Assembly (NCBI RefSeq): GCF_000516515.1 | Contig: NZ_KI911784.1 | Span: forward strand, 4,254,633-4,318,632 | DNA length: 64,000 nt | Source: Chloroflexus sp. Y-396-1 | Lineage (GTDB): Bacteria > Chloroflexota > Chloroflexia > Chloroflexales > Chloroflexaceae | Reading direction: 5' to 3' | In this document: positions 1 through 64,000 of the stretch, piece by piece | Layout: the number at the start of each line of letters is the position of its first letter | How positions within the stretch are numbered: the first letter of the stretch is position 1 | The notes under the pieces: generated by a model | What the model saw: the letters and a program-made list of their open reading frames with translations, nothing else | Told to the model about the DNA's origin: nothing | The model's database searches: none | Translations under genes and position numbers: made by a program

Positions 1-994
1 GGGCCAGGCCGGTTGGCTCGCGCCAGCCGGCGCCGCCGTCGATTACAAGCTGACGCGCTTGCGGATGGTGCTGCAAATAGAGCAAGAGCGGTTTACTGGT
101 TGGCATCGCACCAAAACGCAACACGACTTCTGGAGCATAATGGGTAACAAAACGTTCATCACGCAGGAAAGCATCGTAGGCACCAAGGATGTAGTCATCG
201 GTATGCGGACCGTAGCGCACCCCTGACAGTGGATCGGCCAGGACAGGGAAGCGTAAACGGTGAGCAAGGATGGTCAGTAAAGGTCCGAGATCGGCAGGAC
301 AATCAGGACCGGCGATGATCAGACCGCGTCGATATTCAATCAAACTGCTCGCCAGCGTTGCCAGCTCAGCGCCACCGAGCATCCGCCGCGCCGGAGTTAC
401 CTGCACCGATGACGGTGTCTGAGCCAGCAGTGTTGCCATCAGTGAACGATCGGGCACAAGTGGTTCGCGGAAGGGCAGATTGAGATGCACCGGTCCAGCC
501 GGAGCGCTCTGGGTCAACCCAATGGCCCGGCCCAACGTGGCGCGTAGAAACGGCAAGAGCGTCATCTGCGGGACGGGTAGATCAATAAACCAGCGCACAT
601 TGCGACCAAAAATACCGATCTGATCAATTGTCTGCGGCGCACCATTGTCACGTAGTTCCGGTGGACGGTCGGCAGTGAGCAGCAGCAATGGGACGCGAGC
701 AAGATGGGCTTCGACGACGGCGGGTAAGAGGTTGGCAACGGCGGTGCCAGAGGTGCAAAGAACAGCGGCGGGGTGATGACGAGCACGCGCTATGCCCAGC
801 GCGAAAAAGCCGGCCGAGCGCTCATCGAGATGCATCCAGACCCGCAACGCCGGATGACGTGCTACGGCTAACGCTAGTGGCGTGCTCCGCGAACCTGGGC
901 ACACAACCACATCCTTCACCCCATGGGCTGCCAAACTTTGCGCAATTTCAACCACCCAGTGGGTCAGCGCCTCGATATGCGCTGTGACCTCCAT
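1..994 (-). CDS. menD: MenD, SEPHCHC synthase (3' part cut by window edge)
   Basis: Thiamine-diphosphate enzyme that joins isochorismate and 2-oxoglutarate in menaquinone synthesis. The frame is open from the ATG at 994 to the left edge, about 331 codons of a family usually near 550-600 residues, so the C-terminal part lies outside the window. Near the N-terminus CPGSRSTPLALA and LDERSAGFFALG are MenD hallmarks, followed by CTSGTAVANLLPAV and LTADRPPELRDNGAPQTIDQ. The start has GAGGTGGGT just upstream and lies 11 bases after the menF stop, so the two are one operon in pathway order. Cytoplasmic. The call is secure; only the missing end is unseen. Confidence 0.95.
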   Translation of the reverse strand, partial: MEVTAHIEALTHWVVEIAQSLAAHGVKDVVVCPGSRSTPLALAVARHPALRVWMHLDERSAGFFALGIARARHHPAAVLCTSGTAVANLLPAVVEAHLARVPLLLLTADRPPELRDNGAPQTIDQIGIFGRNVRWFIDLPVPQMTLLPFLRATLGRAIGLTQSAPAGPVHLNLPFREPLVPDRSLMATLLAQTPSSVQVTPARRMLGGAELATLASSLIEYRRGLIIAGPDCPADLGPLLTILAHRLRFPVLADPLSGVRYGPHTDDYILGAYDAFLRDERFVTHYAPEVVLRFGAMPTSKPLLLYLQHHPQARQLVIDGGAGWREPTGLA

Positions 995-1005
995 ACCCAC
1001 CTCAC

Positions 1006-2469
1006 TCAGCCGATCATCTCATCACTTGCACCGAGGGCTTCCAACATTGCCCGTAGCTTGATGCGGGTTTCGGCTAATTCCCGTTCGGGATTAGAAGCAG
1101 CCACGATCCCACACCCGGCAAAGAGCGTTGCCTCACGCCGCCCGATCAGTGCTGAACGAAGCGCAACAGCAAACTCACCGTCACCACGAGCATCAACCCA
1201 ACCAACCGGTGCTGCGTACCAGCCACGATCAAGCCGTTCACGGGCGCGAATCCAGGCCAGTGCCGTTGGGCCGGGCTTACCACCGACCGCTGGCGTTGGG
1301 TGCAACCGACCGACCAGATCGAAAATGTCGTAGCCGGGGCGGATGCGGGCAGTGACGGGAGTAAATAGATGCTGAACATTCCGCACCCGCATTATTTCGG
1401 GTGAATCTGACGCAGACACCTGTTCACAAAACTCGGCTAGCGCCGAACAGATCATCTGTACCACAAAAGCATGCTCGGTACGATCCTTTGTGCTCTTTAG
1501 TAAGGCCTCGGCAAGGGCGCGATCCTCTTCAGGCGTTTTGCCACGCGGCGCCGAACCGGCCAGAGCTGAAGCTGCTACTGCACCATGACGCAACGCAACC
1601 AATCGTTCTGGTGACGCACCCAGAAAGGTACGACCGCCACGAGCAACCGCGAAGACGAACGTGTGCGGATAATTCTTACGCAATACATCAAGTGTGGCTG
1701 CCGTATCAAACGGTTCAGCACTGCGCAGGCGAACAGCACGAGCCAGCACCACTTTTTCTAACCGACCGGCGCGCAGATCGGCTACTGCATCAGCGACAAT
1801 TGCTTTCCACTCGTCTGGATCGAGCGATACATCAACTTGTAAATCGGTCGGCAACCGCTGTGGACGAAACGGTAAGCCGATCAAGGCTTGCAGACGGCGG
1901 GCAGCCGCTGCACCCAGCGCCAACGTCGAACTGCGCTCATCAACCATGCCATTGACCGTCAGCGTAGTCAAGTCGCCGTGGCGCACAATCAACAAGCGTG
2001 GCACGACGAGTAACCCAAGCGGATAATCGCGCCACAACTCACTCGGAGGCTGGTCAGGATCAAAACGGAAACCGGCTACTGCCAGTGGCCCCTGTACCGG
2101 CAGATTGGGATCAACATCTATGACCGCCTCAGACACCAGTTGTCGCCATGCTGCTGCACTGGCGGCAAAGCGGTTTTCCGATGGTGCTGGTGTAAAACTC
2201 CACGCTGCACCGAGACCGGTCAGTTCGACATCGGCCGCCGGTGTGCTCCAGAAGAATCGGTTATGCGTCACTCCGGCGCCACGCGCAAACAGTGCTAGCG
2301 GATCGCGCAGCCCGATCCGAGTTGTGATGCTGACCAGCACCGGTCGTCCTAGTTCACGAGCCCGTTGCCGCGCAATCTCAGCCGCAGCCTCCATCCGAGC
2401 GACTTCGCGTAGGGTAGCGGTTGTGACCCGTACCCCAATGAGAGGATTTGTCATACTACCACATATCAT
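1006..2469 (-). CDS. menF: MenF-type isochorismate synthase
   Basis: Converts chorismate to isochorismate, the first committed step to menaquinone. The C-terminal half carries the chorismate-binding fold: KVVLAR, GASPERLVAL, ALAGSAPRGKTPEEDRALAE, LHPTPAVGGKP and GWYAAPVGW. The N-terminal half is the usual variable region. The frame opens at a GTG at 2490, but ATG 2469 is preferred because AGGGAGGG sits just upstream; ATG 2454 is also possible. The next gene is menD, 11 bases on. Anthranilate and salicylate synthases share the fold, but the menD neighbour and the PTPAVGG region favour MenF. Confidence 0.93.
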   Translation of the reverse strand: MICGSMTNPLIGVRVTTATLREVARMEAAAEIARQRARELGRPVLVSITTRIGLRDPLALFARGAGVTHNRFFWSTPAADVELTGLGAAWSFTPAPSENRFAASAAAWRQLVSEAVIDVDPNLPVQGPLAVAGFRFDPDQPPSELWRDYPLGLLVVPRLLIVRHGDLTTLTVNGMVDERSSTLALGAAAARRLQALIGLPFRPQRLPTDLQVDVSLDPDEWKAIVADAVADLRAGRLEKVVLARAVRLRSAEPFDTAATLDVLRKNYPHTFVFAVARGGRTFLGASPERLVALRHGAVAASALAGSAPRGKTPEEDRALAEALLKSTKDRTEHAFVVQMICSALAEFCEQVSASDSPEIMRVRNVQHLFTPVTARIRPGYDIFDLVGRLHPTPAVGGKPGPTALAWIRARERLDRGWYAAPVGWVDARGDGEFAVALRSALIGRREATLFAGCGIVAASNPERELAETRIKLRAMLEALGASDEMIG

Positions 2470-2471
2470 AA

Positions 2472-2501
2472 CCCTCCCTGCGGAGTTCACGTAAGGGAGG
2501 G
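2472..2501 (-). promoter_or_regulatory. Hairpin covering the menF ribosome-binding site
   Basis: CCCTCCCT at 2472-2479 is the exact reverse complement of AGGGAGGG at 2494-2501, with a 14-base loop. On the menF mRNA one arm is the GGGAGGG that would serve as Shine-Dalgarno for ATG 2469. Folding would hide the site, suggesting translational control. The hairpin is seen; the regulation is inferred. Confidence 0.4.
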
Positions 2502-2569
2502 CTGTAAACTTCCTGTATGCATTGTATCACGTTTCAGGAGCAGGCTTTCGAGGCGAGGATAGATATCGG

Positions 2570-2578
2570 TGGTATAAT
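2570..2578 (+). promoter_or_regulatory. Extended -10 promoter of the first R-M operon
   Basis: TGGTATAAT, a perfect extended -10 (TGnTATAAT), lies 68 bases before ATG 2646. No good -35 is visible, as is common with extended -10 elements. Its position argues against the longer open frame that begins at 2517, since transcription would start near 2585. Confidence 0.55.
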
Positions 2579-2645
2579 AACCAACACCTTTCCTGCACTT
2601 TGTTATCATTGTAGCTATCGTACTAAATGCCAGAGATTGCAGACA

Positions 2646-3713
2646 ATGAACACAATCGTTACCCATCAGTACGGTTTCGTGTTTGAACAGTACTGCAAAC
2701 AAGATCAACGATATCCTCTTTTCTTGCTAGGAGATGCATATCGGGTTCTCAAAGAGATTCCTGATTCGAGCATTGATTGCGTTATGACATCACCTCCGTA
2801 CTGGAGAAAGCGTGAGTACGAGAATGGTGGTATCGGATGCGAAAAAGATTTCCGTGAGTATATTCATCATCTTGTCCAAATCTTTTTTGAAGTGAAACGA
2901 GTTCTCAAACCGACCGGGTCATTCTGGCTGAACATCGGTGATAGCTACTATCGTAAAACCTTACTCGGCATTCCATGGCGGATTGCATTGGAGCTCATCG
3001 ATCAACAAGACTGGATTCTCCGCAATGCAGTGGTATGGAATAAAGTGAAGAGTGGGATGGATAGTACCACGGATCGTCTTGCGAATAGATACGAGATGGT
3101 TTTCCACTTCGTGAAGCAGTCGAAAGGGTACTACTACAATGCTGATGCGATCCGTTCGCATCCACGCTCTTCAAGAGTAGTGAATGGGGCAGTTGTTTCA
3201 GCAACAGGTGTTTCCGGAGTACGCTATCGACGTCAGATAGAACTATCAACGGCATTATCAGAGGAAGAAAAACGCGCTGCCTATGAATCACTTGACAAGA
3301 TACTAGCAGAGGTTGCTGCTGGTCAGATTTCCGATTTCCGGATGATTCTTCGAGGGCAGCAACGGACAACGCACTCAGATAGTACAAAAGTCTCTGGGCG
3401 GGCAAAAGAGCTACACGAGAAAGGGTTTTACTTTCTCCGTTACCATCCAAAAGGCTGCAAACCGACGGATGTATGGGATATTCTACCGGAAGACACTCAA
3501 CGACGGAATAGCCATGTTGCCCCTTACCCAATTGATCTGTGCCGGATACCGATCTTAGCGACGTGCCCGCCGGAGGGCATCGTGCTAGATCCGTTTTGTG
3601 GTACAGGAACAACACTCTACGCGGCATACATCCTTGACCGTAGATCTGTTGGTATTGACATTTCACAACAGTATCTTGAGATCGCCATGGAAAGGTATAC
3701 AACTCTGCTATGA
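2646..3713 (+). CDS. Beta-class DNA methyltransferase (N4-cytosine or N6-adenine)
   Basis: Amino-methyltransferase of a type II R-M system. Motif order is catalytic first: TSPPYW at residues 48-53, then the SAM-binding motif DPFCGTGTT at about 315-323 followed by RRSVGIDIS. That order defines the beta class, and the Ser-Pro-Pro-Tyr form is most typical of N4-cytosine enzymes. The frame opens at 2517, but ATG 2646 lies after the likely promoter at 2570-2578, giving 355 residues, normal for the class. The stop overlaps the start of the NotI-like gene (ATGA), indicating translational coupling. The region is visibly AT-richer than the menaquinone genes, consistent with horizontal gain. Target site unknown. 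Confidence 0.9.
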   Translation: MNTIVTHQYGFVFEQYCKQDQRYPLFLLGDAYRVLKEIPDSSIDCVMTSPPYWRKREYENGGIGCEKDFREYIHHLVQIFFEVKRVLKPTGSFWLNIGDSYYRKTLLGIPWRIALELIDQQDWILRNAVVWNKVKSGMDSTTDRLANRYEMVFHFVKQSKGYYYNADAIRSHPRSSRVVNGAVVSATGVSGVRYRRQIELSTALSEEEKRAAYESLDKILAEVAAGQISDFRMILRGQQRTTHSDSTKVSGRAKELHEKGFYFLRYHPKGCKPTDVWDILPEDTQRRNSHVAPYPIDLCRIPILATCPPEGIVLDPFCGTGTTLYAAYILDRRSVGIDISQQYLEIAMERYTTLL

Positions 3714-4561
3714 GTAACATTGCTGAACTGTTTGGTCATTCAACGAACACCCCTAGAGTAAAGTGGGAGGATATTGTCCAGGCGCAGAGATGCCCTTTTC
3801 TTGAGAGGAGATGTTATAAAGTGAGAAAAAGTGATCCAGAAACCGCAATTGGAACCTGTACTATCTTCTACGGTAAAGGGAACCAACCTGTTATCATCTG
3901 TCCGACCCGTTTCCTGGAGTGACGACAAGTTTTTATGGATGCTATTCATCTGCTTACAACACATCAGCCTGGTAATGAGTTACACGTTGTTTCAGAAGTT
4001 TCCGTTCCGGGCGGTCATGTTGATTATTTTCTTGTTTCAGTTAGAGATGGGAAAGTGCAAGATTTTGTTGGGATTGAACTTCAGGCATTAGATACAACCG
4101 GTACCATCTGGCCTGAACATCAAAGATTCCTGAGAGAATCGGGTTTATCTCAGATAGATGATGCAGAATTATCTGGTAAACCGTATGGTATAAATTGGAA
4201 AATGACAGCAAAGACCATTCTAATGCAATTGCATCATAAGATCGATACATTTGAACATGTTAACAGAAAGCTAGTTCTGGTTGTTCAAGACAGACTTCTC
4301 GAATACATGCGCCGTGAGTTCAATTTCATCCATCTCAATGATCCAGCCGTTATTGGTGATTCGATGCATCTTCACGTGTACCAGATGAGTAAAACAACTG
4401 ATGAGTCATTGCAGATCACAATGCGTTCACGGTTAAGTACTGATGCTCGTGGAATTGCGGCCTGTTTAGGATTACAAGCAGAGGCCAGAGTCGAACTCAA
4501 GCAGATTCTTGAACTATTGCAAACGAAAATCTCATCTACTTCCCGATTTATGTCAGTATAA
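3710..4561 (+). pseudogene. NotI-like restriction endonuclease, interrupted by in-frame TGA
   Basis: Two collinear open frames, 3710-3922 and 3935-4561, lie in the same frame separated by one TGA at 3920-3922. The first 70 codons hold IAELFGH and four cysteines (28, 35, 50, 64) in contexts CPF, C-x-K, GTC and ICPTR, matching the iron-binding Cys4 site of NotI. After the stop, the reading continues RQVFMDAIHLL and carries VDY (Asp105) and IELQ (Glu123, Gln125), matching the D...E-x-Q active site of NotI. A single TGG-to-TGA change would explain the break. The start overlaps the upstream methyltransferase. Options are a recent nonsense mutation, a sequencing error or rare readthrough; a normally made enzyme is not expected. 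Confidence 0.85.
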
Positions 4562-4635
4562 TCTGATTGGATACAGAATTCATAAGGCGACACTCGCGTC
4601 TTCTTTGTACCTTAGCGAAACATAAGGGGTTCAAC

Positions 4636-5511
4636 GTGAAACGGAACGGCACTCCCTCTCCACTCGTGAAGCGAGATAAGAAGCGGATGATTGCATTTGG
4701 CTGGTATGGTGGGAAATATTCACACCTTGACTGGCTCTTGCCACTTCTCCCCCCTTGTCATCACTATTGTGAGCCATTTGGTGGTTCGGCTGCGGTTCTA
4801 CTCAACCGCGATCCATCACCGGTAGAGACATATAACGATATTGATGGCGAGGTAACTAATTTCTTTCGGGTGTTACGAGACGATCCAGACCGTCTTATTC
4901 GAGCGATTGGGCTTACCCCATTTTCACGCGAAGAATTTGCTATCGCCTGCGAAATAGATCCTGGCCTCGATTCGGTTGAACGTGCACGGCGGTTCTACGT
5001 GCGTGCCCGGCAAGTACGCACCGGGTTAGCTCAGTCAGCAACACTCGGACGATGGGCGCATTGTAAGAACACGAGTAGGGCGGGAATGGCTGGAGTCGTA
5101 TCACGCTGGCTCGGTGCAGTGGAAGATTTACCTGAGATTGCAATCCGTTTGTTGCGCGTTCAGATCGAGAACCGACCGGCAATTGATGTTATTCGCTTGT
5201 ATGATTCACCAGATACCCTTTTTTATTGCGATCCACCATACGTTCACGAAACGCGAGGTGATAATAATGCGTATGCGTATGAAATGACCGATGCTGAGCA
5301 TCATGAATTAGCGCTTGTGCTGAATGCCGTTCAAGGGCTTGTTGCTATTTCAGGGTATGATTGTGAGTTAATGAACGATTTGTATCCCTCTTCCAGGTGG
5401 TACAAGAACATCGCTCCTCCTAGAACGATCCATTCGACCAAAGACTCACGAATAGAGGTATTATGGACCAATTATGATCCGGCGAAGACTCGTCAAAAGA
5501 CCCTCTTTTAG
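4636..5511 (+). CDS. D12-class (Dam-like) N6-adenine DNA methyltransferase
   Basis: Alpha-class adenine methyltransferase. FGWYGGKYSHLDWLLPLLPP at residues 21-40 and EPFGGSAAVLLNRDPS from 46 form the SAM site, and DPPY at 199-202 with YEMTDAEHHELA after it is the catalytic part. The frame opens at a TTG at 4567; GTG 4636 is chosen because AAGGGG lies six bases upstream, giving 291 residues, near family length. ATG 4687 would remove little but has a poorer site. It follows the broken NotI-like gene by 74 bases and precedes a small ORF. It may modify a second strand or site of the same system, or be an independent orphan enzyme. Confidence 0.9.
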   Translation: MKRNGTPSPLVKRDKKRMIAFGWYGGKYSHLDWLLPLLPPCHHYCEPFGGSAAVLLNRDPSPVETYNDIDGEVTNFFRVLRDDPDRLIRAIGLTPFSREEFAIACEIDPGLDSVERARRFYVRARQVRTGLAQSATLGRWAHCKNTSRAGMAGVVSRWLGAVEDLPEIAIRLLRVQIENRPAIDVIRLYDSPDTLFYCDPPYVHETRGDNNAYAYEMTDAEHHELALVLNAVQGLVAISGYDCELMNDLYPSSRWYKNIAPPRTIHSTKDSRIEVLWTNYDPAKTRQKTLF

Positions 5512-5520
5512 GTGAGAGCA

Positions 5521-5793
5521 ATGGATAAACCTGATGAGATTCTTTCCAACGTTCTCAAACGAGCTTTGGAACACATTACCCAATCCTTCATTGTAAATAC
5601 TGATGTGAATACTGATGTACTGGACTGCATAGGTTTTCTAAGACATTTCTTACACTTTTTCCACAGGTCTCGCATTGAGTTTCTAAACGCTTACCAGGAC
5701 CTGGTATTAAGCGAACCCGATAGTGCAGTAAGTCAACCGCTTAAGGAAGTATTTTTAGCATTGAGAAGAGCAGCCGAGGCTGGTAGCGAATAA
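5521..5793 (+). CDS. Small protein of unknown function downstream of adenine methyltransferase
   Basis: Ninety codons from ATG 5521, with AGGTGAG five bases upstream that overlaps the stop of the methyltransferase gene. The protein is acidic and helical by eye, with a Leu/Phe/His-rich centre (FLRHFLHFFHR). No motif was recognised. Its tight placement suggests co-transcription with the R-M genes; a controller role is possible, but no helix-turn-helix is visible. It ends 18 bases before the convergent RNA methyltransferase gene. Confidence 0.6.
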   Translation: MDKPDEILSNVLKRALEHITQSFIVNTDVNTDVLDCIGFLRHFLHFFHRSRIEFLNAYQDLVLSEPDSAVSQPLKEVFLALRRAAEAGSE

Positions 5794-5811
5794 CCGTTTC
5801 GCGAAGTTTCT

Positions 5812-6531
5812 CTAACGTTCTCCTACCCGCCGCACCGCCTCACGCAGCAGAGCGGTCAGGATGGCGGCATCACGTTCGCTCAGTGCAGCACGGGTCATAA
5901 TGGCGCGCAGGCGGTGACGTAACGCATAGCCGTTTCCGCTTTTCACAAAATTGGTTGCCGTGATCAGTTCGTCAAGGATGCTTGCAAGCGTATCGAGTGC
6001 AGCCAGTGACGCCGGAGGTTCGGCTGTTCCCGGTGATGGTGGAGAGGGAGGGCTTGCCTGTTGCAACTCGTAGAGCGTGATCAAGACAGCTTGAGCGAGG
6101 TTTAAGACAGGGTATTCCGGCGCCATCGGGATGCCGATGATCTCGTGGCACAGGCTGAGTTCACCTCGACTCAAACCATTTCCTTCGCTGCCGAAGAGGA
6201 TGGCAACCGGACCGGTACTGGCTGCACGTTGACGAATTTCGCCAGCCCATTGCCGAATATCGGTGCGCCACGGCAAATTGGGGTGTGGTCGGTCACTCGT
6301 GCCAACGAGGTGACGAACATCGGCGATAGCCTGCTGCAGATCGGGATATACCGCCAGCCTTGCCAGTACCGGTTCGGGACGGTGGGCTACGGCTGCGATG
6401 ATGTCCTGATCAAACGGACATGGATCGACCAGGCGTAGGTGTTGAACGCCGGTATTGAGCATTGCGCGTACTACAGCGCCGATATTGCGTGGATCGCGCG
6501 GTTGATGGAGCACAACGATGATGTTCTTCAT
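5812..6531 (-). CDS. SPOUT (TrmH/SpoU-family) RNA 2'-O-methyltransferase
   Basis: Methylates ribose in tRNA or rRNA using SAM. The three SPOUT motifs are present: PRNIGAVVRAM near residue 14, AILFGSEGNGLS near 130 and IPMAPEYPVLNLAQAV near 154, which build the trefoil knot. The C-terminal helices resemble those of TrmJ-type proteins, with 239 residues in total. The start ATG overlaps the stop of the upstream regulator gene by four bases, so the two are translationally coupled. Which nucleotide is methylated cannot be told from sequence alone. Confidence 0.88.
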   Translation of the reverse strand: MKNIIVVLHQPRDPRNIGAVVRAMLNTGVQHLRLVDPCPFDQDIIAAVAHRPEPVLARLAVYPDLQQAIADVRHLVGTSDRPHPNLPWRTDIRQWAGEIRQRAASTGPVAILFGSEGNGLSRGELSLCHEIIGIPMAPEYPVLNLAQAVLITLYELQQASPPSPPSPGTAEPPASLAALDTLASILDELITATNFVKSGNGYALRHRLRAIMTRAALSERDAAILTALLREAVRRVGER

Positions 6532-7898
6532 TTGAGGATGTAATAGGTAGCACGCTTATCTCCTACTTTGAGTAAGAGACCGCGATTGACCAGATCGGAT
6601 AAGTCGCGGCGAATCGTCTCAGCGCTGACATCGGGGTGCATCTCTTGCAGATCACGGTTGGTTATCCGTTGCTGTTCTGCCACAAACAGTAAGGCATCAA
6701 TCTGGCGATCATTCAAGCCCATACGACGCCAAGCAGTGGTATCAACACCACCAGGTAGCTCTTCGGCCATCGGTTGACCGGGTAACACGACCAGGAATCC
6801 TGCTGCTGTTTCGCGGAATGTAGCCGGAGGCAAGCCGGCAGCCGCCAACTGACGGAGCATGCGGTCGATTCCATAGCCAAGACGTTCAACAAGACCGAGG
6901 TCGGCCAGCACTTGCACAATAGCCGGATTGCGCGAAAATCGTTCGGCACGAAGATTCTCAAGCGTGACATGACCGGGTAAGCGACCCGGTGAGTAGATTT
7001 CAAGCCTATTACTGAACATCGTAATCCGAATGCCTTCCCCCCGGCTAGCATAGTCACGGTGAGCCACTGCATTGACCAACGCCTCGCGAACAGCACCGGG
7101 CGGGAATTGAGTCCAATCTTCCCGTTCTAACCCAACCATGCGCGAACCCTTACGCATATGGTCGTTCAACCAACGTTCGGCGCGCCGAATAGCCTCTGGG
7201 AGCGGAGCACAAATATCTGTTCGCTCGAAGATGTCTGCCGGTTCGCGACCACGGTACCGTACCAGCGTTAGCTCAGCCTGGGGAAAACGAGCAGCTACAT
7301 CGCGCCCAAAGAGGAGGAGACCGGCATTGGTTGGAATATTGTCAACTAGACAGCCACGTCTGGTTAAGAGGGCCAGCGGATCATCACCGGCAGGCGGTCC
7401 TACACGGCGGGCATAAGCTTCTACCAGCTCGTCATCCAGTTCTTGCAGCGAGGAGCCGGGCGGCGTCTGGCGTTCCCAGCCAAGGTCTGCTCGCTCGCTA
7501 AACAGCCGGTGGAGTGCTGTCGGGGAAAGTGGTTGATTGCTTGCCCCTTCACGACGCAGGTACCGCCCATTGACAGCATAAACGTAAGGGAGGCCAGCCG
7601 GTACCTCGACTACCAGCACCGGTATGCCCTGGTATACGATGTGTCGGGGAAGTGGGATAATTAGCGGCGGAGTACACGATAGAGCTGCGGCCAGCACTAG
7701 CTCGGTCGCCGCAGCGGGATTGTGGAGAGCAGCCAGATTTGTGCCACGCCCACCACTCACGACTACAGCACCGCCGTGGGCATTTGCCAGCGCGGCCAGC
7801 GTTTCAGCAATCTCAGCGATACTCTGCCGATCATGGGCAAAAGCGAGCCGTGGCCCTGGTGGTTGGCCTGGAAGTTCGCCGAGAGATGGCATGTCCAT
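6528..7898 (-). CDS. AlbA_2/Schlafen-type ATP-binding transcriptional regulator
   Basis: Predicted regulator of the COG2865 kind. The N-terminal AlbA_2 region includes ANAHGGAVVVSGG and YLRREGASNQPLSPTALHRL. A central HATPase-like part follows (ALVNAVAHRDYASRGEGIRI, LEIYSPGRLPGHVT, GLVERLGYGIDRM), and a C-terminal winged helix holds DVSAETIRRDLSDLVNRGLL. The frame runs to 7979, but ATG 7898 is chosen because GGAGG lies five bases upstream and the likely promoter -10 at 7932-7937 excludes longer starts; this gives 456 residues. It is co-transcribed with the RNA methyltransferase. Target genes are unknown. Confidence 0.85.
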   Translation of the reverse strand: MDMPSLGELPGQPPGPRLAFAHDRQSIAEIAETLAALANAHGGAVVVSGGRGTNLAALHNPAAATELVLAAALSCTPPLIIPLPRHIVYQGIPVLVVEVPAGLPYVYAVNGRYLRREGASNQPLSPTALHRLFSERADLGWERQTPPGSSLQELDDELVEAYARRVGPPAGDDPLALLTRRGCLVDNIPTNAGLLLFGRDVAARFPQAELTLVRYRGREPADIFERTDICAPLPEAIRRAERWLNDHMRKGSRMVGLEREDWTQFPPGAVREALVNAVAHRDYASRGEGIRITMFSNRLEIYSPGRLPGHVTLENLRAERFSRNPAIVQVLADLGLVERLGYGIDRMLRQLAAAGLPPATFRETAAGFLVVLPGQPMAEELPGGVDTTAWRRMGLNDRQIDALLFVAEQQRITNRDLQEMHPDVSAETIRRDLSDLVNRGLLLKVGDKRATYYILK

Positions 7899-7931
7899 AC
7901 AAACCTCCGCCATAGCGCGAACACACGTGCT

Positions 7932-7937
7932 ATTATA
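7932..7937 (-). promoter_or_regulatory. Extended -10 for the AlbA-type regulator operon
   Basis: On the minus strand the sequence reads TGCTATAAT, a perfect extended -10, 34 bases before ATG 7898. A convincing -35 is not visible. Confidence 0.5.
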
Positions 7938-7993
7938 GCAGAAGGAGACAACTGCTGGAATGGGAATGTTTATACACAAACCACAAGATCATT

Positions 7994-8569
7994 ATGCCAT
8001 CTGCACAAACTCACGATGCGATTACTGTCATCAGCGGAGCAATCCTGACCCCTATCACCTATTACGCTTACCTTGAGTACACTCAACTTAGTCCATCAAC
8101 GGCGCTCGCATGTAGTCTCTGGCTTGGCGGCGCACATCTATTATCTGGTATCATGTTTTCGCCCGATCTTGATATTGACTCGGCCGTTGATGATCGCTGG
8201 GGTATCTTTTTCTGGCTCTGGCGACCCTACATGTGGCTGGTGCCTCATCGTTCGTTTTGGAGCCATAGTCTCATCGTTTCACCCCTCTTACGACTCGGTT
8301 ATTTTGCGTTCGTTGTCTACAGTCTGCTGTTTGTTGTCAGTTGGGGGTTGAGCCGGATCGGTTTAACACCACCGGCCTTTCACCAGGAGTTTATCGGGCA
8401 AATACACACGCTGATCGTAACGAGACCTAACGAAGTGTGGGCATTTGTGATCGGATTTTGTACTGGGAGTGCCGCTCATACCATCGCCGATTGGTTGGTA
8501 ACGAAAGGTTATTGGTTGCTTGGCAGGTATGGTCGTCGGTTGCGACGTCGTTATCGCGACCACCAGTAA
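7994..8569 (+). CDS. Predicted membrane protein, DUF2227/YdjM-like metal-binding family
   Basis: A 191-residue membrane protein with the spaced His/Asp motifs of the DUF2227 and YdjM-type families: THD at residues 6-8, SPDLDID near 54, PHRSFWSHS near 85 and HTIADW near 165, which probably bind a metal. Hydrophobic helices lie between them and the C-terminus is Arg-rich. No Shine-Dalgarno is seen before the ATG, so the mRNA may be nearly leaderless. It is divergent from the AlbA-type regulator. Enzymatic activity has not been established for these families. Confidence 0.7.
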   Translation: MPSAQTHDAITVISGAILTPITYYAYLEYTQLSPSTALACSLWLGGAHLLSGIMFSPDLDIDSAVDDRWGIFFWLWRPYMWLVPHRSFWSHSLIVSPLLRLGYFAFVVYSLLFVVSWGLSRIGLTPPAFHQEFIGQIHTLIVTRPNEVWAFVIGFCTGSAAHTIADWLVTKGYWLLGRYGRRLRRRYRDHQ

Positions 8570-8660
8570 GGAACACTCTAGCCACATGCAGCGTTGTATT
8601 CGCTGTATGCAGCATTTCGCAGAGTGTTTCTGTACTTCATTATGATAAGGAGCACAAATA

Positions 8661-9155
8661 ATGCGCTTACAAGCGAGTGACCGCTTTCTGGTGGGGATCA
8701 TTGGGGGATCGGTACTCTTGATCGTTATTGCGATGGTAATCGTATTGACCCGCGCCGCACCAGAATACCGTGCCGGAAATGAACCGGCTGATGTGGTCTT
8801 CAATTATCTGCTGGCAATTCAGCGGGGAGATTATGAGCGCGCCTATAGCTTCCTCTCACCAACATTACCGGGATACCCCCAAAGCGTGCAAGAAATGCGT
8901 TCCCAGCTTCCGCCTGCCGATGCTACCAACGAAGACATCAGTTTTTCTATAATCCGCTCACAGACTGAAGGTGATAAGGCAATGGTAGAAGTGCGTGAAA
9001 CGATAGTTTATCGTAGTGGTTTATTCGGAAGCAATACTGCTACATCAGTATTTATCGTTGGCCTCCAGCGCCGCGATGGTGCCTGGCGGTTGATCAGTTG
9101 TACGAACTGGCGAATGTGGAGCTGGTGTTGGGATCAGGAAGGAGGCTGCCGATGA
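8661..9155 (+). CDS. Membrane-anchored protein, possibly NTF2-like
   Basis: One N-terminal transmembrane helix (about residues 9-29, GIIGGSVLLIVIAMVIVL) is followed by an exported domain with ADVVFNYLLAIQRGDYERAY and a later VEVRETIVYRSG strand pair. This resembles lipoprotein-like NTF2-fold domains (DUF4878 type), an assignment made only by pattern. There are 164 residues, with ATAAGGAG just before the ATG. The stop overlaps the next gene's start (ATGA), so the two form an operon. Confidence 0.65.
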   Translation: MRLQASDRFLVGIIGGSVLLIVIAMVIVLTRAAPEYRAGNEPADVVFNYLLAIQRGDYERAYSFLSPTLPGYPQSVQEMRSQLPPADATNEDISFSIIRSQTEGDKAMVEVRETIVYRSGLFGSNTATSVFIVGLQRRDGAWRLISCTNWRMWSWCWDQEGGCR

Positions 9156-11023
9156 TGGTGGTCAGACGGTGGTACCTGTTTGTCAGTGCCACGATTGGCT
9201 TGCAGGGCTTTACCTGGTCGTTCATTTGGTTGCTCTACGGCGTTTTTGTCACCAGCGGACGACTCATCGAGACAACGGCACTGCAATTGGCAACGTTGAT
9301 CGTCTGCTTGCCGCTCTGGCTAGGGCATTGGTGGTGGGCAGAGCAATTGGCAGGTCGCGATCGTGAAGAGCGGGGTTCGGCAATCCGCCAACTTTACCTG
9401 TACGGAAATTTGGTAGCATTTCTGCTGCCGCTGATCGGGAGTATGATCGACCTGCTAAGCGTTTCGTTGCGTCTCCTCATAAATCGGCCACCGGCCGATC
9501 CGGTGGCCCAATTCTGGTATGGCACGATTGCCTCGTGCACATTGGGAGTGCTCTTTGCCTATCATAGTCTGGTGGCTCGTCATGATGCTGCTCATGGCCA
9601 CCTGGTAAACAGTGGTGCGTTCATTAGACGACTCTATCTGTTCGTTGCCGCAGGTGTCGGCTTGCTGGTCTATGCCGGTGGTGCTGTCGGTCTCATCCAG
9701 GTGTTTGGCGAAAGCGGTGTATCTTCCCTGTCACGGCTCGTTGATGCGAGTGTCGGTATGATTGTCGGTTTGGGCATCTGGGGCGGTCATTGGTGGCTTA
9801 TCCAGCAGCTCTCTGTCAGCGCCGATGAAGAAGAGCGGGGGTCGGTCTTACGCAAGGTGTACCTCTATCTGGTGATTGTGATCGCCAGCCTGGTAGCAGT
9901 CACGAATGCCACGATCCTCCTGGCCGGTCTCTTTCGTCAGGCCCTCGGTCTGCCGGTCTTTGGTCAACTGATCGATGGGTTAGCGCCGGTTATCGTCGCT
10001 ACGCTGATAGCGCTCTACCATGGCTATGTCTTGCGGGCCGATGCAGCACTCATTCCCGAAGCCCCGCGTCAGGCTGGGATTCGCCGTGTAGCGTGGTATC
10101 TAGTGGCAGCCGTTGGTCAATTGGCCCTGGTCGGTGGACTGGGAGGACTGCTGAGTGTACTTATTCGCAGTGTTGCGAGCACCGGTATTATTAGCGAGCT
10201 GCGTGAACCGCTGGCCTGGTTTAGCGCCATGCTCATCGTTGGTGTTGTCGTCTGGGGGTGGTGTTGGCGCCGGGTGCAACAGATGGCTACGCTCAGCGGC
10301 GAGATAGGGTTATTAGAACGCAGCTCACTTACCCGTCGCATTTATCTCTTTGGTTTTTTGTTTGTGGCCTCGTTAACTCTCCTTATCGCATTGATGTACA
10401 TTCTTTTCCGATTGATTAGCATTGCCCTTGGTCAGACGTTTGCTGGTAACTTGGTTGCCGATCTTGCCCAGGCAATTGCATACAGTCTGATTGCAGGTGG
10501 AGTGCTGGCAACCCATAGCCTCGCGTTGCGCACCGATACCCGGTTACGCGAAGCGTCTGAACAAGCGCGCCAGGCGCAGAAGCGGGCCGTAATCTTCGCC
10601 GAGAGAGAACTGGCGCATCAGATTATGAAGGCATTGCAGCAGCAATTTCCGCAACTGAAGCTGGCTATTGTCGGGCAGGATCTGGATACCGATCGAGAAC
10701 GCCAACTGGCGACTGCCGATGTGATTGTTGGCGCGTGGCGGCCATCCGATGGTCTCTCCCAACTAGCCCGTTCCTCGGCGTCCAAACTGCTTGTCCCGCT
10801 TGCTGACCAAAATTGGATGTGGGTTGGTGTTGAACCAGTAACCGAAACTGACATCTCACGCCAGTTGGTACAGGCGATGCGGCAGTTTCTGGCCGGCGCG
10901 CCTCTCCGTCCGCACCGCGGACTGAGTGCTGGGGTCGTTCTAGGTGTAGTAATTGCAATCTTATTGATTATTCTGCTGCTCAGCGGAGCGCTGATATTCC
11001 TGATCCCGTGGTTTGTGTTTTGA
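9152..11023 (+). CDS. Polytopic membrane protein built of six DUF5671-like units
   Basis: A 623-residue membrane protein. A unit of roughly 77 residues beginning with Arg-x-x-Tyr-Leu-Phe/Tyr recurs six times (RRWYLF, RQLYLY, RRLYLF, RKVYLY, a degenerate RRVAWY, RRIYLF), each with two hydrophobic helices. This matches repeated DUF5671-type domains. A soluble segment (about residues 465-590) precedes a final helix. ATG 9152 has GGAGG seven bases upstream and overlaps the previous stop. Function unknown; a tandem-duplicated sensor or transport scaffold is conceivable. Confidence 0.75.
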   Translation: MMVVRRWYLFVSATIGLQGFTWSFIWLLYGVFVTSGRLIETTALQLATLIVCLPLWLGHWWWAEQLAGRDREERGSAIRQLYLYGNLVAFLLPLIGSMIDLLSVSLRLLINRPPADPVAQFWYGTIASCTLGVLFAYHSLVARHDAAHGHLVNSGAFIRRLYLFVAAGVGLLVYAGGAVGLIQVFGESGVSSLSRLVDASVGMIVGLGIWGGHWWLIQQLSVSADEEERGSVLRKVYLYLVIVIASLVAVTNATILLAGLFRQALGLPVFGQLIDGLAPVIVATLIALYHGYVLRADAALIPEAPRQAGIRRVAWYLVAAVGQLALVGGLGGLLSVLIRSVASTGIISELREPLAWFSAMLIVGVVVWGWCWRRVQQMATLSGEIGLLERSSLTRRIYLFGFLFVASLTLLIALMYILFRLISIALGQTFAGNLVADLAQAIAYSLIAGGVLATHSLALRTDTRLREASEQARQAQKRAVIFAERELAHQIMKALQQQFPQLKLAIVGQDLDTDRERQLATADVIVGAWRPSDGLSQLARSSASKLLVPLADQNWMWVGVEPVTETDISRQLVQAMRQFLAGAPLRPHRGLSAGVVLGVVIAILLIILLLSGALIFLIPWFVF

Positions 11024-11282
11024 AGATGTGTCTGAACATACTTGGCTGTCCCCCTTTTTCGCCAAATAAGGAAAATGGCAAGGGAGAGATTGTCGCCATG
11101 TCCACGACGGATGAACCCTGTCAGTAGCACCCAAACGATGAACGACCGGTCTGGCGCCAACGGCATTCCAGGTAGGGGTACATTGCTACCGTTCCGCTCC
11201 TATTCCATCACTCGGTTAGCGCAGGTGAGCCGAAGCTAACAACCTCTCTCTGAGGTTCTGCTTGACAGAAATGGTATGACAC

Positions 11283-12245
11283 CTACGAGTGTACTTCTTC
11301 GAGGAGCGGTTCGGTGGTTGGTTCGGTGATTGTCGATACGTCGTGCCGATCTAACGCAACATCGGCCAATGCTGTCGGATCGTTGCGTGGTTCAAGATGG
11401 GTGAAGACCGTGCTGTTAGGAACAGCCGCCCGGACAGCAGCCTCCACCTGCTCGGCCATTGCGTGCGCCTGCTGAATACTCCAGGTGTCAGGAACCAGCA
11501 GGTGGAACGAGATAAAGCGCCGTGCTCCCGATTGACGAGTACGGAGTGCGTGGTAATCACATCCGTGATCGTTCAGATTGGCAAGCGCAGTGTGAATAGC
11601 AGCCAATTCATCTGCCGGTAATGCTGTATCCATCAGACCCGCTACGGCTCGGCGAACCAGATGAACACCGGTAACGGTAATATGGATGGCTACTGCAAGA
11701 GCGATCACCGGATCGAGAATATACCAGCCGGTCAGCGCAACCAGCCCGATCCCGACCACAACACCCAGCGACGTCCAGACATCGGTCAGCAAATGTTGAC
11801 CGTCAGCTTCAAGCGTGAGCGAATCGTAACGCTGCCCGGCTCGTAAGAGGATGCATGCGACAATTCCGTTGATTGCGGTCGCCACCCCGGCGACAAGCAA
11901 ACCGGCAACCGTTTGTTCGAGCGGTTGTGGATTAAACAGGCGCTGCACAGCCGTCCAGCCGATACCGGCCGCAGCCAAAATAATAAGAATGCCTTCCAGG
12001 GCACCGGCAAAATATTCAGCCTTGCCGTGACCGTAGGCGTGATCCTCATCAGCCGGACGGGCGGCAATTGTTAACATCATCAATGCCATCCCTGCCGCAA
12101 CCAGATTTACCAGCGACTCAAGCGCATCGGCCAGCATACCGATCGATCCGGTAAGCCACCAGGCGCTGAGTTTTAAGCAGATAGTAGCCGCTGCTGCGCC
12201 GATTGACAGCCAGGCATAGCGAGTCAGTGCGTGTCGTTCGATCAC
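11283..12245 (-). CDS. Cation diffusion facilitator (CDF) transporter
   Basis: Exports divalent metal ions such as Zn2+, Fe2+ or Co2+ in exchange for protons. Six membrane helices carry the CDF site DALESLVNL and, later, HLLTDVWTS (His-x-x-x-Asp), with HAYGHGKAEYFAG between; the C-terminal cytoplasmic domain ends in a His-poor tail. The open frame extends to 12359, but GTG 12245 is chosen since TGGAG lies seven bases upstream and the protein then starts just before the first helix (320 residues). The metal cannot be assigned. Confidence 0.88.
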   Translation of the reverse strand: MIERHALTRYAWLSIGAAAATICLKLSAWWLTGSIGMLADALESLVNLVAAGMALMMLTIAARPADEDHAYGHGKAEYFAGALEGILIILAAAGIGWTAVQRLFNPQPLEQTVAGLLVAGVATAINGIVACILLRAGQRYDSLTLEADGQHLLTDVWTSLGVVVGIGLVALTGWYILDPVIALAVAIHITVTGVHLVRRAVAGLMDTALPADELAAIHTALANLNDHGCDYHALRTRQSGARRFISFHLLVPDTWSIQQAHAMAEQVEAAVRAAVPNSTVFTHLEPRNDPTALADVALDRHDVSTITEPTTEPLLEEVHS

Positions 12246-12693
12246 GGTTCTACTCCATGTGTATGCTAGACCTCGACGTTCAGAATAACCGGCGAGTCGG
12301 GATTTTGGCAAGATCACAGGCAAATCTTTGGTTACACAATCTGATGATTTCGTGACCACGAAAAAAGGGTACCGGGGATGTTTGAACTTATTCTTGGCTT
12401 CTGTGGACCGCTACGCTAAATACTGGAGAACGATGCAGGCCCGCGTGTCTATTACCTGACTCGGTGTAGCGAGCTGTTCATTGGGATAGTTAGCGATTGG
12501 GGTGTGCTTAACATGGCTGCGTCTATGAGCTATGCTAGCAACACCTCTGCGGTCGTATAATTGAGACGCTGCCACGCTGCGGGTTTACGCGCAGGATGAG
12601 TGACACAGCGCGACTCCGTGTGATGGGAAACGATGAGGCCTGTAGTATCAATATTCGCCATACGTCCAAGAACGTTCATGACAGGTGTGAGAT
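12246..12693. other. Intergenic gap between divergent CDF and second R-M unit
   Basis: About 450 bases with no supported gene. It must hold the divergent promoters, but no consensus pair was found by eye. Base composition falls towards the methyltransferase side. Confidence 0.5.
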
Positions 12694-13683
12694 ATGAGTG
12701 AATTGCCGTTGTTTCGTTCTGCAATACCGATTGAAACAAGTTTTCGGTCAGAAGCCGAGATTGTTGTGTTTTCGGGAGACGTGCTTGATTTCCTGCCACA
12801 ACTTCCCGACAACTCGGTCGCACTGATTATAACGTCGCCACCGTATAACCTGGGAAAGGAATACGAGAATCGTGTCTCTATCGAAAGCTATTTGAAAGCA
12901 CAGGCGCAGGTTATTGCTCAACTGTATCGAGTACTCCGCGACGACGGCAGCATGTGCTGGCAGGTGGGCAATTTTGTCGAGCATGGCGAAGTGTATCCGC
13001 TGGATATTCTCTACTATCCAATTTTCAAGGAACTCGGGATGAAATTGCGCAATCGAATTATCTGGAAATTTGGGCATGGATTACACGCATCACGACGATT
13101 TTCAGGTCGGTATGAAACCATGCTCTGGTTTACAAAATCTGACCGCTATATTTTTAACCTTGATTCCGTTCGCGTACCGGCCAAGTACCCTGGGAAACGT
13201 CACTTCAAGGGACCACATAAAGGAAAGCCTTCTGGCAACCCTCTCGGGAAGAACCCTTCTGATGTATGGGAAATCGTGGTTCAAGATTGGGAAGAATTGG
13301 TGTGGGATATTCCGAATGTCAAATCAAATCATCCTGAAAAGACTATTCATCCTTGCCAATTTCCTATTGAGCTGGTCGAGCGGTGTGTCCTTGCGCTCAC
13401 CAATGAACACGACTTGGTGTTTGATCCGTACATGGGCGTGGGGTCGGCTCTTCTGGCAGCGGTGATGCATCATCGGCGAGCAGTGGGGTGCGAGAAAGAG
13501 ACAGAATATGTCGAGGTAGCCCGCCAACGTCTTGGAGATTATTTCAATGGCACGCTTCGGTATCGTCCTATCGGAAAGCCGGTGTATCAACCTACAGGTA
13601 GAGAAAAAGTAGCTCAAATTCCTGAAGAGTGGCGAGAGACTGCTCAGGGGCGACTGTTGGAAAAGAAAGGTGAATATAAATGA
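12694..13683 (+). CDS. Beta-class DNA methyltransferase of a BglII-like system
   Basis: Amino-methyltransferase, 329 residues. TSPPYN at residues 47-52 is the catalytic motif, preceded by FSGDVLDFLPQLPDNSVALI, and the SAM motif DPYMGVGSALLAA follows near residue 245, so the order is beta class. KTIHPCQFPIELVERCV lies before it. M.BglII is an N4-cytosine enzyme, and the Ser-Pro-Pro-Tyr form with the BglII-like partner suggests the same modification here; that is inference. The stop TGA overlaps the next ATG (13680-13683). The region is AT-richer than its surroundings. Confidence 0.9.
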   Translation: MSELPLFRSAIPIETSFRSEAEIVVFSGDVLDFLPQLPDNSVALIITSPPYNLGKEYENRVSIESYLKAQAQVIAQLYRVLRDDGSMCWQVGNFVEHGEVYPLDILYYPIFKELGMKLRNRIIWKFGHGLHASRRFSGRYETMLWFTKSDRYIFNLDSVRVPAKYPGKRHFKGPHKGKPSGNPLGKNPSDVWEIVVQDWEELVWDIPNVKSNHPEKTIHPCQFPIELVERCVLALTNEHDLVFDPYMGVGSALLAAVMHHRRAVGCEKETEYVEVARQRLGDYFNGTLRYRPIGKPVYQPTGREKVAQIPEEWRETAQGRLLEKKGEYK

Positions 13684-14256
13684 TCATTGCTGGTATTTAC
13701 TCTTTCAACGACGGTAAAAATCGTATCCGCTCTGGATATTCGGCCGAGCTTGAAGAAGTAAAAGAGGTTATCGCGGCTGTTGATAGTACACAATGTAAAA
13801 CGAAAACCAGTCAAGAAAAAAACAATGTCTGGTAGAAATCTATACAGTCCTCGAGCGTTGAACAAGGCTTTCACGAAAGAGTTTAAACTGCGTGGGTGGC
13901 GAGAACACAAGGTCGAATGCAATTACTCAACCAAACACTATGTACCTAACTTTACTCCCAAAAATCCACCGAGAAGGGCGTTCCGTGAGATGGATTTCGT
14001 CAAAAATCGCGTGGGTGTTGAGGTTCAATTTGGCAAGTATGCTTTTATGGTCTACAACGTTTGCGCCAAAATGACTATTTTCCATAAGCTGGGAGTCATA
14101 GACGTAGGAATTGAGATTGTGCCGATACGATGCTTTGCGGAAGAGATGTCAACAGGTGTATCGTATTTCGAACAGTTTGTGTGGGATTTGGAAAATCGTG
14201 GCGTTGCCAATATAGATATACCGGTGCTGATATTGGGAGTAGCAGAAACGTGGTGA
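13680..14256 (+). pseudogene. BglII-family restriction endonuclease with +1 frameshift at A7
   Basis: ATG 13680 overlaps the methyltransferase stop and reads MIIAGIYSFNDGKN, then KTKTSQEK, but hits a stop after the run of seven A at 13816-13822. The remaining domain continues one frame over from 13780 to 14256. Removing one A joins SQEK to TMSGRNLYSPRALNKAF. Downstream, DFVKNRVGVEVQFGKYAFM has Asp, Glu and Gln spaced as Asp84, Glu93 and Gln95 of BglII, and SYFEQ and DIPVLILGV also match. The repaired protein is about 191 residues. Sequencing error, recent inactivation or slippage-dependent expression are all possible. Confidence 0.85.
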
Positions 14257-14439
14257 GCAAAATTATTGTGCTTGAACACATTATCTCTCACCAGCGTCAT
14301 CCAGGACCCAGGCATGCCAGAAAAGACACGAGTGGTGGTGTATACTACGAAATAAGCCAGGCAAAGACGTTGCACGGCAATAAAAGCAGGATTGTACATC
14401 ATTACCGGACATCAAGGTCTGTGAAAGGTGAAACGCGGT

Positions 14440-14979
14440 ATGAAAATCTATACCCGCACAGGAGATAACGGCGAAACCGGTTTGTTCGGTGGGCAGCGGG
14501 TTCGGAAAGATGATCTGCGCGTGCAGGCATATGGAACAGTCGATGAATGTAATGCGGCAATCGGCGTGGCGCGCGCCAGCGGTGCTGATCCGGAACTCGA
14601 TGCAGTCCTCGCAGTAGTGCAAAATCAGCTCTTTGTGCTAGGAGCCGATCTGGCCTCACCCGATGAGTCGCCGTACATCCCACGAGTTACCGACGAAATG
14701 ACTGCTTTCCTTGAAGCGCAGATTGATGCGATGGAGGCTGAATTGACACCCCTCAAACAGTTTATCTTACCCGGCGGCACCCCAGCGGCGGCCCATCTGC
14801 ATCTGGCCCGTACTATTTGTCGGCGGGCGGAACGTGTCACGGTGACGTTGGCGGCTGAGGAGGCGGTACGCGCCGAAATTTTGACCTATCTCAACCGGTT
14901 GTCGGATTTTCTCTTCGTGGCTGCTCGGATTGCCAATGCGCGGGCCGGCATTGGTGATGTACCCTGGCAGAAGAGTTGA
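14440..14979 (+). CDS. ATP:cob(I)alamin adenosyltransferase, PduO type
   Basis: Transfers the adenosyl group of ATP to cob(I)alamin to make coenzyme B12. The N-terminal signature IYTRTGDNGETGLFGGQRV binds ATP, AYGTVDECNAAIG follows, and the C-terminal RAERVTVTLAAEE and YLNRLSDFLFVAAR are family hallmarks. It is 179 residues, the usual size. A GTG at 14428 is an alternative start; ATG 14440 gives the standard N-terminus. Chloroflexus-type organisms use B12 enzymes such as methylmalonyl-CoA mutase in carbon fixation, a likely client. Confidence 0.93.
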   Translation: MKIYTRTGDNGETGLFGGQRVRKDDLRVQAYGTVDECNAAIGVARASGADPELDAVLAVVQNQLFVLGADLASPDESPYIPRVTDEMTAFLEAQIDAMEAELTPLKQFILPGGTPAAAHLHLARTICRRAERVTVTLAAEEAVRAEILTYLNRLSDFLFVAARIANARAGIGDVPWQKS

Positions 14980-14994
14980 CGTCTAGATTACGGT

Positions 14995-15016
14995 AGGGGC
15001 AGGATCACCGGCCCCT
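14995..15016. terminator. Short hairpin between convergent genes
   Basis: AGGGGC (14995-15000) pairs with GCCCCT (15011-15016), loop of ten bases, in the 64-base gap between the convergent cobalamin and receiver-fusion genes. Weak stem without a clear T-run. Confidence 0.35.
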
Positions 15017-15043
15017 CTTGCGATGCAGGGATGGTGTGGCGGC

Positions 15044-15997
15044 TTATCCACCCACAATCCGGCTAAAGAAGGTGGGGTCGAAGAGATACACGGCCCCACT
15101 TGCAACCGCGAGCGCCAGCACAATCGCTAGCAGCATTATCAGCCAGCGGGCAGGTTTGGCCTGCTTAACCCGAGTGTTGACATTGCCAACAATGAACGAA
15201 AACGGTTGCGATTTCTCTTCTACCTGATAGCGCGAGCGATATTCTGCTTCGGCAGCCGATGAGTCAATGCCAAAGAAGTTGGCGTAGGCGCGCATCATGC
15301 GCAGAGCAGCCGGGCCACGTGGCAGCAGAGACCACTGTTCATCTTCGATGGCTTGCAGATAGTACATGCGAACTTTGATCTCATTCTCTACTTGCACGAG
15401 GGTGAGATGTCGGCGTTGCCGTTCGGCGCGTAACCGACGGCCAAAACTGGCCCGTTCTTCACTCTCGCTCAGTTGGCGGATTTCGCTCGTTCCTTCGCTG
15501 CTGCGGAGTAAAGCCATCTCCTCCGCTTCACTCATAAAGACCGATTCGCTCTCCTCTTCAGCAGGACGCCGCTTGCCCGATGCGATTGGCAGTGCGACAG
15601 CAGTAGCACTGGCTGTTGGCGGTGGCGATGAGGTTGCAACCGGTGCTTCGGGTAGCATCCGCGCCTGAATACGGGCTAGCAACTCTCCGGTACGGTACGG
15701 TTTCGTGATATAATCGGCAGCACCAGCAGCAAATGCTTTCATCACGTGCTCTTCCAAACCGGCACTGCTCAAGACGATCACGGGTTGCAGGGCTGCCAGG
15801 CGCGACAATGCTTCCCAGCCAGCGCCGCGTTCGGTTTGTACTTCAAGTAAGACGAGATCGGGATGTTCCCGAACACAGAGATTCTCACCTGGTACGATGA
15901 AATTGCTGGTCAGCACGCGATAGCCAGCTTCGGTTAATTGTTCTTTCAGTTTCGCCGTAAAGGCAACATCATCGTCTATAATAAGAATGGTGCGCAT
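15044..15997 (-). CDS. Receiver domain fused to RodZ-like HTH and membrane helix
   Basis: Residues 1-115 form a response-regulator receiver fold with the acidic cluster IIDDD (8-10), Ser78 and Lys99 (TKPY), but the phosphorylation site reads LVLLEVQ, so Glu52 replaces the usual Asp. A low-complexity linker follows. Residues 186-245 are an HTH_25/RodZ-type domain (FGRRLRAERQRRHLTLVQVE, ... LRMMRAYANFFGID), and a single membrane helix lies at about 285-305 with a short tail. RodZ links MreB to the cell wall; here it would be tied to a receiver locked in a phospho-mimic state. It is divergent from mnmG. No clear Shine-Dalgarno was seen. Confidence 0.82.
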   Translation of the reverse strand: MRTILIIDDDVAFTAKLKEQLTEAGYRVLTSNFIVPGENLCVREHPDLVLLEVQTERGAGWEALSRLAALQPVIVLSSAGLEEHVMKAFAAGAADYITKPYRTGELLARIQARMLPEAPVATSSPPPTASATAVALPIASGKRRPAEEESESVFMSEAEEMALLRSSEGTSEIRQLSESEERASFGRRLRAERQRRHLTLVQVENEIKVRMYYLQAIEDEQWSLLPRGPAALRMMRAYANFFGIDSSAAEAEYRSRYQVEEKSQPFSFIVGNVNTRVKQAKPARWLIMLLAIVLALAVASGAVYLFDPTFFSRIVGG

Positions 15998-16071
15998 ACG
16001 TATATTGTGTTATTCGATGGATGGCGAACGACCTTTGTCGAACGCTGCGTCATTATACCATGTTCGGTGAT

Positions 16072-18030
16072 ATGCAGACACGTTACGATGTGATTGTAGT
16101 TGGTGCCGGTCATGCCGGTTGTGAGGCTGCCCATGCGGCGGCCCGACTGGGGTGCCGCACGCTGTTGTTAACGATTGACCTCGATAAGCTGGCCCATATG
16201 TCGTGTAATCCGAGTATCGGCGGGCCGGCGAAGGGCCATCTGGTGCGCGAGATTGATGCGCTGGGGGGGCTAATGGCTCGTATTACCGACCGCAGTGCGA
16301 TTCAGATTCGGCTGCTCAATGAGAGCAAGGGGCCAGCGGTGCAATCATTACGGGCGCAATGCGATAAGCGTCTGTATGCCCGACTGATGAAAGAGACGCT
16401 CGAGCGAGTACCCAACCTCGATCTGCGGCAGGCAATGGTCGAGCACATTGCGCCGCCGAACGCCGATCACCGGTGCTTCACGATCACGACTCATACCGGC
16501 TGGCAGTATACGGCGCCAGCAGTTATTCTGACGACCGGTACCTTCTTGCGCGGGCGGGCAATTACCGGTGAGGCGATGTGGGGCGCCGGACGGGCAGGTG
16601 AAGCTCCGGCAATGACGCTGAGTCAGGATTTAGCTGCGCTCGGTTTTCCGCTGGTACGGCTTAAAACCGGGACACCGCCGAGATTGGCAGCAGCAACCAT
16701 TGATTTCTCACTGACCGAATTACAACCGGGGAGTCCAACACCGTTAGCGTTCGGTCATTACTACCCCGAACTCGGTGAGTCTATTCCACCGCCTGAATAC
16801 CACGGCCCACCGGCGCCGGTCTATCCGCACCCGCAGCTCGATGGCTGGCGGCCGCAGTTGCCGTGTTATCAGATTCATACCACGCCGGAATTTCATGCGA
16901 TCATTCGGGAAAACCTGCATCGGGCGCCACTCTTCAGCGGGATTATTGAGGGTGTTGGCCCGCGCTATTGTCCGAGTATTGAAGATAAAATTGTGCGTTT
17001 CGCCGATAAAGAACGCCATAGTCTGTTCCTCGAACCGGAGGGTTGGACGACTGCCGAGGTTTATGTACAGGGGTGCAATACCTCGTTGCCCGAAGATGTG
17101 CAATGGGCGATGCTGCGCTCGATTCCTGCGCTGCGCAATGTAGAGCTGATGCGCATTGGCTACGCAATCGAGTACGACGCTGTAGCAACCGGTGAGATTA
17201 CCGCCGATATGCAGACGCGCCGGATGCGCGGGTTGTTCTTCGCCGGTCAGATCAATGGCACAACCGGCTACGAAGAGGCGGCGGCGCAGGGACTGATGGC
17301 GGGGATTAATGCGGCGCATTATGTGCAGGGTAAGCCACCGGTTATTCTGGGTCGGGCCGAGGCGTATATCGGCGTCTTGATTGATGATCTGACGACCAAA
17401 GAGATTCGTGAACCGTACCGAATGTTTACCTCGCGGGCCGAGTACCGTTTGCTCCTACGTGGCGATAACGCCGATCTACGGTTGACACCGTTGGCGTACA
17501 AGTTGGGGCTAGTTGATGGTGATCGGGCCGCAGTGGTTGAGGAACGTCGTCGGCAGATCGAGCAGGCGTTACACCAGGTTCGCGAACGCCGTATCTTCCC
17601 TTCAGCGGCGGTGAATGCCGCTCTGGAAGCGCAGGGGTTGAAGCCGCTAAACCAGCCTGCTACTGTAGCAGAGGTGTTGGCCCGACCCGATGCTCATTAC
17701 AGCCAACTACGGAACGTGTTGCCTGATTTACCGGAACTATCGGTAGCAGTCGTCGAACAGGTGGAAATTGCCTGTAAGTACAGTGGCTACATCGCCCGCC
17801 AGGAGCGTGAAATAGCGCGCATGCAGAAGATGGAGCATCGGCGTATTCCTGCCGATTTTGACTACGCTTCGTTGCCGGGTTTACGTAATGAAGCGCGGCA
17901 GGTCCTGATGCGGTTTCGTCCGGCAACGTTGGGTCAGGCCGGACGATTAGCCGGGATCAATCCGGCAGATGTGGCAATTTTACTCTTCGCACTCGAACGA
18001 CGGCAGATGTCATCGAGTGAGGTGACATAA
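16072..18030 (+). CDS. mnmG: MnmG (GidA), tRNA uridine-34 carboxymethylaminomethyl synthesis
   Basis: FAD protein that with MnmE modifies U34 of several tRNAs. The dinucleotide-binding motif GAGHAGCEAA lies near the N-terminus, followed by MSCNPSIGGPAKGHLVREID, and later TGTFLRG, CPSIEDKIVRF, GQINGTTGYEEAAAQGL and the C-terminal SGYIARQEREI. ATG 16072 begins at QTRYDVIVVGAG and gives 652 residues, the family size; the open frame extends to 16021 and ATG 16060 is also possible. It is followed by a strong hairpin. MnmE is not in the window. Confidence 0.96.
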   Translation: MQTRYDVIVVGAGHAGCEAAHAAARLGCRTLLLTIDLDKLAHMSCNPSIGGPAKGHLVREIDALGGLMARITDRSAIQIRLLNESKGPAVQSLRAQCDKRLYARLMKETLERVPNLDLRQAMVEHIAPPNADHRCFTITTHTGWQYTAPAVILTTGTFLRGRAITGEAMWGAGRAGEAPAMTLSQDLAALGFPLVRLKTGTPPRLAAATIDFSLTELQPGSPTPLAFGHYYPELGESIPPPEYHGPPAPVYPHPQLDGWRPQLPCYQIHTTPEFHAIIRENLHRAPLFSGIIEGVGPRYCPSIEDKIVRFADKERHSLFLEPEGWTTAEVYVQGCNTSLPEDVQWAMLRSIPALRNVELMRIGYAIEYDAVATGEITADMQTRRMRGLFFAGQINGTTGYEEAAAQGLMAGINAAHYVQGKPPVILGRAEAYIGVLIDDLTTKEIREPYRMFTSRAEYRLLLRGDNADLRLTPLAYKLGLVDGDRAAVVEERRRQIEQALHQVRERRIFPSAAVNAALEAQGLKPLNQPATVAEVLARPDAHYSQLRNVLPDLPELSVAVVEQVEIACKYSGYIARQEREIARMQKMEHRRIPADFDYASLPGLRNEARQVLMRFRPATLGQAGRLAGINPADVAILLFALERRQMSSSEVT

Positions 18031-18063
18031 TGCGGCTGAGGTCCCTCACCTTCCCCCAGCCCT

Positions 18064-18090
18064 CGTCCTCTCCCACATCGGGAGAGGACG
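18064..18090. terminator. C-rich palindromic repeat, probable mnmG terminator
   Basis: CGTCCTCTCCC (18064-18074) pairs perfectly with GGGAGAGGACG (18080-18090) around a five-base loop, 34 bases after mnmG. It is preceded by CCTCACCTTCCCCCAGCCC, the lead sequence shared with similar elements near 38.1, 40.4, 55.9 and 58.7 kb. Confidence 0.6.
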
Positions 18091-18166
18091 GGGGAGAGTT
18101 ACACTCTCGCCCATCTGACTTGCGAATCTAGTCAGATTGTGCTACATTAATGATGCAACATGACGT

Positions 18167-18242
18167 GCGGGCGTAGCTCAGGTGGTAGAGCATCTGCCTT
18201 CCAAGCAGATGGTCGCGCGTTCGAGTCGCGTCGCCCGCTCCA
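18167..18242 (+). tRNA. tRNA-Gly (anticodon TCC)
   Basis: A complete cloverleaf: acceptor GCGGGCG (18167-18173) pairs with CGCCCGC (18232-18238), followed by discriminator T and an encoded CCA. The D-arm holds TAGCTCAGGTGGTAGAG. The anticodon stem TCTGC/GCAGA encloses CTTCCAA with TCC at 18200-18202, and the T-loop is TTCGAGT. It reads GGA codons, with wobble, as glycine. Confidence 0.95.
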
Positions 18243-18249
18243 CACCAGG

Positions 18250-18273
18250 CATCCCACCCCTCGTGGTGGGATG
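18250..18273 (+). terminator. Hairpin just after tRNA-Gly
   Basis: CATCCCACC (18250-18258) and GGTGGGATG (18265-18273) form a nine-base stem with a six-base loop, eight bases after the tRNA CCA. It probably ends or protects the precursor; a strong T-run is absent. Confidence 0.5.
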
Positions 18274-18843
18274 TGCATTTGTGCGGGGATTGCTCTCGCA
18301 CGGCGAAGATGAAAGTCATCTAGCCACTAAAAATTGCACTCTTCCCATAGAGCTTTTCAACGCTTTCGTTATATTTGCCAGGGAGGGAGAACGCCAACGC
18401 GGGCTGCGCGGCAATAGCCCGTTGTGCAGCGGGAATAGGGCGATTGTTCAGTTGGCATACTACGCTGGGTCGGATGCGGGCCGGAGGCCCGCGCTCCCAG
18501 GGATCCACACGCGGTTGCTCCGGGTGCGCGGGGGCGAGAATCTATCGGTTTGCATCTCAGGAGACCATCTCCCCTAAGCCCCTTGCGTGCCTCACCTCCA
18601 GACCGTTCGCTGGCGTTCCCCGCAACCCCGCTCGCGTGCAGAGACGAGGAATGTGGAAGATCGTGCGCCGGGTCGGGTGCGGGCCGGAGGCCCGCGCTCC
18701 CAGGTGTCCACGTGGGTTGGAAGGTATCGGCAGTGGGCGCGTGATAGGTATTGGTGCCACTTCACCTTTGAACCGTCTGATGATCGAAGGCGACTCGAAG
18801 CTGAGAACGCTGAAAAACCACACTCTCCCCACCCCACTCATGC
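18274..18843. repeat. Gene-free stretch with two GC-palindrome repeats
   Basis: No gene is supported here. Two copies of an interspersed repeat share GCGGGCC-gga-GGCCCGC followed by GCTCCCAGG, at 18476-18492 and 18679-18695. Related palindromes recur near 38.0, 38.15 and 40.6-40.7 kb. Function unknown; REP/MITE-like. Confidence 0.6.
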
Positions 18844-18873
18844 TTGTCATTGTATCGGTAGATAATGTATAAT
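18844..18873 (+). promoter_or_regulatory. Promoter for membrane protein and first STAND gene
   Basis: TTGTCA (18844-18849), 18-base spacer, TATAAT (18868-18873). Transcription would begin near 18880, so ATG 18913 rather than the earlier in-frame start at 18865 is used. Confidence 0.6.
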
Positions 18874-18912
18874 GTGCTCTCAAAACTACCTTACGAGCAA
18901 CGAGAATCCTCT

Positions 18913-19296
18913 ATGCATCAGAATCGTCGACTCTTCCCGATCATTGTTGGTGTATATGGAGCACTGTGGGCCATCTTCAGTCTTCTCAGCCTATTCTTTG
19001 GCCTGACGAATATTTCAGGTCGAGGTATGGAAGGGCTGGCCGCACAGGTCGCGATTATCGTCTTCGGGATACCCTCGCTGATCTTTGCCGTCTTGCTGTT
19101 GGTATGTGCCGTCGGTCTCTGGCAAGAGAAGCGCTGGGCGTTGATCATGGCGCTGGTTCTGGCTATCCTGAACCTAGCCGTAGCCGTTCTCATAAGCATT
19201 ACCCCTACTGACATCACATACGTTGGCTTCGGCGGTATCGTGCTTTCAGTAGTAGCACTGTGGTACATTGTCAAACAGTTGCGGTTCAGAGATTGA
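18913..19296 (+). CDS. Small four-helix membrane protein of unknown function
   Basis: 127 residues with about four hydrophobic helices (from IIVGVYGALWAIFSLLSLF to VVALWYIVKQLRF) and a short basic start. No family was recognised. It lies 39 bases upstream of the CHAT-NB-ARC-TPR gene behind a good promoter, so the two are probably co-transcribed. In conflict systems small membrane proteins beside STAND genes can be effectors; that link is only inferred from position. Confidence 0.6.
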   Translation: MHQNRRLFPIIVGVYGALWAIFSLLSLFFGLTNISGRGMEGLAAQVAIIVFGIPSLIFAVLLLVCAVGLWQEKRWALIMALVLAILNLAVAVLISITPTDITYVGFGGIVLSVVALWYIVKQLRFRD

Positions 19297-19335
19297 CGCA
19301 AATGGTGCTTCCCCCTATGGCCGGAGCGTAAGACA

Positions 19336-22026
19336 ATGCTGCCATCAACGCTGACACTTGAACTTGTTCCGACAGACCAGCACGGCCTTGCTGTTCGTAT
19401 GGAACTGCTCAATGAGCAAATCCATCGACCGCCACAGTCCACCTTCCGTTGCGGGTTGTTTGATGAAGAGGGTCTGCGTTCGCTGCTGGGAAGTGACCCG
19501 TCGGCGTATGGTGAAGCATTGCGCGACGCCCTCTTCGCCGATCAGCAAGCAATCGCTACCTACCGCGAATTGCGAGCGGCAGCGCTCAATCGTGATCCCA
19601 GCGCTGCGCTGCGTTTACATCTGATTCTGCCCGAACACCTGCAAGCCATACGCTGGGAGCTGCTCGTCGATCCGGTAAGTCACCAACCGCTCGGTAGCGA
19701 CGGGCAGCTCTGGTTGAGCCGATATGTGCCGGTAGACGATGTTTCACCACCGTTATTACGCCGATCATCGGGCGAGCAGCGCGTATTGCTGGTGATTGCC
19801 GCTCCCAACGATGCCGAACGGTGGAATCTAGCACCGATTGACCGCTCAACATACGAAGGTATAGTACGGGGGGCCTGGGGTGGTTCGAGCGTGACGGTAA
19901 TTCCGGCAATCTGGCAGCGCCTTACCACTGAGCTGAGCAGCGGCTACGACATCCTGATTCTGGCAGCGCACGGCAGGCTGGTGAAGGGTCAGCCATGGCT
20001 GTATTTGACCGACGACCAGGGGAACACTGCCCCTCGGTCTGGCGATGACCTGGCCGCGCTCCTGCGCAGTCTGGGTACAGATTGCCCACGGCTGGTGGTG
20101 CTGGTCAGTTGTGCCGGGGCAGGCATGGATGACCAGAGCTGGGATGCTTTAGGTCCTCGCCTGGCCCGTGCGGGTGTGCCGGCAGTGGTTGCCGCTTACG
20201 GCGCGCTGACAATGGACACGGCAGCGATCATTCTTGACAACCTGTTTCGTGATCTCCGGCGGGAAGGCCGGATTGACCGGGCGTTGCAACGGGCGCGCCT
20301 GGCTGCCGCTCAGCAACAGCGTGCGGACTGGTGGCGGGTGACGCTCTTCAACCGCTGGCGTGATGGTCAGATATGGGAGCCAATACACCCAACATCACTT
20401 ACGGTTGCTCCTTTTAAAGTTCCCTATCGGCGCAACCCGCTTTTCTGCGGGCGTGAGCGTGAACTTGCCGAGCTTAAACAAACCTTATGCGGCGCGGAAG
20501 CGGTTACTGTTGTTCTCACCGGTATGGCCGGTGTGGGCAAGAGTCAATTGGCCAGTGAATGTGCCCATCGTCTGCGCGATCACTTCCCAGGTGGTGTCTT
20601 TTGGCTGGATATGAGCACCCCTGACCAGGTACCGGCGCAGATCGCTGCCTGTGGTGGCGTGGATGGGTTGAACCTTCCGGGCTGGAACGGTTTGAGCCTG
20701 GAGGATCAGGTACGGGCGGTGCAACGGGCCTGGCAGCAGTCGATCCGTCGTTTGCTCATCTTCGATAATCTGGAAGAGCGGACGTTGCTGCGACAATGGC
20801 GACCAACGACCGGCGGTGCGCAGGTGCTCGTCACCAGTCGGCGGAGTGACTGGCGAGCAACGGATGACGTTCACCTGCTTCCACTCCGCCCGACCGAACG
20901 CAACGATAGTTATCGGATTCTGCTGGGGCCACGGGCCAGGATTCAGCAAACTACTATTGCAGACCTGCTTACCGATCCTTTGCAGCAGCAAGCGGCTGAT
21001 GCTATCTGTACGTTCCTGGGTGACCTACCGCTGGCCCTGGCCCTTGCCGGCGCCTATCTGGAAGACTCAAATCTATCGCTCAGTGCATATCGTCAGCGGC
21101 TGGAACAGACTGTTCTTGAACATCCTTCGCTCGGTGATGAGCAGGCAGCCGAGAGTGATCTACCGACTGCTTATCGGCAAGGTGTGGCCGCCGCCCTCTC
21201 GCTAAGCTACAACCGACTGGATCGCACGCGGGACGAGGACGCAGCAGCGTTGACGTTCCTCCACCGACTGGCCTGGCTGGCACCAGAGCCGGTACCGCTA
21301 CCGTTGCTGACCGCCCTGGCAGGTGGCGATGCCGACAATGAGGCAGCAGCCGATCCGATGTTGCGGCGATTGCGGGGAATAGGATTGATTGACCGGCGTG
21401 AAGTACAGCTTCACCGGTTGACGGCGACCTTTGTGCGAGGGTGCGATCCGGAGCCTGAGGAAACGTTAACGGCAACGGCCGTAGCGATGCTGAAGGTCAG
21501 TGATCATCTGAAGGACGCCTTCGAGCGCACACCGCCGGCAAGTATCCCGTACCGTCCGCACTATGTAGCGGTGTGTCAGCAGGAAACACGCTTGTCCGAT
21601 CAGGTTGCTGCCCATCTGTTGACAACAACGGGGTATATTCTCTATCTGCTTGGCGAGTACGCCGTGGCGCGCCCGCTCTATGAACGGGCACTGGCCATTC
21701 GCGAACGCACGCTTGGCCCCGACCACCCGGACACGGCCACGAGCCTGAACAACCTGGCGGGGCTGCTGGAGAAGCAGGGGGAGTACGCCGCGGCACGCCC
21801 GCTCTTTGAACGGGCGCTGGATATTCGCGAACGCACGCTTGGCCCCGACCACCCGGACACGGCTGCAAGCTTCAACAACCTGGCGTTGCTGCTGAAGGAG
21901 CACGGTGAGTACGCCGCGGCACACCCGCTCTATGAACGGGCGCTGGATATTCGCGAACGCACGCTCGGCCCCGACCATCTGCAAACACAGTGGATTCGTG
22001 ATCGGTTAAGGAAACTGGGGGATTGA
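19336..22026 (+). CDS. STAND protein 1: CHAT protease - NB-ARC NTPase - TPR
   Basis: 896 residues. A CHAT caspase-fold domain covers about 90-345, with catalytic His212 in LAAHG and Cys259 in LVSCAGA. An NB-ARC NTPase follows: P-loop GMAGVGKS at 396-403, Walker B LLIFDN at 473-478, QVLVTSRRSDW sensor and DLPLALALAGAYL. The C-terminus has about three kinesin-light-chain TPRs (YERALAIRERTLGPDHPDTA) encoded by near-identical 126-base units at about 21640-22000. In this class, ligand sensing by the repeats is thought to drive NTP-dependent oligomerisation that activates the protease, for defence or cell death. The ligand and the protease target are not evident. Confidence 0.88.
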   Translation: MLPSTLTLELVPTDQHGLAVRMELLNEQIHRPPQSTFRCGLFDEEGLRSLLGSDPSAYGEALRDALFADQQAIATYRELRAAALNRDPSAALRLHLILPEHLQAIRWELLVDPVSHQPLGSDGQLWLSRYVPVDDVSPPLLRRSSGEQRVLLVIAAPNDAERWNLAPIDRSTYEGIVRGAWGGSSVTVIPAIWQRLTTELSSGYDILILAAHGRLVKGQPWLYLTDDQGNTAPRSGDDLAALLRSLGTDCPRLVVLVSCAGAGMDDQSWDALGPRLARAGVPAVVAAYGALTMDTAAIILDNLFRDLRREGRIDRALQRARLAAAQQQRADWWRVTLFNRWRDGQIWEPIHPTSLTVAPFKVPYRRNPLFCGRERELAELKQTLCGAEAVTVVLTGMAGVGKSQLASECAHRLRDHFPGGVFWLDMSTPDQVPAQIAACGGVDGLNLPGWNGLSLEDQVRAVQRAWQQSIRRLLIFDNLEERTLLRQWRPTTGGAQVLVTSRRSDWRATDDVHLLPLRPTERNDSYRILLGPRARIQQTTIADLLTDPLQQQAADAICTFLGDLPLALALAGAYLEDSNLSLSAYRQRLEQTVLEHPSLGDEQAAESDLPTAYRQGVAAALSLSYNRLDRTRDEDAAALTFLHRLAWLAPEPVPLPLLTALAGGDADNEAAADPMLRRLRGIGLIDRREVQLHRLTATFVRGCDPEPEETLTATAVAMLKVSDHLKDAFERTPPASIPYRPHYVAVCQQETRLSDQVAAHLLTTTGYILYLLGEYAVARPLYERALAIRERTLGPDHPDTATSLNNLAGLLEKQGEYAAARPLFERALDIRERTLGPDHPDTAASFNNLALLLKEHGEYAAAHPLYERALDIRERTLGPDHLQTQWIRDRLRKLGD

Positions 22027-22267
22027 GCATACCGGTGATGCACGACGAGGCCTGCTGGTGGGTCGTAATCAAGTCAGTGAAACATAGCATCCGATATGTT
22101 TCACTAAATTTTTGCTGATTGGGAAGCCACGACATCTGATTCAACATTACCCATGTGCGCGTCTGTGCGCAAATCTGGTATGATCGTAACACACGCACTT
22201 GTTATTGATGATACAGACTGATGTGCCTGTTCCACGCCTGTTCTGAAAGAACAAAAAAGGGATTATT

Positions 22268-22672
22268 ATGTCAATACAAAACGACACCCCATCACCGGCC
22301 CGCAATGTGTTAGGAGGTCCGCTGGCGCCGTGTAGTATGCGGCCACTCACGGGCTTTTTTCGGACGGGATGTTGTGATACCGGGCCGTTCGACACCGGGT
22401 TACACGTTGTTTGTGCGCAAGTAACCGCTGAGTTTCTCGATTTTAGCCGCTCACGCGGGAATGATCTGATTACACCGCGTCCTGAATACCGCTTCCCTGG
22501 TTTGAAGCCAGGCGACCGCTGGTGTCTCTGTGCGCTGCGTTGGTTGGAGGCCTACGAGTCCGGTGTCGCACCGCCGGTTATCCTGGCGGCTACTCACGAA
22601 GCCGCGCTAACAGTCATTCCGCGTGCGGCGTTGTTGCAGCATGCGCTAGATGTGGTGGGGAGTGATGGTTGA
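22268..22672 (+). CDS. DUF2237 family protein (COG3651)
   Basis: 134 residues matching the conserved DUF2237 pattern: RNVLGGPLAPC, PLTGFFRTGCCDTGPFDTGL, FLDFSRSRGNDLITP, FPGLKPGDRWCLCALRWLEA and ILAATHEAAL. The family is widespread and uncharacterised; its conserved Cys and His suggest a metal or catalytic site. AAGGGA lies before the ATG. It stands alone, with gaps on both sides. Confidence 0.9.
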   Translation: MSIQNDTPSPARNVLGGPLAPCSMRPLTGFFRTGCCDTGPFDTGLHVVCAQVTAEFLDFSRSRGNDLITPRPEYRFPGLKPGDRWCLCALRWLEAYESGVAPPVILAATHEAALTVIPRAALLQHALDVVGSDG

Positions 22673-22892
22673 CCCTGCATACCACTGACTGCGGAATCCT
22701 GAGCTTCCGCAGTCTATGCCCTCTCTTGAAGCGCCTTTGAGAGCGGGTAGAACACCGTGTTCGATATGCGGTTTGCCTGGCATTGACTCTCCCTGCTCTT
22801 TCCTATCTCTTTCATAATTCCCATCTTTCCTGTTAACACTTCTCTACCTTTCGTCTGATGCAACGCTTATTCTGGTATGCTATGCTATAGAT
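22673..22892. other. Intergenic gap before the argC leader
   Basis: A hairpin-prone stretch at 22687-22712 repeats GCGGAA and TTCCGC and may end the DUF2237 mRNA. At 22881-22890 TATGCTATAG could be the -10 of the argC leader; no clear -35. No gene seen. Confidence 0.4.
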
Positions 22893-23000
22893 GGCGCATC
22901 AGAACCAATGATGACCGTCCATCCGCCGGGTTATGCCGGCTTGCGGCTGCGTGAAGCAGCGTGTGCGGCTAGCGACTTCCCCTTGTGAAGGTGATGCGCC
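22893..23000 (+). ncRNA. Structured 5' leader of argC (riboswitch-like junction)
   Basis: GGCGCATCA (22893-22901) is the exact complement of TGATGCGCC (22992-23000), a nine-base closing helix. Inside lie GCCGG/CCGGC (22925-22929 with 22936-22940), GCTGC/GCAGC (22946-22950 with 22956-22960) and CCTT/AAGG (22981-22984 with 22988-22991). This gives a multi-branched fold of about 108 nucleotides starting just after a possible -10. No known riboswitch class was recognised. It could control argC; evidence is from base pairing only. Confidence 0.4.
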
Positions 23001-23052
23001 GAAGGGAAGCGCAACGCACAGGTGTACGGTCGTCGGGAAGAGGAGAAACGGT

Positions 23053-23139
23053 ATGTTTACACGCTTGTTGCGGTTTTTGCGTCGGCTCGGCCAGATTCAC
23101 CCTGCCGTGATCGCAATTGCGCCCGACCGCACGTGGTAG
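23053..23139 (+). CDS. Arginine-containing leader peptide before argC
   Basis: 28 codons beginning MFTRLLRFLRRLG, with five Arg including four in the first eleven codons, and GAGGAG six bases before the ATG. It lies between the folded leader and argC. An Arg-rich leader ahead of an arginine biosynthesis gene suggests attenuation by arginyl-tRNA supply. Such leaders are usually more Arg-dense, so this is a hypothesis. A longer in-frame reading from 22933 overlaps the folded RNA and is unlikely. Confidence 0.4.
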   Translation: MFTRLLRFLRRLGQIHPAVIAIAPDRTW

Positions 23140-23155
23140 AGAGTACGGTACAATA

Positions 23156-23170
23156 CGACTAGTGTAGTCG
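23156..23170 (+). promoter_or_regulatory. Perfect inverted repeat before argC
   Basis: CGACTA-gtg-TAGTCG, followed by GTTTG, lies between the leader peptide stop and argC ATG. It could be a weak terminator/attenuator hairpin or a protein-binding site. Confidence 0.35.
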
Positions 23171-23197
23171 GTTTGTTGGGTAAGGAGGAGTGTACCA

Positions 23198-24196
23198 ATG
23201 GCCCGTGTCGGTATTTATGGCGCAACCGGGTATACCGGGATTGAGCTGATCAAAGTGCTCGCCCGGCATCCAGGGGTTGAGATCGGCTTTGCAACCGCCC
23301 GCTCGGCAGCCGGGCAGCTTCTGAGCGAGGTGTTCCCGATCATCAGCGATCTGCGGCTGGCAGCAGTCGATGAGGTCGATCCGGCAACGGTTGACCTTTT
23401 TTTTACCTGTCTTCCCCATAATACCCCTGAGTTGATCCCGATCGTCCAACGTGCTCTCGCTGCAGGCGCAAAGGTGGTTGATTTTTCAGACACGTTTCGC
23501 ATTAGTGACCCGCAGGTCTATGCGGCGCGGCGTGGAAAGGAACATCCGGCACCAGAGCTGCTTGCCCAGGCGGTATACGGATTGCCAGAGCTACACCGTG
23601 AGCGGATTCGGCAGGCGCGATTAGTTGCCAATACCGGCTGTTACCCGTTGACCGTCATTTTACCGCTGGCACCGTTGGTACGCGCCGATCTGCTTGCCGA
23701 CTCGACGGTTATTGTCGATAGTAAGTCGGGGGTTTCTGGCGCCGGTCGCTCGCTGGCGTTGAAGACACATTTCGGCGAGACACACGAAACGTTTAGCGCC
23801 TACAATGTTGGGCGCGCGCATCGGCATCTGGCCGAGATGGAGCAGGAGACCGGTTTGCACATTATCTTTGCACCCCATTTACTGCCGGTTTTCCGTGGTA
23901 TCCTCTCGACTATTTATGTCAATCTTAAGCCCGATGTAGACGATGCGACGTTAGCGGCAGTGTTTGCCGACACGTATCGCCACGAACCTTTCGTCCACGT
24001 GTTGCCGGCCGGTCGTTTACCCGAGTTGCGTCACGTGCAGCATACCAATTATCTGGTTATCGGTCACCAGATGGTCGAACCGGGACGTGCCATTCTGGTT
24101 GCTGTTGTTGACAATCTGGGTAAGGGCGCTGCCGGGCAGGCGGTGCAGAATATGAATCTGATGCTGGGCTTCCCGGAGACGATGGGATTGGTGTAG
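23198..24196 (+). CDS. argC: ArgC, N-acetyl-gamma-glutamyl-phosphate reductase
   Basis: NADPH-dependent reduction of N-acetylglutamyl phosphate to the semialdehyde in arginine synthesis. The N-terminal dinucleotide fold starts VGIYGATGYTGIELIKVL, and the active-site Cys148 is in NTGCYPL. SGVSGAGRSLALKTHF, YNVGRAHRHLAEM and the C-terminal DNLGKGAAGQAVQNMNLMLG complete the family. It is 332 residues, near family length. AAGGAGG lies before the ATG. The other arg genes are not nearby. Upstream is an unusually structured leader. Confidence 0.95.
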   Translation: MARVGIYGATGYTGIELIKVLARHPGVEIGFATARSAAGQLLSEVFPIISDLRLAAVDEVDPATVDLFFTCLPHNTPELIPIVQRALAAGAKVVDFSDTFRISDPQVYAARRGKEHPAPELLAQAVYGLPELHRERIRQARLVANTGCYPLTVILPLAPLVRADLLADSTVIVDSKSGVSGAGRSLALKTHFGETHETFSAYNVGRAHRHLAEMEQETGLHIIFAPHLLPVFRGILSTIYVNLKPDVDDATLAAVFADTYRHEPFVHVLPAGRLPELRHVQHTNYLVIGHQMVEPGRAILVAVVDNLGKGAAGQAVQNMNLMLGFPETMGLV

Positions 24197-24235
24197 AGAG
24201 CAGTTGGGGCGCAGTGCCTGGCGTCAGTTCGGTTG

Positions 24236-24264
24236 GTAGGGGCGCAGCGGCGCTGCGCCCCTAC
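24236..24264. terminator. 29-base perfect hairpin between convergent argC and malK-like gene
   Basis: GTAGGGGCGCAGCG, one base, then its exact complement CGCTGCGCCCCTAC. A second member differing by one base pair lies at 43752-43780, again between convergent genes. Probably a bidirectional terminator and a repeat family. Confidence 0.65.
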
Positions 24265-24272
24265 TATGTGGA

Positions 24273-25379
24273 TTATGTCAACGCTTTTTCCGTCTCGCGG
24301 TCGAAGATGTGCATCTTCTCCATATCGAATACCACTTCCATCGTATGGCCGGTGCGGGCGCTCGAGCGTGGATCGAAGCGACCGATGAACTCTTTACCGC
24401 TGTTTTCCACGTATGCGTAAATCTCTGAACCCATCGGTTCAACCACGTTGACGGCAGCGCGCACCTTGGCCCGCTCATCAACGCCACGCGGGACGAAGTG
24501 GGCATCGTGCAGGTCTTCAGGGCGAATGCCGAAATAGACGGTCTTCCCAATGTGGCTGCTCACGTGATCGAGCTTGCTGGATGGTACCGGCAGCACAAAC
24601 TCTTTCCCTACAACAACACTGACACCGCCATCAGTCCGTTCAAGACGCGCCTCAAAGAAGTTCATCGCCGGGCTACCGATAAAGCCGGCTACGAACATGT
24701 TCGCCGGATGGTCGTAAAGGTTCTGAGGCGTGTCAATCTGCTGCAAGATACCGTCACGCATCACCGCAATGCGCGACCCCATCGTCATGGCCTCGGTCTG
24801 GTCGTGGGTTACATAGATGAAGGTCGTTTTGAGGCGCTGGTGAAGTTTGCTGATCTCGGCGCGGGTCTGCACACGGAGTTTAGCATCGAGATTCGAGAGC
24901 GGCTCGTCCATCAAGAAGACAGCAGGGTCGCGCACGATAGCCCGGCCGAGCGCAACGCGCTGGCGCTGACCACCGGAGAGCGCCTTGGGCTTACGGTCGA
25001 GCAGGTGGCCGATGCTGAGCATTTCCGCCGCTTCTTTGACACGCCGGTCAATTTCGGCTTTGGGCACACGGCGCAGTTTGAGACCAAACGCCATGTTGTC
25101 GTAGACGCTCATGTGGGGGTAAAGCGCATACGACTGGAAGACCATCGCAATGTCGCGATCTTTGGGTGGCACATCGGTCACATCACGGTCGCCGATGAAG
25201 ATGCGACCTTCGGTAATCTCTTCCAGGCCAGCTAGGCAGCGGAGAGCGGTTGACTTACCGCATCCTGATGGGCCAACCAGTACCAGAAACTCACCGTCAG
25301 CGATGTCGAGATCGAGATTCTTGAGGACGGTTACGTCGCCGAAGCGTTTCCAGACGTGATCGAACTTAATCGAGGCCAT
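24273..25379 (-). CDS. Sugar ABC transporter ATPase (MalK/UgpC type)
   Basis: Energises import of a carbohydrate by MalFG-like permeases. Walker A GPSGCGKST, the Q-loop MVFQSYALYPHM, signature LSGGQRQRVALGRAIVRDP, Walker B FLMDEPLSNLDAKLR and the H-loop THDQTEAM are all present. The C-terminal TOBE regulatory domain includes GIRPEDLHD. It has 368 residues. AAGGAG precedes the ATG. It lies 29 bases after the lacI-type gene, and so would be under the same twin operators. No permeases lie here; the set at 48-51.7 kb could use it, since such ATPases are often shared. Confidence 0.93.
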   Translation of the reverse strand: MASIKFDHVWKRFGDVTVLKNLDLDIADGEFLVLVGPSGCGKSTALRCLAGLEEITEGRIFIGDRDVTDVPPKDRDIAMVFQSYALYPHMSVYDNMAFGLKLRRVPKAEIDRRVKEAAEMLSIGHLLDRKPKALSGGQRQRVALGRAIVRDPAVFLMDEPLSNLDAKLRVQTRAEISKLHQRLKTTFIYVTHDQTEAMTMGSRIAVMRDGILQQIDTPQNLYDHPANMFVAGFIGSPAMNFFEARLERTDGGVSVVVGKEFVLPVPSSKLDHVSSHIGKTVYFGIRPEDLHDAHFVPRGVDERAKVRAAVNVVEPMGSEIYAYVENSGKEFIGRFDPRSSARTGHTMEVVFDMEKMHIFDRETEKALT

Positions 25380-25408
25380 GTGATTTCTCCTTTTCCAAAA
25401 ATATATGC

Positions 25409-26428
25409 TCAGCCGCTCATCTGTGAGGGTGTAGCGGTCGAGTGACGGATCATCAGACGCAACGGGAGTAGAGTGACTGTCGGCACCTGCCGCCGTTCGA
25501 TCTGCGCGATCAGATGGCGAGTTACGGTCATACCAAGTTCACGCCGTGGGGCGCGCAGCGTTGTAAGCGGAGGATAGGTATGGGCCGCCAGCGGGAGATC
25601 GTCACAACCAACAACTGAGACATGCACGCCGACGGTCAGACCGGCGTCGCGAATAGCGTGCATTGCACCGAAGGCAAGGGTATCGGAAGCGGCCAGCACT
25701 GCGGTCGGCGGATGACGCAGTGTCAGCAACTCCTGCATCGCCGCAACGCCATCGGTCTCGCTACTCCCGGCTTCGATAATCAGAGCAGCGTCACGACGTA
25801 GTCTGGCGGCGTGGAGAGCATGAACGTAACCGCTATAGAACGGTTCGCTGATGGAAAGATGAGAAGTAAAGTTGATCAGGGCAATGCGGCGATGACCCAA
25901 GCGGGTAAGGTGATGGATGGCCTGCTCGGCGCCGTTACGCAGATCGAAGCCGACCACCGGACAAGCGACACCCGATGTTGGTGAACCAATTGCAATCACC
26001 GGTACCCCCGCTTCCGTCAGCAGTGATGGCCGCTCATCGTCGCGACGAAGATCAACGATGATCAGACCGTCAACCCGCCCGCTGCGCACGAGACGTAGCG
26101 CCAGCTCCTCTTCCGATTCGGTAGCGGTCGGCGCGGCGATCAACAGACAATACCCGGCGGCAGTTGCCGCTTCGCTTACCCCGGCCAGCATTTCGGCTGT
26201 CCCTGGGTCGGCCAGGCGTCCGGCAATGCCGGGAGCGACCACACCGATAGTATGTGAACGGGTGCGGAGGGCGCGGGCACTGTGGTTAGGTTGATACCCT
26301 AGCTCGGCAACGGCTGCAAGCACTCGTGCGCGTGTGGCTTCACTCACAACGCCGGTTCCGTTCAAGACGTAAGAGACGGTCGCGGTCGAGACTTGCGCAC
26401 GGCGGGCAACATCTTTGATCGTAGCCAC
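25409..26428 (-). CDS. LacI-family transcriptional repressor
   Basis: 339 residues. The N-terminal HTH and hinge read IKDVARRAQVSTATVSYVLN and GVVSEATRARVLAAVAELGY, typical of LacI regulators, followed by a periplasmic-binding-protein-like sugar domain (GLIIVDLRR, RRIALINF, VVGCDDLPLAAHTYPPLTTL). The start codon is GTG. It is transcribed towards the malK-like gene. Two LacI-type operators and a near-consensus promoter lie just upstream, indicating autoregulation. The effector is probably a sugar or glycoside, not identifiable here. Confidence 0.93.
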   Translation of the reverse strand: MATIKDVARRAQVSTATVSYVLNGTGVVSEATRARVLAAVAELGYQPNHSARALRTRSHTIGVVAPGIAGRLADPGTAEMLAGVSEAATAAGYCLLIAAPTATESEEELALRLVRSGRVDGLIIVDLRRDDERPSLLTEAGVPVIAIGSPTSGVACPVVGFDLRNGAEQAIHHLTRLGHRRIALINFTSHLSISEPFYSGYVHALHAARLRRDAALIIEAGSSETDGVAAMQELLTLRHPPTAVLAASDTLAFGAMHAIRDAGLTVGVHVSVVGCDDLPLAAHTYPPLTTLRAPRRELGMTVTRHLIAQIERRQVPTVTLLPLRLMIRHSTATPSQMSG

Positions 26429-26446
26429 GGCCCTGATGCTCCGTAG

Positions 26447-26474
26447 TTAAACGATTAAGCGGTTAAACGATTAA
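26447..26474 (-). promoter_or_regulatory. Twin LacI-type operators of the lacI-malK operon
   Basis: TTAAACGATTAA occurs twice, at 26447-26458 and 26463-26474, 16 bases centre to centre. Each is pseudo-palindromic around a central CG, the usual LacI-family operator pattern. They cover the predicted transcription start, so binding would repress lacI-malK. Confidence 0.7.
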
Positions 26475-26478
26475 GCGA

Positions 26479-26507
26479 AGTATAGCACTCATCTGTGCGG
26501 TTGTCAA
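26479..26507 (-). promoter_or_regulatory. Near-consensus promoter of lacI-malK
   Basis: On the minus strand TTGACA (26507-26502), 17-base spacer, TATACT (26484-26479). The start would fall near 26472, inside the operator pair. Confidence 0.75.
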
Positions 26508-26725
26508 GGCGCGATATTCACCGCAGGCCAGAGACACGATAGCGCCAGGGGGCTAGAGGTACAGCAGCACCGGAAGGCCAGAGGCGCGGCAGCCCCAATA
26601 GCCAAGGGCGCGGTAGGCACGGCAGCACCGGTGGAATAGGGATGCGGCAGCGCTGGGTCCCTACTCCGTTTATAATTCATAGGTATACTGGTTTTTCCTG
26701 CAAGCGTTACGGCGTGAGGCGCTTT

Positions 26726-27250
26726 ATGAAGAATTGGCAGATCGCTGCTCTTTTCATGATCATTGGGCTAGTGCTGTGGCTATCGCCTGCATCAACGATG
26801 GCGCAATCGCCAGCCAGCCTGACCGGTATCGTGACTTACCGCGAGCGGGTGCGTCTTCCAGCCGATGCGCTGGTTGTTCTACAAATTGCCGAAGTTACGC
26901 CTGCCGGCACCGGTGGACGGGTCATTGTCGAACAAACTTTCGCAACTGGCGGCGCCCAACCTCCATTTCGCTTTAACCTCCTCTACGATCCGTCAATTAT
27001 TGATGCCGGTCGCGTCTACACGCTGCAAGGACGTATTCTATCCGGTGGACGTACGCTGTTTACGACTGCCAGTCTGATTCCGGTCATTACGGGTAACGCA
27101 CCAAGGAGTGATATTCAGGTCGTGATGGGCGCCGTGCGGGGGGCAACGCTTCCCCCTGCCGGAAGTGAACTCTGGTTAATTGGCGTAGCCCTCATTCTGG
27201 GCACTCTTGGGACTGTCATGCACGTAGTACGATTAGCCTGGCGACGGTGA
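26726..27250 (+). CDS. YbaY/YscW-like exported protein with C-terminal membrane helix
   Basis: An N-terminal signal (IAALFMIIGLVLWLSPASTMAQ) leads to a YbaY/YscW-type beta domain (LTGIVTYRERVRLPADALVV, VIVEQTFATGG, PFRFNLLYDPSIIDAGRVYT). A C-terminal transmembrane helix (LWLIGVALILGTLGTVMHVV) ends in Arg-Arg, so the domain would be anchored outside the cell. ATG 26726 has TGAGG seven bases upstream, giving 174 residues. Function unknown; YbaY domains bind periplasmic partners. It lies 36 bases before the small gene that precedes the caspase-NACHT gene. Confidence 0.75.
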   Translation: MKNWQIAALFMIIGLVLWLSPASTMAQSPASLTGIVTYRERVRLPADALVVLQIAEVTPAGTGGRVIVEQTFATGGAQPPFRFNLLYDPSIIDAGRVYTLQGRILSGGRTLFTTASLIPVITGNAPRSDIQVVMGAVRGATLPPAGSELWLIGVALILGTLGTVMHVVRLAWRR

Positions 27251-27286
27251 AGGAGCTGACCAGAACAAAGAAACCAGGAGCGGAAC

Positions 27287-27754
27287 ATGGCGCATACAAC
27301 TATTACCCTCGTTTTTCGGGCAGCACCGCAACACGGAGCGGGTCCGGCAGAGGTAGAAGCTATTGGCCGACAGATTGTGTCAGAACTGATCAACCAACAT
27401 CAACGAGTCACACCAGTCTATGATGGAACGCGCGGCGGTAGCCAGTATCAGTGGCTGGTCGACGCCGCACAATCGCTGCTGCCGTTTGCCACGCTGGCCC
27501 TGACAGTTGCCCAACTCTTGAACGAGATACGAAAGCTCAAGCGTGAAGCTAACCATCCTGCCAGCCTCCCCCCTATCGTCGTAGTTGTCACTTACGACAA
27601 TAGCACATGTACCCTGCCGCCCGACAGTGATCAGGCGTTGTTGGAACGGTTATTGAGCGAGACGTTGCCTGACCCGATTGACCCAGACCGCTTGCGCATT
27701 GAGGTGCAGATCGGTGCGCCGCCCCCGCCAGCACCGCCCTGGCAAGAGGGATAA
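27287..27754 (+). CDS. Small protein preceding caspase-STAND gene (EACC1-like?)
   Basis: 155 residues: an N-terminal strand TTITLVFRA, a helix, a hydrophobic central helix SLLPFATLALTVAQLLNEI with a basic end, then strand PIVVVVTYDN and a Pro-rich tail. This order resembles small 'effector-associated constant component' (EACC1) proteins described next to caspase and NTPase genes in bacterial conflict systems. The resemblance is by pattern only and is uncertain. GGAG lies before the ATG. The caspase gene starts 105 bases on, with a promoter in between. Confidence 0.5.
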   Translation: MAHTTITLVFRAAPQHGAGPAEVEAIGRQIVSELINQHQRVTPVYDGTRGGSQYQWLVDAAQSLLPFATLALTVAQLLNEIRKLKREANHPASLPPIVVVVTYDNSTCTLPPDSDQALLERLLSETLPDPIDPDRLRIEVQIGAPPPPAPPWQEG

Positions 27755-27784
27755 ACTGCTCGATTGTGTAGGCGATGGCAATGT

Positions 27785-27813
27785 TTGTAACATGCAAACT
27801 ATTCAAGTATAAT
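27785..27813 (+). promoter_or_regulatory. Promoter of the caspase-NACHT gene
   Basis: TTGTAA (27785-27790), 17-base spacer, TATAAT (27808-27813). Transcription would start near 27820, 40 bases before the ATG. No obvious Shine-Dalgarno precedes that ATG. Confidence 0.6.
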
Positions 27814-27859
27814 ACCGAAAACCAGCGCATTAGTAGCCGCATCGCCGACTTGCTGATCT

Positions 27860-30800
27860 ATGACTAAACGCGCCCTTATTATTGGGGTCAACAGATCGGA
27901 AAACGACCCAACCTTTGTTGCCCTGCGCAGCGCTGAACGTGATGCGAATGATCTGGCGAGCGCACTGCATGACTGCGGTTTCGCGGTGCAATCGCTGATC
28001 GGGCAACAGGCGAAGACGGCTGCAATTCGCGAGGCAGTTGCCAGATTGCGAAAGCAGGCTCATGGTGAGAGTGATCTCTTCATAGCCTTTTCTGGTCACG
28101 GGGCCTGGATTCCGGTGGCTGGACACCCCGATGGTACGACCTTCCTGGTCAGTGCCGATTACGAGAGCGAGATCGCTACCGACGACCCCAACTACTACCT
28201 CTCCCTCGACTGGTGGTATACCCAGTTGCTCGCCTGGGATAAGCCGCGCAGTGTGGTGCTGGTGCTCGATTGCTGCTTTGCCGGTAATGTCGCACAGGCC
28301 GCCGAGCGGCGATCTATCGGCGATGCGATTGAACAGCACTTTCGCGGCGTCACCGTTCCAACCGGACGCCTGCGGGCGTATCTAGCGGCAACTGTACCGG
28401 GCGAGAAAGCCTATGAAGATGACCGTGGCGGATTGTTGACGCAGACGGTGGTGGCGTGTCTGCGCGATAAGGACCGCTCCGGTGATGGGCTGCTCACCGT
28501 GCCGGTGTTGATCGATGCGGTAAAAAAGCAACACTCCGAACATTTCCATCCCTTCGCCGAGTATAAAGGCGATTATCATTGGGTGCTCGCCGATCACCGC
28601 GAAGCCCGGCGAGCGGCACGAGAGATGCAGCAGGCTGAGCAACGGCGTGCCGAGGCGCAACAGCGACTCGCACGCTGGCAATCACCGCACAGCACTGCCC
28701 GCTGCAACGAGTTGCTGCGTGGCTTCGTCGGAAGAGTGAACGAATTAGCGCAACTGTTGGCTGAAATCGAGAAGCTGCGCGCCAGCGGCGGCTATTTACT
28801 GGTGACCGGTGTTGCCGGGCAGGGCAAGAGCAGCATTCTGGCCAAACTGATCAAACACCGCGAGCGCGAGTCTGAACCAACCCCCGCCTACTTCATCCGC
28901 TTTACCCCTGGGCCTTCAGAACAGGCTGCGCTGCTCGGCCATCTGATCGCCGAACTGCTGACCCTGGTCAAACGCGAGGCCGATGCGCTGACCTACCTGC
29001 CCGACGGCGACAATGTGGTGGCGTTGCGTAACAGTTTCGAGACGCTGCTGAGCAATCTAGCTGCTGATCGTCCGCTGACGCTGGTGATTGACGGGCTAGA
29101 CCAGATTCAACCCGATCAGAGGATCGGACAGCGCGATCTGAGCTTCCTGCCCGAACAGCTACCGCCCGGTGTGGTGCTGGTGATCGGTACCCGTCCTGAC
29201 GACACACTGAAGCCGCTCAGGTTACGCACCCCGTACCGCGAATATTGCCTGCCACCGCTGAGCGAAGCCGACTTTGGCGAGCTGCTGCGTGATCGCGGCG
29301 TGACGCTCAGCGCGCATGAGCAATCGGAACTCTACCTTGCGCTCCACGGCAATGCCTTCGACCTGGCCTACCTTGTGCAGGAGATACGCCAGACACCGGT
29401 CACCGACATCGCCGCGCTGCTCCAACGGGTGATTGCCAACCCACGCGACCTGTTCACGCCAACGCTGGAACGGTTGCAGCTCGATTGGAACCTGTGGGAA
29501 AAGGTGCTGCGTCCCCTGCTGGGTATCCTGCTGGTGGCCCAGGAACCGCTCAGCCGCAATGCGCTGCGCGAGATTCTTAACGTCTTTCAGGATCGTATCC
29601 AAACCGCGATTGAGCGCCTGGGGGGCCTGCTCGGTGTGCGCGATGTACAGGGACAACCGAGGTACGGGTTGATCCACCTGAAACTGATCGACTACCTGCG
29701 CACGCAGACGTTCGCCGCTGACGAACTGATCGCCAGTCATGCCCAGATCGCAGCGTGGTGCAGTCGTGATCTGGCGCATCTCTGGCAACCATCGCCTGAA
29801 CTTGTCGAACAGGAACGACGTGCCTACGGGCAGACCCACCTGGTCACACACCTGACAGCCGCGCAGAAGTATGACGACGTCTGGAAACTGCTGGACGATG
29901 ACGAGTACGGTGCAGCGAAGCGGCGGGCTGACCCCAGTCTGCGGGCGTACATTACCGACCTTGACCGGGTGCGGCAGGCAATGGCGGATGCGTCGGATCA
30001 CAACCGGCAGCAGATGGCGGCATGGCCGGCGCGGCTCTGGCGCTACAGCCTGCTGCGGGTCAGCCTGACGAGCAGCGTTGACCGGTGGCCGACGGAACTG
30101 TTCACCGCGCTGGTGGCATTGGGGCAGGGCGCCGAAGCGCGTGATCGGGCCGAGTTGCTAAGTGATCCGCAAAAACGGGCAAAAGTGCTGACCGCAGTGG
30201 GGCGGGCGTTGCTGGAACGCGGCGCTGCCGGCGGCTTGGCGGCGCTCCGTCGCGCCCGCGCCGCCGCCGCGGCGATTGCCGACCCCCGCGAGCGCGCCGA
30301 GGCCCTGGGCGCGCTGGCGCAGGCGCTGGCGCAAGCGGGGCAGTGGGAGGCGGCCCGGCAGACCGCCGATGCGATTGCCGACCCCTTCTGGCGCTACGAG
30401 GCCCTGGGTGCGCTGGCGCAGGCGCTGGCGCAAGCGGGCGATGACGCCGCAGCCCGCCAGACCTTCGCCGCTGCCCGGCAGACCGCCGCGGCGATTGCCG
30501 ACCCCCGCGAGCGCGCCGAGGCCCTGGGCGCGCTCGCGCAGGCGCTGGCGCAAGCGGGGCAGTGGGAGGCCGCCCGGCAGACTGCTAAGGCCATTGACTT
30601 ACTCTTTTGGCGCGCCAAAGCCCTGGGCGGGCTGGCGCAGGCGCTGGCGCAAGCGGGGCAGTGGGAGGCGGCCCGGCAGACCGCCGCGGCGATTGCCGAC
30701 CCCTTTTGGCACGCCTGGGCCCTGAACGGGCTAGCGCAGGCGCTGGCGCAAGCGGGGCAGTGGGAGGCGGCCCGGCAGACCGCCGCGGCGATTGCCGACC

Positions 30801-33151
30801 CCTTTTGGCGCGCTGCGGCCCTGGGCGGGCTGGCGCGGGCGCTGGCGCAAGCGGGGCAGTGGGAGGCCGCCCTACAGACCGCCGAGGCGATTGCCGACCC
30901 CTTTTGGCGCGCCGAGGCCCTGAGCGGGCTGGCGCGGGCGCTGGCGCAAGCGGGGCAGTGGGAGGCCGTCCGCGCTGCCGCGGCGATTGCCGACCCCCGC
31001 GAGCGCGCCGAGGCCCTGGGCGCGCTGGCGCAGGCGCTGGCGCAAGCGGGGCAGTGGGAGGCGGCCCGGCAGACCGCCGCGGCGATTGCCGACCCTGATA
31101 AGCGCGCTTGGGCCCTGGGCGCGCTGGCGCAGGCGCTGGCGCAAGCGGGGCAGTGGGAGGCCGCCCGGCAGACCGCCGCGGCGATTGCCGATCCCGAAAA
31201 GCGCGCCGAGGCCCTGGGTGCGCTGGCGCAGGCGCTGGCGACAGCAGGTGATGACGCCGCAGCCCAACAGACCTTCGCCGCCGCCCGCACTGCCGCCGAG
31301 GCGATTGCCGACCCTGATAAGCGCGCTTGGGCCCTGGGCGCGCTGGCGCAGGCGCTGGCGCAAGCGGGGCAGTGGGAGGCCGCCCGGCAGACCGCCGCGG
31401 CGATTGCCGACCCCTTTTGGCGCGCTGCGGCCCTGGGCGCGCTGGCGCAGGCGCTGGCGCAAGCGGGCGATAACGCCGCAGCCCAACAGACCTTCGCTGC
31501 CGCCCGGCAGACCGTCGCAGCGATTGCCGACCCCCGCAAGCGCGCCGAGGCCCTGGGCGGGCTGGCGCAAGCGGGGCAGTGGGAGACGGCCCGGACGGCC
31601 CGGCAGACCGCTGCAGCGATTGCCGACCCCCGCAAGCGCGCCGAGGCCCTGGGCGCGCTGGTGCGGGCGCTGGCGCAAGCGGGGCAGTGGGAGGCCGCCC
31701 GGCAGACCGCCGCGGCGATTGCCGACCCCGAAAAGCGCGCCGAGGCCCTGGGTGCGCTGGCGCAGGCGCTGGCGACAGCAGGTGATGACGCCGCAGCCCA
31801 ACAGACCTTCGCCGCCGCCCGGCAGACCGCCGCAGCGATTGCCGACCCCTTTTGGTGCGCCAAAGCTCTGGGCGGGCTGGCGAGGGCGCTGGCGCAAGCG
31901 GGGTGGTGGGAGGCTGCCCGGCAGACTGCTGAGGCCATTGACTTACTCTGTTGGCGCGCCAAAGCTCTGGGCGGGCTGGCGCAGGCGCTGGCGCAAGCTG
32001 GGCTGTGGGAGGCCGCTCTACAGACCGCCGCGGCGATTGCCGACCCCTTTTGGCGCGCCAAAGCCCTGGGCGGGCTGGCGAGGGCGCTGGCAGCAGCGGG
32101 CGATGCACCAGCAGCCAAGCAGACCTCTGCCGCCGCCCGCACGACCGTCGCAGCGATTGCAGACCCCCTTCGACGCGCCAAGGTGCTGCGCATGCTGACG
32201 CAGGCGCTGACCAAGGCCCGGCAGTGGGACGCTGCCCGCGCTGCCGCTCTTGCGATTGCTGACCCTTTTTGGCGTGCCGAGGCCCTGCGCGCCCTAGCGC
32301 AGGCGCTGGTTCACGAGCAACAGTGGGCAGAGGCTCGGCAGACCTTTGCCGCCGCTCAGCAGACTGCCAAGAAGATTGCTGCCCCTGAAGAGCGCGCCAA
32401 GGCCCTGGGTGTGCTGGCGCAGGCGCTGGCGCGAGCGGGGCAGTGGGAGGATGCCCGGCAGACCGCCGATGCGATTGCCGACCCCTTCTGTCGCTACGAG
32501 GCCCTGGGTGTGCTGGCGCAGGCGCTGGCGCAAGCGGGGCAGTGGGAGGCCGCCCGGCAGACCGCCGCGGTGATTGCCGAAGGCTTTTCGCACGCTGCGG
32601 CCCTGGGTGCGCTGGCGCAGGCGCTGGCGCAAGCGGGGCAGTGGGAGGCCGCCCGGCAGACCGCCGAGGTGATTGACAGCCCCGTATGGCGCGCCGAGGC
32701 CCTGGGCGCGCTGGCGCAGGCGCTGGCGCAAGCAGGCGATGACGCCGCAGCCCGCCAGACCTTCGCCGCCGCCCGCACCACCGCCGAAGCGATTACCGAC
32801 CCTGGAAAGCGCGCCAAGGCCCTGGGCGCGCTGGCGCAGGCGCTGGCGCAAGCAGGCGATGACGCCGCAGCCCAACAGACCTTCGCCGCCGCCCGCACCA
32901 CCGCCGATGCGATTGCCGACCTCCGCGAGCGCGCCGCGGCCCTGGGCGGGCTGGCGCAGGCGTTGATCCGCACCGGTCAGATTGACGATGCGGTGGCGCT
33001 GCTGGTCAGAGCGTGGGCGCAGGCGCAGATCATTGACGAGTTGACCGAACTGTTTGTGGTTGATAGCTCGTTGCTGCGTGCGTATCCGACGCTGGGCGGC
33101 GATCTGCTAGAGGCGTTTGACTGGGTGGAGCGGGTGGTGCGTGCCGCTTGA
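27860..33151 (+). CDS. STAND protein 2: caspase (C14) - NACHT-like NTPase - 26 helical repeats
   Basis: 1763 residues. A peptidase C14 domain (1-245) begins KRALIIGVNRSENDP, with His80 in FSGHGAW and Cys139 in LDCCFAG as catalytic dyad. A coiled linker rich in Glu, Gln and Arg (245-275) leads to a STAND NTPase: Walker A GVAGQGKSS at 317-325, Walker B LVIDGLDQ near 408-415, and VLVIGTRPD. From about residue 804 to 1700 there are some 26 TPR-like helix-pair repeats of 33 or 40 residues, strikingly alike. Likely role: a repeat-sensed, NTP-gated protease in defence or programmed death. It is GC-rich in the repeats, with long empty antisense frames there. Confidence 0.88.
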   Translation: MTKRALIIGVNRSENDPTFVALRSAERDANDLASALHDCGFAVQSLIGQQAKTAAIREAVARLRKQAHGESDLFIAFSGHGAWIPVAGHPDGTTFLVSADYESEIATDDPNYYLSLDWWYTQLLAWDKPRSVVLVLDCCFAGNVAQAAERRSIGDAIEQHFRGVTVPTGRLRAYLAATVPGEKAYEDDRGGLLTQTVVACLRDKDRSGDGLLTVPVLIDAVKKQHSEHFHPFAEYKGDYHWVLADHREARRAAREMQQAEQRRAEAQQRLARWQSPHSTARCNELLRGFVGRVNELAQLLAEIEKLRASGGYLLVTGVAGQGKSSILAKLIKHRERESEPTPAYFIRFTPGPSEQAALLGHLIAELLTLVKREADALTYLPDGDNVVALRNSFETLLSNLAADRPLTLVIDGLDQIQPDQRIGQRDLSFLPEQLPPGVVLVIGTRPDDTLKPLRLRTPYREYCLPPLSEADFGELLRDRGVTLSAHEQSELYLALHGNAFDLAYLVQEIRQTPVTDIAALLQRVIANPRDLFTPTLERLQLDWNLWEKVLRPLLGILLVAQEPLSRNALREILNVFQDRIQTAIERLGGLLGVRDVQGQPRYGLIHLKLIDYLRTQTFAADELIASHAQIAAWCSRDLAHLWQPSPELVEQERRAYGQTHLVTHLTAAQKYDDVWKLLDDDEYGAAKRRADPSLRAYITDLDRVRQAMADASDHNRQQMAAWPARLWRYSLLRVSLTSSVDRWPTELFTALVALGQGAEARDRAELLSDPQKRAKVLTAVGRALLERGAAGGLAALRRARAAAAAIADPRERAEALGALAQALAQAGQWEAARQTADAIADPFWRYEALGALAQALAQAGDDAAARQTFAAARQTAAAIADPRERAEALGALAQALAQAGQWEAARQTAKAIDLLFWRAKALGGLAQALAQAGQWEAARQTAAAIADPFWHAWALNGLAQALAQAGQWEAARQTAAAIADPFWRAAALGGLARALAQAGQWEAALQTAEAIADPFWRAEALSGLARALAQAGQWEAVRAAAAIADPRERAEALGALAQALAQAGQWEAARQTAAAIADPDKRAWALGALAQALAQAGQWEAARQTAAAIADPEKRAEALGALAQALATAGDDAAAQQTFAAARTAAEAIADPDKRAWALGALAQALAQAGQWEAARQTAAAIADPFWRAAALGALAQALAQAGDNAAAQQTFAAARQTVAAIADPRKRAEALGGLAQAGQWETARTARQTAAAIADPRKRAEALGALVRALAQAGQWEAARQTAAAIADPEKRAEALGALAQALATAGDDAAAQQTFAAARQTAAAIADPFWCAKALGGLARALAQAGWWEAARQTAEAIDLLCWRAKALGGLAQALAQAGLWEAALQTAAAIADPFWRAKALGGLARALAAAGDAPAAKQTSAAARTTVAAIADPLRRAKVLRMLTQALTKARQWDAARAAALAIADPFWRAEALRALAQALVHEQQWAEARQTFAAAQQTAKKIAAPEERAKALGVLAQALARAGQWEDARQTADAIADPFCRYEALGVLAQALAQAGQWEAARQTAAVIAEGFSHAAALGALAQALAQAGQWEAARQTAEVIDSPVWRAEALGALAQALAQAGDDAAARQTFAAARTTAEAITDPGKRAKALGALAQALAQAGDDAAAQQTFAAARTTADAIADLRERAAALGGLAQALIRTGQIDDAVALLVRAWAQAQIIDELTELFVVDSSLLRAYPTLGGDLLEAFDWVERVVRAA
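30270..32960 (+). repeat. Array of about 26 near-identical 99/120-base coding repeats
   Basis: Inside the caspase-NACHT gene. The basic unit is 33 codons (IADPFWRAEALGALAQALAQ then AGQWEAARQTAAA). A second type inserts seven codons (GDDAAAQQTFAAARQT). DNA identity between units is very high, including synonymous sites, pointing to recent duplication or gene conversion. Changes cluster just after IADP (FW, RE, DK, EK, RK). Confidence 0.9.
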
Positions 33152-33320
33152 TCCATCGTGTGCGCTGTTCAACCCCCAGCGAGTAGGTGGATTCTGGCCG
33201 TTGATTTCAGCTAGTTCACAAACCATCTTAGCCGTGATGGGTAGCAGCCAGCAGCGCCGTACACTACCTACTCTATCTCATTTCTACCCCGCTATGCTCG
33301 TCTCACTGCGCCGCAGATTC

Positions 33321-33329
33321 TGGTATCAT
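33321..33329 (+). promoter_or_regulatory. Extended -10 for the GH31-GH35 operon
   Basis: TGGTATCAT at 33321-33329 fits an extended -10, 34 bases before ATG 33364. No clear -35 was seen. Confidence 0.4.
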
Positions 33330-33363
33330 TCAGAGCGGGTTTTGATCGAATACGGAGATGGTC

Positions 33364-35262
33364 ATGCAGCACACGATCCATGGTCCATCTGGCGCAGTGA
33401 CCTTTGATGCTCGCGGTCAGATGACGTTTACGTATAAGGGGCGGCCTGTTTTGATCTGCGGCGGGGTTGTTGCCCATGTCTACGGCGCCGATGTGCCGGT
33501 GCGTGGAGTAATCAGTGCTGATATGGGTGAACGACAGGCTCGGATTCACTACGCGACTGCACGCCCAGAAATAGTACTCCGCCTGGTGATTGAGAGTACA
33601 CCTTCCGGCTTCCGGCTAAGCTGGTCTGGTACACCCCGGTTGCCTGCGCTGCGGGTAGAGTGGCGCCTTGATCCGGGACGGCCATGGTACGGAATGGGTG
33701 AACGGGTGATTCAGCATTGGCCGCTCGACAGTGGAACGGTGCTCTCGGATCCGTTCGAGCCAACAGATCACGGACGGGATGGGACGCTCAATATCGTGAC
33801 TCCATTTTGGCTGAATGCCGCCGGCGCTGCGTTGCTGCTCGAAGAGGGTGACGGTGAGCTGGCAGTGACGATGAATCGTGATGGTGATGGTCTGTTACGC
33901 ATCACCGTCCGTGAAGCTGCACCACCGCCCACCCTGGGCTTCGACGAACGCTATGCTGCCCCCGGCCCGGAACTGGTCGGTCACGTTATTTTGGCGGCGC
34001 ATGCCCCGGCAGCGTTTGCATCCGCTTTGCCACTGCTGGGGCGACCGACTGCGGCCCCACCACTCGAGCTGTTTGCGCGACCAATCTGGACGACCTGGGC
34101 GCAGTATAAGATGGCAGTAACCCAGCGCGATGTGGTAGAGTTCGCCACTCAGATCGTGGCGCGTGGCTATCCCTTCTCGGTGCTTGAAATTGATGATCGC
34201 TGGCAGCGTGGTTATGGGGCGTATGTGTTCGATCCGCGTAAGTTCCCTGACCCACGCGGCATGGTTGATGAATTGCACGCCGCCGGTTTCAAGGTGACAT
34301 TGTGGACACCGGTCTTTTTTGATCCGCGTGATCCGGCCTTTGCGGTCGCGGCCCGGCGTGGCTATCTGATCCGCCATCCTGCCGATAATTCACCGTACTT
34401 GGTACGCTGGTGGCAGGGCTATGGCGGGGTGCTCGATCTCACCAACCCAGAAGCAGTTGCCTGGTGGCTGAGTGAATTACGCTCATTGCAGGCCGAAACC
34501 GGCGTTGATGGCTTCAAGTTTGATGCCGGGGAAGCAAATTTCATCCCGCCTGACGCCATCTGTTATGCGCGTGAGCCGCGCCGTCGGTATGCCGACCGCT
34601 ATACCGAGTTTGTTGCCGATCACTTTGCCTATACTGAGGTGCGGACTGGCTGGCGTGGACAGCGGCGCGGTATTCTCTTTCGGGAATGGGACAAATGGAG
34701 CCGCTGGGGGATCGATAACGGTCTGCACAGTGTCCTTACTCAGGCATTGACCTTGAGTATCTGCGGTTTCCCGTTTGTGTTGCCGGATATGATTGGCGGT
34801 AATGCGTACCAGGGGGAAGTACCCGATGGCGAGTTGATGGTTCGTTGGACGCAATTGTGTGCTCTGTTGCCCACAATGCAGTTTAGCCTCCCGCCGTGGC
34901 AGTACGGGAGCGAGGTTGATGCGATCTGCCGCCAATACGCCCAACTCCACGTTCATCTGGCGCCGTACCTGGCAACGTTGATCGAGGAAAATCTCCGTGA
35001 CGGTACGCCATTAGTTCGTCCGCTCTTCTGGCATGCCCCGTCAGATCACGATGCGCTCTACTGTGATGACCAGTTTCTCCTTGGGGCGCGCTACCTGGTT
35101 GCGCCGGTCGTGCAGCCTGGTCAGCGACAGCGTGATGTGTACTTGCCAGACGGTGTCTGGCGTGATTACTGGAGCGGAGCAATCTATCAGGGACCGGTTC
35201 GGCTAGCAAACGTACCGGCGCCACTCGAGCGGATGCCGTTGTTTGAGCGGGTGGAGGGCTAA
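33364..35262 (+). CDS. Glycoside hydrolase family 31 (alpha-glucosidase/alpha-xylosidase)
   Basis: Retaining alpha-glycosidase, 632 residues. The nucleophile region GVDGFKFDAGEANF places Asp387 as catalytic; LEIDDRWQRGYG and FPFVLPDMIGGNAY are further GH31 hallmarks. No signal peptide is visible, so it probably acts in the cytoplasm on imported oligosaccharides. ATG 33364 has GGAG six bases upstream; an in-frame ATG lies at 33358. One base separates its stop from the GH35 start. The pairing with a beta-galactosidase suggests a mixed alpha/beta-linked substrate such as xyloglucan pieces, but the specificity is not fixed by sequence. Confidence 0.88.
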   Translation: MQHTIHGPSGAVTFDARGQMTFTYKGRPVLICGGVVAHVYGADVPVRGVISADMGERQARIHYATARPEIVLRLVIESTPSGFRLSWSGTPRLPALRVEWRLDPGRPWYGMGERVIQHWPLDSGTVLSDPFEPTDHGRDGTLNIVTPFWLNAAGAALLLEEGDGELAVTMNRDGDGLLRITVREAAPPPTLGFDERYAAPGPELVGHVILAAHAPAAFASALPLLGRPTAAPPLELFARPIWTTWAQYKMAVTQRDVVEFATQIVARGYPFSVLEIDDRWQRGYGAYVFDPRKFPDPRGMVDELHAAGFKVTLWTPVFFDPRDPAFAVAARRGYLIRHPADNSPYLVRWWQGYGGVLDLTNPEAVAWWLSELRSLQAETGVDGFKFDAGEANFIPPDAICYAREPRRRYADRYTEFVADHFAYTEVRTGWRGQRRGILFREWDKWSRWGIDNGLHSVLTQALTLSICGFPFVLPDMIGGNAYQGEVPDGELMVRWTQLCALLPTMQFSLPPWQYGSEVDAICRQYAQLHVHLAPYLATLIEENLRDGTPLVRPLFWHAPSDHDALYCDDQFLLGARYLVAPVVQPGQRQRDVYLPDGVWRDYWSGAIYQGPVRLANVPAPLERMPLFERVEG

Positions 35263-35263
35263 A

Positions 35264-37963
35264 ATGAATCGTACTGTTCGCGTCACCCGTAACGGAATCG
35301 AACTTGATGGCCGACCATGGTATCTTCTGGCCGGTTGTATTCACTACATGCGCTGGCCGCGTGCCGAATGGCGACCGTTGCTTGAACAAGCGCGCTGGGC
35401 CGGTCTCAACACGATTGATACGGTCATTCCCTGGAATCGGCACGAGCCGCAACCCGGCGAATTCGATTTTAGTGATGAAGCCGATCTCGGTGCCTTTCTC
35501 GATCTCTGCCACGAGTTGGGATTGAAGGTGATTGTGCGACCCGGCCCGTACATCTGTGCCGAGTGGGAAAACGGCGGTTTACCGGCTTGGCTGACTGCGA
35601 GCGGTCATGTGCGCCTACGAACCGATGATCCGGCCTTCCGCGATGCGGTCTTGCGCTGGTTTGATGTGCTGATGCCGATCCTCGTGCCGCGCCAGTATAC
35701 TCGTGGCGGGCCGATTATTCTCTGCCAGATCGAGAATGAGCACTGGGCATCGGGAGTATATGGCGCTGACGGCCATCAACAGACTCTGGCCCAGGCTGCG
35801 CTCGAACGCGGTATTGATGTGCCGCAATACACCTGTATGGGCGCAATGCCGAACTATCCGGAGTTTCGCAACGGCTGGAGTGGGATTGCCGAGAAACTGG
35901 TGCAGACCCGCCAGCTCTGGCCTGACAACCCGATGATTGTTTCGGAATTGTGGAGTGGCTGGTTCGACAATTGGGGTGGGGTTCGTCAGAGCCGAAAAAC
36001 AGCAGCGAAACTCGATATGACCCTTCACCAATTAACAGCGGTCGGTTGCGCCGGTTTTAGCCATTGGATGTGGGCAGGTGGAACCAACTTTGGCTTCTGG
36101 GGTGGGCGTACCGTGGGTGGCGATTTGATCCATATGACGACCAGCTACGACTACGATGCGCCGGTCGATGAATATGGCCGTCTCACCGCCAAGGCGCTGG
36201 TCGCACGTCGTCATCATCTCTTCCTGAGCTGTTTCGGGGCTGAACTTTCTGCTGTGCTGGCTGATGCCGCCCCCGGTGGAATGACGGTCATTGCTCCACC
36301 GGCTATTGCCGGCCGCAGTGAAGGTGGTGCGCAGCCGTACCGTACCGTTCGGGCTGCGTCAACCGCACCACCGGCCTGGCGCGACTTCTGCGCGACCTTC
36401 CTGAGCAATCCCGGCCTCGAAGCCGCCACCTACGAAGTCTTTCTGCCCAGCGGTGACCATCTGAGTGTCGAAGTTGAACCGACCAGTATCCGACCAATCT
36501 TCGCCAACCTGCCACTCGGCGAGAGTGGAATCAGCGTCGTCGCCCATACCGGACGTATTCTCGGCTACTGGCCCGATCAGGGCACACTCGTGATCTACGG
36601 TCGTGAAGGTGAACAGGGCAAACTGATCCTCCGCCTGCCTGAGCCACCGGTAGGCATTCATGCCGCCGACGCCGGTCTCACCGCTCGCGTGCAGATGCGG
36701 GAACAGACCTTGCAGATCGATTACTGGATTACTGCCGAAGGGCGACGGATTGAGGTCGCGTGGGAAGATCATGCATTGCTGATCGAATTGTTGCCACAGA
36801 CACTGGCCGAGCGCTACGGTAGTCAACCCCTCCCACCGCCGCAGCCATCACGGCGCACCACGCTCCCCACCCGCGCTTTTGCCGTCGTGGAAGCAACTAC
36901 CGATAGCGGTTGGCAACCGATTCCTACCCCGGTGCCGCTCGAACAGCTCGGCTGCCCTTACGGCTATGGCTGGTATCGGGCTGAGCTTGAACTGGCGACA
37001 CCACTGAATACGACCTTGGCCGCACCTGAGCTAAACGACCGCGCCCTAGTACTGGTCAACGGCGAGTTTGTAGGGGTGTTAGGCCTCCATCCCAATGGCC
37101 CCCGCTACACGCTACCACTAAGCCTTCCTGCGGGTCATCATGACCTACGGCTGCTGGTTGATAATCTGGGCCGCTTCGACTACGGCCTGGGTCTGGGGGA
37201 ACGGAAAGGTCTCCTCGCGCCTCTCTATCTTGATGGCAGCCAAACCGACATCTCCGACGGTTGGGCAGCCTACTGGCAAGAGGTGCAATTCGCCGGTGAA
37301 GCGGTTGCCAACATTAAACCTTGGGTAGCTCGTCCAGATGCGACTGCCGTTCACCTTGGACGGTTTGCCTGGACTGGGCCGATGGTCTGGCTCATTCGTC
37401 CTCTTGAGGTCGTAGCTGGTAAGCGCTACCGTGTCCACATCACCGGTGATCGCAATTCAGGGGCCTTCTTCGTCAACGGGATTGCGTTTGAGCGGTTCAG
37501 TCGGCATCGCAGTGGCGGATTCATCAGCGCCGACATTACCCATCTGCTCCAACCGGGAACAAATACGCTGGCATTACAAATTCTCAACTATGCCGGAGCG
37601 CCGTGGCGGGCCATACTGATCAGTTACGACGGCGACCGACCACTACCGGCACGGTGGAGCTTTCGCGCAGGAGTCACCGTCAGCGAGCAACCGGCGCCAC
37701 CAGCCGGTCCGGCTTTTGTGCAGGCAGTTTTCAACCGCAATGACTTGCCTTCAACCATACAACGCCTGGCGTTGCGTCCTGGTACGCTCGATAAGGGCCA
37801 AATCTGGCTCAATGGTCAAAACTGTGGTCGCTTCTGGCAAATCGGTCCGCAAGAGGAATACAAACTGCCGATCTCGTGGTTAAACGTACACAACGAACTT
37901 CTCCTTTTCGTCGAGCAGGCCCGCACCGGTACGGTTGACCTGGTGTATGAGGAGAAGGCGTAG
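35264..37963 (+). CDS. Glycoside hydrolase family 35 beta-galactosidase
   Basis: 899 residues. The TIM barrel begins LAGCIHYMRWPRAEWRPLLE and WAGLNTIDTVIPWNRHEP, with VRPGPYICAEWENGGLPAWL. Acid/base Glu159 is in QIENEH and nucleophile Glu228 in VSELWSGWFDNWG. C-terminal jelly-roll domains carry GYGWYRAEL and GQIWLNGQNCGRFWQIGPQ. GGAGG precedes ATG 35264, right after the GH31 stop. No signal peptide, so probably intracellular. Released galactose could feed galK at 56.2 kb. Confidence 0.92.
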   Translation: MNRTVRVTRNGIELDGRPWYLLAGCIHYMRWPRAEWRPLLEQARWAGLNTIDTVIPWNRHEPQPGEFDFSDEADLGAFLDLCHELGLKVIVRPGPYICAEWENGGLPAWLTASGHVRLRTDDPAFRDAVLRWFDVLMPILVPRQYTRGGPIILCQIENEHWASGVYGADGHQQTLAQAALERGIDVPQYTCMGAMPNYPEFRNGWSGIAEKLVQTRQLWPDNPMIVSELWSGWFDNWGGVRQSRKTAAKLDMTLHQLTAVGCAGFSHWMWAGGTNFGFWGGRTVGGDLIHMTTSYDYDAPVDEYGRLTAKALVARRHHLFLSCFGAELSAVLADAAPGGMTVIAPPAIAGRSEGGAQPYRTVRAASTAPPAWRDFCATFLSNPGLEAATYEVFLPSGDHLSVEVEPTSIRPIFANLPLGESGISVVAHTGRILGYWPDQGTLVIYGREGEQGKLILRLPEPPVGIHAADAGLTARVQMREQTLQIDYWITAEGRRIEVAWEDHALLIELLPQTLAERYGSQPLPPPQPSRRTTLPTRAFAVVEATTDSGWQPIPTPVPLEQLGCPYGYGWYRAELELATPLNTTLAAPELNDRALVLVNGEFVGVLGLHPNGPRYTLPLSLPAGHHDLRLLVDNLGRFDYGLGLGERKGLLAPLYLDGSQTDISDGWAAYWQEVQFAGEAVANIKPWVARPDATAVHLGRFAWTGPMVWLIRPLEVVAGKRYRVHITGDRNSGAFFVNGIAFERFSRHRSGGFISADITHLLQPGTNTLALQILNYAGAPWRAILISYDGDRPLPARWSFRAGVTVSEQPAPPAGPAFVQAVFNRNDLPSTIQRLALRPGTLDKGQIWLNGQNCGRFWQIGPQEEYKLPISWLNVHNELLLFVEQARTGTVDLVYEEKA

Positions 37964-37997
37964 GACCGTTTACGCCTCAGCCTTCATGCTGGCGCAT

Positions 37998-38175
37998 GGG
38001 CGTGCGGGCCTCTAGCCCACATTCGGCAGACCTCTGGGGGTACCCCATCCCAACGGGCGGGTTGAGAACTCAATCCTCTTCACCTCCCCCTTCCTCTTCC
38101 ATTTGGGGGAGGAAGGGGGCTGGGGGGAAGGTGAGGTACCTATATTGGGATGCGGGCTAACGGCCCGCGCACCCT
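37998..38175. repeat. Cluster of palindromic repeats between convergent GH35 and Kef genes
   Basis: Contains a GC palindrome (GCGGGC...GCCC) near 38004-38020, a C-rich element in reverse orientation whose stem is CCCCCTTCCTC (38086-38096) with GAGGAAGGGGG (38109-38119), then CTGGGGGGAAGGTGAGG, and a second GC palindrome near 38151-38170. Likely terminators for both genes. Confidence 0.6.
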
Positions 38176-38211
38176 AATAAGAGACATCTTTCCTGCACAC
38201 GCTCACGTATG

Positions 38212-40239
38212 TTATGACGTGGCCGGAACCAGCTCTGCTGCCGGGGTACCGGACAACAACTGCTCAGCAGCCGCAATCTGCTCGCGATCACCGATCAACC
38301 CCAGCAGATCGCCTGCCTGAAAGACCGTACTCGACTTCGGGTTGGCGATCAACTGCTGATTCCGGATCAACGCAATCACTGAAGCACCGGTACGGGCACG
38401 GATATTGGCTTCGGCCAACGTCTGCCCCACAATCGGACTTTGTTCACGAACCAGTCGCCAGGCAATCTCGATCCCACGGGCAGCGCGTACCATCTGATCG
38501 AGCGCCTGATGTTCAGCATCACTTGACACCGTCGTATCATATTCATCACGGCGTACTGCATCGGTATAGCCCTGCACCTGCGTTGCCGGATACCCTAAAC
38601 AAAGCAGCGTATGCCGCATCACCTCCAGGCCACCCTCTAGCTCTGGGTGAATGACATCGTGCGCACCGAGATGCAAGAGACGCCCGACGCCTTTCGTGGT
38701 TGCCGCGCGGGCGATAATCGGTAACTGGGGAGCAATCTTACGCGCAGCAGCCACCACCATTTCTGTCGCCGTCTCATCTGGCAGGGTCACAACCAGCGCT
38801 CGTGCCCGTTCCAACCCAGCGTGAATTAACACATCAGAATTGGCAGCATCACCGAAGAGGGTTGGCACACCACGGGCATTGAACTCCGCTGCCCGACCAG
38901 AATCGATCTCAATCACCAGTCGGGGAACCCCTAACCGCTCTAAGACATTGACAATGTGCTGTCCTACCCGACCATATCCAACGACCACCACATGACCTTC
39001 GCGGGGCAGCGCCAGATCGGCCGGTTGGAGCGGATGTTGATCAAAACGCTCCCAGAGCTTTGGTGAAATTCGCTGCATCACCCGCTCAACAGTTTTTATC
39101 GAGCGAAACATCAACGGATTGACCATGATTGAGAGCAGTGATCCGGCTAGAATCAGCGCATATTGTTCGGTAGTTAGCAGGCCAAGCGTCACGCCAGCCT
39201 GACCGAGAATAAATGAAAACTCACCGATCTGACTAAGACCGGCTGCCACGATCAGCATGGTACGGCCACTAGCCGGCAGAACGAAACCCAGCAACTGGGT
39301 GAAAAAAGCCTTGCCAAGCACAATTAAGGCGGTAAGCGCCAACACTTGACCTGCATTTGCCCAGAGGTAAACCGGATTGACGATCATTCCTACCGAAACA
39401 AAAAAGATCACGGCAAATGTCTCACGGAACGGCAAAACATCATCACCGATCTGATGGCTGAACTGTGTTTCACTCAACACCACACCGGCCAGGAATGCCC
39501 CTAACGCCAGCGACACATCAAAAAACGCTGCGGCGCCAAAAGCCGTACCAAGGGCAATTGCAACTGCGGCCAGGATAAACAACTCACGGGAACGGGTTGC
39601 AAAAATTATGTCGAGTAACTTCGGTAAGAGTCGTCTACCGATAAACAACACAACCGTGACGAATAGAGCAACCTTCAGTAATGACAGGACAGCCGACCAC
39701 AACGATTGCTCGTTGTGCCCCCCAAACAAGATTGGTAGCATCACCAGAATAAGCACCGTTGCCAAATCTTCCATGACCAGCCAACCCACTGCGATCCGTC
39801 CGGCGGTGGTACTTAACAGGCCGTTATCCATCAACCCGCGTAACAGCACCACCGTACTGGCAATGGAAATTGATAGGCCCAAAATCAACCCAGACAACGG
39901 CGCCCATCCCCAAAGCTGGCTGAGTGCAAATCCTAGGCCGGTCGCAATCGCCATTTGCAAAATCGCACCCGGCAATGCTACCTGACGCACGGCCCATAAA
40001 TCTTTGAGCGAAAAATGCAACCCTACTCCAAACATCAAAAAGATCACACCAATCTCGGCAAGTTGGCGAATATCTTCAACATCACCGACAAATCCCGGCG
40101 TAAACGGGCCGATTGCCATCCCGGCCAGCAAATAACCTACAATTGTTGGCAAGCCGATTTGCCGTGCCAGCAGACCACCGACAAACGCTACGACCAACGC
40201 AATTGCCAGATTTGCCAGCAGCGAAATCTCGTGATGCAT
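38212..40239 (-). CDS. Kef-type monovalent cation:proton antiporter (CPA2) with TrkA domains
   Basis: 675 residues. About twelve to thirteen membrane helices (starting LLANLAIALVVAFVGGLLAR, with LARQIGLPTIVGYLLAGMAI and IFLMFGVGLHFSLKDL) form the CPA2 transport part. A TrkA-N/RCK domain follows near residue 415, with VVVGYGRVGQHIVNVL then VIEIDSGRAAEFNARG, binding NAD(H). A C-terminal TrkA-C domain closes it (ASVIALIRNQQLIANP). It probably exports K+ or Na+ against protons under nucleotide control. Close to YbaL/KefB-type proteins; the ion is not determined. It is convergent with the GH35 gene. Confidence 0.9.
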   Translation of the reverse strand: MHHEISLLANLAIALVVAFVGGLLARQIGLPTIVGYLLAGMAIGPFTPGFVGDVEDIRQLAEIGVIFLMFGVGLHFSLKDLWAVRQVALPGAILQMAIATGLGFALSQLWGWAPLSGLILGLSISIASTVVLLRGLMDNGLLSTTAGRIAVGWLVMEDLATVLILVMLPILFGGHNEQSLWSAVLSLLKVALFVTVVLFIGRRLLPKLLDIIFATRSRELFILAAVAIALGTAFGAAAFFDVSLALGAFLAGVVLSETQFSHQIGDDVLPFRETFAVIFFVSVGMIVNPVYLWANAGQVLALTALIVLGKAFFTQLLGFVLPASGRTMLIVAAGLSQIGEFSFILGQAGVTLGLLTTEQYALILAGSLLSIMVNPLMFRSIKTVERVMQRISPKLWERFDQHPLQPADLALPREGHVVVVGYGRVGQHIVNVLERLGVPRLVIEIDSGRAAEFNARGVPTLFGDAANSDVLIHAGLERARALVVTLPDETATEMVVAAARKIAPQLPIIARAATTKGVGRLLHLGAHDVIHPELEGGLEVMRHTLLCLGYPATQVQGYTDAVRRDEYDTTVSSDAEHQALDQMVRAARGIEIAWRLVREQSPIVGQTLAEANIRARTGASVIALIRNQQLIANPKSSTVFQAGDLLGLIGDREQIAAAEQLLSGTPAAELVPATS

Positions 40240-40800
40240 CGTTTAGCTCCACAACATACAGACTCAAAGAAGGTGAAATAATCGCTGATATTGTTCACTG
40301 ACAAGGGGAACAAAAAAGGCCTACGCAACCAGGCGTAGAGATGATAGATACTTCAATAATAAGGAATTGTACGCAGACTGTCAAAATGGAAGAACGAAAG
40401 TTAAGCACCTCACCTTCCCCCCAGCCCCCTTCCTCTCCCATTTGGGAGAGGAAGGGGGAGGTGGAGGGGATTGAACGCCGAACGCATATCATCAGAGGTG
40501 AAAAGCGCAACTCCCATTTGGGAGAGGAAGGGGGAGGTGGAGGGGATAACCACCGACAAGGTAATGTTGAGCATCACTCCCGATATGTCATCTACCAGGG
40601 TGCGCGGGCCGCTGGCCCGCATCCGGTCGCGTTTCCCTGGGTGCGCGGGCCACTGGCCCGCATCCGGTCGCGTTTCCCTGGGTGCGCGGGCCACTGGCCC
40701 GCATCCTGCACTCGTTCGCTGGGTGTGGCGGGTATTCTAACCATCCCAGCAAAACATTTCAGCGCATCTATAACAGTGATATATTATTGTTATCACCGGC
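40240..40800. repeat. Repeat-rich intergenic region upstream of acnA
   Basis: No gene supported. A C-rich element has stem CCCCCTTCCTCTCCC (40425-40439) with GGGAGAGGAAGGGGG (40444-40458), and a partial second copy at about 40509-40545. At 40598-40705 a 41-base unit containing GCGGGCCrCTGGCCCGC is tandemly repeated three times. Confidence 0.65.
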
Positions 40801-40837
40801 AGATTAGTGCGACGCATCACAACAATCTGATAGTTCG

Positions 40838-40846
40838 TGCTATAAT
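40838..40846 (+). promoter_or_regulatory. Extended -10 for acnA
   Basis: TGCTATAAT at 40838-40846, 60 bases before ATG 40907. The -35 is weak. Confidence 0.5.
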
Positions 40847-40906
40847 CGCCTTACCACAAGATGGAATGACCTTCCGTTGCACGGTTACAACCGAAGGAGA
40901 AGAACA

Positions 40907-43648
40907 ATGGTCAACAGCTTTGGCGCCCGCTCGACCCTCACAGTCGGCGACCGCACCTACGAAATCTACCGACTCGACGCGCTGACTGCCCACGGCGTCA
41001 ATCTTGCTCGTCTACCCTATTCATTGCGCATTCTGCTCGAAAACCTCCTCCGACACGAAGATGGGCGTACCGTCACCGCTGATGATATTCTGGCGCTGGC
41101 CAACTGGCAGCCACAGGCGGAACCGGAACGCGAAGTGGCATTTATGCCGGCGCGGGTGATTCTGCAAGACTTCACCGGTGTACCATGCGTGGTTGATCTG
41201 GCCGCAATGCGTGATGCGATGGCCGAGTTAGGCGGTGATCCGCGTCGGATCAATCCGTTACAACCGGTTGAGCTGGTGATCGACCACTCGGTGCAGGTTG
41301 ATGCCTACGGCTCAGAAGCTGCGCTATTGATCAACAAAGACCTCGAATTTCAGCGCAACGTCGAGCGCTACGCCTTCTTGCGTTGGGGTCAAACTGCGTT
41401 CGATAATTTTAAGGTTGTGCCACCCGGCAACGGTATCGTTCATCAGGTCAATCTAGAATACCTGGCTCGTGTGGTATTTACCAGCGACGAAAATCCACGG
41501 GCGAGCGGACCGGTGCAGGCCTACCCCGACACGCTGGTCGGTACCGACTCTCATACCACGATGATCAACGGTCTGGGCGTGCTCGGCTGGGGGGTTGGCG
41601 GTATCGAAGCTGAGGCTGCCATGCTCGGTCAGCCACTCTCGATGTTGATCCCACAGGTGGTTGGCTTCAAACTGACCGGACGCCTCCGCGAGGGGGCGAC
41701 TGCCACCGATCTAGTGCTAACCGTGACCCAGATGCTGCGTAAGCTAGGGGTGGTTGGGAAGTTTGTTGAGTTCTTCGGCCCTGGTCTGGCGAATCTGCCG
41801 CTGGCTGACCGCGCTACAATTGCGAATATGGCACCAGAGTATGGCGCGACCTGTGGTATCTTCCCGATTGATGAAGAGACGCTGCGCTATCTGCGCTTCT
41901 CCGGGCGCAGCGAAGAGCGGGTTGCGCTGGTCGAGGCCTACTTCAAAGAGCAGGGTCTCTTCCACGATGAGCATACGCCGGAAGCCGAGTACTCGACCAT
42001 TCTTGAACTTGATCTGGGCACAGTTGAACCAAGCGTGGCCGGTCCGAAGCGGCCCGAGGGTCGGGTACCGCTGTACGATGTCAATCGTACCTTCCACCTG
42101 GCCGTACCGTCGATCATTAACCCGTTACAGCCCGATACGGCACTCTCGGCGGCAGATTTTGCAGCGACAGCGGTCGCGGTACCTGGCGCCGATTACAAAC
42201 TCCATCACGGTTCGGTCGTCATCGCGGCTATCACATCCTGCACGAACACTTCTAACCCGTCGGTGATGGTTGCAGCCGGTCTCCTTGCCAAAAAGGCAGT
42301 TGAAGCCGGTTTGACGGTGAAGCCGTGGGTGAAGACCTCACTCGCTCCCGGCTCAAAGGTTGTTACCGAGTATCTGACGAACGCGGGCCTGATGCCCTAC
42401 CTCGAAGCTCTGCGCTTCCACGTCGTTGGCTACGGCTGCACCACTTGTATCGGCAACTCCGGGCCACTGGCGCCTGAGATCAGCCAGACGATTGAACAGG
42501 CTGGTCTGGTAGCAGTCTCTGTACTTTCGGGCAACCGTAACTTCGAGGGTCGTGTGCAGCAAGATGTAAAAGCGAACTACCTGATGTCACCGCCCCTGGT
42601 CGTAGCTTATGCCATTGCCGGTCGAATCGATATCGATCTGGATAAAGAACCGCTTGGGATCGGAAAAGACGGCAAACCGGTCTACCTGCGCGACATCTGG
42701 CCGTCGCAAGCCGAAGTGCAGCAGACGATCGAAACGGCGATCCAGTCGGATATGTACCGCCGTTCGTATGCCAGCGTGTTTGTTGGCGATGAACGGTGGG
42801 AAAACATTCCCGTGCCGGCAGGTGATCGTTTTGCCTGGGATCCGCAGAGTACGTATGTGCGCCGTCCCCCCTACTTCGACCGGATGAGTCCAACGCCGCC
42901 TGAGCGGGTTGCCGAAATTCATGGGGCGCGAGTGCTGGCGTTCCTGGGTGATAGCATCACGACCGACCACATCAGCCCGGCCGGAAGTATCAAAGTCAAC
43001 TCACCCGCCGGCAAGTATTTGATCGAGCATGGCGTTGCTCCGGCCGATTTCAACAGCTACGGCGCTCGCCGTGGCAACCACGAAGTGATGGTGCGCGGCA
43101 CGTTCGCCAATGTGCGGCTGCGCAATAAACTGGCGCCGGGTACGGAGGGCGGCTTTACAACCTACCTGCCCACCGGCGAAGTAATGACCATCTACGATGC
43201 AGCGATGCGCTATCAGGCCGATGGTACACCGCTGATCGTGATTGCCGGGAAAGAATACGGCAATGGCTCGTCACGTGATTGGGCTGCGAAAGGCCCCTAC
43301 CTCCAGGGCGTCAAGGCAGTCATCGCAGAGAGTTTCGAGCGTATCCATCGCTCGAATCTGGTGGGCATGGGGATCGTGCCGTTGCAGTTTATGCCGGGTG
43401 AGAATGCGGCCAGTCTCGGTCTGACCGGCCACGAGGTATACGACGTGATTGGTCTGGCCGATGCAATCGCCAGTGGCTTCGCTCAGGGTCGCGTGCTGAC
43501 GGTACGTGCGACCGCCGACGATGGAACAGTGCGCGAGTTCCAGACTCGTGTGCGCATTGACACACCGCAAGAGATCGAATACTACCGCCATGGCGGTATC
43601 TTGCAATATGTGCTGCGACAGTTGCTGGCCGAAGATAAGCAAGGCTAA
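40907..43648 (+). CDS. acnA: Aconitate hydratase (AcnA/IRP1 type)
   Basis: Isomerises citrate and isocitrate in the TCA cycle. 913 residues, normal for the AcnA class. Fe-S cysteines are in [11 protein letters not shown] and [35 protein letters not shown] and [15 protein letters not shown] lie in the N-terminal part, and the swivelling domain has [18 protein letters not shown] and [19 protein letters not shown]. The frame opens at 40877, but ATG 40907 has AAGGAGA at good spacing. It is convergent with bchH, with a hairpin in between. Confidence 0.96.
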
Positions 43649-43751
43649 GCTGCCTGGGGATACGGGCCGCGGGTTCGTGTGCGATAGGTTTCCTCCGTCC
43701 CGACCGGTGCCCCGACCGGTGCGGTGACGGGGAATCATTGTCAGGGTGGTA

Positions 43752-43780
43752 GTAGGGGCACAGCGTCGCTGTGCCCCTAC
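43752..43780. terminator. 29-base perfect hairpin between convergent acnA and bchH
   Basis: GTAGGGGCACAGCG, one base, then CGCTGTGCCCCTAC. Same family as the hairpin at 24236-24264, with one compensated base-pair change. Confidence 0.65.
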
Positions 43781-43797
43781 GATGTATCAGGTACCGA

Positions 43798-46700
43798 TCA
43801 GCGCACTCCCTCCAATCGGTCTTCGAGATCGGCATAAATCTCGCGCAACTGCGCGAGTGTCTCTTCATCGGCCTGCCAGAAGCCACGTTCATGAGCTTCA
43901 AGCAATCGCCCAGCAATCCCAGCAGTGGCATGCGGGTTGAGGTTCGCCAACCGTTCACGCATCACCGGATCGAGCAAATACGTCTCAGCAACGCCCTGGT
44001 AAATCCAGCCCTCGACGGCCTGGGCCGTGGCGCTCCAGCCGTAGGTGTTACTAACCCGAATCTCGATCTCGTGCACGCCCTCGTAGCCATGCTTGAGCAT
44101 CCCCTCGTACCATTTCGGGTTGAGCAGTTTGGCCCGACTTTCCAGACGCACAACTTGTTCCAATGAACGCACTCGGCTTGCACCAGGTGCCACTAACTCG
44201 GCTACCTCACCCATCAACGCTGTCGGGCGCTCACCGCGCACCTTCTCAACACTCTTGGTCAGACCACCGAGATATTCGTAGTAGTGGTCGATATCGCTAA
44301 TGCCATTTTCTACACTGTCGATGTTCTGGAAGGTGACACTGACTGTAGCCAGCGCTCGCTCCATCAGCGCTCGCGCTTCACGCCATTCACCACCTGGCTG
44401 GAGGGCAAAACTCTTGCGGGTGATAAACGCCTCAGCTAGTTGCGTATCTTCTTCCCAGGTGCTGCTCTCCACCAGATGGTTGACATTTGCACCGTAGCTT
44501 CCAGAAGCGTTAGAAAAGACACGGGTTGCAGCCGCTTCCACGCTCAAACCCAATGCGCTGGCCTGGGCCAGCGCGTGAGCGCGCACGAAGTTCTGGGTCA
44601 GTGGTTCATCAGCCGTAGCCGCCATTCGGATCGCCCGATCAAGCAGTGCTGCCTGAGCGGCAAAGAGATCGCGGAAAATACCGCTGACCGTCAGGACAAC
44701 ATCGATCCGAGGCCGCCCCAATTCGGTAAGCGGAATCAACTCAACCGTCGTAATGCGTCCCAGTTCATCGGCTACTGCTCTGGCGCCGATCAGCGCCAGG
44801 GCCTGGGCAATCCCCTCACCCTCCGTCTTGATGTTGTCGGTGCCCCACAACACCATAGCCACCGTTTCCGGGTATGCACCCTGCTCGGCACGTATCCGTT
44901 CTAACAACTCGTTGGCGACAACCATACCAGCCGCAGCAGCCGTTGGGGTCGGGATATGGAAGGGATCAAACGCATGAATGTTGCGACCGGTTGGCACGAC
45001 CGCCGGATTCCGTACCACGTCATTGCCCGGCGAGGGGAGAACATAGCCGCCATTAAGTGCCCGCAAGAGACTGCTCACTTCGCGTTCGGTTGTCATGCGA
45101 CGCTGAATGTCGAGCAAGTAGTCCCACAACGGCGTGAGGAGATCGGGCTGGACATTGACATAGCGCTGTAAAGCTTGATCAGCGGCCCGCCCAGAACCGG
45201 CCTCAACCAGTGCTGTGATAGCGGTACGGCAAATCTCCTCGATCTGACGGTAATGCTGCTGCGCTGTTGGATCATCGCGCAACCGACCGGTAAGTTCGGC
45301 GTAGTCAAACCCCAACGCTCGCCCGACGATCACCGGCAACGGATCGAGCGGTGTCTGATTGGGGCCACGCGGCACGCGGGCAAACATCGCAATTAGGGTG
45401 AGAACATCGATCTGTTCGGCAGCCTGAGGTGGCTCACCAAGGACATGCAGGCCAACCGGGATCATCCTCTGTTCTACCTGCATCAGCTCATGCCCCAATG
45501 CCGCCACATACGCATCGCCCTCGCCTGCGACATTCAGATTGAGCGCTTCAGCCTGAGCACGCAGATCGGCCAGCAGTGTTGGATCGGGCTGTGCATGATA
45601 GCGGTCAATGCTGTCTTTAAGCGCACGCAACCCTTTGTACAGACCGGCTTGCTGAACGGGCGGCACCAGATAGCTGATCAACGTCGCCATCCCGCGACGG
45701 CGGGCAATACTGCCTTCGCTCGGGTTATTGACGCAGTAGTAGTAGAAGTTAGGGAGACCACCAAGCAGGCGTAGCGGCCAGCAACGGGCACTCAGCCCGG
45801 CCTGCTTCCCCGGCATAAATTCGAGTGCGCCATGCGTCCCAAAATGTAACACGGCGTGAGCCTTGAAAACGCGGCGTAACCAGACATAGTAAGCAGCAAA
45901 ACCGTGATGCGGCGCGGCATCCTTGCTCATCAGCAGACGAATCGGATCACGTTCGTAGCCAAAGCTCGGTTGTAAACCCACAAATACATTCCCAAACCGT
46001 CGCCCCAGAATATGCAATCGCTTCCCGTCACTGAGCAACTCGCCAGGCGCTGGCCCCCAGTACGGTTCAATATCAACATAATCTGGGAAGAGCCGACGGT
46101 ACTCTTCGACCGGTAATGAATCGGCGACATTACCGCTTGTGCCGTAGAGCAACGCATTTCCCTCCACAACCAGACGACGCAGATCATCGGCACTTGCCGG
46201 CAGTTCAACGGTATATCCGGCTGCGTGCAACGCCTGCATTAACCGAAACACACTGGTAAAGACATCGAGATAGGCAGCAGTGCTGGCATTGCCTAGGTTG
46301 GGTGGGAAATTAAACAGCGTGATCGCAATCCGGCGTTCGGCAGGTGGAGTGCGACGTAGCTCAACACGGGCTGCGATACGTTCGGCAGCCAGCTCGATTT
46401 CAGCCGGTAATGGCGTTATCGTTTCCTGATCGCGCTGCATACCACCGATCACCAACGGATCGGTCGCACCGTCAAGCTCAGGCAGTGACACATTTAATGC
46501 CAATTGGAAAGGTGCAATTCCCCGATCATCGGCTTGCCACTGTTCGATACGCTGAAACACGAGCGGGAAGAGATCAAGAATCGGCGTATCAAGCTGATCG
46601 AGTAAGGCACTGGCCTGTTCAGGATCGGTACTGGCCGGCCCGCCCACCAGCGCAAAACCGGTTGTATTGACCAGCAGATCAACATCGGCAACCGCCGCGT

Positions 46701-47583
46701 GACCCCGGCGCTGTCCGACGCCGGTAAAGAACTGTTCCACCGTAGGCCGCATATCGAGGGTCGGACTGTATGCCGCACGTGCCTCAATCCCTCGCGCTTC
46801 GAGCGCACGGATCAATGCGTCGAGGTGAGCGCGATTCCCCGACAGCGCGAAGGGGCGCATCGTCAATAAACCAACGGTACCGTTAGGGAAAGCCTGTCGT
46901 TGTTTACGTCGCCAGGCCCGGTAGGTTGCTAAATCGGCAAAAGGTTCGGTTGCTGCCGGGTGAAAGATACCTGAATCAGGGATAGCTTGCGGATCGAGTA
47001 CCGGTAGCTTACCCTTGTACCCCGGCACATACCGCTCGATAAACATCAGCAACAAACGACGCAGATTTTCCGGTGAACTGGCCGCCCAGAACTGATGGGC
47101 AGTAACATACGTATGAATATCGCGCGCCTTACCGGGCAAGAATTTTAGCATCTTGCTCAGGCCACGCACCAGCGACATCTGGCGTTGAATTTCGCCATGG
47201 CCGTGCTTTGGCTGAAACTGACTGAGCCACTGGCGAAAAGCACTCGGTTGCGATTCGGGCTTGGGACGCAGATCAAATTTCCCGATCCGGGTCTGGCGAA
47301 TCAGCGACGGACTGCTCATGATCATACAGACCGGACATGACGCCGAAGCAAGAATGTCGCTCAATGGACGCACATACTCCTCACCGAAGAGCATCGAGCC
47401 AAAGACAAAATCGGCTCGGGCCACGACGTGAGCCAGTCGTTCCCAGTCGGCAGTGGTGTGCATATCGGGTGGCGTGAAATAGTCAATCGCCAGCCGTAGA
47501 CCGTATTCGCGCTCGATGCTCGCTGCTGCCTGCCGCAACGCTGGAGCATTGTTCGATTCAATACACAAAAACACGAAGCGCAT
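43798..47583 (-). CDS. bchH: Magnesium chelatase subunit H (BchH)-type protein
   Basis: 1261 residues, the usual length of the porphyrin-binding chelatase subunit (CobN/Mg-chelatase family) that inserts Mg2+ into protoporphyrin IX for bacteriochlorophyll. Supporting regions: an N-terminal DUF3479-like part (FGSMLFGEEYVRPL), LTMRPFALSGNRAHLDALI, FGTHGALEFMPGKQAGL, NPSEGSIARRRG and PSPGNDVVRNPAVVPTGRN. AAGGAG precedes the ATG. Subunits I and D are not in the window. Chloroflexus-type genomes are known to carry several H paralogues, so which one this is, or a cobaltochelatase role, cannot be settled here. Confidence 0.88.
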   Translation of the reverse strand: MRFVFLCIESNNAPALRQAAASIEREYGLRLAIDYFTPPDMHTTADWERLAHVVARADFVFGSMLFGEEYVRPLSDILASASCPVCMIMSSPSLIRQTRIGKFDLRPKPESQPSAFRQWLSQFQPKHGHGEIQRQMSLVRGLSKMLKFLPGKARDIHTYVTAHQFWAASSPENLRRLLLMFIERYVPGYKGKLPVLDPQAIPDSGIFHPAATEPFADLATYRAWRRKQRQAFPNGTVGLLTMRPFALSGNRAHLDALIRALEARGIEARAAYSPTLDMRPTVEQFFTGVGQRRGHAAVADVDLLVNTTGFALVGGPASTDPEQASALLDQLDTPILDLFPLVFQRIEQWQADDRGIAPFQLALNVSLPELDGATDPLVIGGMQRDQETITPLPAEIELAAERIAARVELRRTPPAERRIAITLFNFPPNLGNASTAAYLDVFTSVFRLMQALHAAGYTVELPASADDLRRLVVEGNALLYGTSGNVADSLPVEEYRRLFPDYVDIEPYWGPAPGELLSDGKRLHILGRRFGNVFVGLQPSFGYERDPIRLLMSKDAAPHHGFAAYYVWLRRVFKAHAVLHFGTHGALEFMPGKQAGLSARCWPLRLLGGLPNFYYYCVNNPSEGSIARRRGMATLISYLVPPVQQAGLYKGLRALKDSIDRYHAQPDPTLLADLRAQAEALNLNVAGEGDAYVAALGHELMQVEQRMIPVGLHVLGEPPQAAEQIDVLTLIAMFARVPRGPNQTPLDPLPVIVGRALGFDYAELTGRLRDDPTAQQHYRQIEEICRTAITALVEAGSGRAADQALQRYVNVQPDLLTPLWDYLLDIQRRMTTEREVSSLLRALNGGYVLPSPGNDVVRNPAVVPTGRNIHAFDPFHIPTPTAAAAGMVVANELLERIRAEQGAYPETVAMVLWGTDNIKTEGEGIAQALALIGARAVADELGRITTVELIPLTELGRPRIDVVLTVSGIFRDLFAAQAALLDRAIRMAATADEPLTQNFVRAHALAQASALGLSVEAAATRVFSNASGSYGANVNHLVESSTWEEDTQLAEAFITRKSFALQPGGEWREARALMERALATVSVTFQNIDSVENGISDIDHYYEYLGGLTKSVEKVRGERPTALMGEVAELVAPGASRVRSLEQVVRLESRAKLLNPKWYEGMLKHGYEGVHEIEIRVSNTYGWSATAQAVEGWIYQGVAETYLLDPVMRERLANLNPHATAGIAGRLLEAHERGFWQADEETLAQLREIYADLEDRLEGVR

Positions 47584-47838
47584 AACCGATCTCCTTGCAG
47601 GTTGTCGCCCGAATTACATCACATTATATGATATGTCATTATAGATATATTGTCTCAATTCGTAAAGATTCCGCACGTAGAGATATGAAAACAGGTGAAG
47701 ATTTGGCAACTAGACCGTTTCAGGAAAACGTCATCGGAGCATCACCACAGAAAGGATTGTGCAGATAGCGATGAGATTCTGCACGCCTGTGCATCCACGG
47801 TGTTTCGCTCATTTTGCGGTATAATCTCAAAGCATCTA

Positions 47839-47868
47839 CTTGACAGCATGTCAAGGATGATGTATAGT
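47839..47868 (+). promoter_or_regulatory. Consensus promoter with palindrome over the -35
   Basis: TTGACA (47840-47845), 17-base spacer, TATAGT (47863-47868). CTTGACA-gca-TGTCAAG (47839-47855) is a perfect inverted repeat overlapping the -35, so a bound dimer would block polymerase. It points to the right, away from bchH. Confidence 0.65.
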
Positions 47869-47896
47869 TGTGAATGAAAAGGTTGTAAGCAAAACA

Positions 47897-47974
47897 ATGG
47901 CAAGTACAACTATTACCGCAGAGAGTGGCAAGCAAGAAACCCTCCCAGATGCTCCGTTGCTATTCGCTGAATAG
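47897..47974 (+). CDS. Possible 25-residue microprotein or leader peptide
   Basis: ATG 47897 to TAG 47974, starting MASTTITAESGKQ, acidic, no hydrophobic stretch. It begins about 22 bases after the predicted start of the strong promoter at 47840-47868, with AAGG further upstream. It may be a leader of the ABC transporter mRNA or a decayed gene start. No homology recognised. Confidence 0.35.
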   Translation: MASTTITAESGKQETLPDAPLLFAE

Positions 47975-48009
47975 CGACAATTTCTTATCCCACATAGCGA
48001 CTGTTTCTT
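47971..48009. repeat. Direct repeat after the microORF
   Basis: ATAGCGACaaTTTCTT (47971-47986) and ATAGCGACtgTTTCTT (47994-48009), 14 of 16 bases alike, 23 bases apart. The role is unknown; the rest of the gap to 48174 shows no supported gene. Confidence 0.5.
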
Positions 48010-48174
48010 TCTTGCTGCTCGCGACGTTCACCGGCTGAGTTTAGAAAAGGAGGTGGTGCGTTCACAGCAGATTGATCCAACAAGGTTTCAGGTAGATAGA
48101 CGATCTTTGTTCGTGATGTCAGATTCTCGTTGTCGTACTGTTGTCGTAGTAGACACAGTCTAAGGAGTACAACC

Positions 48175-49464
48175 GTGAGTGCAATGAAGCGTGCATTAAT
48201 TGCTCTGTTCCTCGCCGCAGCCATGATGCTGGCGGCATGTGGCTCGAATCAACAGACTACCCAACCAACTACTGCTCCCGCTGCGCAACCGACTACTGCT
48301 CCTGCTGCGCAACCGACTACCGCTCCCACTGCGCAACAGGTTACCATCCGCATCTGGCACCAATGGGACGGTGCTTATCTGACGGCAATTGAGCAAGCGT
48401 TCCGCGACTACGAAGCCTCTCACCCCAACGTCAAGATTGACCTCTCGAAGCCTGAAGATGTCAGCAATGCGCTGAACGTAGCGATTCCGGCCGGTGAGGG
48501 TCCTGATATTATCGGCTGGGCCAATGACCAGATCGGTCAGCAGGCACTGGTCGGCAACATCGTTGCGCTCAACGACTACGGGATCACCGAAGACTTCCTG
48601 CGCAGCACGTATGAGCCGGCAGCCGTAAATGGTGTGGTCTGGCAAGGTAAGATTTGGGCATTGCCGGAGACGCAAGAGGGTATTGCCTTGATTTACAACA
48701 AGGCAGTGATTGGCGACATGAAGTTGCCGGCAACGCTCGATGAGCTGTTGCAGATGGCTAAAGACTTCCGTGCCGCGAACCCTGATAAGACCTTGGTCTG
48801 CAACCAGGGCTTCGGCGGTAATGATGCGTATCACGTCGCACCGATCTACTTTGGTTACGGCGTACCAAGCTACGTTGATGATGAAGGGAACGTGTACGTC
48901 AACACCCCCGAGATGATTAAGGGTGGCGAGTGGCTGGCTGAGATGAGCAAGGTCTCGTTCAGCGAGCAGAGCTACGACATCTGCAAGGCAGCGTTAGCTG
49001 AGGGCAAGGCTGCAATGTGGTGGACCGGCCCGTGGGCCATCGCCGGCATCGAGCAGGATGGTGTTGACTACGGGATTTTGCCGCTGGGCAAGCCGTTTGT
49101 CGGTATTAAGACGCTGATGTTGACCCGCAATGCGGTGGAGCGAGGCAACGCCGAGGTGGCCCTGGATATTATGAAGTATTTCACCAGTGCCGAGGTGCAG
49201 GCGAAGCTGGCGCTGACGAACAAGACGGTACCGGCAGCCACAGCAGCCTTGCAGAATCCGGAGGTAGCAGCGCTGCCGACCCTGGCCGGTTTCGGTGCGG
49301 CGCTCAACCAGGGTGTACCGATGGCAAATACTCCCTACGCCTCAGCGCAGTGGGGTCCGGTCGGTGAGGCGAGCGTTGCCATCTGGACCGGCGCGCAGAC
49401 TCCGGCTGAGGCACTGGCAGCAGCCCAGAAGGCGATTGAAGATGCGATCAAGCAGATGAAGTAG
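48175..49464 (+). CDS. Sugar ABC transporter substrate-binding lipoprotein
   Basis: 429 residues. A signal peptide ends in the lipobox LAAC with Cys22 for lipid attachment. Next is a linker with three copies of QPTTAPAA, and then a MalE-like binding domain (TIRIWHQWDGAYLTAIEQAF, VAIPAGEGPDIIGWANDQIG, GKAAMWWTGPWAIAGI). GTG 48175 is chosen because GGAG lies about seven bases upstream; ATG 48184 would also keep the signal. It is followed by two permease genes. The ligand is probably maltose, a maltodextrin or a related sugar. The ATPase may be the malK-like protein at 24.3 kb. Confidence 0.92.
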   Translation: MSAMKRALIALFLAAAMMLAACGSNQQTTQPTTAPAAQPTTAPAAQPTTAPTAQQVTIRIWHQWDGAYLTAIEQAFRDYEASHPNVKIDLSKPEDVSNALNVAIPAGEGPDIIGWANDQIGQQALVGNIVALNDYGITEDFLRSTYEPAAVNGVVWQGKIWALPETQEGIALIYNKAVIGDMKLPATLDELLQMAKDFRAANPDKTLVCNQGFGGNDAYHVAPIYFGYGVPSYVDDEGNVYVNTPEMIKGGEWLAEMSKVSFSEQSYDICKAALAEGKAAMWWTGPWAIAGIEQDGVDYGILPLGKPFVGIKTLMLTRNAVERGNAEVALDIMKYFTSAEVQAKLALTNKTVPAATAALQNPEVAALPTLAGFGAALNQGVPMANTPYASAQWGPVGEASVAIWTGAQTPAEALAAAQKAIEDAIKQMK

Positions 49465-49628
49465 CGGTATTGGAACGAGCAACGCCAGCTTGTTTCGCTC
49501 TGGTCGTTAACAGCGCTGAATACAGTGAGCCGGACGCACAGTCCGGCTCACTCACACTACCCGTCGCGCCGGTCAGGCGCCCGGTAGCCAACGGATGGCT
49601 CTCCGGCTGCTTCCAGTGAGGTATGCAC

Positions 49629-50849
49629 ATGGTGTCGTGGTCGAAACGCCGCAAAATCCTTACCGTCCTCCTCTTCACCGGTCCAACGATTATTGGTATT
49701 TTGCTGTTCAACATCTATCCCATTTTATTGAGTGTTTATACCTCGTTTACCAATCGTAATCGTTTTCGCCCTAATCCTGATTGTGAGATATTCCTTACCG
49801 GTATCCTCGATCCCCTGTGTTGGCCGCAGTTTCGTACCAGTGCACCGGTTGGATTAGGACAACCGTACCGGCTACAAGACCCAATCTTCGCAAACTATGC
49901 GAATCTGATCGGCAATCTCTTTACGCCGGAAGTGTTGGGGGCGGTGGCAGCTATCTTCCTCTGTTTTGTGCCGCTGATTGCCGCATCCTTTATCAATCGT
50001 CGCTTGAGCCAGATGCTGGAACCGCCAGTCGCTCCGTCGGTGGTCTGGCTTGGCGCATTGGTGCTGGGATTTATTCTGGCAGCCGTGATCAATGTTGCCA
50101 ATGCGTATGAGACGCTGATGCGCAGCGGCGATTTCGTGGTAGTGGTCTTCCGGACTCTGCTCTTTGTAATTGCCCGTGTGCCCTTCAGTTTTGTGCTGGG
50201 ACTTACCTTTGCGCTCATCTTAAATAGTGATTATCTGCCTGGGCGTACCTTGTTTCGGGTGCTGCTTTTCGTACCCTGGGCTGCTTCGTCGCTGGCGATT
50301 TTGATGGCGTTGATCTGGCAATTCTTCTTCCGCGAACAGGGAACGATCAATCAGGTGCTTGCTCTCTTCGGCATCAATGGCCCGTCGTGGCTGCGTGATC
50401 CGGTGAGTGCATTTGCGATTGTAGTCTTGGTTGATACCTGGTTTTCGTATCCGTTCTTTATGATTGTCATCCTGGGTGCGCTTCAGGCAGTCCCCCGCGA
50501 TGTATATGAAGCGGCTGAACTCGACGGTGCGTCGTGGTGGCAGCAGCTCACCCGTATTACGTTACCATTGATTCGGCCGGCGGTGCTGCCCGCAACGGTG
50601 TTGACGTCGATTACGGCCTTTCAGATGTTTGGTACAGTATGGGCGATTACCCAAGGTGGCCCGATCAATGAGGTTGGTCGCCCCGGTGCCACTGAGTTTG
50701 TGATCGTGTATGCATACAAGCAGATCTTCCAGACCCAAAACTATGGGAACGCGACGGCTTTTGCGGTGATCCTGTTCATTTTCCTCTTCTCAGCGACGCT
50801 TTACAGTCTCCGCCTGACGCGCATCACGAAAGGGGCCTACGAGTCATGA
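49629..50849 (+). CDS. Sugar ABC transporter permease, MalF type
   Basis: 406 residues. After the first helix there is an extra region with more helices before the permease core, as in MalF. The EAA loop reads YEAAELDGASWWQQLTRITL, the contact site for the ATPase. ATG 49629 has GAGG at about seven bases; ATG 49623 is too close to it. The stop overlaps the next start (ATGA), so the two permeases are coupled. Confidence 0.92.
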   Translation: MVSWSKRRKILTVLLFTGPTIIGILLFNIYPILLSVYTSFTNRNRFRPNPDCEIFLTGILDPLCWPQFRTSAPVGLGQPYRLQDPIFANYANLIGNLFTPEVLGAVAAIFLCFVPLIAASFINRRLSQMLEPPVAPSVVWLGALVLGFILAAVINVANAYETLMRSGDFVVVVFRTLLFVIARVPFSFVLGLTFALILNSDYLPGRTLFRVLLFVPWAASSLAILMALIWQFFFREQGTINQVLALFGINGPSWLRDPVSAFAIVVLVDTWFSYPFFMIVILGALQAVPRDVYEAAELDGASWWQQLTRITLPLIRPAVLPATVLTSITAFQMFGTVWAITQGGPINEVGRPGATEFVIVYAYKQIFQTQNYGNATAFAVILFIFLFSATLYSLRLTRITKGAYES

Positions 50850-51691
50850 TCCGTAAACCTTCACGACCGGTACTGATCTTGCAGTATACTATTCTCGTGC
50901 TAGGTGCGCTGTTCGCTCTCTATCCGTTATGGTTTGCCTTCCTTGCGTCAGGGCGCACCGGTGATCGACTGTATACCCTCAACCTGCTCGGGATGTTTAT
51001 TCCAACCGAATGGACGTTTGAGAACTACCGGGCGATGATTTTTGACCGGCCACTCCTGACGTGGTTACGGAATAGCATCTATGTAGCCGGGGTGACGACA
51101 GTGGCCTCACTGGTGATTACCACTTCGGCAGCATTTGCTTTTTCCCGGTTTAAGTTTTACGGGCGTGAGTTTGCACTGATCTTACTCCTGGCAATTCAGA
51201 CGTTCCCCGGCGTGTTGAGCCTGGTGGCGGTTGCGCAGTTGCTGACAGCGTTGGGACTGTACGGCAAACACGAAGGGTTGATCCTGGCCTACACGACCGG
51301 AACGCTGGTCTTTAGTACCTGGAATATGAAAGGCTACTTCGATACCATTCCGATTGAGCTGGAAGAAGCGGCAATGATCGATGGTTGTGGCCCAATTCAA
51401 TCGTTTATCTTAATTGCCTTGCCACTGGCGCGACCGGCATTGGCAGTCACTGCACTGCTCGGTTTTCTGGCCGGTTGGGGAGATTTCATTTTTGCCTCAG
51501 TGTTAGTGCCGGCGCCAGATAGTATGAAGCTGGTTGTCCCCGGTTTGTTCAGTCTCGCTAACAGCCAGAGCGTTCCGTGGGGGAATTTCGCCGCCGGTGG
51601 CTTGCTGATCATTCTACCGACCATTATTGTTTTCCTGTCGCTCCAGCGTTTCCTGGTATCGGGACTAACGGTTGGCGGCGTAAAGGGATAA
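50846..51691 (+). CDS. Sugar ABC transporter permease, MalG type
   Basis: 281 residues with six membrane helices. The EAA loop is LEEAAMIDGCGPIQSFILIA, and the core includes NSIYVAGVTTVASLVITTSA. It forms the heterodimeric channel with the preceding MalF-like protein. The start overlaps that gene by four bases. Confidence 0.93.
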   Translation: MIRKPSRPVLILQYTILVLGALFALYPLWFAFLASGRTGDRLYTLNLLGMFIPTEWTFENYRAMIFDRPLLTWLRNSIYVAGVTTVASLVITTSAAFAFSRFKFYGREFALILLLAIQTFPGVLSLVAVAQLLTALGLYGKHEGLILAYTTGTLVFSTWNMKGYFDTIPIELEEAAMIDGCGPIQSFILIALPLARPALAVTALLGFLAGWGDFIFASVLVPAPDSMKLVVPGLFSLANSQSVPWGNFAAGGLLIILPTIIVFLSLQRFLVSGLTVGGVKG

Positions 51692-51697
51692 GCCGAC

Positions 51698-53812
51698 GTG
51701 AAGCCAGTTCCATTGCGCGGCTGGTTGCTCGCTGTGATTGTACTGGCCGCGTTACTCAGATTATGGGCTGCACTGACACTACCGGTTGATTTTGATGAGC
51801 CGGTCTATGTTGGTGCAGCACTCGATTATGCGCGTCTGATCCGTCAGGGCGATTGGGTTGGCGTGATCGACTACCCCGGCAACCGGCAACATCCGGCGTT
51901 GCACAAGCTGATCTATGCCGGTGGTGCGCTGTTGCTCGGTGATGCGGCAAATCAAACGACGGTGCTTTATGCGGCCCGCCTGATTGCAGCTCTTCTCGGC
52001 ACTGCTGCCGTGGCATTGCTGGCATGGACCGCTGGGCCGCTGGCTGCCGGCTTACTGGCCTGCCACACGTTGACGATTAAATATACTGCGCAGGCCTATT
52101 TGGAGGCCTGGCCGCTGACCCTTTCCATTGCTGCTGTGAGCGCCTGGGAATATGCTGCGCGGTGCGAATCCGTCTGCCGGCGGTTATGGTGGTACGTCGG
52201 CGCAGTAGCCTGGGGATTGGCAATGGCAGCCAAGATGAATTATGCGCTGGTCGCTGCACCTGCAATGGTATTCATGCTCGTTGAACGAGGCCAATGGCGT
52301 CGTTTGCCGGGTTTAGCCGGTGTCGCTACCCTAACGTTCGTGGTTGCCAATCCAACCCTTTGGTATCACCCGCTGGAACGGCTGGCAGCCATGGCTGGCT
52401 TCTGGATTACGTACACCCAGGGAAGCGAAGTGCAGGCGGCCAACTATCCGTGGTACCAACCAATTGTCTGGTTGGCAACGGCTCCGGCGGTTGACTGGCA
52501 TCCAGAAGTCTTCTTTGGACCAGGCCTCGATCCGTGGCTGACACTCCTGGCCTTGATAGCGCTTCCTGCTGCATGGCGCGATCCCCAACGCCGGTATCTG
52601 GTTGTCTGGCTGGTAGGTGGCGTGCTCATATTGCTTGCCTGGCCGACGAAGTGGCCGCAGTACACGTTGACCCTGGTGGTGCCAATGGTCAGGCTGGCAG
52701 CGCCGGTTATTATGCGCTTCGTCACATGGCTGCACGATCTCAACGATTATTGGGGTTGGAGTACGCTGATGGCGCTTCGTCCACCACGTGCGGCATTGAT
52801 TATGCTAAGTCTGCTCGTCGGTTTTATTACCGCTGTCTACGCTACTGCCCTGATCATGGTCTCCGTCGGCAGCATTGGCTGGCACTCAATCCCGGCGAGT
52901 AGTGGCGGTTTACCGTTAGGCGCCATCTATGCTATTCAGCCGTTGCGTGATGGTCGGGTTGCCCTAGGGGGCGAAGCCGGGGTGACGATCTGGCAGGCGC
53001 CGGTTGTTAGTGAAGACCCACCGCGCTGGTATCATCTCCCGCTCGGCCACGTCTATGCGCTAACCGAAACCTCCGCCGGTTTGTGGGTTGCAAGTGATCG
53101 CGGGCTGGCACTGGTACGCGATAACAATGACTGGGAATGGCAGACCCCACTCTTACCACTGCATGCCGAGGTGTTGATACGTACCGTTGCTGGCGGGCCA
53201 GATGGGACGCTCTGGATCGGAACGAATGTCGGTGGGGCTGTACGGCGGAACGATGGGCACTGGCAGCCGTTGCCGCAGGCCGCTCAGGGTGGAATGGTTA
53301 TCGCCATTGCTATTGATCCGAAGGGTGCAGTCTGGTTTGGCGGCATCGGTGTTGTGAGCCGCTACATACCGGTCAGCGACACCTGGCAACATTTTGCGCG
53401 GGATGATGGCTTTGCCGGTGCTGGTGTCGCAGCAATTCTGGTCGATCAGCGTGGGAACGTGTGGGCAGCAACCCTGGGCAACGGTCTGGCCCGTTGGGAC
53501 GGTGTACACTGGGAATGGCTCACCACTGCCAATCGGCAGTTACCGGCGCAGACCATCACCACCTTACTTGAGGCGGCCTCCGGTGAGCTATGGGTCGGCG
53601 CTGCTCGCCCGCTAACGACCGGAGGTTTTTTGCTGCGCTACGACGGACAAACGTGGCATAACTATCTGCCGCGCAATTCTGGGTTTACCGGCGCCGAACC
53701 GCTAGCGCTGGCGATTGATCAATCTAACGTTCTGTGGATTGGAACACGGGCCGATGGTGTGCTAACCTACCAGTTGAGTCCATCGCAAGGAAGTACATTC
53801 CTGCCGTGGTGA
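51698..53812 (+). CDS. Membrane glycosyltransferase fused to a beta-propeller
   Basis: 704 residues. The N-terminal part (about 1-400) has many helices and the acidic motif DFDEPVYVG (Asp31, Glu34) near the first one, typical of GT39/GT83 lipid-sugar-dependent transferases. The C-terminal third is made of repeats such as GTLWIGTNVGGAVRRNDG, GAVWFGGIGVVSRY, NVWAATLGNGLARWDG and VLWIGTRADGVL, the two-component-regulator propeller (Reg_prop) seen in hybrid sensors. The start codon is GTG, with AAGGGA upstream, six bases after the permease. Such a fusion is unusual; it may bind a surface ligand or polymer. Part of the ABC operon. Confidence 0.8.
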   Translation: MKPVPLRGWLLAVIVLAALLRLWAALTLPVDFDEPVYVGAALDYARLIRQGDWVGVIDYPGNRQHPALHKLIYAGGALLLGDAANQTTVLYAARLIAALLGTAAVALLAWTAGPLAAGLLACHTLTIKYTAQAYLEAWPLTLSIAAVSAWEYAARCESVCRRLWWYVGAVAWGLAMAAKMNYALVAAPAMVFMLVERGQWRRLPGLAGVATLTFVVANPTLWYHPLERLAAMAGFWITYTQGSEVQAANYPWYQPIVWLATAPAVDWHPEVFFGPGLDPWLTLLALIALPAAWRDPQRRYLVVWLVGGVLILLAWPTKWPQYTLTLVVPMVRLAAPVIMRFVTWLHDLNDYWGWSTLMALRPPRAALIMLSLLVGFITAVYATALIMVSVGSIGWHSIPASSGGLPLGAIYAIQPLRDGRVALGGEAGVTIWQAPVVSEDPPRWYHLPLGHVYALTETSAGLWVASDRGLALVRDNNDWEWQTPLLPLHAEVLIRTVAGGPDGTLWIGTNVGGAVRRNDGHWQPLPQAAQGGMVIAIAIDPKGAVWFGGIGVVSRYIPVSDTWQHFARDDGFAGAGVAAILVDQRGNVWAATLGNGLARWDGVHWEWLTTANRQLPAQTITTLLEAASGELWVGAARPLTTGGFLLRYDGQTWHNYLPRNSGFTGAEPLALAIDQSNVLWIGTRADGVLTYQLSPSQGSTFLPW

Positions 53813-53870
53813 TTGGTGGAAGGCGTATCCGCACAGGCGCCAACCGGATATGTAAAGAAGGATGAGAAAT

Positions 53871-54680
53871 ATGCCACTGTATCGCCATCATCACGTTGAG
53901 AGTCGTTATGTCGTATCACGGCCAATCGATGTCTGGGTACCGGCAGGAATGGAAGATCAACCGTTGCCGGTCATTTATATGCACGACGGGCAAAACCTGT
54001 TCGATCCTGCGTTGCGCGCCGATGGTGAGGTGTGGGCAGTTGATCAGGCTATCGAGCAGTTACGAGTTATGCATGACTGGCCAGGAGCACTTGTTGTCGG
54101 CATTTGGTGCACCGACCAGCGTTGGCGCGAATATGCACCGCAGCAACCCTTTGCTGCGCTGCGGACAACGCGAGGGTGGGAACAGATTGTAGAGCGGATG
54201 GGAGGTGAGCCGGTCTCCGATTCCTACCTGGCTTTTCTGGTAGAAGAGGTAAAGCCGTTTATCGACACGCACTACCGAACGCTGCCCGATGCCGCAAACA
54301 CCTTTTTGATGGGATCAAGCATGGGTGGTTTGATCTCGCTATACGGTGTTTGTCGCTATCCTGACCTGTTTGCCGGTGCCGGATGCCTCTCAACCCACTG
54401 GCCGGCTGGCGGCAACATCCTGGTCGATGAGCTGGCAGCACTCTTACCACCACCGGGGCGGCATCGCTTCTACTTTGATTATGGCACAGTTGGTTTGGAC
54501 GCCGAATATGAACCATTTCAGCAGCGAATGGATCAACATTTGATACGGGCCGGTTACCGCTTCGGACACGACTGGCTGACCCGTAAGTTTCCCGGTGCTG
54601 CCCACAATGAAGCGGCCTGGCGGGCACGGGTGGCCGATGTCATCGCGTTTCTGGTCATGGGTCACGTTGCCGGTGGCTAG
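53871..54680 (+). CDS. Alpha/beta-hydrolase esterase (esterase D-like)
   Basis: 269 residues. The nucleophile elbow is GSSMGG, preceded by IYMHDGQNLFDP, a hallmark of the putative-esterase family. AGAAHNEAAWRARV-like spacing near the end places the catalytic His (GAAHNEAAW). ATG 53871 is preferred over 53862, which lies directly on GAAGG. No signal peptide. It may remove acyl groups from sugars taken up by the neighbouring transporter; that is inferred from position. Confidence 0.85.
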   Translation: MPLYRHHHVESRYVVSRPIDVWVPAGMEDQPLPVIYMHDGQNLFDPALRADGEVWAVDQAIEQLRVMHDWPGALVVGIWCTDQRWREYAPQQPFAALRTTRGWEQIVERMGGEPVSDSYLAFLVEEVKPFIDTHYRTLPDAANTFLMGSSMGGLISLYGVCRYPDLFAGAGCLSTHWPAGGNILVDELAALLPPPGRHRFYFDYGTVGLDAEYEPFQQRMDQHLIRAGYRFGHDWLTRKFPGAAHNEAAWRARVADVIAFLVMGHVAGG

Positions 54681-54725
54681 CTCATTCCCTTTCGTAAGAT
54701 CACTCCTTTGCGTCAAAGGGAACGT

Positions 54726-55778
54726 ATGCGACGACTATTCTGGTTGTTGGGTGTCTTTGGGCTGGGGCTGGTGCTCATAAGTGTTCTGGTTGGGGGAGCG
54801 ATGTTCTGGTTCAGAGGTGAAACACAACCGATAGCCGTGTGGGAGGTTGGCGACATCCGTTCAGCCACTTTCTTAAGCACTGATCGGCTCGTGGTTGCCG
54901 GCAGTGAGCAGACAACGATCCGGCGTTTTCCCGACAACCAGGTGCTCAAGATCATTCCGGCGGGTGGGTATCTTGCCGTTCATCCTAATCGCACGTTGAT
55001 CGCGCTTGCTCGGCAGGGGCAGGTTACACTCTACGATCTTGAGCATGATGAGCAGATCGCCACCCTGGATTGCTGGCCGTCGGATCGTTCCATCTACCCG
55101 ATGAGTCTGTCCTTTTCGCCAGACGGATCGCTCCTTGCGGTAAGTGAGGCGCACCACAGTCGCGGGCCGAAAGTGCAGCTCTGGCATGTCGAGTCCCGAC
55201 TTCTCGTCGATACAATCCGGATCGATGACGCCGAGGCGAGCGTGATCCAGACAGTAGCCTTTAGTCCTGATGGTGCGTATCTGGTTGCCGGCACCGGTCC
55301 GCGTGGCGTTTGGTTGATCGATGTCGCTCAGCGCAGGGTCGAGCGGGAAGTTCAGCCTTATCCAACCGGTAGCATTGCTTTTTCACCAGATGGTTCACGC
55401 CTGATGTTAGGCGGGAAGACGATCCGCGCTTACGATACCTCAACCTGGAATCTCGTATACGAGCTTACATTTCCCGACCCAGTCCGCGATCGTCCCGCAC
55501 CAGAAGAGTTCTTCCTTTCCAGCATGCACGTAGCTGTTAGTCCTAATGGGCGCTGGCTGGCGACCCCCGATCGTTTGCCGCCGTCCGATAGCTTCTCGTG
55601 GTTCGAGCCAGGCCCCCCGCGACAGACCATTGCTATACGTCGGTTGACAGATGGCCAGCGGCGACACATTCTGAGTGGCAGCCCTATCCGTCTGCACCAG
55701 CTTCACTTTAGTCCTGATGGTCAATGGTTGATCGATGTCGGGTTAAGCACCATCAGAGCATGGCGGGTAGCGGATTAG
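54726..55778 (+). CDS. Membrane-anchored WD40-repeat protein
   Basis: 350 residues. One N-terminal helix (LFWLLGVFGLGLVLISVLVG) anchors a beta-propeller with recurring AFSPDGAYLVAG, FSPDGSLLAVSE, FSPDGSRLMLGG and FSPDGQWLIDVG units, so the domain probably lies outside the membrane. ATG 54726 has AAGGGA upstream; the frame opens at 54708. It closes the run of same-strand genes from 48.2 kb. Partner unknown. Confidence 0.8.
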   Translation: MRRLFWLLGVFGLGLVLISVLVGGAMFWFRGETQPIAVWEVGDIRSATFLSTDRLVVAGSEQTTIRRFPDNQVLKIIPAGGYLAVHPNRTLIALARQGQVTLYDLEHDEQIATLDCWPSDRSIYPMSLSFSPDGSLLAVSEAHHSRGPKVQLWHVESRLLVDTIRIDDAEASVIQTVAFSPDGAYLVAGTGPRGVWLIDVAQRRVEREVQPYPTGSIAFSPDGSRLMLGGKTIRAYDTSTWNLVYELTFPDPVRDRPAPEEFFLSSMHVAVSPNGRWLATPDRLPPSDSFSWFEPGPPRQTIAIRRLTDGQRRHILSGSPIRLHQLHFSPDGQWLIDVGLSTIRAWRVAD

Positions 55779-56162
55779 TGCGATGGGGAAGGAAAGAACA
55801 CGGTTTATCACGAACCTGTCATCTCCCTCTGGGCAAAAAAGTGATATAGTAGCCAGCGGTAAATGCTATGACGTGCCGGAATAGGGTTTCGACGGTTTCA
55901 GGGTCGGTGCTGCGGAGCACGCCTGGTGACCCTCACCTTTCCCCCAGCCCCTCCTCTTCCCCACAGGGAGCGGAAGGGGGAGGATGTGCCCTCACCTTCC
56001 CCCTAACCTCCTTCCTCTCCTCCACGGGGAGCGGAAAGGAGGCTGGAGGGCTGGCGAGAAAGAAGGTTGGCAATCCCTTACGTCAGAGGCGCACAGGCAG
56101 GGTAGGTGCCCAATGATTTGATCAGACGCTAAGGTGCCAATACAATCGCCCTGCTGTACCGC
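55779..56162. repeat. Repeat-containing gap upstream of galK
   Basis: Two C-rich elements, at about 55930-55982 and 55990-56050, share CCTCACCTT(T/C)CCCC followed by imperfect hairpins around CCTCTTCCCC/GGGAGCGGAAGGGGG. They are preceded by GTGCTGCGGAGCAC, which recurs at 58662-58680 before another element. No gene seen. Confidence 0.55.
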
Positions 56163-56168
56163 TATAAT
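56163..56168 (+). promoter_or_regulatory. -10 element of galK
   Basis: TATAAT at 56163-56168, 18 bases before ATG 56186; no clear -35. The leader would be very short but keeps GGAGT before the ATG. Confidence 0.4.
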
Positions 56169-56185
56169 CACGATGGAGTATTGCG

Positions 56186-57355
56186 ATGTACGATGTTGCG
56201 AAGCTCTACAGTGCATTTGAAGAGTATTTCGGTCAACCACCGACCCGTATTGCCCGTGCACCTGGTCGTGTCAACCTGATCGGCGAACATACCGACTATA
56301 ACGATGGGTTTGTGCTCCCGATGGCGCTCGATCGGGCTACCTACGTGGCTGCCCGACCACGACCGGATCGGGTAGTACGGGTCTTCAGTACGAAGTTTCG
56401 CGAAGAAGACCAATTTGACCTCGATCAGGTTGTGCGTGATGAGCGTCGGCAGTGGGTGAATTACATTCGCGGCGTTGTAAAGGGGTTGCAGGCACGTGAT
56501 CTTCCTCTCCAGGGTGCCGATCTCATGATCGATAGTGATCTGCCGTCGGGGAGTGGTCTTTCATCGTCGGCAGCGTTGGAAGTGGCAGTCGGGTATACGT
56601 TTCAGCTTTTGAATAACATCAACCTGCTGGGCGAAGAGCTGGCGCTCGTTGCGCAAGGGGCTGAACATACGTTTGTCGGGGTCAAGTGTGGCATTATGGA
56701 TCAATTGGTCGCCGCGCTGGGTGAAGCTGGTCATGCCCTGCTTATCGACTGTCGTGATCTGAGCTACCGTCCGATTCCAATACCGGCTCAGGCTTGTGTA
56801 GTCGTGTGTGACAGTGGTGTGCGGCACCGGCTGGCCGGATCGGAGTACAATCAGCGGCGCGCCGGCTGCGAGGAGGCTGTACGCTTGCTCAGACCGGCGC
56901 TAGGCAAGATTCAGGCCTTACGCGATGTGCGTTCAACTGATCTGGCGATGTATGGAAACCTGTTACCACCTGATCTCTTAAGATTGGCACGCCACGTGGT
57001 GAGCGAGAATGAGCGTACCCTGACCGCTGCCGATGCGCTTGCCGCTGGCGATCTGACCAAGATGGGCCAATTGATGGTCGCCTCCCACATCAGTCTTCGT
57101 GACGATTACCGGGTCAGTATCGCCGAGCTTGATACACTCGTCGAACTGGCGCTGGCTGCACCGGGTTGTTTTGGCAGCCGGATGACCGGCGGTGGCTTCG
57201 GTGGCAGCACTGTGTCGCTGGTTGCTGCCGATGCGGTAGACGCATTTGTTACTGCGATGATTGACGGCTATGCGATCCGTACCGGACGAAAACTACAACC
57301 GCTGATTTGCACCGCAGGTTCCGGAGTCTCGTGTGTCTATGCTCATGAGGAGTAA
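56186..57355 (+). CDS. galK: Galactokinase
   Basis: Phosphorylates galactose at C1 with ATP, the first Leloir step. The GHMP family motifs are present: the galactokinase signature [19 protein letters not shown] near residues 28-46, [20 protein letters not shown] for ATP binding, [12 protein letters not shown] with the catalytic Asp, and the C-terminal [16 protein letters not shown]. It is 389 residues, family size. GGAGT lies before the ATG. The stop shares a base with the next start. galT and galE are not in the window. Confidence 0.95.
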
Positions 57356-58278
57356 TGTATATGCTAGGCCGCTTCCTCACGCCATTATCGGCTGCTTCAG
57401 TGCCGCTGATCTACGGTTTGAGTCATCGGGCATTGTTGCGTCTAGGGGCTACCAGCCACGAGCGACGGTTGGCCGGGATACGTGCTCATTATTACGCCAT
57501 GCCGGCTCGCGGCAGTGGTGATCTGCCGGTGTTGTTGTTGCACGGAATTGCCGACCGCGCCCAGACTTGGGCGTTTGTGATGCCGCATCTGACGGAGATC
57601 GGGCCGGTGTACGCCCTCGATCTGGCCGGTTTCGGTTTAAGTGGCTTTCCGCCGGGTCAGCGTTACGCCACTATCACGCAGCAGGTGGCATTCGTGCAAG
57701 CGATGATCCGCGATGTGATCGGCAAACCAACGTTGCTGGTCGGCAATTCGATGGGTGGCTGGATAGCGATTCGAGTTGCGCTTGACTCGCCAGAGTTGGT
57801 GGCCGGTCTGGTTCTGCTCGCGCCGGGAGGTGCTATTTTGCGCGGACGCGAGTCTTGGGAACCATTCCTGCAAACGGTCAGCCTGGCCGATAGTCGCACC
57901 GTGCGCGCTGCGCTGCGTCAGATGTATGGCCGACCGCCCCTCCCGCTCTACCTAGCCGGACATGGGCTACGTTCAATCTTCCAGCGCGATCCGGTCACCC
58001 AATTTATCGCTACACTCGACGAACGGGATATGCTCTACCCAGAGGATGTGCGGGCGGTCTCGGTGCCGACGGCCCTGATTTGGGGCGAAGCCGATCAATT
58101 TTTACCTCCAGAATCACGTGATTTCTTCTGTAGCAATCTGCCCAATGCGCAGGTGCTACTCTTACCCGGCTGTGGTCATATGCCGCAGCAACAGCGTCCA
58201 CGCCAGGTTGCCGCGTTTATCCGGCGTTTTGCGCAGGGCTTAAGAAGACAAGCGCAAACTGGTCACACACATGCATGA
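57355..58278 (+). CDS. Alpha/beta-hydrolase fold protein
   Basis: 307 residues. LLLHGIADRAQTWAFVMPHL gives the oxyanion loop, GNSMGGW the nucleophile Ser, IWGEADQFLP the acid, and GCGHMPQQQRP the catalytic His. The N-terminus is hydrophobic and may be membrane-associated. The start overlaps the galK stop by one base (TAATG); ATG 57361 is an alternative. Substrate unknown; coupling to galK is by position only. Confidence 0.85.
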   Translation: MYMLGRFLTPLSAASVPLIYGLSHRALLRLGATSHERRLAGIRAHYYAMPARGSGDLPVLLLHGIADRAQTWAFVMPHLTEIGPVYALDLAGFGLSGFPPGQRYATITQQVAFVQAMIRDVIGKPTLLVGNSMGGWIAIRVALDSPELVAGLVLLAPGGAILRGRESWEPFLQTVSLADSRTVRAALRQMYGRPPLPLYLAGHGLRSIFQRDPVTQFIATLDERDMLYPEDVRAVSVPTALIWGEADQFLPPESRDFFCSNLPNAQVLLLPGCGHMPQQQRPRQVAAFIRRFAQGLRRQAQTGHTHA

Positions 58279-58416
58279 TTCATCGCAGACAGAGTGATGA
58301 GGCTCACCCAAGATTAGCGCAATCCTGCTATGTTGATCGGATTGCCCCACGCACGACTATTGAGAGTGACGATTGACAACGAAAACAGGGCGTATCGTTG
58401 CGATGAGGAAGCGACT

Positions 58417-58638
58417 ATGATCGTATCTGGTACTCGCGAAGCACGATTACTTGAAGTACAGCGCATTGATATTCACGGTACGATTTTTTACGATGTAACC
58501 TTCCAGCACACCGGTGAAACGCAGACAATCCGTACCCGGATTGGCGCCGAGAGTGTCTATCCCAATCCACAGGCCGGCGATCCGGTGTTGGTGAGCTATG
58601 TGATGGGGGTGGTGACGAATATTGCACCGCGGCCGTAG
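58417..58638 (+). CDS. Small beta-rich protein of unknown function
   Basis: 73 residues from ATG 58417 (GAGG eight bases before). Alternating hydrophobic strands (ARLLEVQRIDIHG, TIFYDVTFQHTG, TIRTRIGAESVYP, VLVSYVMGVVTNI) suggest a small OB- or SH3-like barrel. No family recognised. An upstream in-frame start at 58330 lacks a ribosome site. Confidence 0.6.
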   Translation: MIVSGTREARLLEVQRIDIHGTIFYDVTFQHTGETQTIRTRIGAESVYPNPQAGDPVLVSYVMGVVTNIAPRP

Positions 58639-58682
58639 TCTCTTCATTGTGGCTTCAGCACCTGTGCTGCGGAGTACACTTG

Positions 58683-58740
58683 GCGGACCTCACCTTCCCC
58701 CCTAACCCCCTTCCTCTCCCCCACGGGGAGAGGAAGGGGG
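58683..58740. repeat. C-rich palindromic element
   Basis: CCTCACCTTCCCCCCTAACC followed by CCCCCTTCCTCTCCCC and GGGGAGAGGAAGGGGG, same family as at 18064, 38086, 40425 and 55930. Confidence 0.6.
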
Positions 58741-58766
58741 AGGGTGGAGTAGCTGGCGAAATGTTA

Positions 58767-58894
58767 CCCTTCCCCCCCCGCAAGCGGGGGGGAAGGGGGG
58801 GTGATACCGCAAGCGGGGGAGGAAGGGGGGGTGATACCGCAAGCGGGGGGGAAGGGGGGGTGATACCGCAAGCGGGGGGGGAAGGGGGGTAGCC
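58767..58894. repeat. Four G-rich tandem repeats before STAND gene 3
   Basis: Units of 29-30 bases, each GCAAGCGGGGG(GG), AAGGGGGGG, TGATACC, with slightly different G-run lengths. The first unit also pairs with a preceding CCCTTCCCCCCC run. They end ten bases before the -35 at 58904. G-runs of five to seven could form quadruplexes or change length by slippage. Confidence 0.75.
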
Positions 58895-58903
58895 CGCCTA
58901 CCC

Positions 58904-58932
58904 TTGCCGTTCAGCGTAACGCTCGCTATAAT
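58904..58932 (+). promoter_or_regulatory. Promoter of STAND gene 3
   Basis: TTGCCG (58904-58909), 17-base spacer, TATAAT (58927-58932). The start would be near 58939, ahead of ATG 58973. Confidence 0.6.
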
Positions 58933-58972
58933 GAACACATCACGCTCGTGTCCACTCATCCAGGAGCCGTTT

Positions 58973-61900
58973 ATGCCGCTAACCATAACCCTACATCGCA
59001 CCGCCGTCGACCGCGCTGATGTATACGTGGCCGAGAAGTGCATTGCTTCCTTTGACCCAGCAGCACTGCGTTTTGATCACCCGTTTGTCAGCCAACCCCA
59101 GCAGGCGAGTGAACCGGTTGCATACGGTCAACGATTACTGGCCGCCCTTGGCGGCAATGACCTAAAGCGGATGCTGACCGAGTTGCCGCCTGCGCCCCAG
59201 CTCGAGAGCATGATCGCGCTGCACACGACCGACACCGAACTGGCGGCGATTCCCTGGGAGTTTCTGCACAATGGGAATGAGTTTCTCATCGAGCGCTACC
59301 TGCTGGTACGTGAAGTAGAAGTACCAAACGCCCTCCTTCCTCCGCCACCGCTATCTGATCAACCATGGCGGCTGGTAGCGATAGCGAGCAATCCCTTGCT
59401 GAGAGAGGTGTACGACGAGCAGGGAAGGCTATGTGATCGGCAGCTCATGGCGCCCCTGTCGGTAGAGCGTGAACTCGATCTCCTGCGTGACGATTTCCAG
59501 AAACAGCGATCGCCCCTGCGCTGGCAGCAGATCGCTCCCACTCGCTCGGCGCTGATTGATGAGCTGGCAACGACCGAGCCGCTCCTCCTTCACTTTGCCG
59601 GTCACGGTGCAGTTGTCAATGGAACACCAGTACTGTATTTTGACGACGGCGCTGGGAAGCTCGATCCGCAGACGGCATCTGAGCTGGCGAACCATCTGCG
59701 CGGGATGGTGATGCTGGCCTTTTTCAATGCCTGCCGCACCGCCGATAGTATCGAGCCAGGAGCGAATCTGGCGCTAACCCTGGTGCAACATGGGATTCCG
59801 GTCGTGCTGGGTAATCAGTACCTGGTACTTGACGAAGCGGCGGCACCGGTCGCCCGCACCTTCTACCGGTTTCTGGCTACCGGTCTGCATCCGGCGCAAG
59901 CCCTCTATCGGGCGCGTCTCCAGCTTCAGAGTCATCGGCGCAATGATCCGCTTGCGTGGGCTGTACCGGTACTCTACTTGGCGCGGGGCTACCGATGGCT
60001 TAAGCCTCCTGTTGGGAACCAACACCAGCCACCACCGCCCATTGAACCACCGCGACCCGCCATTAGCGCCTTGAGCGTCCCCGATTACACGACTGGCGCC
60101 TTTGTCGGCCGCCAGCAGGAACTGTACGAGCTAGCCCGGCTCTTCGTTCACGACCAGAAACGAATTGTGACCATTCGTGGCACCGGCGGGATCGGCAAAA
60201 CGGCGCTGGCGGCAGCGCTGGCCCATCGCTTGCGCTTCTTCTTCGACGACGGCATCGTTGCCCTGAGCCTGGTTCTCCCTGGTGAGCACGCCACCCTCGC
60301 TGCCGCGACGGTGCGTCGCCAACTGGCGATGGCGCTCGGTATCGATGTGAAGAACGAAAAGTCCTGGTCTGCTGATGAGCAGGAACAGGAAGACCTGCTG
60401 ATAACCACAATCTGCTCACGCCGTCGCCTGCTGGTGATCTGGGACAACTACGAGACAGTGCTCTGGCGGCTAGGGCGAGAAACCGCTGCCGATGACCTCT
60501 CGCCCTTTTCGCCTGAACAGTGTAACGAGGCGGTTGTCGTTCAGCGCCTGGTGCGCAAGCTGGCCGACAACGGCGCATGGATGCTCTTTACTACCCGTCA
60601 GTCGCCGGTGGGACTACCCGGCGAAGTATGCTTCCCACCGATAGAGGAGGGACAGCAGTTGACCGGTCTGAACCCGGAAGCCAGTGTTGAACTGATGCGA
60701 CGCTGGCTCAGCAAACGCACGCCCAGCGAGACGTTTCTCAAGCAACTCGCTGCCGCCCTTGGCCACCACCCATTGGCTATGGTGCTGACGATCAGACGCT
60801 GGGATCAAGGTCAAGACACCGAGAACACCTTCCTGGAGCAGTTGGAGCAGGCGTTGGCCGAGGCCAGTGATCCGGCAGCGCCGGTTTACCAGCAGACCTC
60901 GGTTGAGATAAGCGTCCGCCTGTCGCTGGCAGCGCTGCCCCCTAAGCTGCAAGAAGCACTGCTCTGTCTTACCATCATCGCCAATCCGAAGATTACCCCG
61001 CTCCACGCTGCGGTAGTGTGGGGGATGACAGCGGGATCACAGTGGCTGATCGAACCGGCCCATCGCCAACTAGAAACCCTGCAACAGACCTCGCTCCTGC
61101 TGGGTCAGGGCTACGACCAGGAACATAACCGCGCCCTCACCTACGCGATCCAACCGGTCATTGCCACAGTCCTCCGCAGGTACGCACAGACCCATGATCT
61201 CAGCGCCGCCCGTATTCGCTACGGCCGGTGGGCGGCGGCGCTGGTTGATCAAGCCCGTGATCCTCAACACGGCATCAATGCTAGCGCCGAACTGGTACAG
61301 CAGATGCAGTCGCTGCTGCCTGACATTGCCGAGGCGCTGGCCGCACTGCCGACACCAGAACGAGGCTGGGCGCTCTGGCGGGCAACGTGGGTGCTCAACC
61401 GCTTGGGTGATCCGGCCACGGCCTGGCGACTGATTGAGCAGGCGAACCAGCTCGCCCAGGAACACAACGACGAGGCGCTGCTGAGTCGCGTCTACCACCA
61501 GCAAGCCGATCTGCTGGTCACCCGCGGCGACCTCGACGGCGCCCTCGCCCTCTACCAGCAGTCCCTCGACCTTGATGAACGCCTGGGCGATGTCCAAGGC
61601 AAGAGCGCCACCCTCCACGCAATGGCTGGGGTGCTGGTCACCCGCGGCGACCTCGACGGCGCCCTCGCCCTCTACCAGCAGTCCCTCGCCCTGTGGGAGA
61701 GCCTGGGCGATGTCCAAGGCAAGAGCGCCACCCTCCACGCAATGGCTGGGGTGCTGGTCACCCGCGGCGACCTCGACGGCGCCCTCGCCCTCTACCAGCA
61801 GTCCCTCGCCATCTGGGAACGCCTGGGCGATGTCCAAGGCAAGAGCGCCACCCTCCACGCAATGGCGCACGTGCTGGTCACCCGCGGCGACCTCGACGGC

Positions 61901-63343
61901 GCCCTCGCCCTCTACCAGCAGTCCCTCGACCTTGATGAACGCCTGGGCGATGTCAAAGGCAAGAGCGCCACCCTCCATAATATGGCGCACGTGCTGGTCA
62001 CCCGCGGCGACCTCGACGGCGCCCTCGCCCTCTACCGGCAGTCCCTCGCCATCAAGGAACGCCTGGGCGATGTCAAAGGCAAGAGCGCCACCCTCCATAA
62101 TATGGCGCACGTGCTGGTCACCCGCGGCGACCTCGACGGCGCCCTCGCCCTCTACCAGCAGTCCCTCGACCTTGATGAACGCCTGGGCGATGTCAAAGGC
62201 AAGAGCGCCACCCTCCATAATATGGCGCACGTGCTGGTCACCCGCGGCGACCTCGACGGCGCCCTCGCCCTCTACCAGCAGTCCCTCGACCTTGATGAAC
62301 GCCTGGGCGATGTCAAAGGCAAGAGCGCCACCCTCCACGCAATGGCGCACGTGCTGGTCACCCGCGGCGACCTCGACGGCGCCCTCGCCCTCTACCAGCA
62401 GTCCCTCGCCATTAAGGAACGCCTGGGCGATGTCCAAGGCAAGAGCGCCACCCTCCACGCAATGGCGCACGTGCTGGTCACCCGCGGCGACCTCGACGGC
62501 GCCCTCGCCCTCTACCAGCAGTCCCTCGCCATTAAGGAACGCCTGGGCGATGTCCAAGGCAAGAGCGCCACCCTCCACGCAATGGCGCACGTGCTGGTCA
62601 CCCGCGGCGACCTCGACGGCGCCCTCGCCCTCTACCAGCAGTCCCTCGCCATTAAGGAACGCCTGGGCGATGTCAAAGGCAAGAGCGCCACCCTCCATAA
62701 TATGGCGCACGTGCTGGTCACCCGCGGCGACCTCGACGGCGCCCTCGCCCTCTACCAGCAGTCCCTCGCCATTAAGGAACGCCTGGGCGATGTCAAAGGC
62801 AAGAGCGTCACCCTGGTCATGATGGCACAGGTCCAGTTTATGCGCGGCGAACACGATCAGGCGCTGTGCAATGCCCGCGAGAGCCTGCGCCTGCTTGAGG
62901 CAATGGGAGCGCAGCCTGATGCCGCAAAGGTAGCCGAGATTATTCAGCAGATGGAAGCGATGCGTCGCCAAGCAGTGCTGCCGACGCAGGGAGTTGAGGG
63001 TTCCGCACAGCTTGAGGAAGCGACAACGGCGCTGGCAGCGTTGCTTGAGCAGGTGTCGCCGGCGCAGCGCGCCGAGATGCAGGTGCTGCTTCAGGTTGCA
63101 CCGCTACTGATCGGCGCGGCGGCGCTGTTGAGTCGGGCAGATGCCGATGATGAACGCAAGGCACTCGCCGCAGTGTTAGCACAGGCCGCAGACCAGGCTG
63201 CTGCGGGTGAAGCTGCCGGTTCACCATGGCTAGCAGCAGCGGCGACGTTGCGCACGCTGGCCGGTTGGCTAAGCGGCGCGCCGGTTGATCTCGATGCGCT
63301 CGCTGAGCCATATCGCGGTCTGATGCGGCAGATGATGGAGTAA
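58973..63343 (+). CDS. STAND protein 3: CHAT protease - NB-ARC NTPase - hyper-similar TPRs
   Basis: 1456 residues. The CHAT domain (about 80-345) has His211 in LLHFAGHGAV and Cys254 in FFNACRTAD. The NB-ARC NTPase follows with P-loop GTGGIGKT at 403-410, Walker B LLVIWDN at 486-492, MLFTTRQSP and LGHHPLAMVL. Residues about 846-1283 are eleven 40-residue TPRs (VLVTRGDLDGALALYQQSL...), nearly identical, then one diverged unit and a helical C-terminus. AGGAG lies six bases before ATG 58973; the open frame starts at 58904, inside the promoter. Probable repeat-sensed protease in defence or cell death. It is followed by zinc-ribbon and membrane-protein genes. Confidence 0.88.
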   Translation: MPLTITLHRTAVDRADVYVAEKCIASFDPAALRFDHPFVSQPQQASEPVAYGQRLLAALGGNDLKRMLTELPPAPQLESMIALHTTDTELAAIPWEFLHNGNEFLIERYLLVREVEVPNALLPPPPLSDQPWRLVAIASNPLLREVYDEQGRLCDRQLMAPLSVERELDLLRDDFQKQRSPLRWQQIAPTRSALIDELATTEPLLLHFAGHGAVVNGTPVLYFDDGAGKLDPQTASELANHLRGMVMLAFFNACRTADSIEPGANLALTLVQHGIPVVLGNQYLVLDEAAAPVARTFYRFLATGLHPAQALYRARLQLQSHRRNDPLAWAVPVLYLARGYRWLKPPVGNQHQPPPPIEPPRPAISALSVPDYTTGAFVGRQQELYELARLFVHDQKRIVTIRGTGGIGKTALAAALAHRLRFFFDDGIVALSLVLPGEHATLAAATVRRQLAMALGIDVKNEKSWSADEQEQEDLLITTICSRRRLLVIWDNYETVLWRLGRETAADDLSPFSPEQCNEAVVVQRLVRKLADNGAWMLFTTRQSPVGLPGEVCFPPIEEGQQLTGLNPEASVELMRRWLSKRTPSETFLKQLAAALGHHPLAMVLTIRRWDQGQDTENTFLEQLEQALAEASDPAAPVYQQTSVEISVRLSLAALPPKLQEALLCLTIIANPKITPLHAAVVWGMTAGSQWLIEPAHRQLETLQQTSLLLGQGYDQEHNRALTYAIQPVIATVLRRYAQTHDLSAARIRYGRWAAALVDQARDPQHGINASAELVQQMQSLLPDIAEALAALPTPERGWALWRATWVLNRLGDPATAWRLIEQANQLAQEHNDEALLSRVYHQQADLLVTRGDLDGALALYQQSLDLDERLGDVQGKSATLHAMAGVLVTRGDLDGALALYQQSLALWESLGDVQGKSATLHAMAGVLVTRGDLDGALALYQQSLAIWERLGDVQGKSATLHAMAHVLVTRGDLDGALALYQQSLDLDERLGDVKGKSATLHNMAHVLVTRGDLDGALALYRQSLAIKERLGDVKGKSATLHNMAHVLVTRGDLDGALALYQQSLDLDERLGDVKGKSATLHNMAHVLVTRGDLDGALALYQQSLDLDERLGDVKGKSATLHAMAHVLVTRGDLDGALALYQQSLAIKERLGDVQGKSATLHAMAHVLVTRGDLDGALALYQQSLAIKERLGDVQGKSATLHAMAHVLVTRGDLDGALALYQQSLAIKERLGDVKGKSATLHNMAHVLVTRGDLDGALALYQQSLAIKERLGDVKGKSVTLVMMAQVQFMRGEHDQALCNARESLRLLEAMGAQPDAAKVAEIIQQMEAMRRQAVLPTQGVEGSAQLEEATTALAALLEQVSPAQRAEMQVLLQVAPLLIGAAALLSRADADDERKALAAVLAQAADQAAAGEAAGSPWLAAAATLRTLAGWLSGAPVDLDALAEPYRGLMRQMME
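61501..62820 (+). repeat. Eleven near-identical 120-base coding repeats
   Basis: Exact 120-base period inside STAND gene 3. Most of each unit (CTGGTCACCCGCGGCGACCT and onward) is identical in all copies. Variation is confined to a few codons: the helix tag DLDE, ALWE, AIWE or AIKE; GDVQG or GDVKG; LHAMA or LHNMA; final Gly or His. Variants are reshuffled between units. Confidence 0.95.
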
Positions 63344-63387
63344 GGCCCAGCCGGGGGATTGGGAGGGGCGCGATAAGGAGAAGTGGC

Positions 63388-63576
63388 ATGAGTGACAGCG
63401 TGCGCTACGAATGTCCGAAATGCAAACACCTCAATATCTGGACCCGCGATGAGTTGTTGCAGCGTGGTCAACGGGTTATTTACCGCGCTGAAGAGACGAA
63501 CGAAGAAATCATCTTTAGCGTCCGTTGCAAAAATCGGTACTGTGACGAGCGGATGCGGATTGTGGTCAAGAAGTGA
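63388..63576 (+). CDS. Small zinc-ribbon protein
   Basis: 62 residues. CPKC near the start and CKNRYC near the end form a probable four-cysteine zinc site around a beta hairpin (RVIYRAEETNEEIIFSVRC). GGAG lies before the ATG. It is 44 bases after STAND gene 3 and nine bases before the membrane-protein gene, so probably one operon. Function unknown. Confidence 0.7.
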   Translation: MSDSVRYECPKCKHLNIWTRDELLQRGQRVIYRAEETNEEIIFSVRCKNRYCDERMRIVVKK

Positions 63577-63584
63577 GGGACAGG

Positions 63585-64000
63585 ATGCGGATCGCAGGCC
63601 CCGAGACATCTGAAGAGCGTGAGCTGCGCGAATGGTTTGCCGCTCAGGAGCGAGGAAATGTTGACCGGCTAGAAACCGGCGCTCAAACGATTATTCAGTT
63701 GGTAAGCGGGTTGTACGGTGTCCTGTTTGCCGTGCTGGCGTTGAACGATCAGCCAGCATACCTGCAAAACAGCGTCGTGCGCTGGGTCGGGAGCGCAGGA
63801 GTCTGTGTCTTTTTTGCCTCGCTGATTGCCGCCATGCTGGTGCTGGTGCCGCGACGGATGACCTATCAACACGATAATGTGACCGATATGGCGCGGGTGT
63901 ATCGTCAGTTGCAAGGGCGGAAAGCCACGTTGCTTCAAGTAGCTCAGATGACGTTTCTGCTCGGTATTGGATGTGTGATTACCGTGATCCTGGCGATTTT
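63585..64000 (+). CDS. Membrane protein (3' end cut by window edge)
   Basis: At least 138 codons from ATG 63585, with GAGGGA upstream, open to the right edge. A soluble helix (SEERELREWFAAQERGNVDR) precedes two membrane helices (about residues 37-52 and 72-88), then a basic loop (VPRRMTYQH) and a third helix at the edge. The pattern recalls small membrane effectors near conflict NTPases, but no family was recognised. Likely in the STAND 3 operon. Confidence 0.65.
   Translation, partial: MRIAGPETSEERELREWFAAQERGNVDRLETGAQTIIQLVSGLYGVLFAVLALNDQPAYLQNSVVRWVGSAGVCVFFASLIAAMLVLVPRRMTYQHDNVTDMARVYRQLQGRKATLLQVAQMTFLLGIGCVITVILAI

Follow-up and report, generated by a model that had tools for sequence, protein, structure and literature searches.

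The end of the window (the whole stretch of DNA that was analysed, 64,000 nucleotides) encodes a CHAT-STAND-TPR receptor-like protein and two small companion proteins. The features are located as follows:

58973..63343, + strand: receptor-like gene of CHAT-STAND(NB-ARC)-TPR layout, starting with ATG, 1456 codons and a stop
59162..59974, + strand: CHAT (caspase-like) protease domain, from Pfam, model matches and the head alignment
59603-59605 and 59732-59734, + strand: CHAT His codon (GHG) and Cys codon (NAC), invariant in nine aligned heads
60101..60715, + strand: STAND NTPase core (NB-ARC/NACHT), Walker A at 60179-60202, from Pfam and model matches
61512..62814 (in frame 61514-62833), + strand: eleven 120-bp TPR units, from Tandem Repeats Finder, predicted two-helix solenoid
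62834..63340, + strand: C-terminal cap and tail, 169 codons (468 in genomes G001 and G064)
63388..63576, + strand: 62-aa zinc-ribbon-like ORF with CxxC pairs and sub-threshold Pfam matches, lying between receptor and partner
63585..64000 (to 64007, beyond the window end), + strand: partner gene, 141-aa product with three hydrophobic stretches, adjoining receptor homologues elsewhere

Pfam searches with the receptor returned CHAT (9e-28), NACHT (1.6e-5), NB-ARC (7.3e-5) and TPR_12 (9.6e-76), the two STAND-core matches lying slightly below the Pfam cut-offs (NACHT, 25.3 bits for a cut-off of 26.7; NB-ARC, 22.6 for 23.5). Head alignments were made without the L016/L063 copy, which carries a stop, and without L068 and L069. 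The caspase-like pair of CHAT proteases, H210 and C253 (numbering from the residue after Met), is present in 9/9 heads, and the residues of the Walker A motif GxGGxGKT are unchanged across the nine. The NTPase sits mid-protein, and the layout is that of STAND/NLR proteins, with the effector (CHAT) N-terminal and a repeat sensor (the TPR array) C-terminal. The head model aligns with Csx29/TPR-CHAT (Z 19.5, 284 residues, 3.5 A), with SAVED-CHAT (Z 19.1) and with the plant NLR resistosome 6j5t (Z 14.3), and matches Apaf-1 at a Foldseek E of 2e-8; CED-4 and plant NLRs are also among the fold matches. Sequence and model comparisons together support the reading of this protein as a bacterial NLR-like receptor with a concertedly evolving TPR array.

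Tandem Repeats Finder delimits the array at 61512-62814 (period 120, 10.9 copies, 95% matches, 0% indels), and the array is modelled as a two-helix solenoid (pLDDT 93) whose top Foldseek matches are LGN/Pins TPRs. Unit 11 fuses with the C-terminal cap and was excluded from the variation tests, as was the last unit of every other array, which likewise joins the cap. The first-pass annotation had described eleven near-identical 120-base TPR units, and this description holds: all eleven lie in frame in one gene, the first ten sharing a mean DNA identity of 0.934 (minimum 0.867) and a mean amino-acid identity of 0.909 (minimum 0.825). Among these ten, 11/40 codons vary, the main variable codons of the unit being 19-23, 28, 35-36 and 38-39. 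Silent variants occur solely at codons 20, 22, 35 and 38 and none lies away from the variable blocks; each of the four is at most one codon from a replacement-variable codon (P ~0.04 for all four, which is weak).

The alternative blocks named in that annotation, CACGCA/CATAAT, CAA/AAA and GACCTTGATGAA/GCCATTAAGGAA, are all present, and further alleles are carried by unit 2 (GCCCTGTGGGAGAGC), unit 3 (GCCATCTGGGAA) and unit 5 (GCCATCAAGGAA), while codon 39 alternates between GGG and CAC. That the blocks occur in different combinations is borne out, with one qualification. Of the ten units, 8/10 are distinct, and the helix-B block assorts freely with respect both to Q/K and to HA/HN (Fisher P=1, in only eight units per test). 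Q/K and HA/HN, on the other hand, show near-linkage (Q-HA 5, K-HN 4, K-HA 1, Q-HN 0; n=10, P=0.048). The proposed shuffling by recombination agrees with signs of exchange among units: the 13 informative sites include 28 site pairs with all four gametes (Rmin 2), which points to recombination inside the units. When the genome itself was searched with one unit, all 12 matches fell inside the array; a two-unit search added one match of 30 bases at 90%. Apart from this 30-base match, the searches stay within the array and thus reveal no store of cassettes elsewhere in the genome.

Two further long arrays were compared, 15 units in the congener G001 and 10 in G064, which belongs to another family. 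Amino-acid identity is 0.91-0.93 within arrays vs 0.78-0.85 between them. Positions 20, 21, 36 and 39 of the 40 vary in amino acid in all three, a sharing with P 2.5e-5 if all 40 positions are assumed equally free, and four-gamete violations are present in each. In two arrays, adjacent units resemble each other more closely than chance would predict (P 0.025 and 0.036; 0.82 in the third). Between species, each represented by one genome, unit number ranges from 1 to 15, and within one conserved chromosomal neighbourhood it is 15 in the congener G001 vs 1 in the congener G007. A long array is not required, since 6/10 close arrays seen whole have one to four units.

Fourfold sites are richer in G+C in the three long arrays (0.95-0.99) than in their own heads (0.71-0.83), as they are in the two-unit array of L062 (0.96 vs 0.81); such an excess is expected under repeated conversion, but also under a codon preference. 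Silent divergence is far lower in the arrays, the scaffold dS between G001 and G064 being 0.05 vs 0.75 for the head. Horizontal exchange of arrays was considered and not adopted; the arrays are nearly saturated for fourfold G+C. When the comparison was restricted to first units and to fourfold codons whose last base is G or C in each of the two sequences, first units and heads differed by 0.33 vs 0.40 (G000-G001), 0.32 vs 0.34 (G000-G064) and 0.47 vs 0.41 (G000-L060). The first-unit difference between G001 and G064 under this restriction remains low (0.05, 1 of 20, vs 0.19 for heads).

Eight codons were preset as ligand-facing by aligning the unit to the consensus TPR, for which such positions are published (available text of PMC1261162). 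At these concave codons the replacement rate is 3.3 times the silent rate in the pooled arrays (P 3e-4), but 4% of randomly drawn eight-codon sets reach the pooled count of changes. The P values of the array tests overstate independence because descent is shared, both among the units of one array and among the three arrays. The earlier claim that variation falls on ligand-facing residues is supported for the pooled arrays, but it does not reach significance in the window's own array, where the replacement excess is 1.8-fold (P 0.24) and 3/8 variable positions belong to the concave set (P 0.18). It is further weakened by seven variable positions (15, 19-21, 25, 28, 30) outside the published concave set, among them position 21, the most variable in helix B. 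Burial of the variable sites would have spoken against a sensor surface; judged from residue types, they seem not to be buried, as 12 of the 13 amino-acid-variable positions of the three arrays accept polar or charged residues, the exception being position 20 (I/L/S). Diversifying selection over the unit as a whole is not upheld: the pooled replacement:silent ratio (45.5:12.5, P 0.25) is not above neutral, with pN/pS at 0.98 in the window's array and 1.64 in G001.

The receptor, the zinc-ribbon-like ORF and the membrane partner appear from gene order to form a three-gene set, in many relatives as well. An in-frame search placed a zinc-ribbon-like ORF next to the partner in 11/16 scanned loci, the window's own included. 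The partner has three predicted membrane helices and matches PADLOC C3a152 at 6.3e-42. Heads (E up to 1e-60) are found in 18/82 genomes of the order, partners (E up to 1e-3) in 19/82 and both together in 14/82 (P 1e-8, kinship ignored); of the five genomes with a partner and no head at this threshold, a more weakly scoring head is present in two, G024 and G034. At the syntenic place the receptor is not detectable in one congener, and another congener carries an insertion.

We consider it probable that this is a bacterial NLR-like receptor whose sensor is diversified by unit exchange and selection. Concerted evolution of the array is very likely; selection for diversity in it is favoured with less assurance, and a role of the receptor in defence or in self/non-self recognition seems likely to about the same degree. 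Unequal crossing-over and gene conversion between units would create new sensor surfaces, and varied or changing ligands, such as phage or non-self proteins, would select for diverse ligand-facing codons. Ligand binding would free the nucleotide-locked STAND core, the receptor would oligomerise and CHAT would be activated; it could then cleave the membrane partner or other proteins, leading to dormancy or death of a cell in the filament. That the membrane partner is the effector or the substrate is somewhat doubtful. More speculative still is the broader proposal that bacteria run a recombination-driven diversification of receptors, composed of CHAT-STAND-TPR and two companions, free of retroelements and a counterpart of fungal allorecognition, in which unit exchange would remodel the solenoid quickly enough for it to differ between strains or even between cells of one filament population.

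The array could alternatively be a young, neutral amplification, homogenised by slippage and conversion, with buried positions under purifying selection, exposed ones drifting and the differences neither selected for diversity nor given any recognition role. The neutral ratio over the whole unit, the pN/pS values, the likeness of neighbouring units in 2/3 arrays and the one to four units of most close arrays would all fit; drift accounts less well for the same four positions varying in three arrays, for pooled variation falling on ligand-facing positions chosen in advance and for the lack of silent variants away from the variable blocks in ten units, and we hold this account to be unlikely, though well short of negligible. 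TPRs often bind fixed partners, and a scaffold or housekeeping protein might use the array as a length-tunable platform for one such partner, unit number tuning reach or avidity, as HetF-like CHAT-TPR cell-division proteins might; the CHAT part does match NCBIfam HetF, weakly (8.5e-9, 34 bits for a cut-off of 1200). A core function does not fit, however, because presence is patchy in the order and, at the syntenic place, the receptor is undetected in one congener and an insertion is found in another, which makes a scaffold improbable.

Two further explanations concern the origin of the variation itself. Repeats might have been collapsed or mis-joined in assembly, so that unit number and order would be unreal: contigs of relatives stop inside the array in 4/11 loci and, at one more locus, shortly ahead of it. 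Similar WD40 arrays are described as recoverable with long reads, whereas Illumina assemblies do not yield them (available text of PMC12222747). The reading frame is nevertheless open across all eleven units, and the single-contig G001 and G064 also carry long, different, mosaic arrays, so an artefact is very improbable. In other multicellular bacteria, STAND and CHAT proteins are among the targets of diversity-generating retroelements (PMC10907252, in the text available), and such an element, or a silent donor store, could in principle write the variable codons; the confinement of unit matches to the array, with no template repeat found elsewhere in the genome bar the 30-base match, leaves this scarcely credible.

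If the reading of a receptor diversified by unit exchange and selection is right, bacterial TPR sensors would undergo concerted evolution and diversification as is described for fungal NLR solenoids, which suggests that bacteria may also build recognition diversity through repeat shuffling. Hypervariable sensors without a retroelement would then be a possible route, and filamentous bacteria would offer a testable system for the shuffling and for the ligand of the sensor. Two companion genes are named, of which the membrane one may encode a CHAT substrate or effector.

Among known systems, Csx29, the TPR-CHAT protein of Craspase, shares the CHAT fold (alignment given above), but it is described, in the text available, as part of an RNA-guided CRISPR complex. 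It is not known to have a STAND core. The membrane partner belongs to the same family as PADLOC C3a152, whose label ('Type III-C specific') points to a CRISPR neighbourhood, whereas the usual neighbour here is a CHAT-STAND-TPR gene. Avs proteins have the same effector-STAND-repeat layout and their TPR-type sensors bind phage proteins; these are conserved phage proteins, however, and a shuffling array is absent from the available part of that description (PMC10907252). No Avs family was among the PADLOC matches of receptor and partner (E up to 0.01). The bacterial STAND proteins whose beta-propellers were amplified recently (WRAP; Dunin-Horkawicz et al. 2014, via the available text of PMC9218822), for which innate immunity was proposed, likewise have near-identical sensor repeats, but as WD40 propeller blades and not as the open-ended TPR solenoid found here. 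In the open-access literature, so far as its text was available, no account was found in which a bacterial CHAT-STAND protein bears near-identical TPR units that are shuffled.

The parallel with fungal NLRs drawn in the first-pass annotation is an analogy, since the host is a bacterium of the genus Chloroflexus. The receptor has a CHAT protease in the effector place and two small companion genes, and it was compared across one genome per species, whereas the fungal genes show polymorphism among strains and act in allorecognition. As to repeat identity the parallel stands: fungal NLRs of high internal conservation are defined by repeats that share >85% identity across a stretch of 100 aa or more (PMC4986451, available text), and the mean here is 0.909 over ten units, with single pairs down to 0.825, measured as pairwise identity and not with the authors' program. 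Furthermore, the fungal NLRs with TPR, ANK or WD repeats of high internal conservation, among them the Podospora NB-ARC/TPR genes and the HNWD family, are described in the available part of the same source: NB-ARC is combined with near-identical TPR units, repeat number varies and the variable sites are on the concave side. The array of the window can be likened to these, with its variation in unit number seen between species and its concave enrichment in the pooled arrays.

The TPR repeats belong to a gene encoding a CHAT-STAND-TPR protein, hereafter the receptor, which is followed by two small companion genes:

58973-63343, + strand, receptor gene, 1456 residues
63388-63576, zinc-ribbon-like ORF, 62 aa
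63585-64007, small membrane-protein gene (the partner), 141 residues, three hydrophobic stretches

The receptor comprises, in this order, a CHAT domain, a STAND/NB-ARC core, a helical linker, eleven 40-residue TPRs and a C-terminal tail; the Pfam scores of NACHT and NB-ARC are slightly below the cut-offs. Neither the Walker A residues (GxGGxGKT) nor the CHAT His and Cys change across nine aligned heads (CHAT plus STAND parts). In the predicted head (mean pLDDT 73), the STAND part structurally matches Apaf-1, CED-4 and plant NLRs, and the CHAT part resembles Csx29/TPR-CHAT (Z 19.5, 284 residues, 3.5 Å) and SAVED-CHAT (Z 19.1). The array is modelled as a regular two-helix solenoid (pLDDT 93), with LGN/Pins TPRs as the top Foldseek matches. 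A G-rich 29/30-bp tandem repeat of ~3.8 copies (58778-58890) lies directly upstream of the gene. Three NLR-like genes are present in the 64 kb, the other two being a second CHAT-NB-ARC-TPR protein (19336-22026; 126-bp TPR unit, 2.6 copies, 89% matches) and a 1763-aa caspase (Peptidase_C14)-NACHT protein (27860-33151), which has a long degenerate helical-repeat array of 99-bp period and lies within a 76% G+C stretch.

Variation was analysed over the ten full units of the array. Only 11 of the 40 codons vary and all others are uniform, silent sites included, which bears out the near-identity reported by the first-pass annotation. Eight codons (15, 19, 20, 21, 23, 28, 36 and 39) carry amino-acid changes, and eight of the ten units are distinct. 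The four-gamete test found 28 site pairs with all four combinations among 13 informative sites (Rmin 2). The blocks named earlier, CACGCA/CATAAT (HA/HN), CAA/AAA (Q/K) and a helix-B block, had been said to occur in different combinations; this holds for two of the three named block pairs, which assort freely, but Q/K and HA/HN are nearly linked. Since multi-base alleles recur in differing company, repeated point mutation is unlikely, and unit-to-unit exchange would be the simplest cause of these combinations. A search of the genome with the unit gave 12 matches, all inside the array, and one further match of 30 bases; no other copy of the unit was found by this search.

In an even sample of the phylum, a three-unit query matched 11 of 400 genomes at E up to 1e-28; arrays were compared between species, with one genome per species. 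A Chloroflexus congener (G001) has a homologue with a head 58% identical to that of the window and an array of 15 units, and a member of another family of the order (G064) has 10 units. Other arrays seen whole hold three units plus one diverged (Chloroploca asiatica), six diverged units (AL-N1, L069), two diverged units (G028), two units (locus L062) or a single unit (locus L065, congener G007 and genome G050). Contigs end inside the array in four of the 11 named loci, just before it in one, and likewise at the array in a genome of a further family of the phylum (G146), as expected for repeats beyond short-read span. Three loci of family f13 of the phylum (L160, L161, L162) carry related TPR units whose differences include some of the same positions; L161 and L162 each have homologues of the head and, upstream of it, of the partner, and L160 has neither a head nor a partner match. 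In a distant CHAT-STAND-TPR protein (L126, G002:C1:1068696), four TPR units are near-identical to one another but have a different sequence, and other subfamilies may therefore show the pattern too. The L065 record, a metagenome bin titled Chromatiaceae bacterium, contains a Chloroflexales-like receptor, zinc-ribbon ORF and partner, by mis-binning or transfer.

Fourfold-site G+C is 0.95, 0.98 and 0.99 in the three long arrays; their heads have 0.71, 0.77 and 0.83, and their tails 0.61, 0.75 and 0.78. The four arrays that are shorter or cut (L059, L060, L062, L064) have 0.88-1.00 versus 0.74-0.81. G+C-biased gene conversion would produce such a difference; codon preference is the alternative explanation.

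The amino-acid-variable positions are 3, 20, 21, 23, 25, 28, 35, 36 and 39 in G001 and 2, 20, 21, 30, 36 and 39 in G064. Positions 20, 21, 36 and 39 are thus common to all three long arrays (P 2.5e-5 under random placement on 40 positions, a generous null because buried positions are not free to vary and the arrays share ancestry). PMC1261162 gives TPR positions 2, 5, 9, 12, 13, 33 and 34 as the most variable, concave ones and positions 2, 5, 6, 9, 12 and 13 as those that contact ligands; by alignment to the consensus TPR, these correspond to unit positions 32, 35, 36, 39, 2, 3, 23 and 24. Of these eight, six are variable in one or more of the arrays, versus seven of the 32 elsewhere (P 0.008). 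Taken array by array, this enrichment has P 0.008 in G001, 0.08 in G064 and 0.18, not significant, in the window's array. The highly variable position 21, outside both lists, may border the groove, judging by helix periodicity.

Mean pN/pS among units is 0.98 in the window's array and 1.64 in G001, and dN/dS of heads between species is about 0.1-0.3. Minimum-change counts of replacement to silent changes over the whole unit are 14:6 (window's array), 18:3 (G001) and 13.5:3.5 (G064); none goes beyond neutral expectation (P 0.77, 0.15 and 0.52, respectively; pooled 0.25). At the eight codons fixed beforehand, replacement changes exceed the silent rate 1.8-fold (P 0.24), 5.9-fold (P 0.002) and 3.6-fold (P 0.04) in the three arrays, and 3.3-fold when pooled (P 3e-4); 4% of draws of eight random codons reach the pooled number of changes. 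We read these sequence comparisons as purifying selection on the unit scaffold, with diversifying selection on ligand-facing codons probable, short of proven.

The genes flanking the G001 receptor have homologues close to the receptors of two congeners, G006 (receptor truncated by a contig end) and G007. Between G001 and G007, the upstream gene run is 72 to over 99% identical, the downstream genes homologous to the G001 flank are 51-77% identical and the receptor segment is inverted in G007 relative to the upstream run; within this shared neighbourhood, 15 units face one, and the heads are 76% identical over 746 residues. In G007 (L045 8545-10710), an insertion with a MerR/resolvase gene and a TnpB-like gene, laid out as in IS607-type elements, splits the receptor gene near residue 96, in the CHAT part. 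The receptor of the window lies elsewhere, after galactokinase and hydrolase genes. The syntenic place in genome G002 (L148, 4934000-4943000) retains these genes (89% and 83% identical), the next downstream gene (80%), the membrane partner (70%) and the zinc-ribbon ORF (64%), and no head was detectable there. The receptor thus comes and goes.

Partner homologues 56-76% identical adjoin receptor homologues in G001 (both loci), G007, G064, L060, L062 and L065; more distant pairs occur in G002, G024, G034 and G050 and, with the partner upstream, in G042, G146 and G188. Across 82 genomes from the order, 18 have a head at E up to 1e-60 and 19 a partner at E up to 1e-3; 14 have both, which gives P 1e-8 for the association if kinship is disregarded. 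Four heads lack a partner (G006, G035, G036, G043), the first three on contigs ending in or before the array. PADLOC places the partner in family C3a152, labelled 'Type III-C specific'. Homologues of the zinc-ribbon-like ORF (36-64% identical) adjoin the partner in 10 of 15 other loci scanned (the G002 syntenic place, G064, L062, G007, both G001 loci, L065, L060, G050 and G042); at E up to 1, none was found in L044 (contig cut), L047, L091, L092 or L093. Thus, in the closer relatives, the three genes look like a set.

Layout, turnover and variation agree in fitting an immune-type receptor, the sensor of which would be renewed by exchange between repeat units. In the portions of the open-access literature available, no account was found of such renewal for TPRs on bacterial CHAT-STAND proteins. 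Highly repetitive propellers are described in bacterial and fungal proteins in PMC9218822 and PMC12222747. For the NB-ARC/TPR genes of Podospora, PMC4986451 describes the same sensor renewal by repeat exchange; there, isolates carry from 2 to above 14 TPRs, and the variable sites lie on the concave face.
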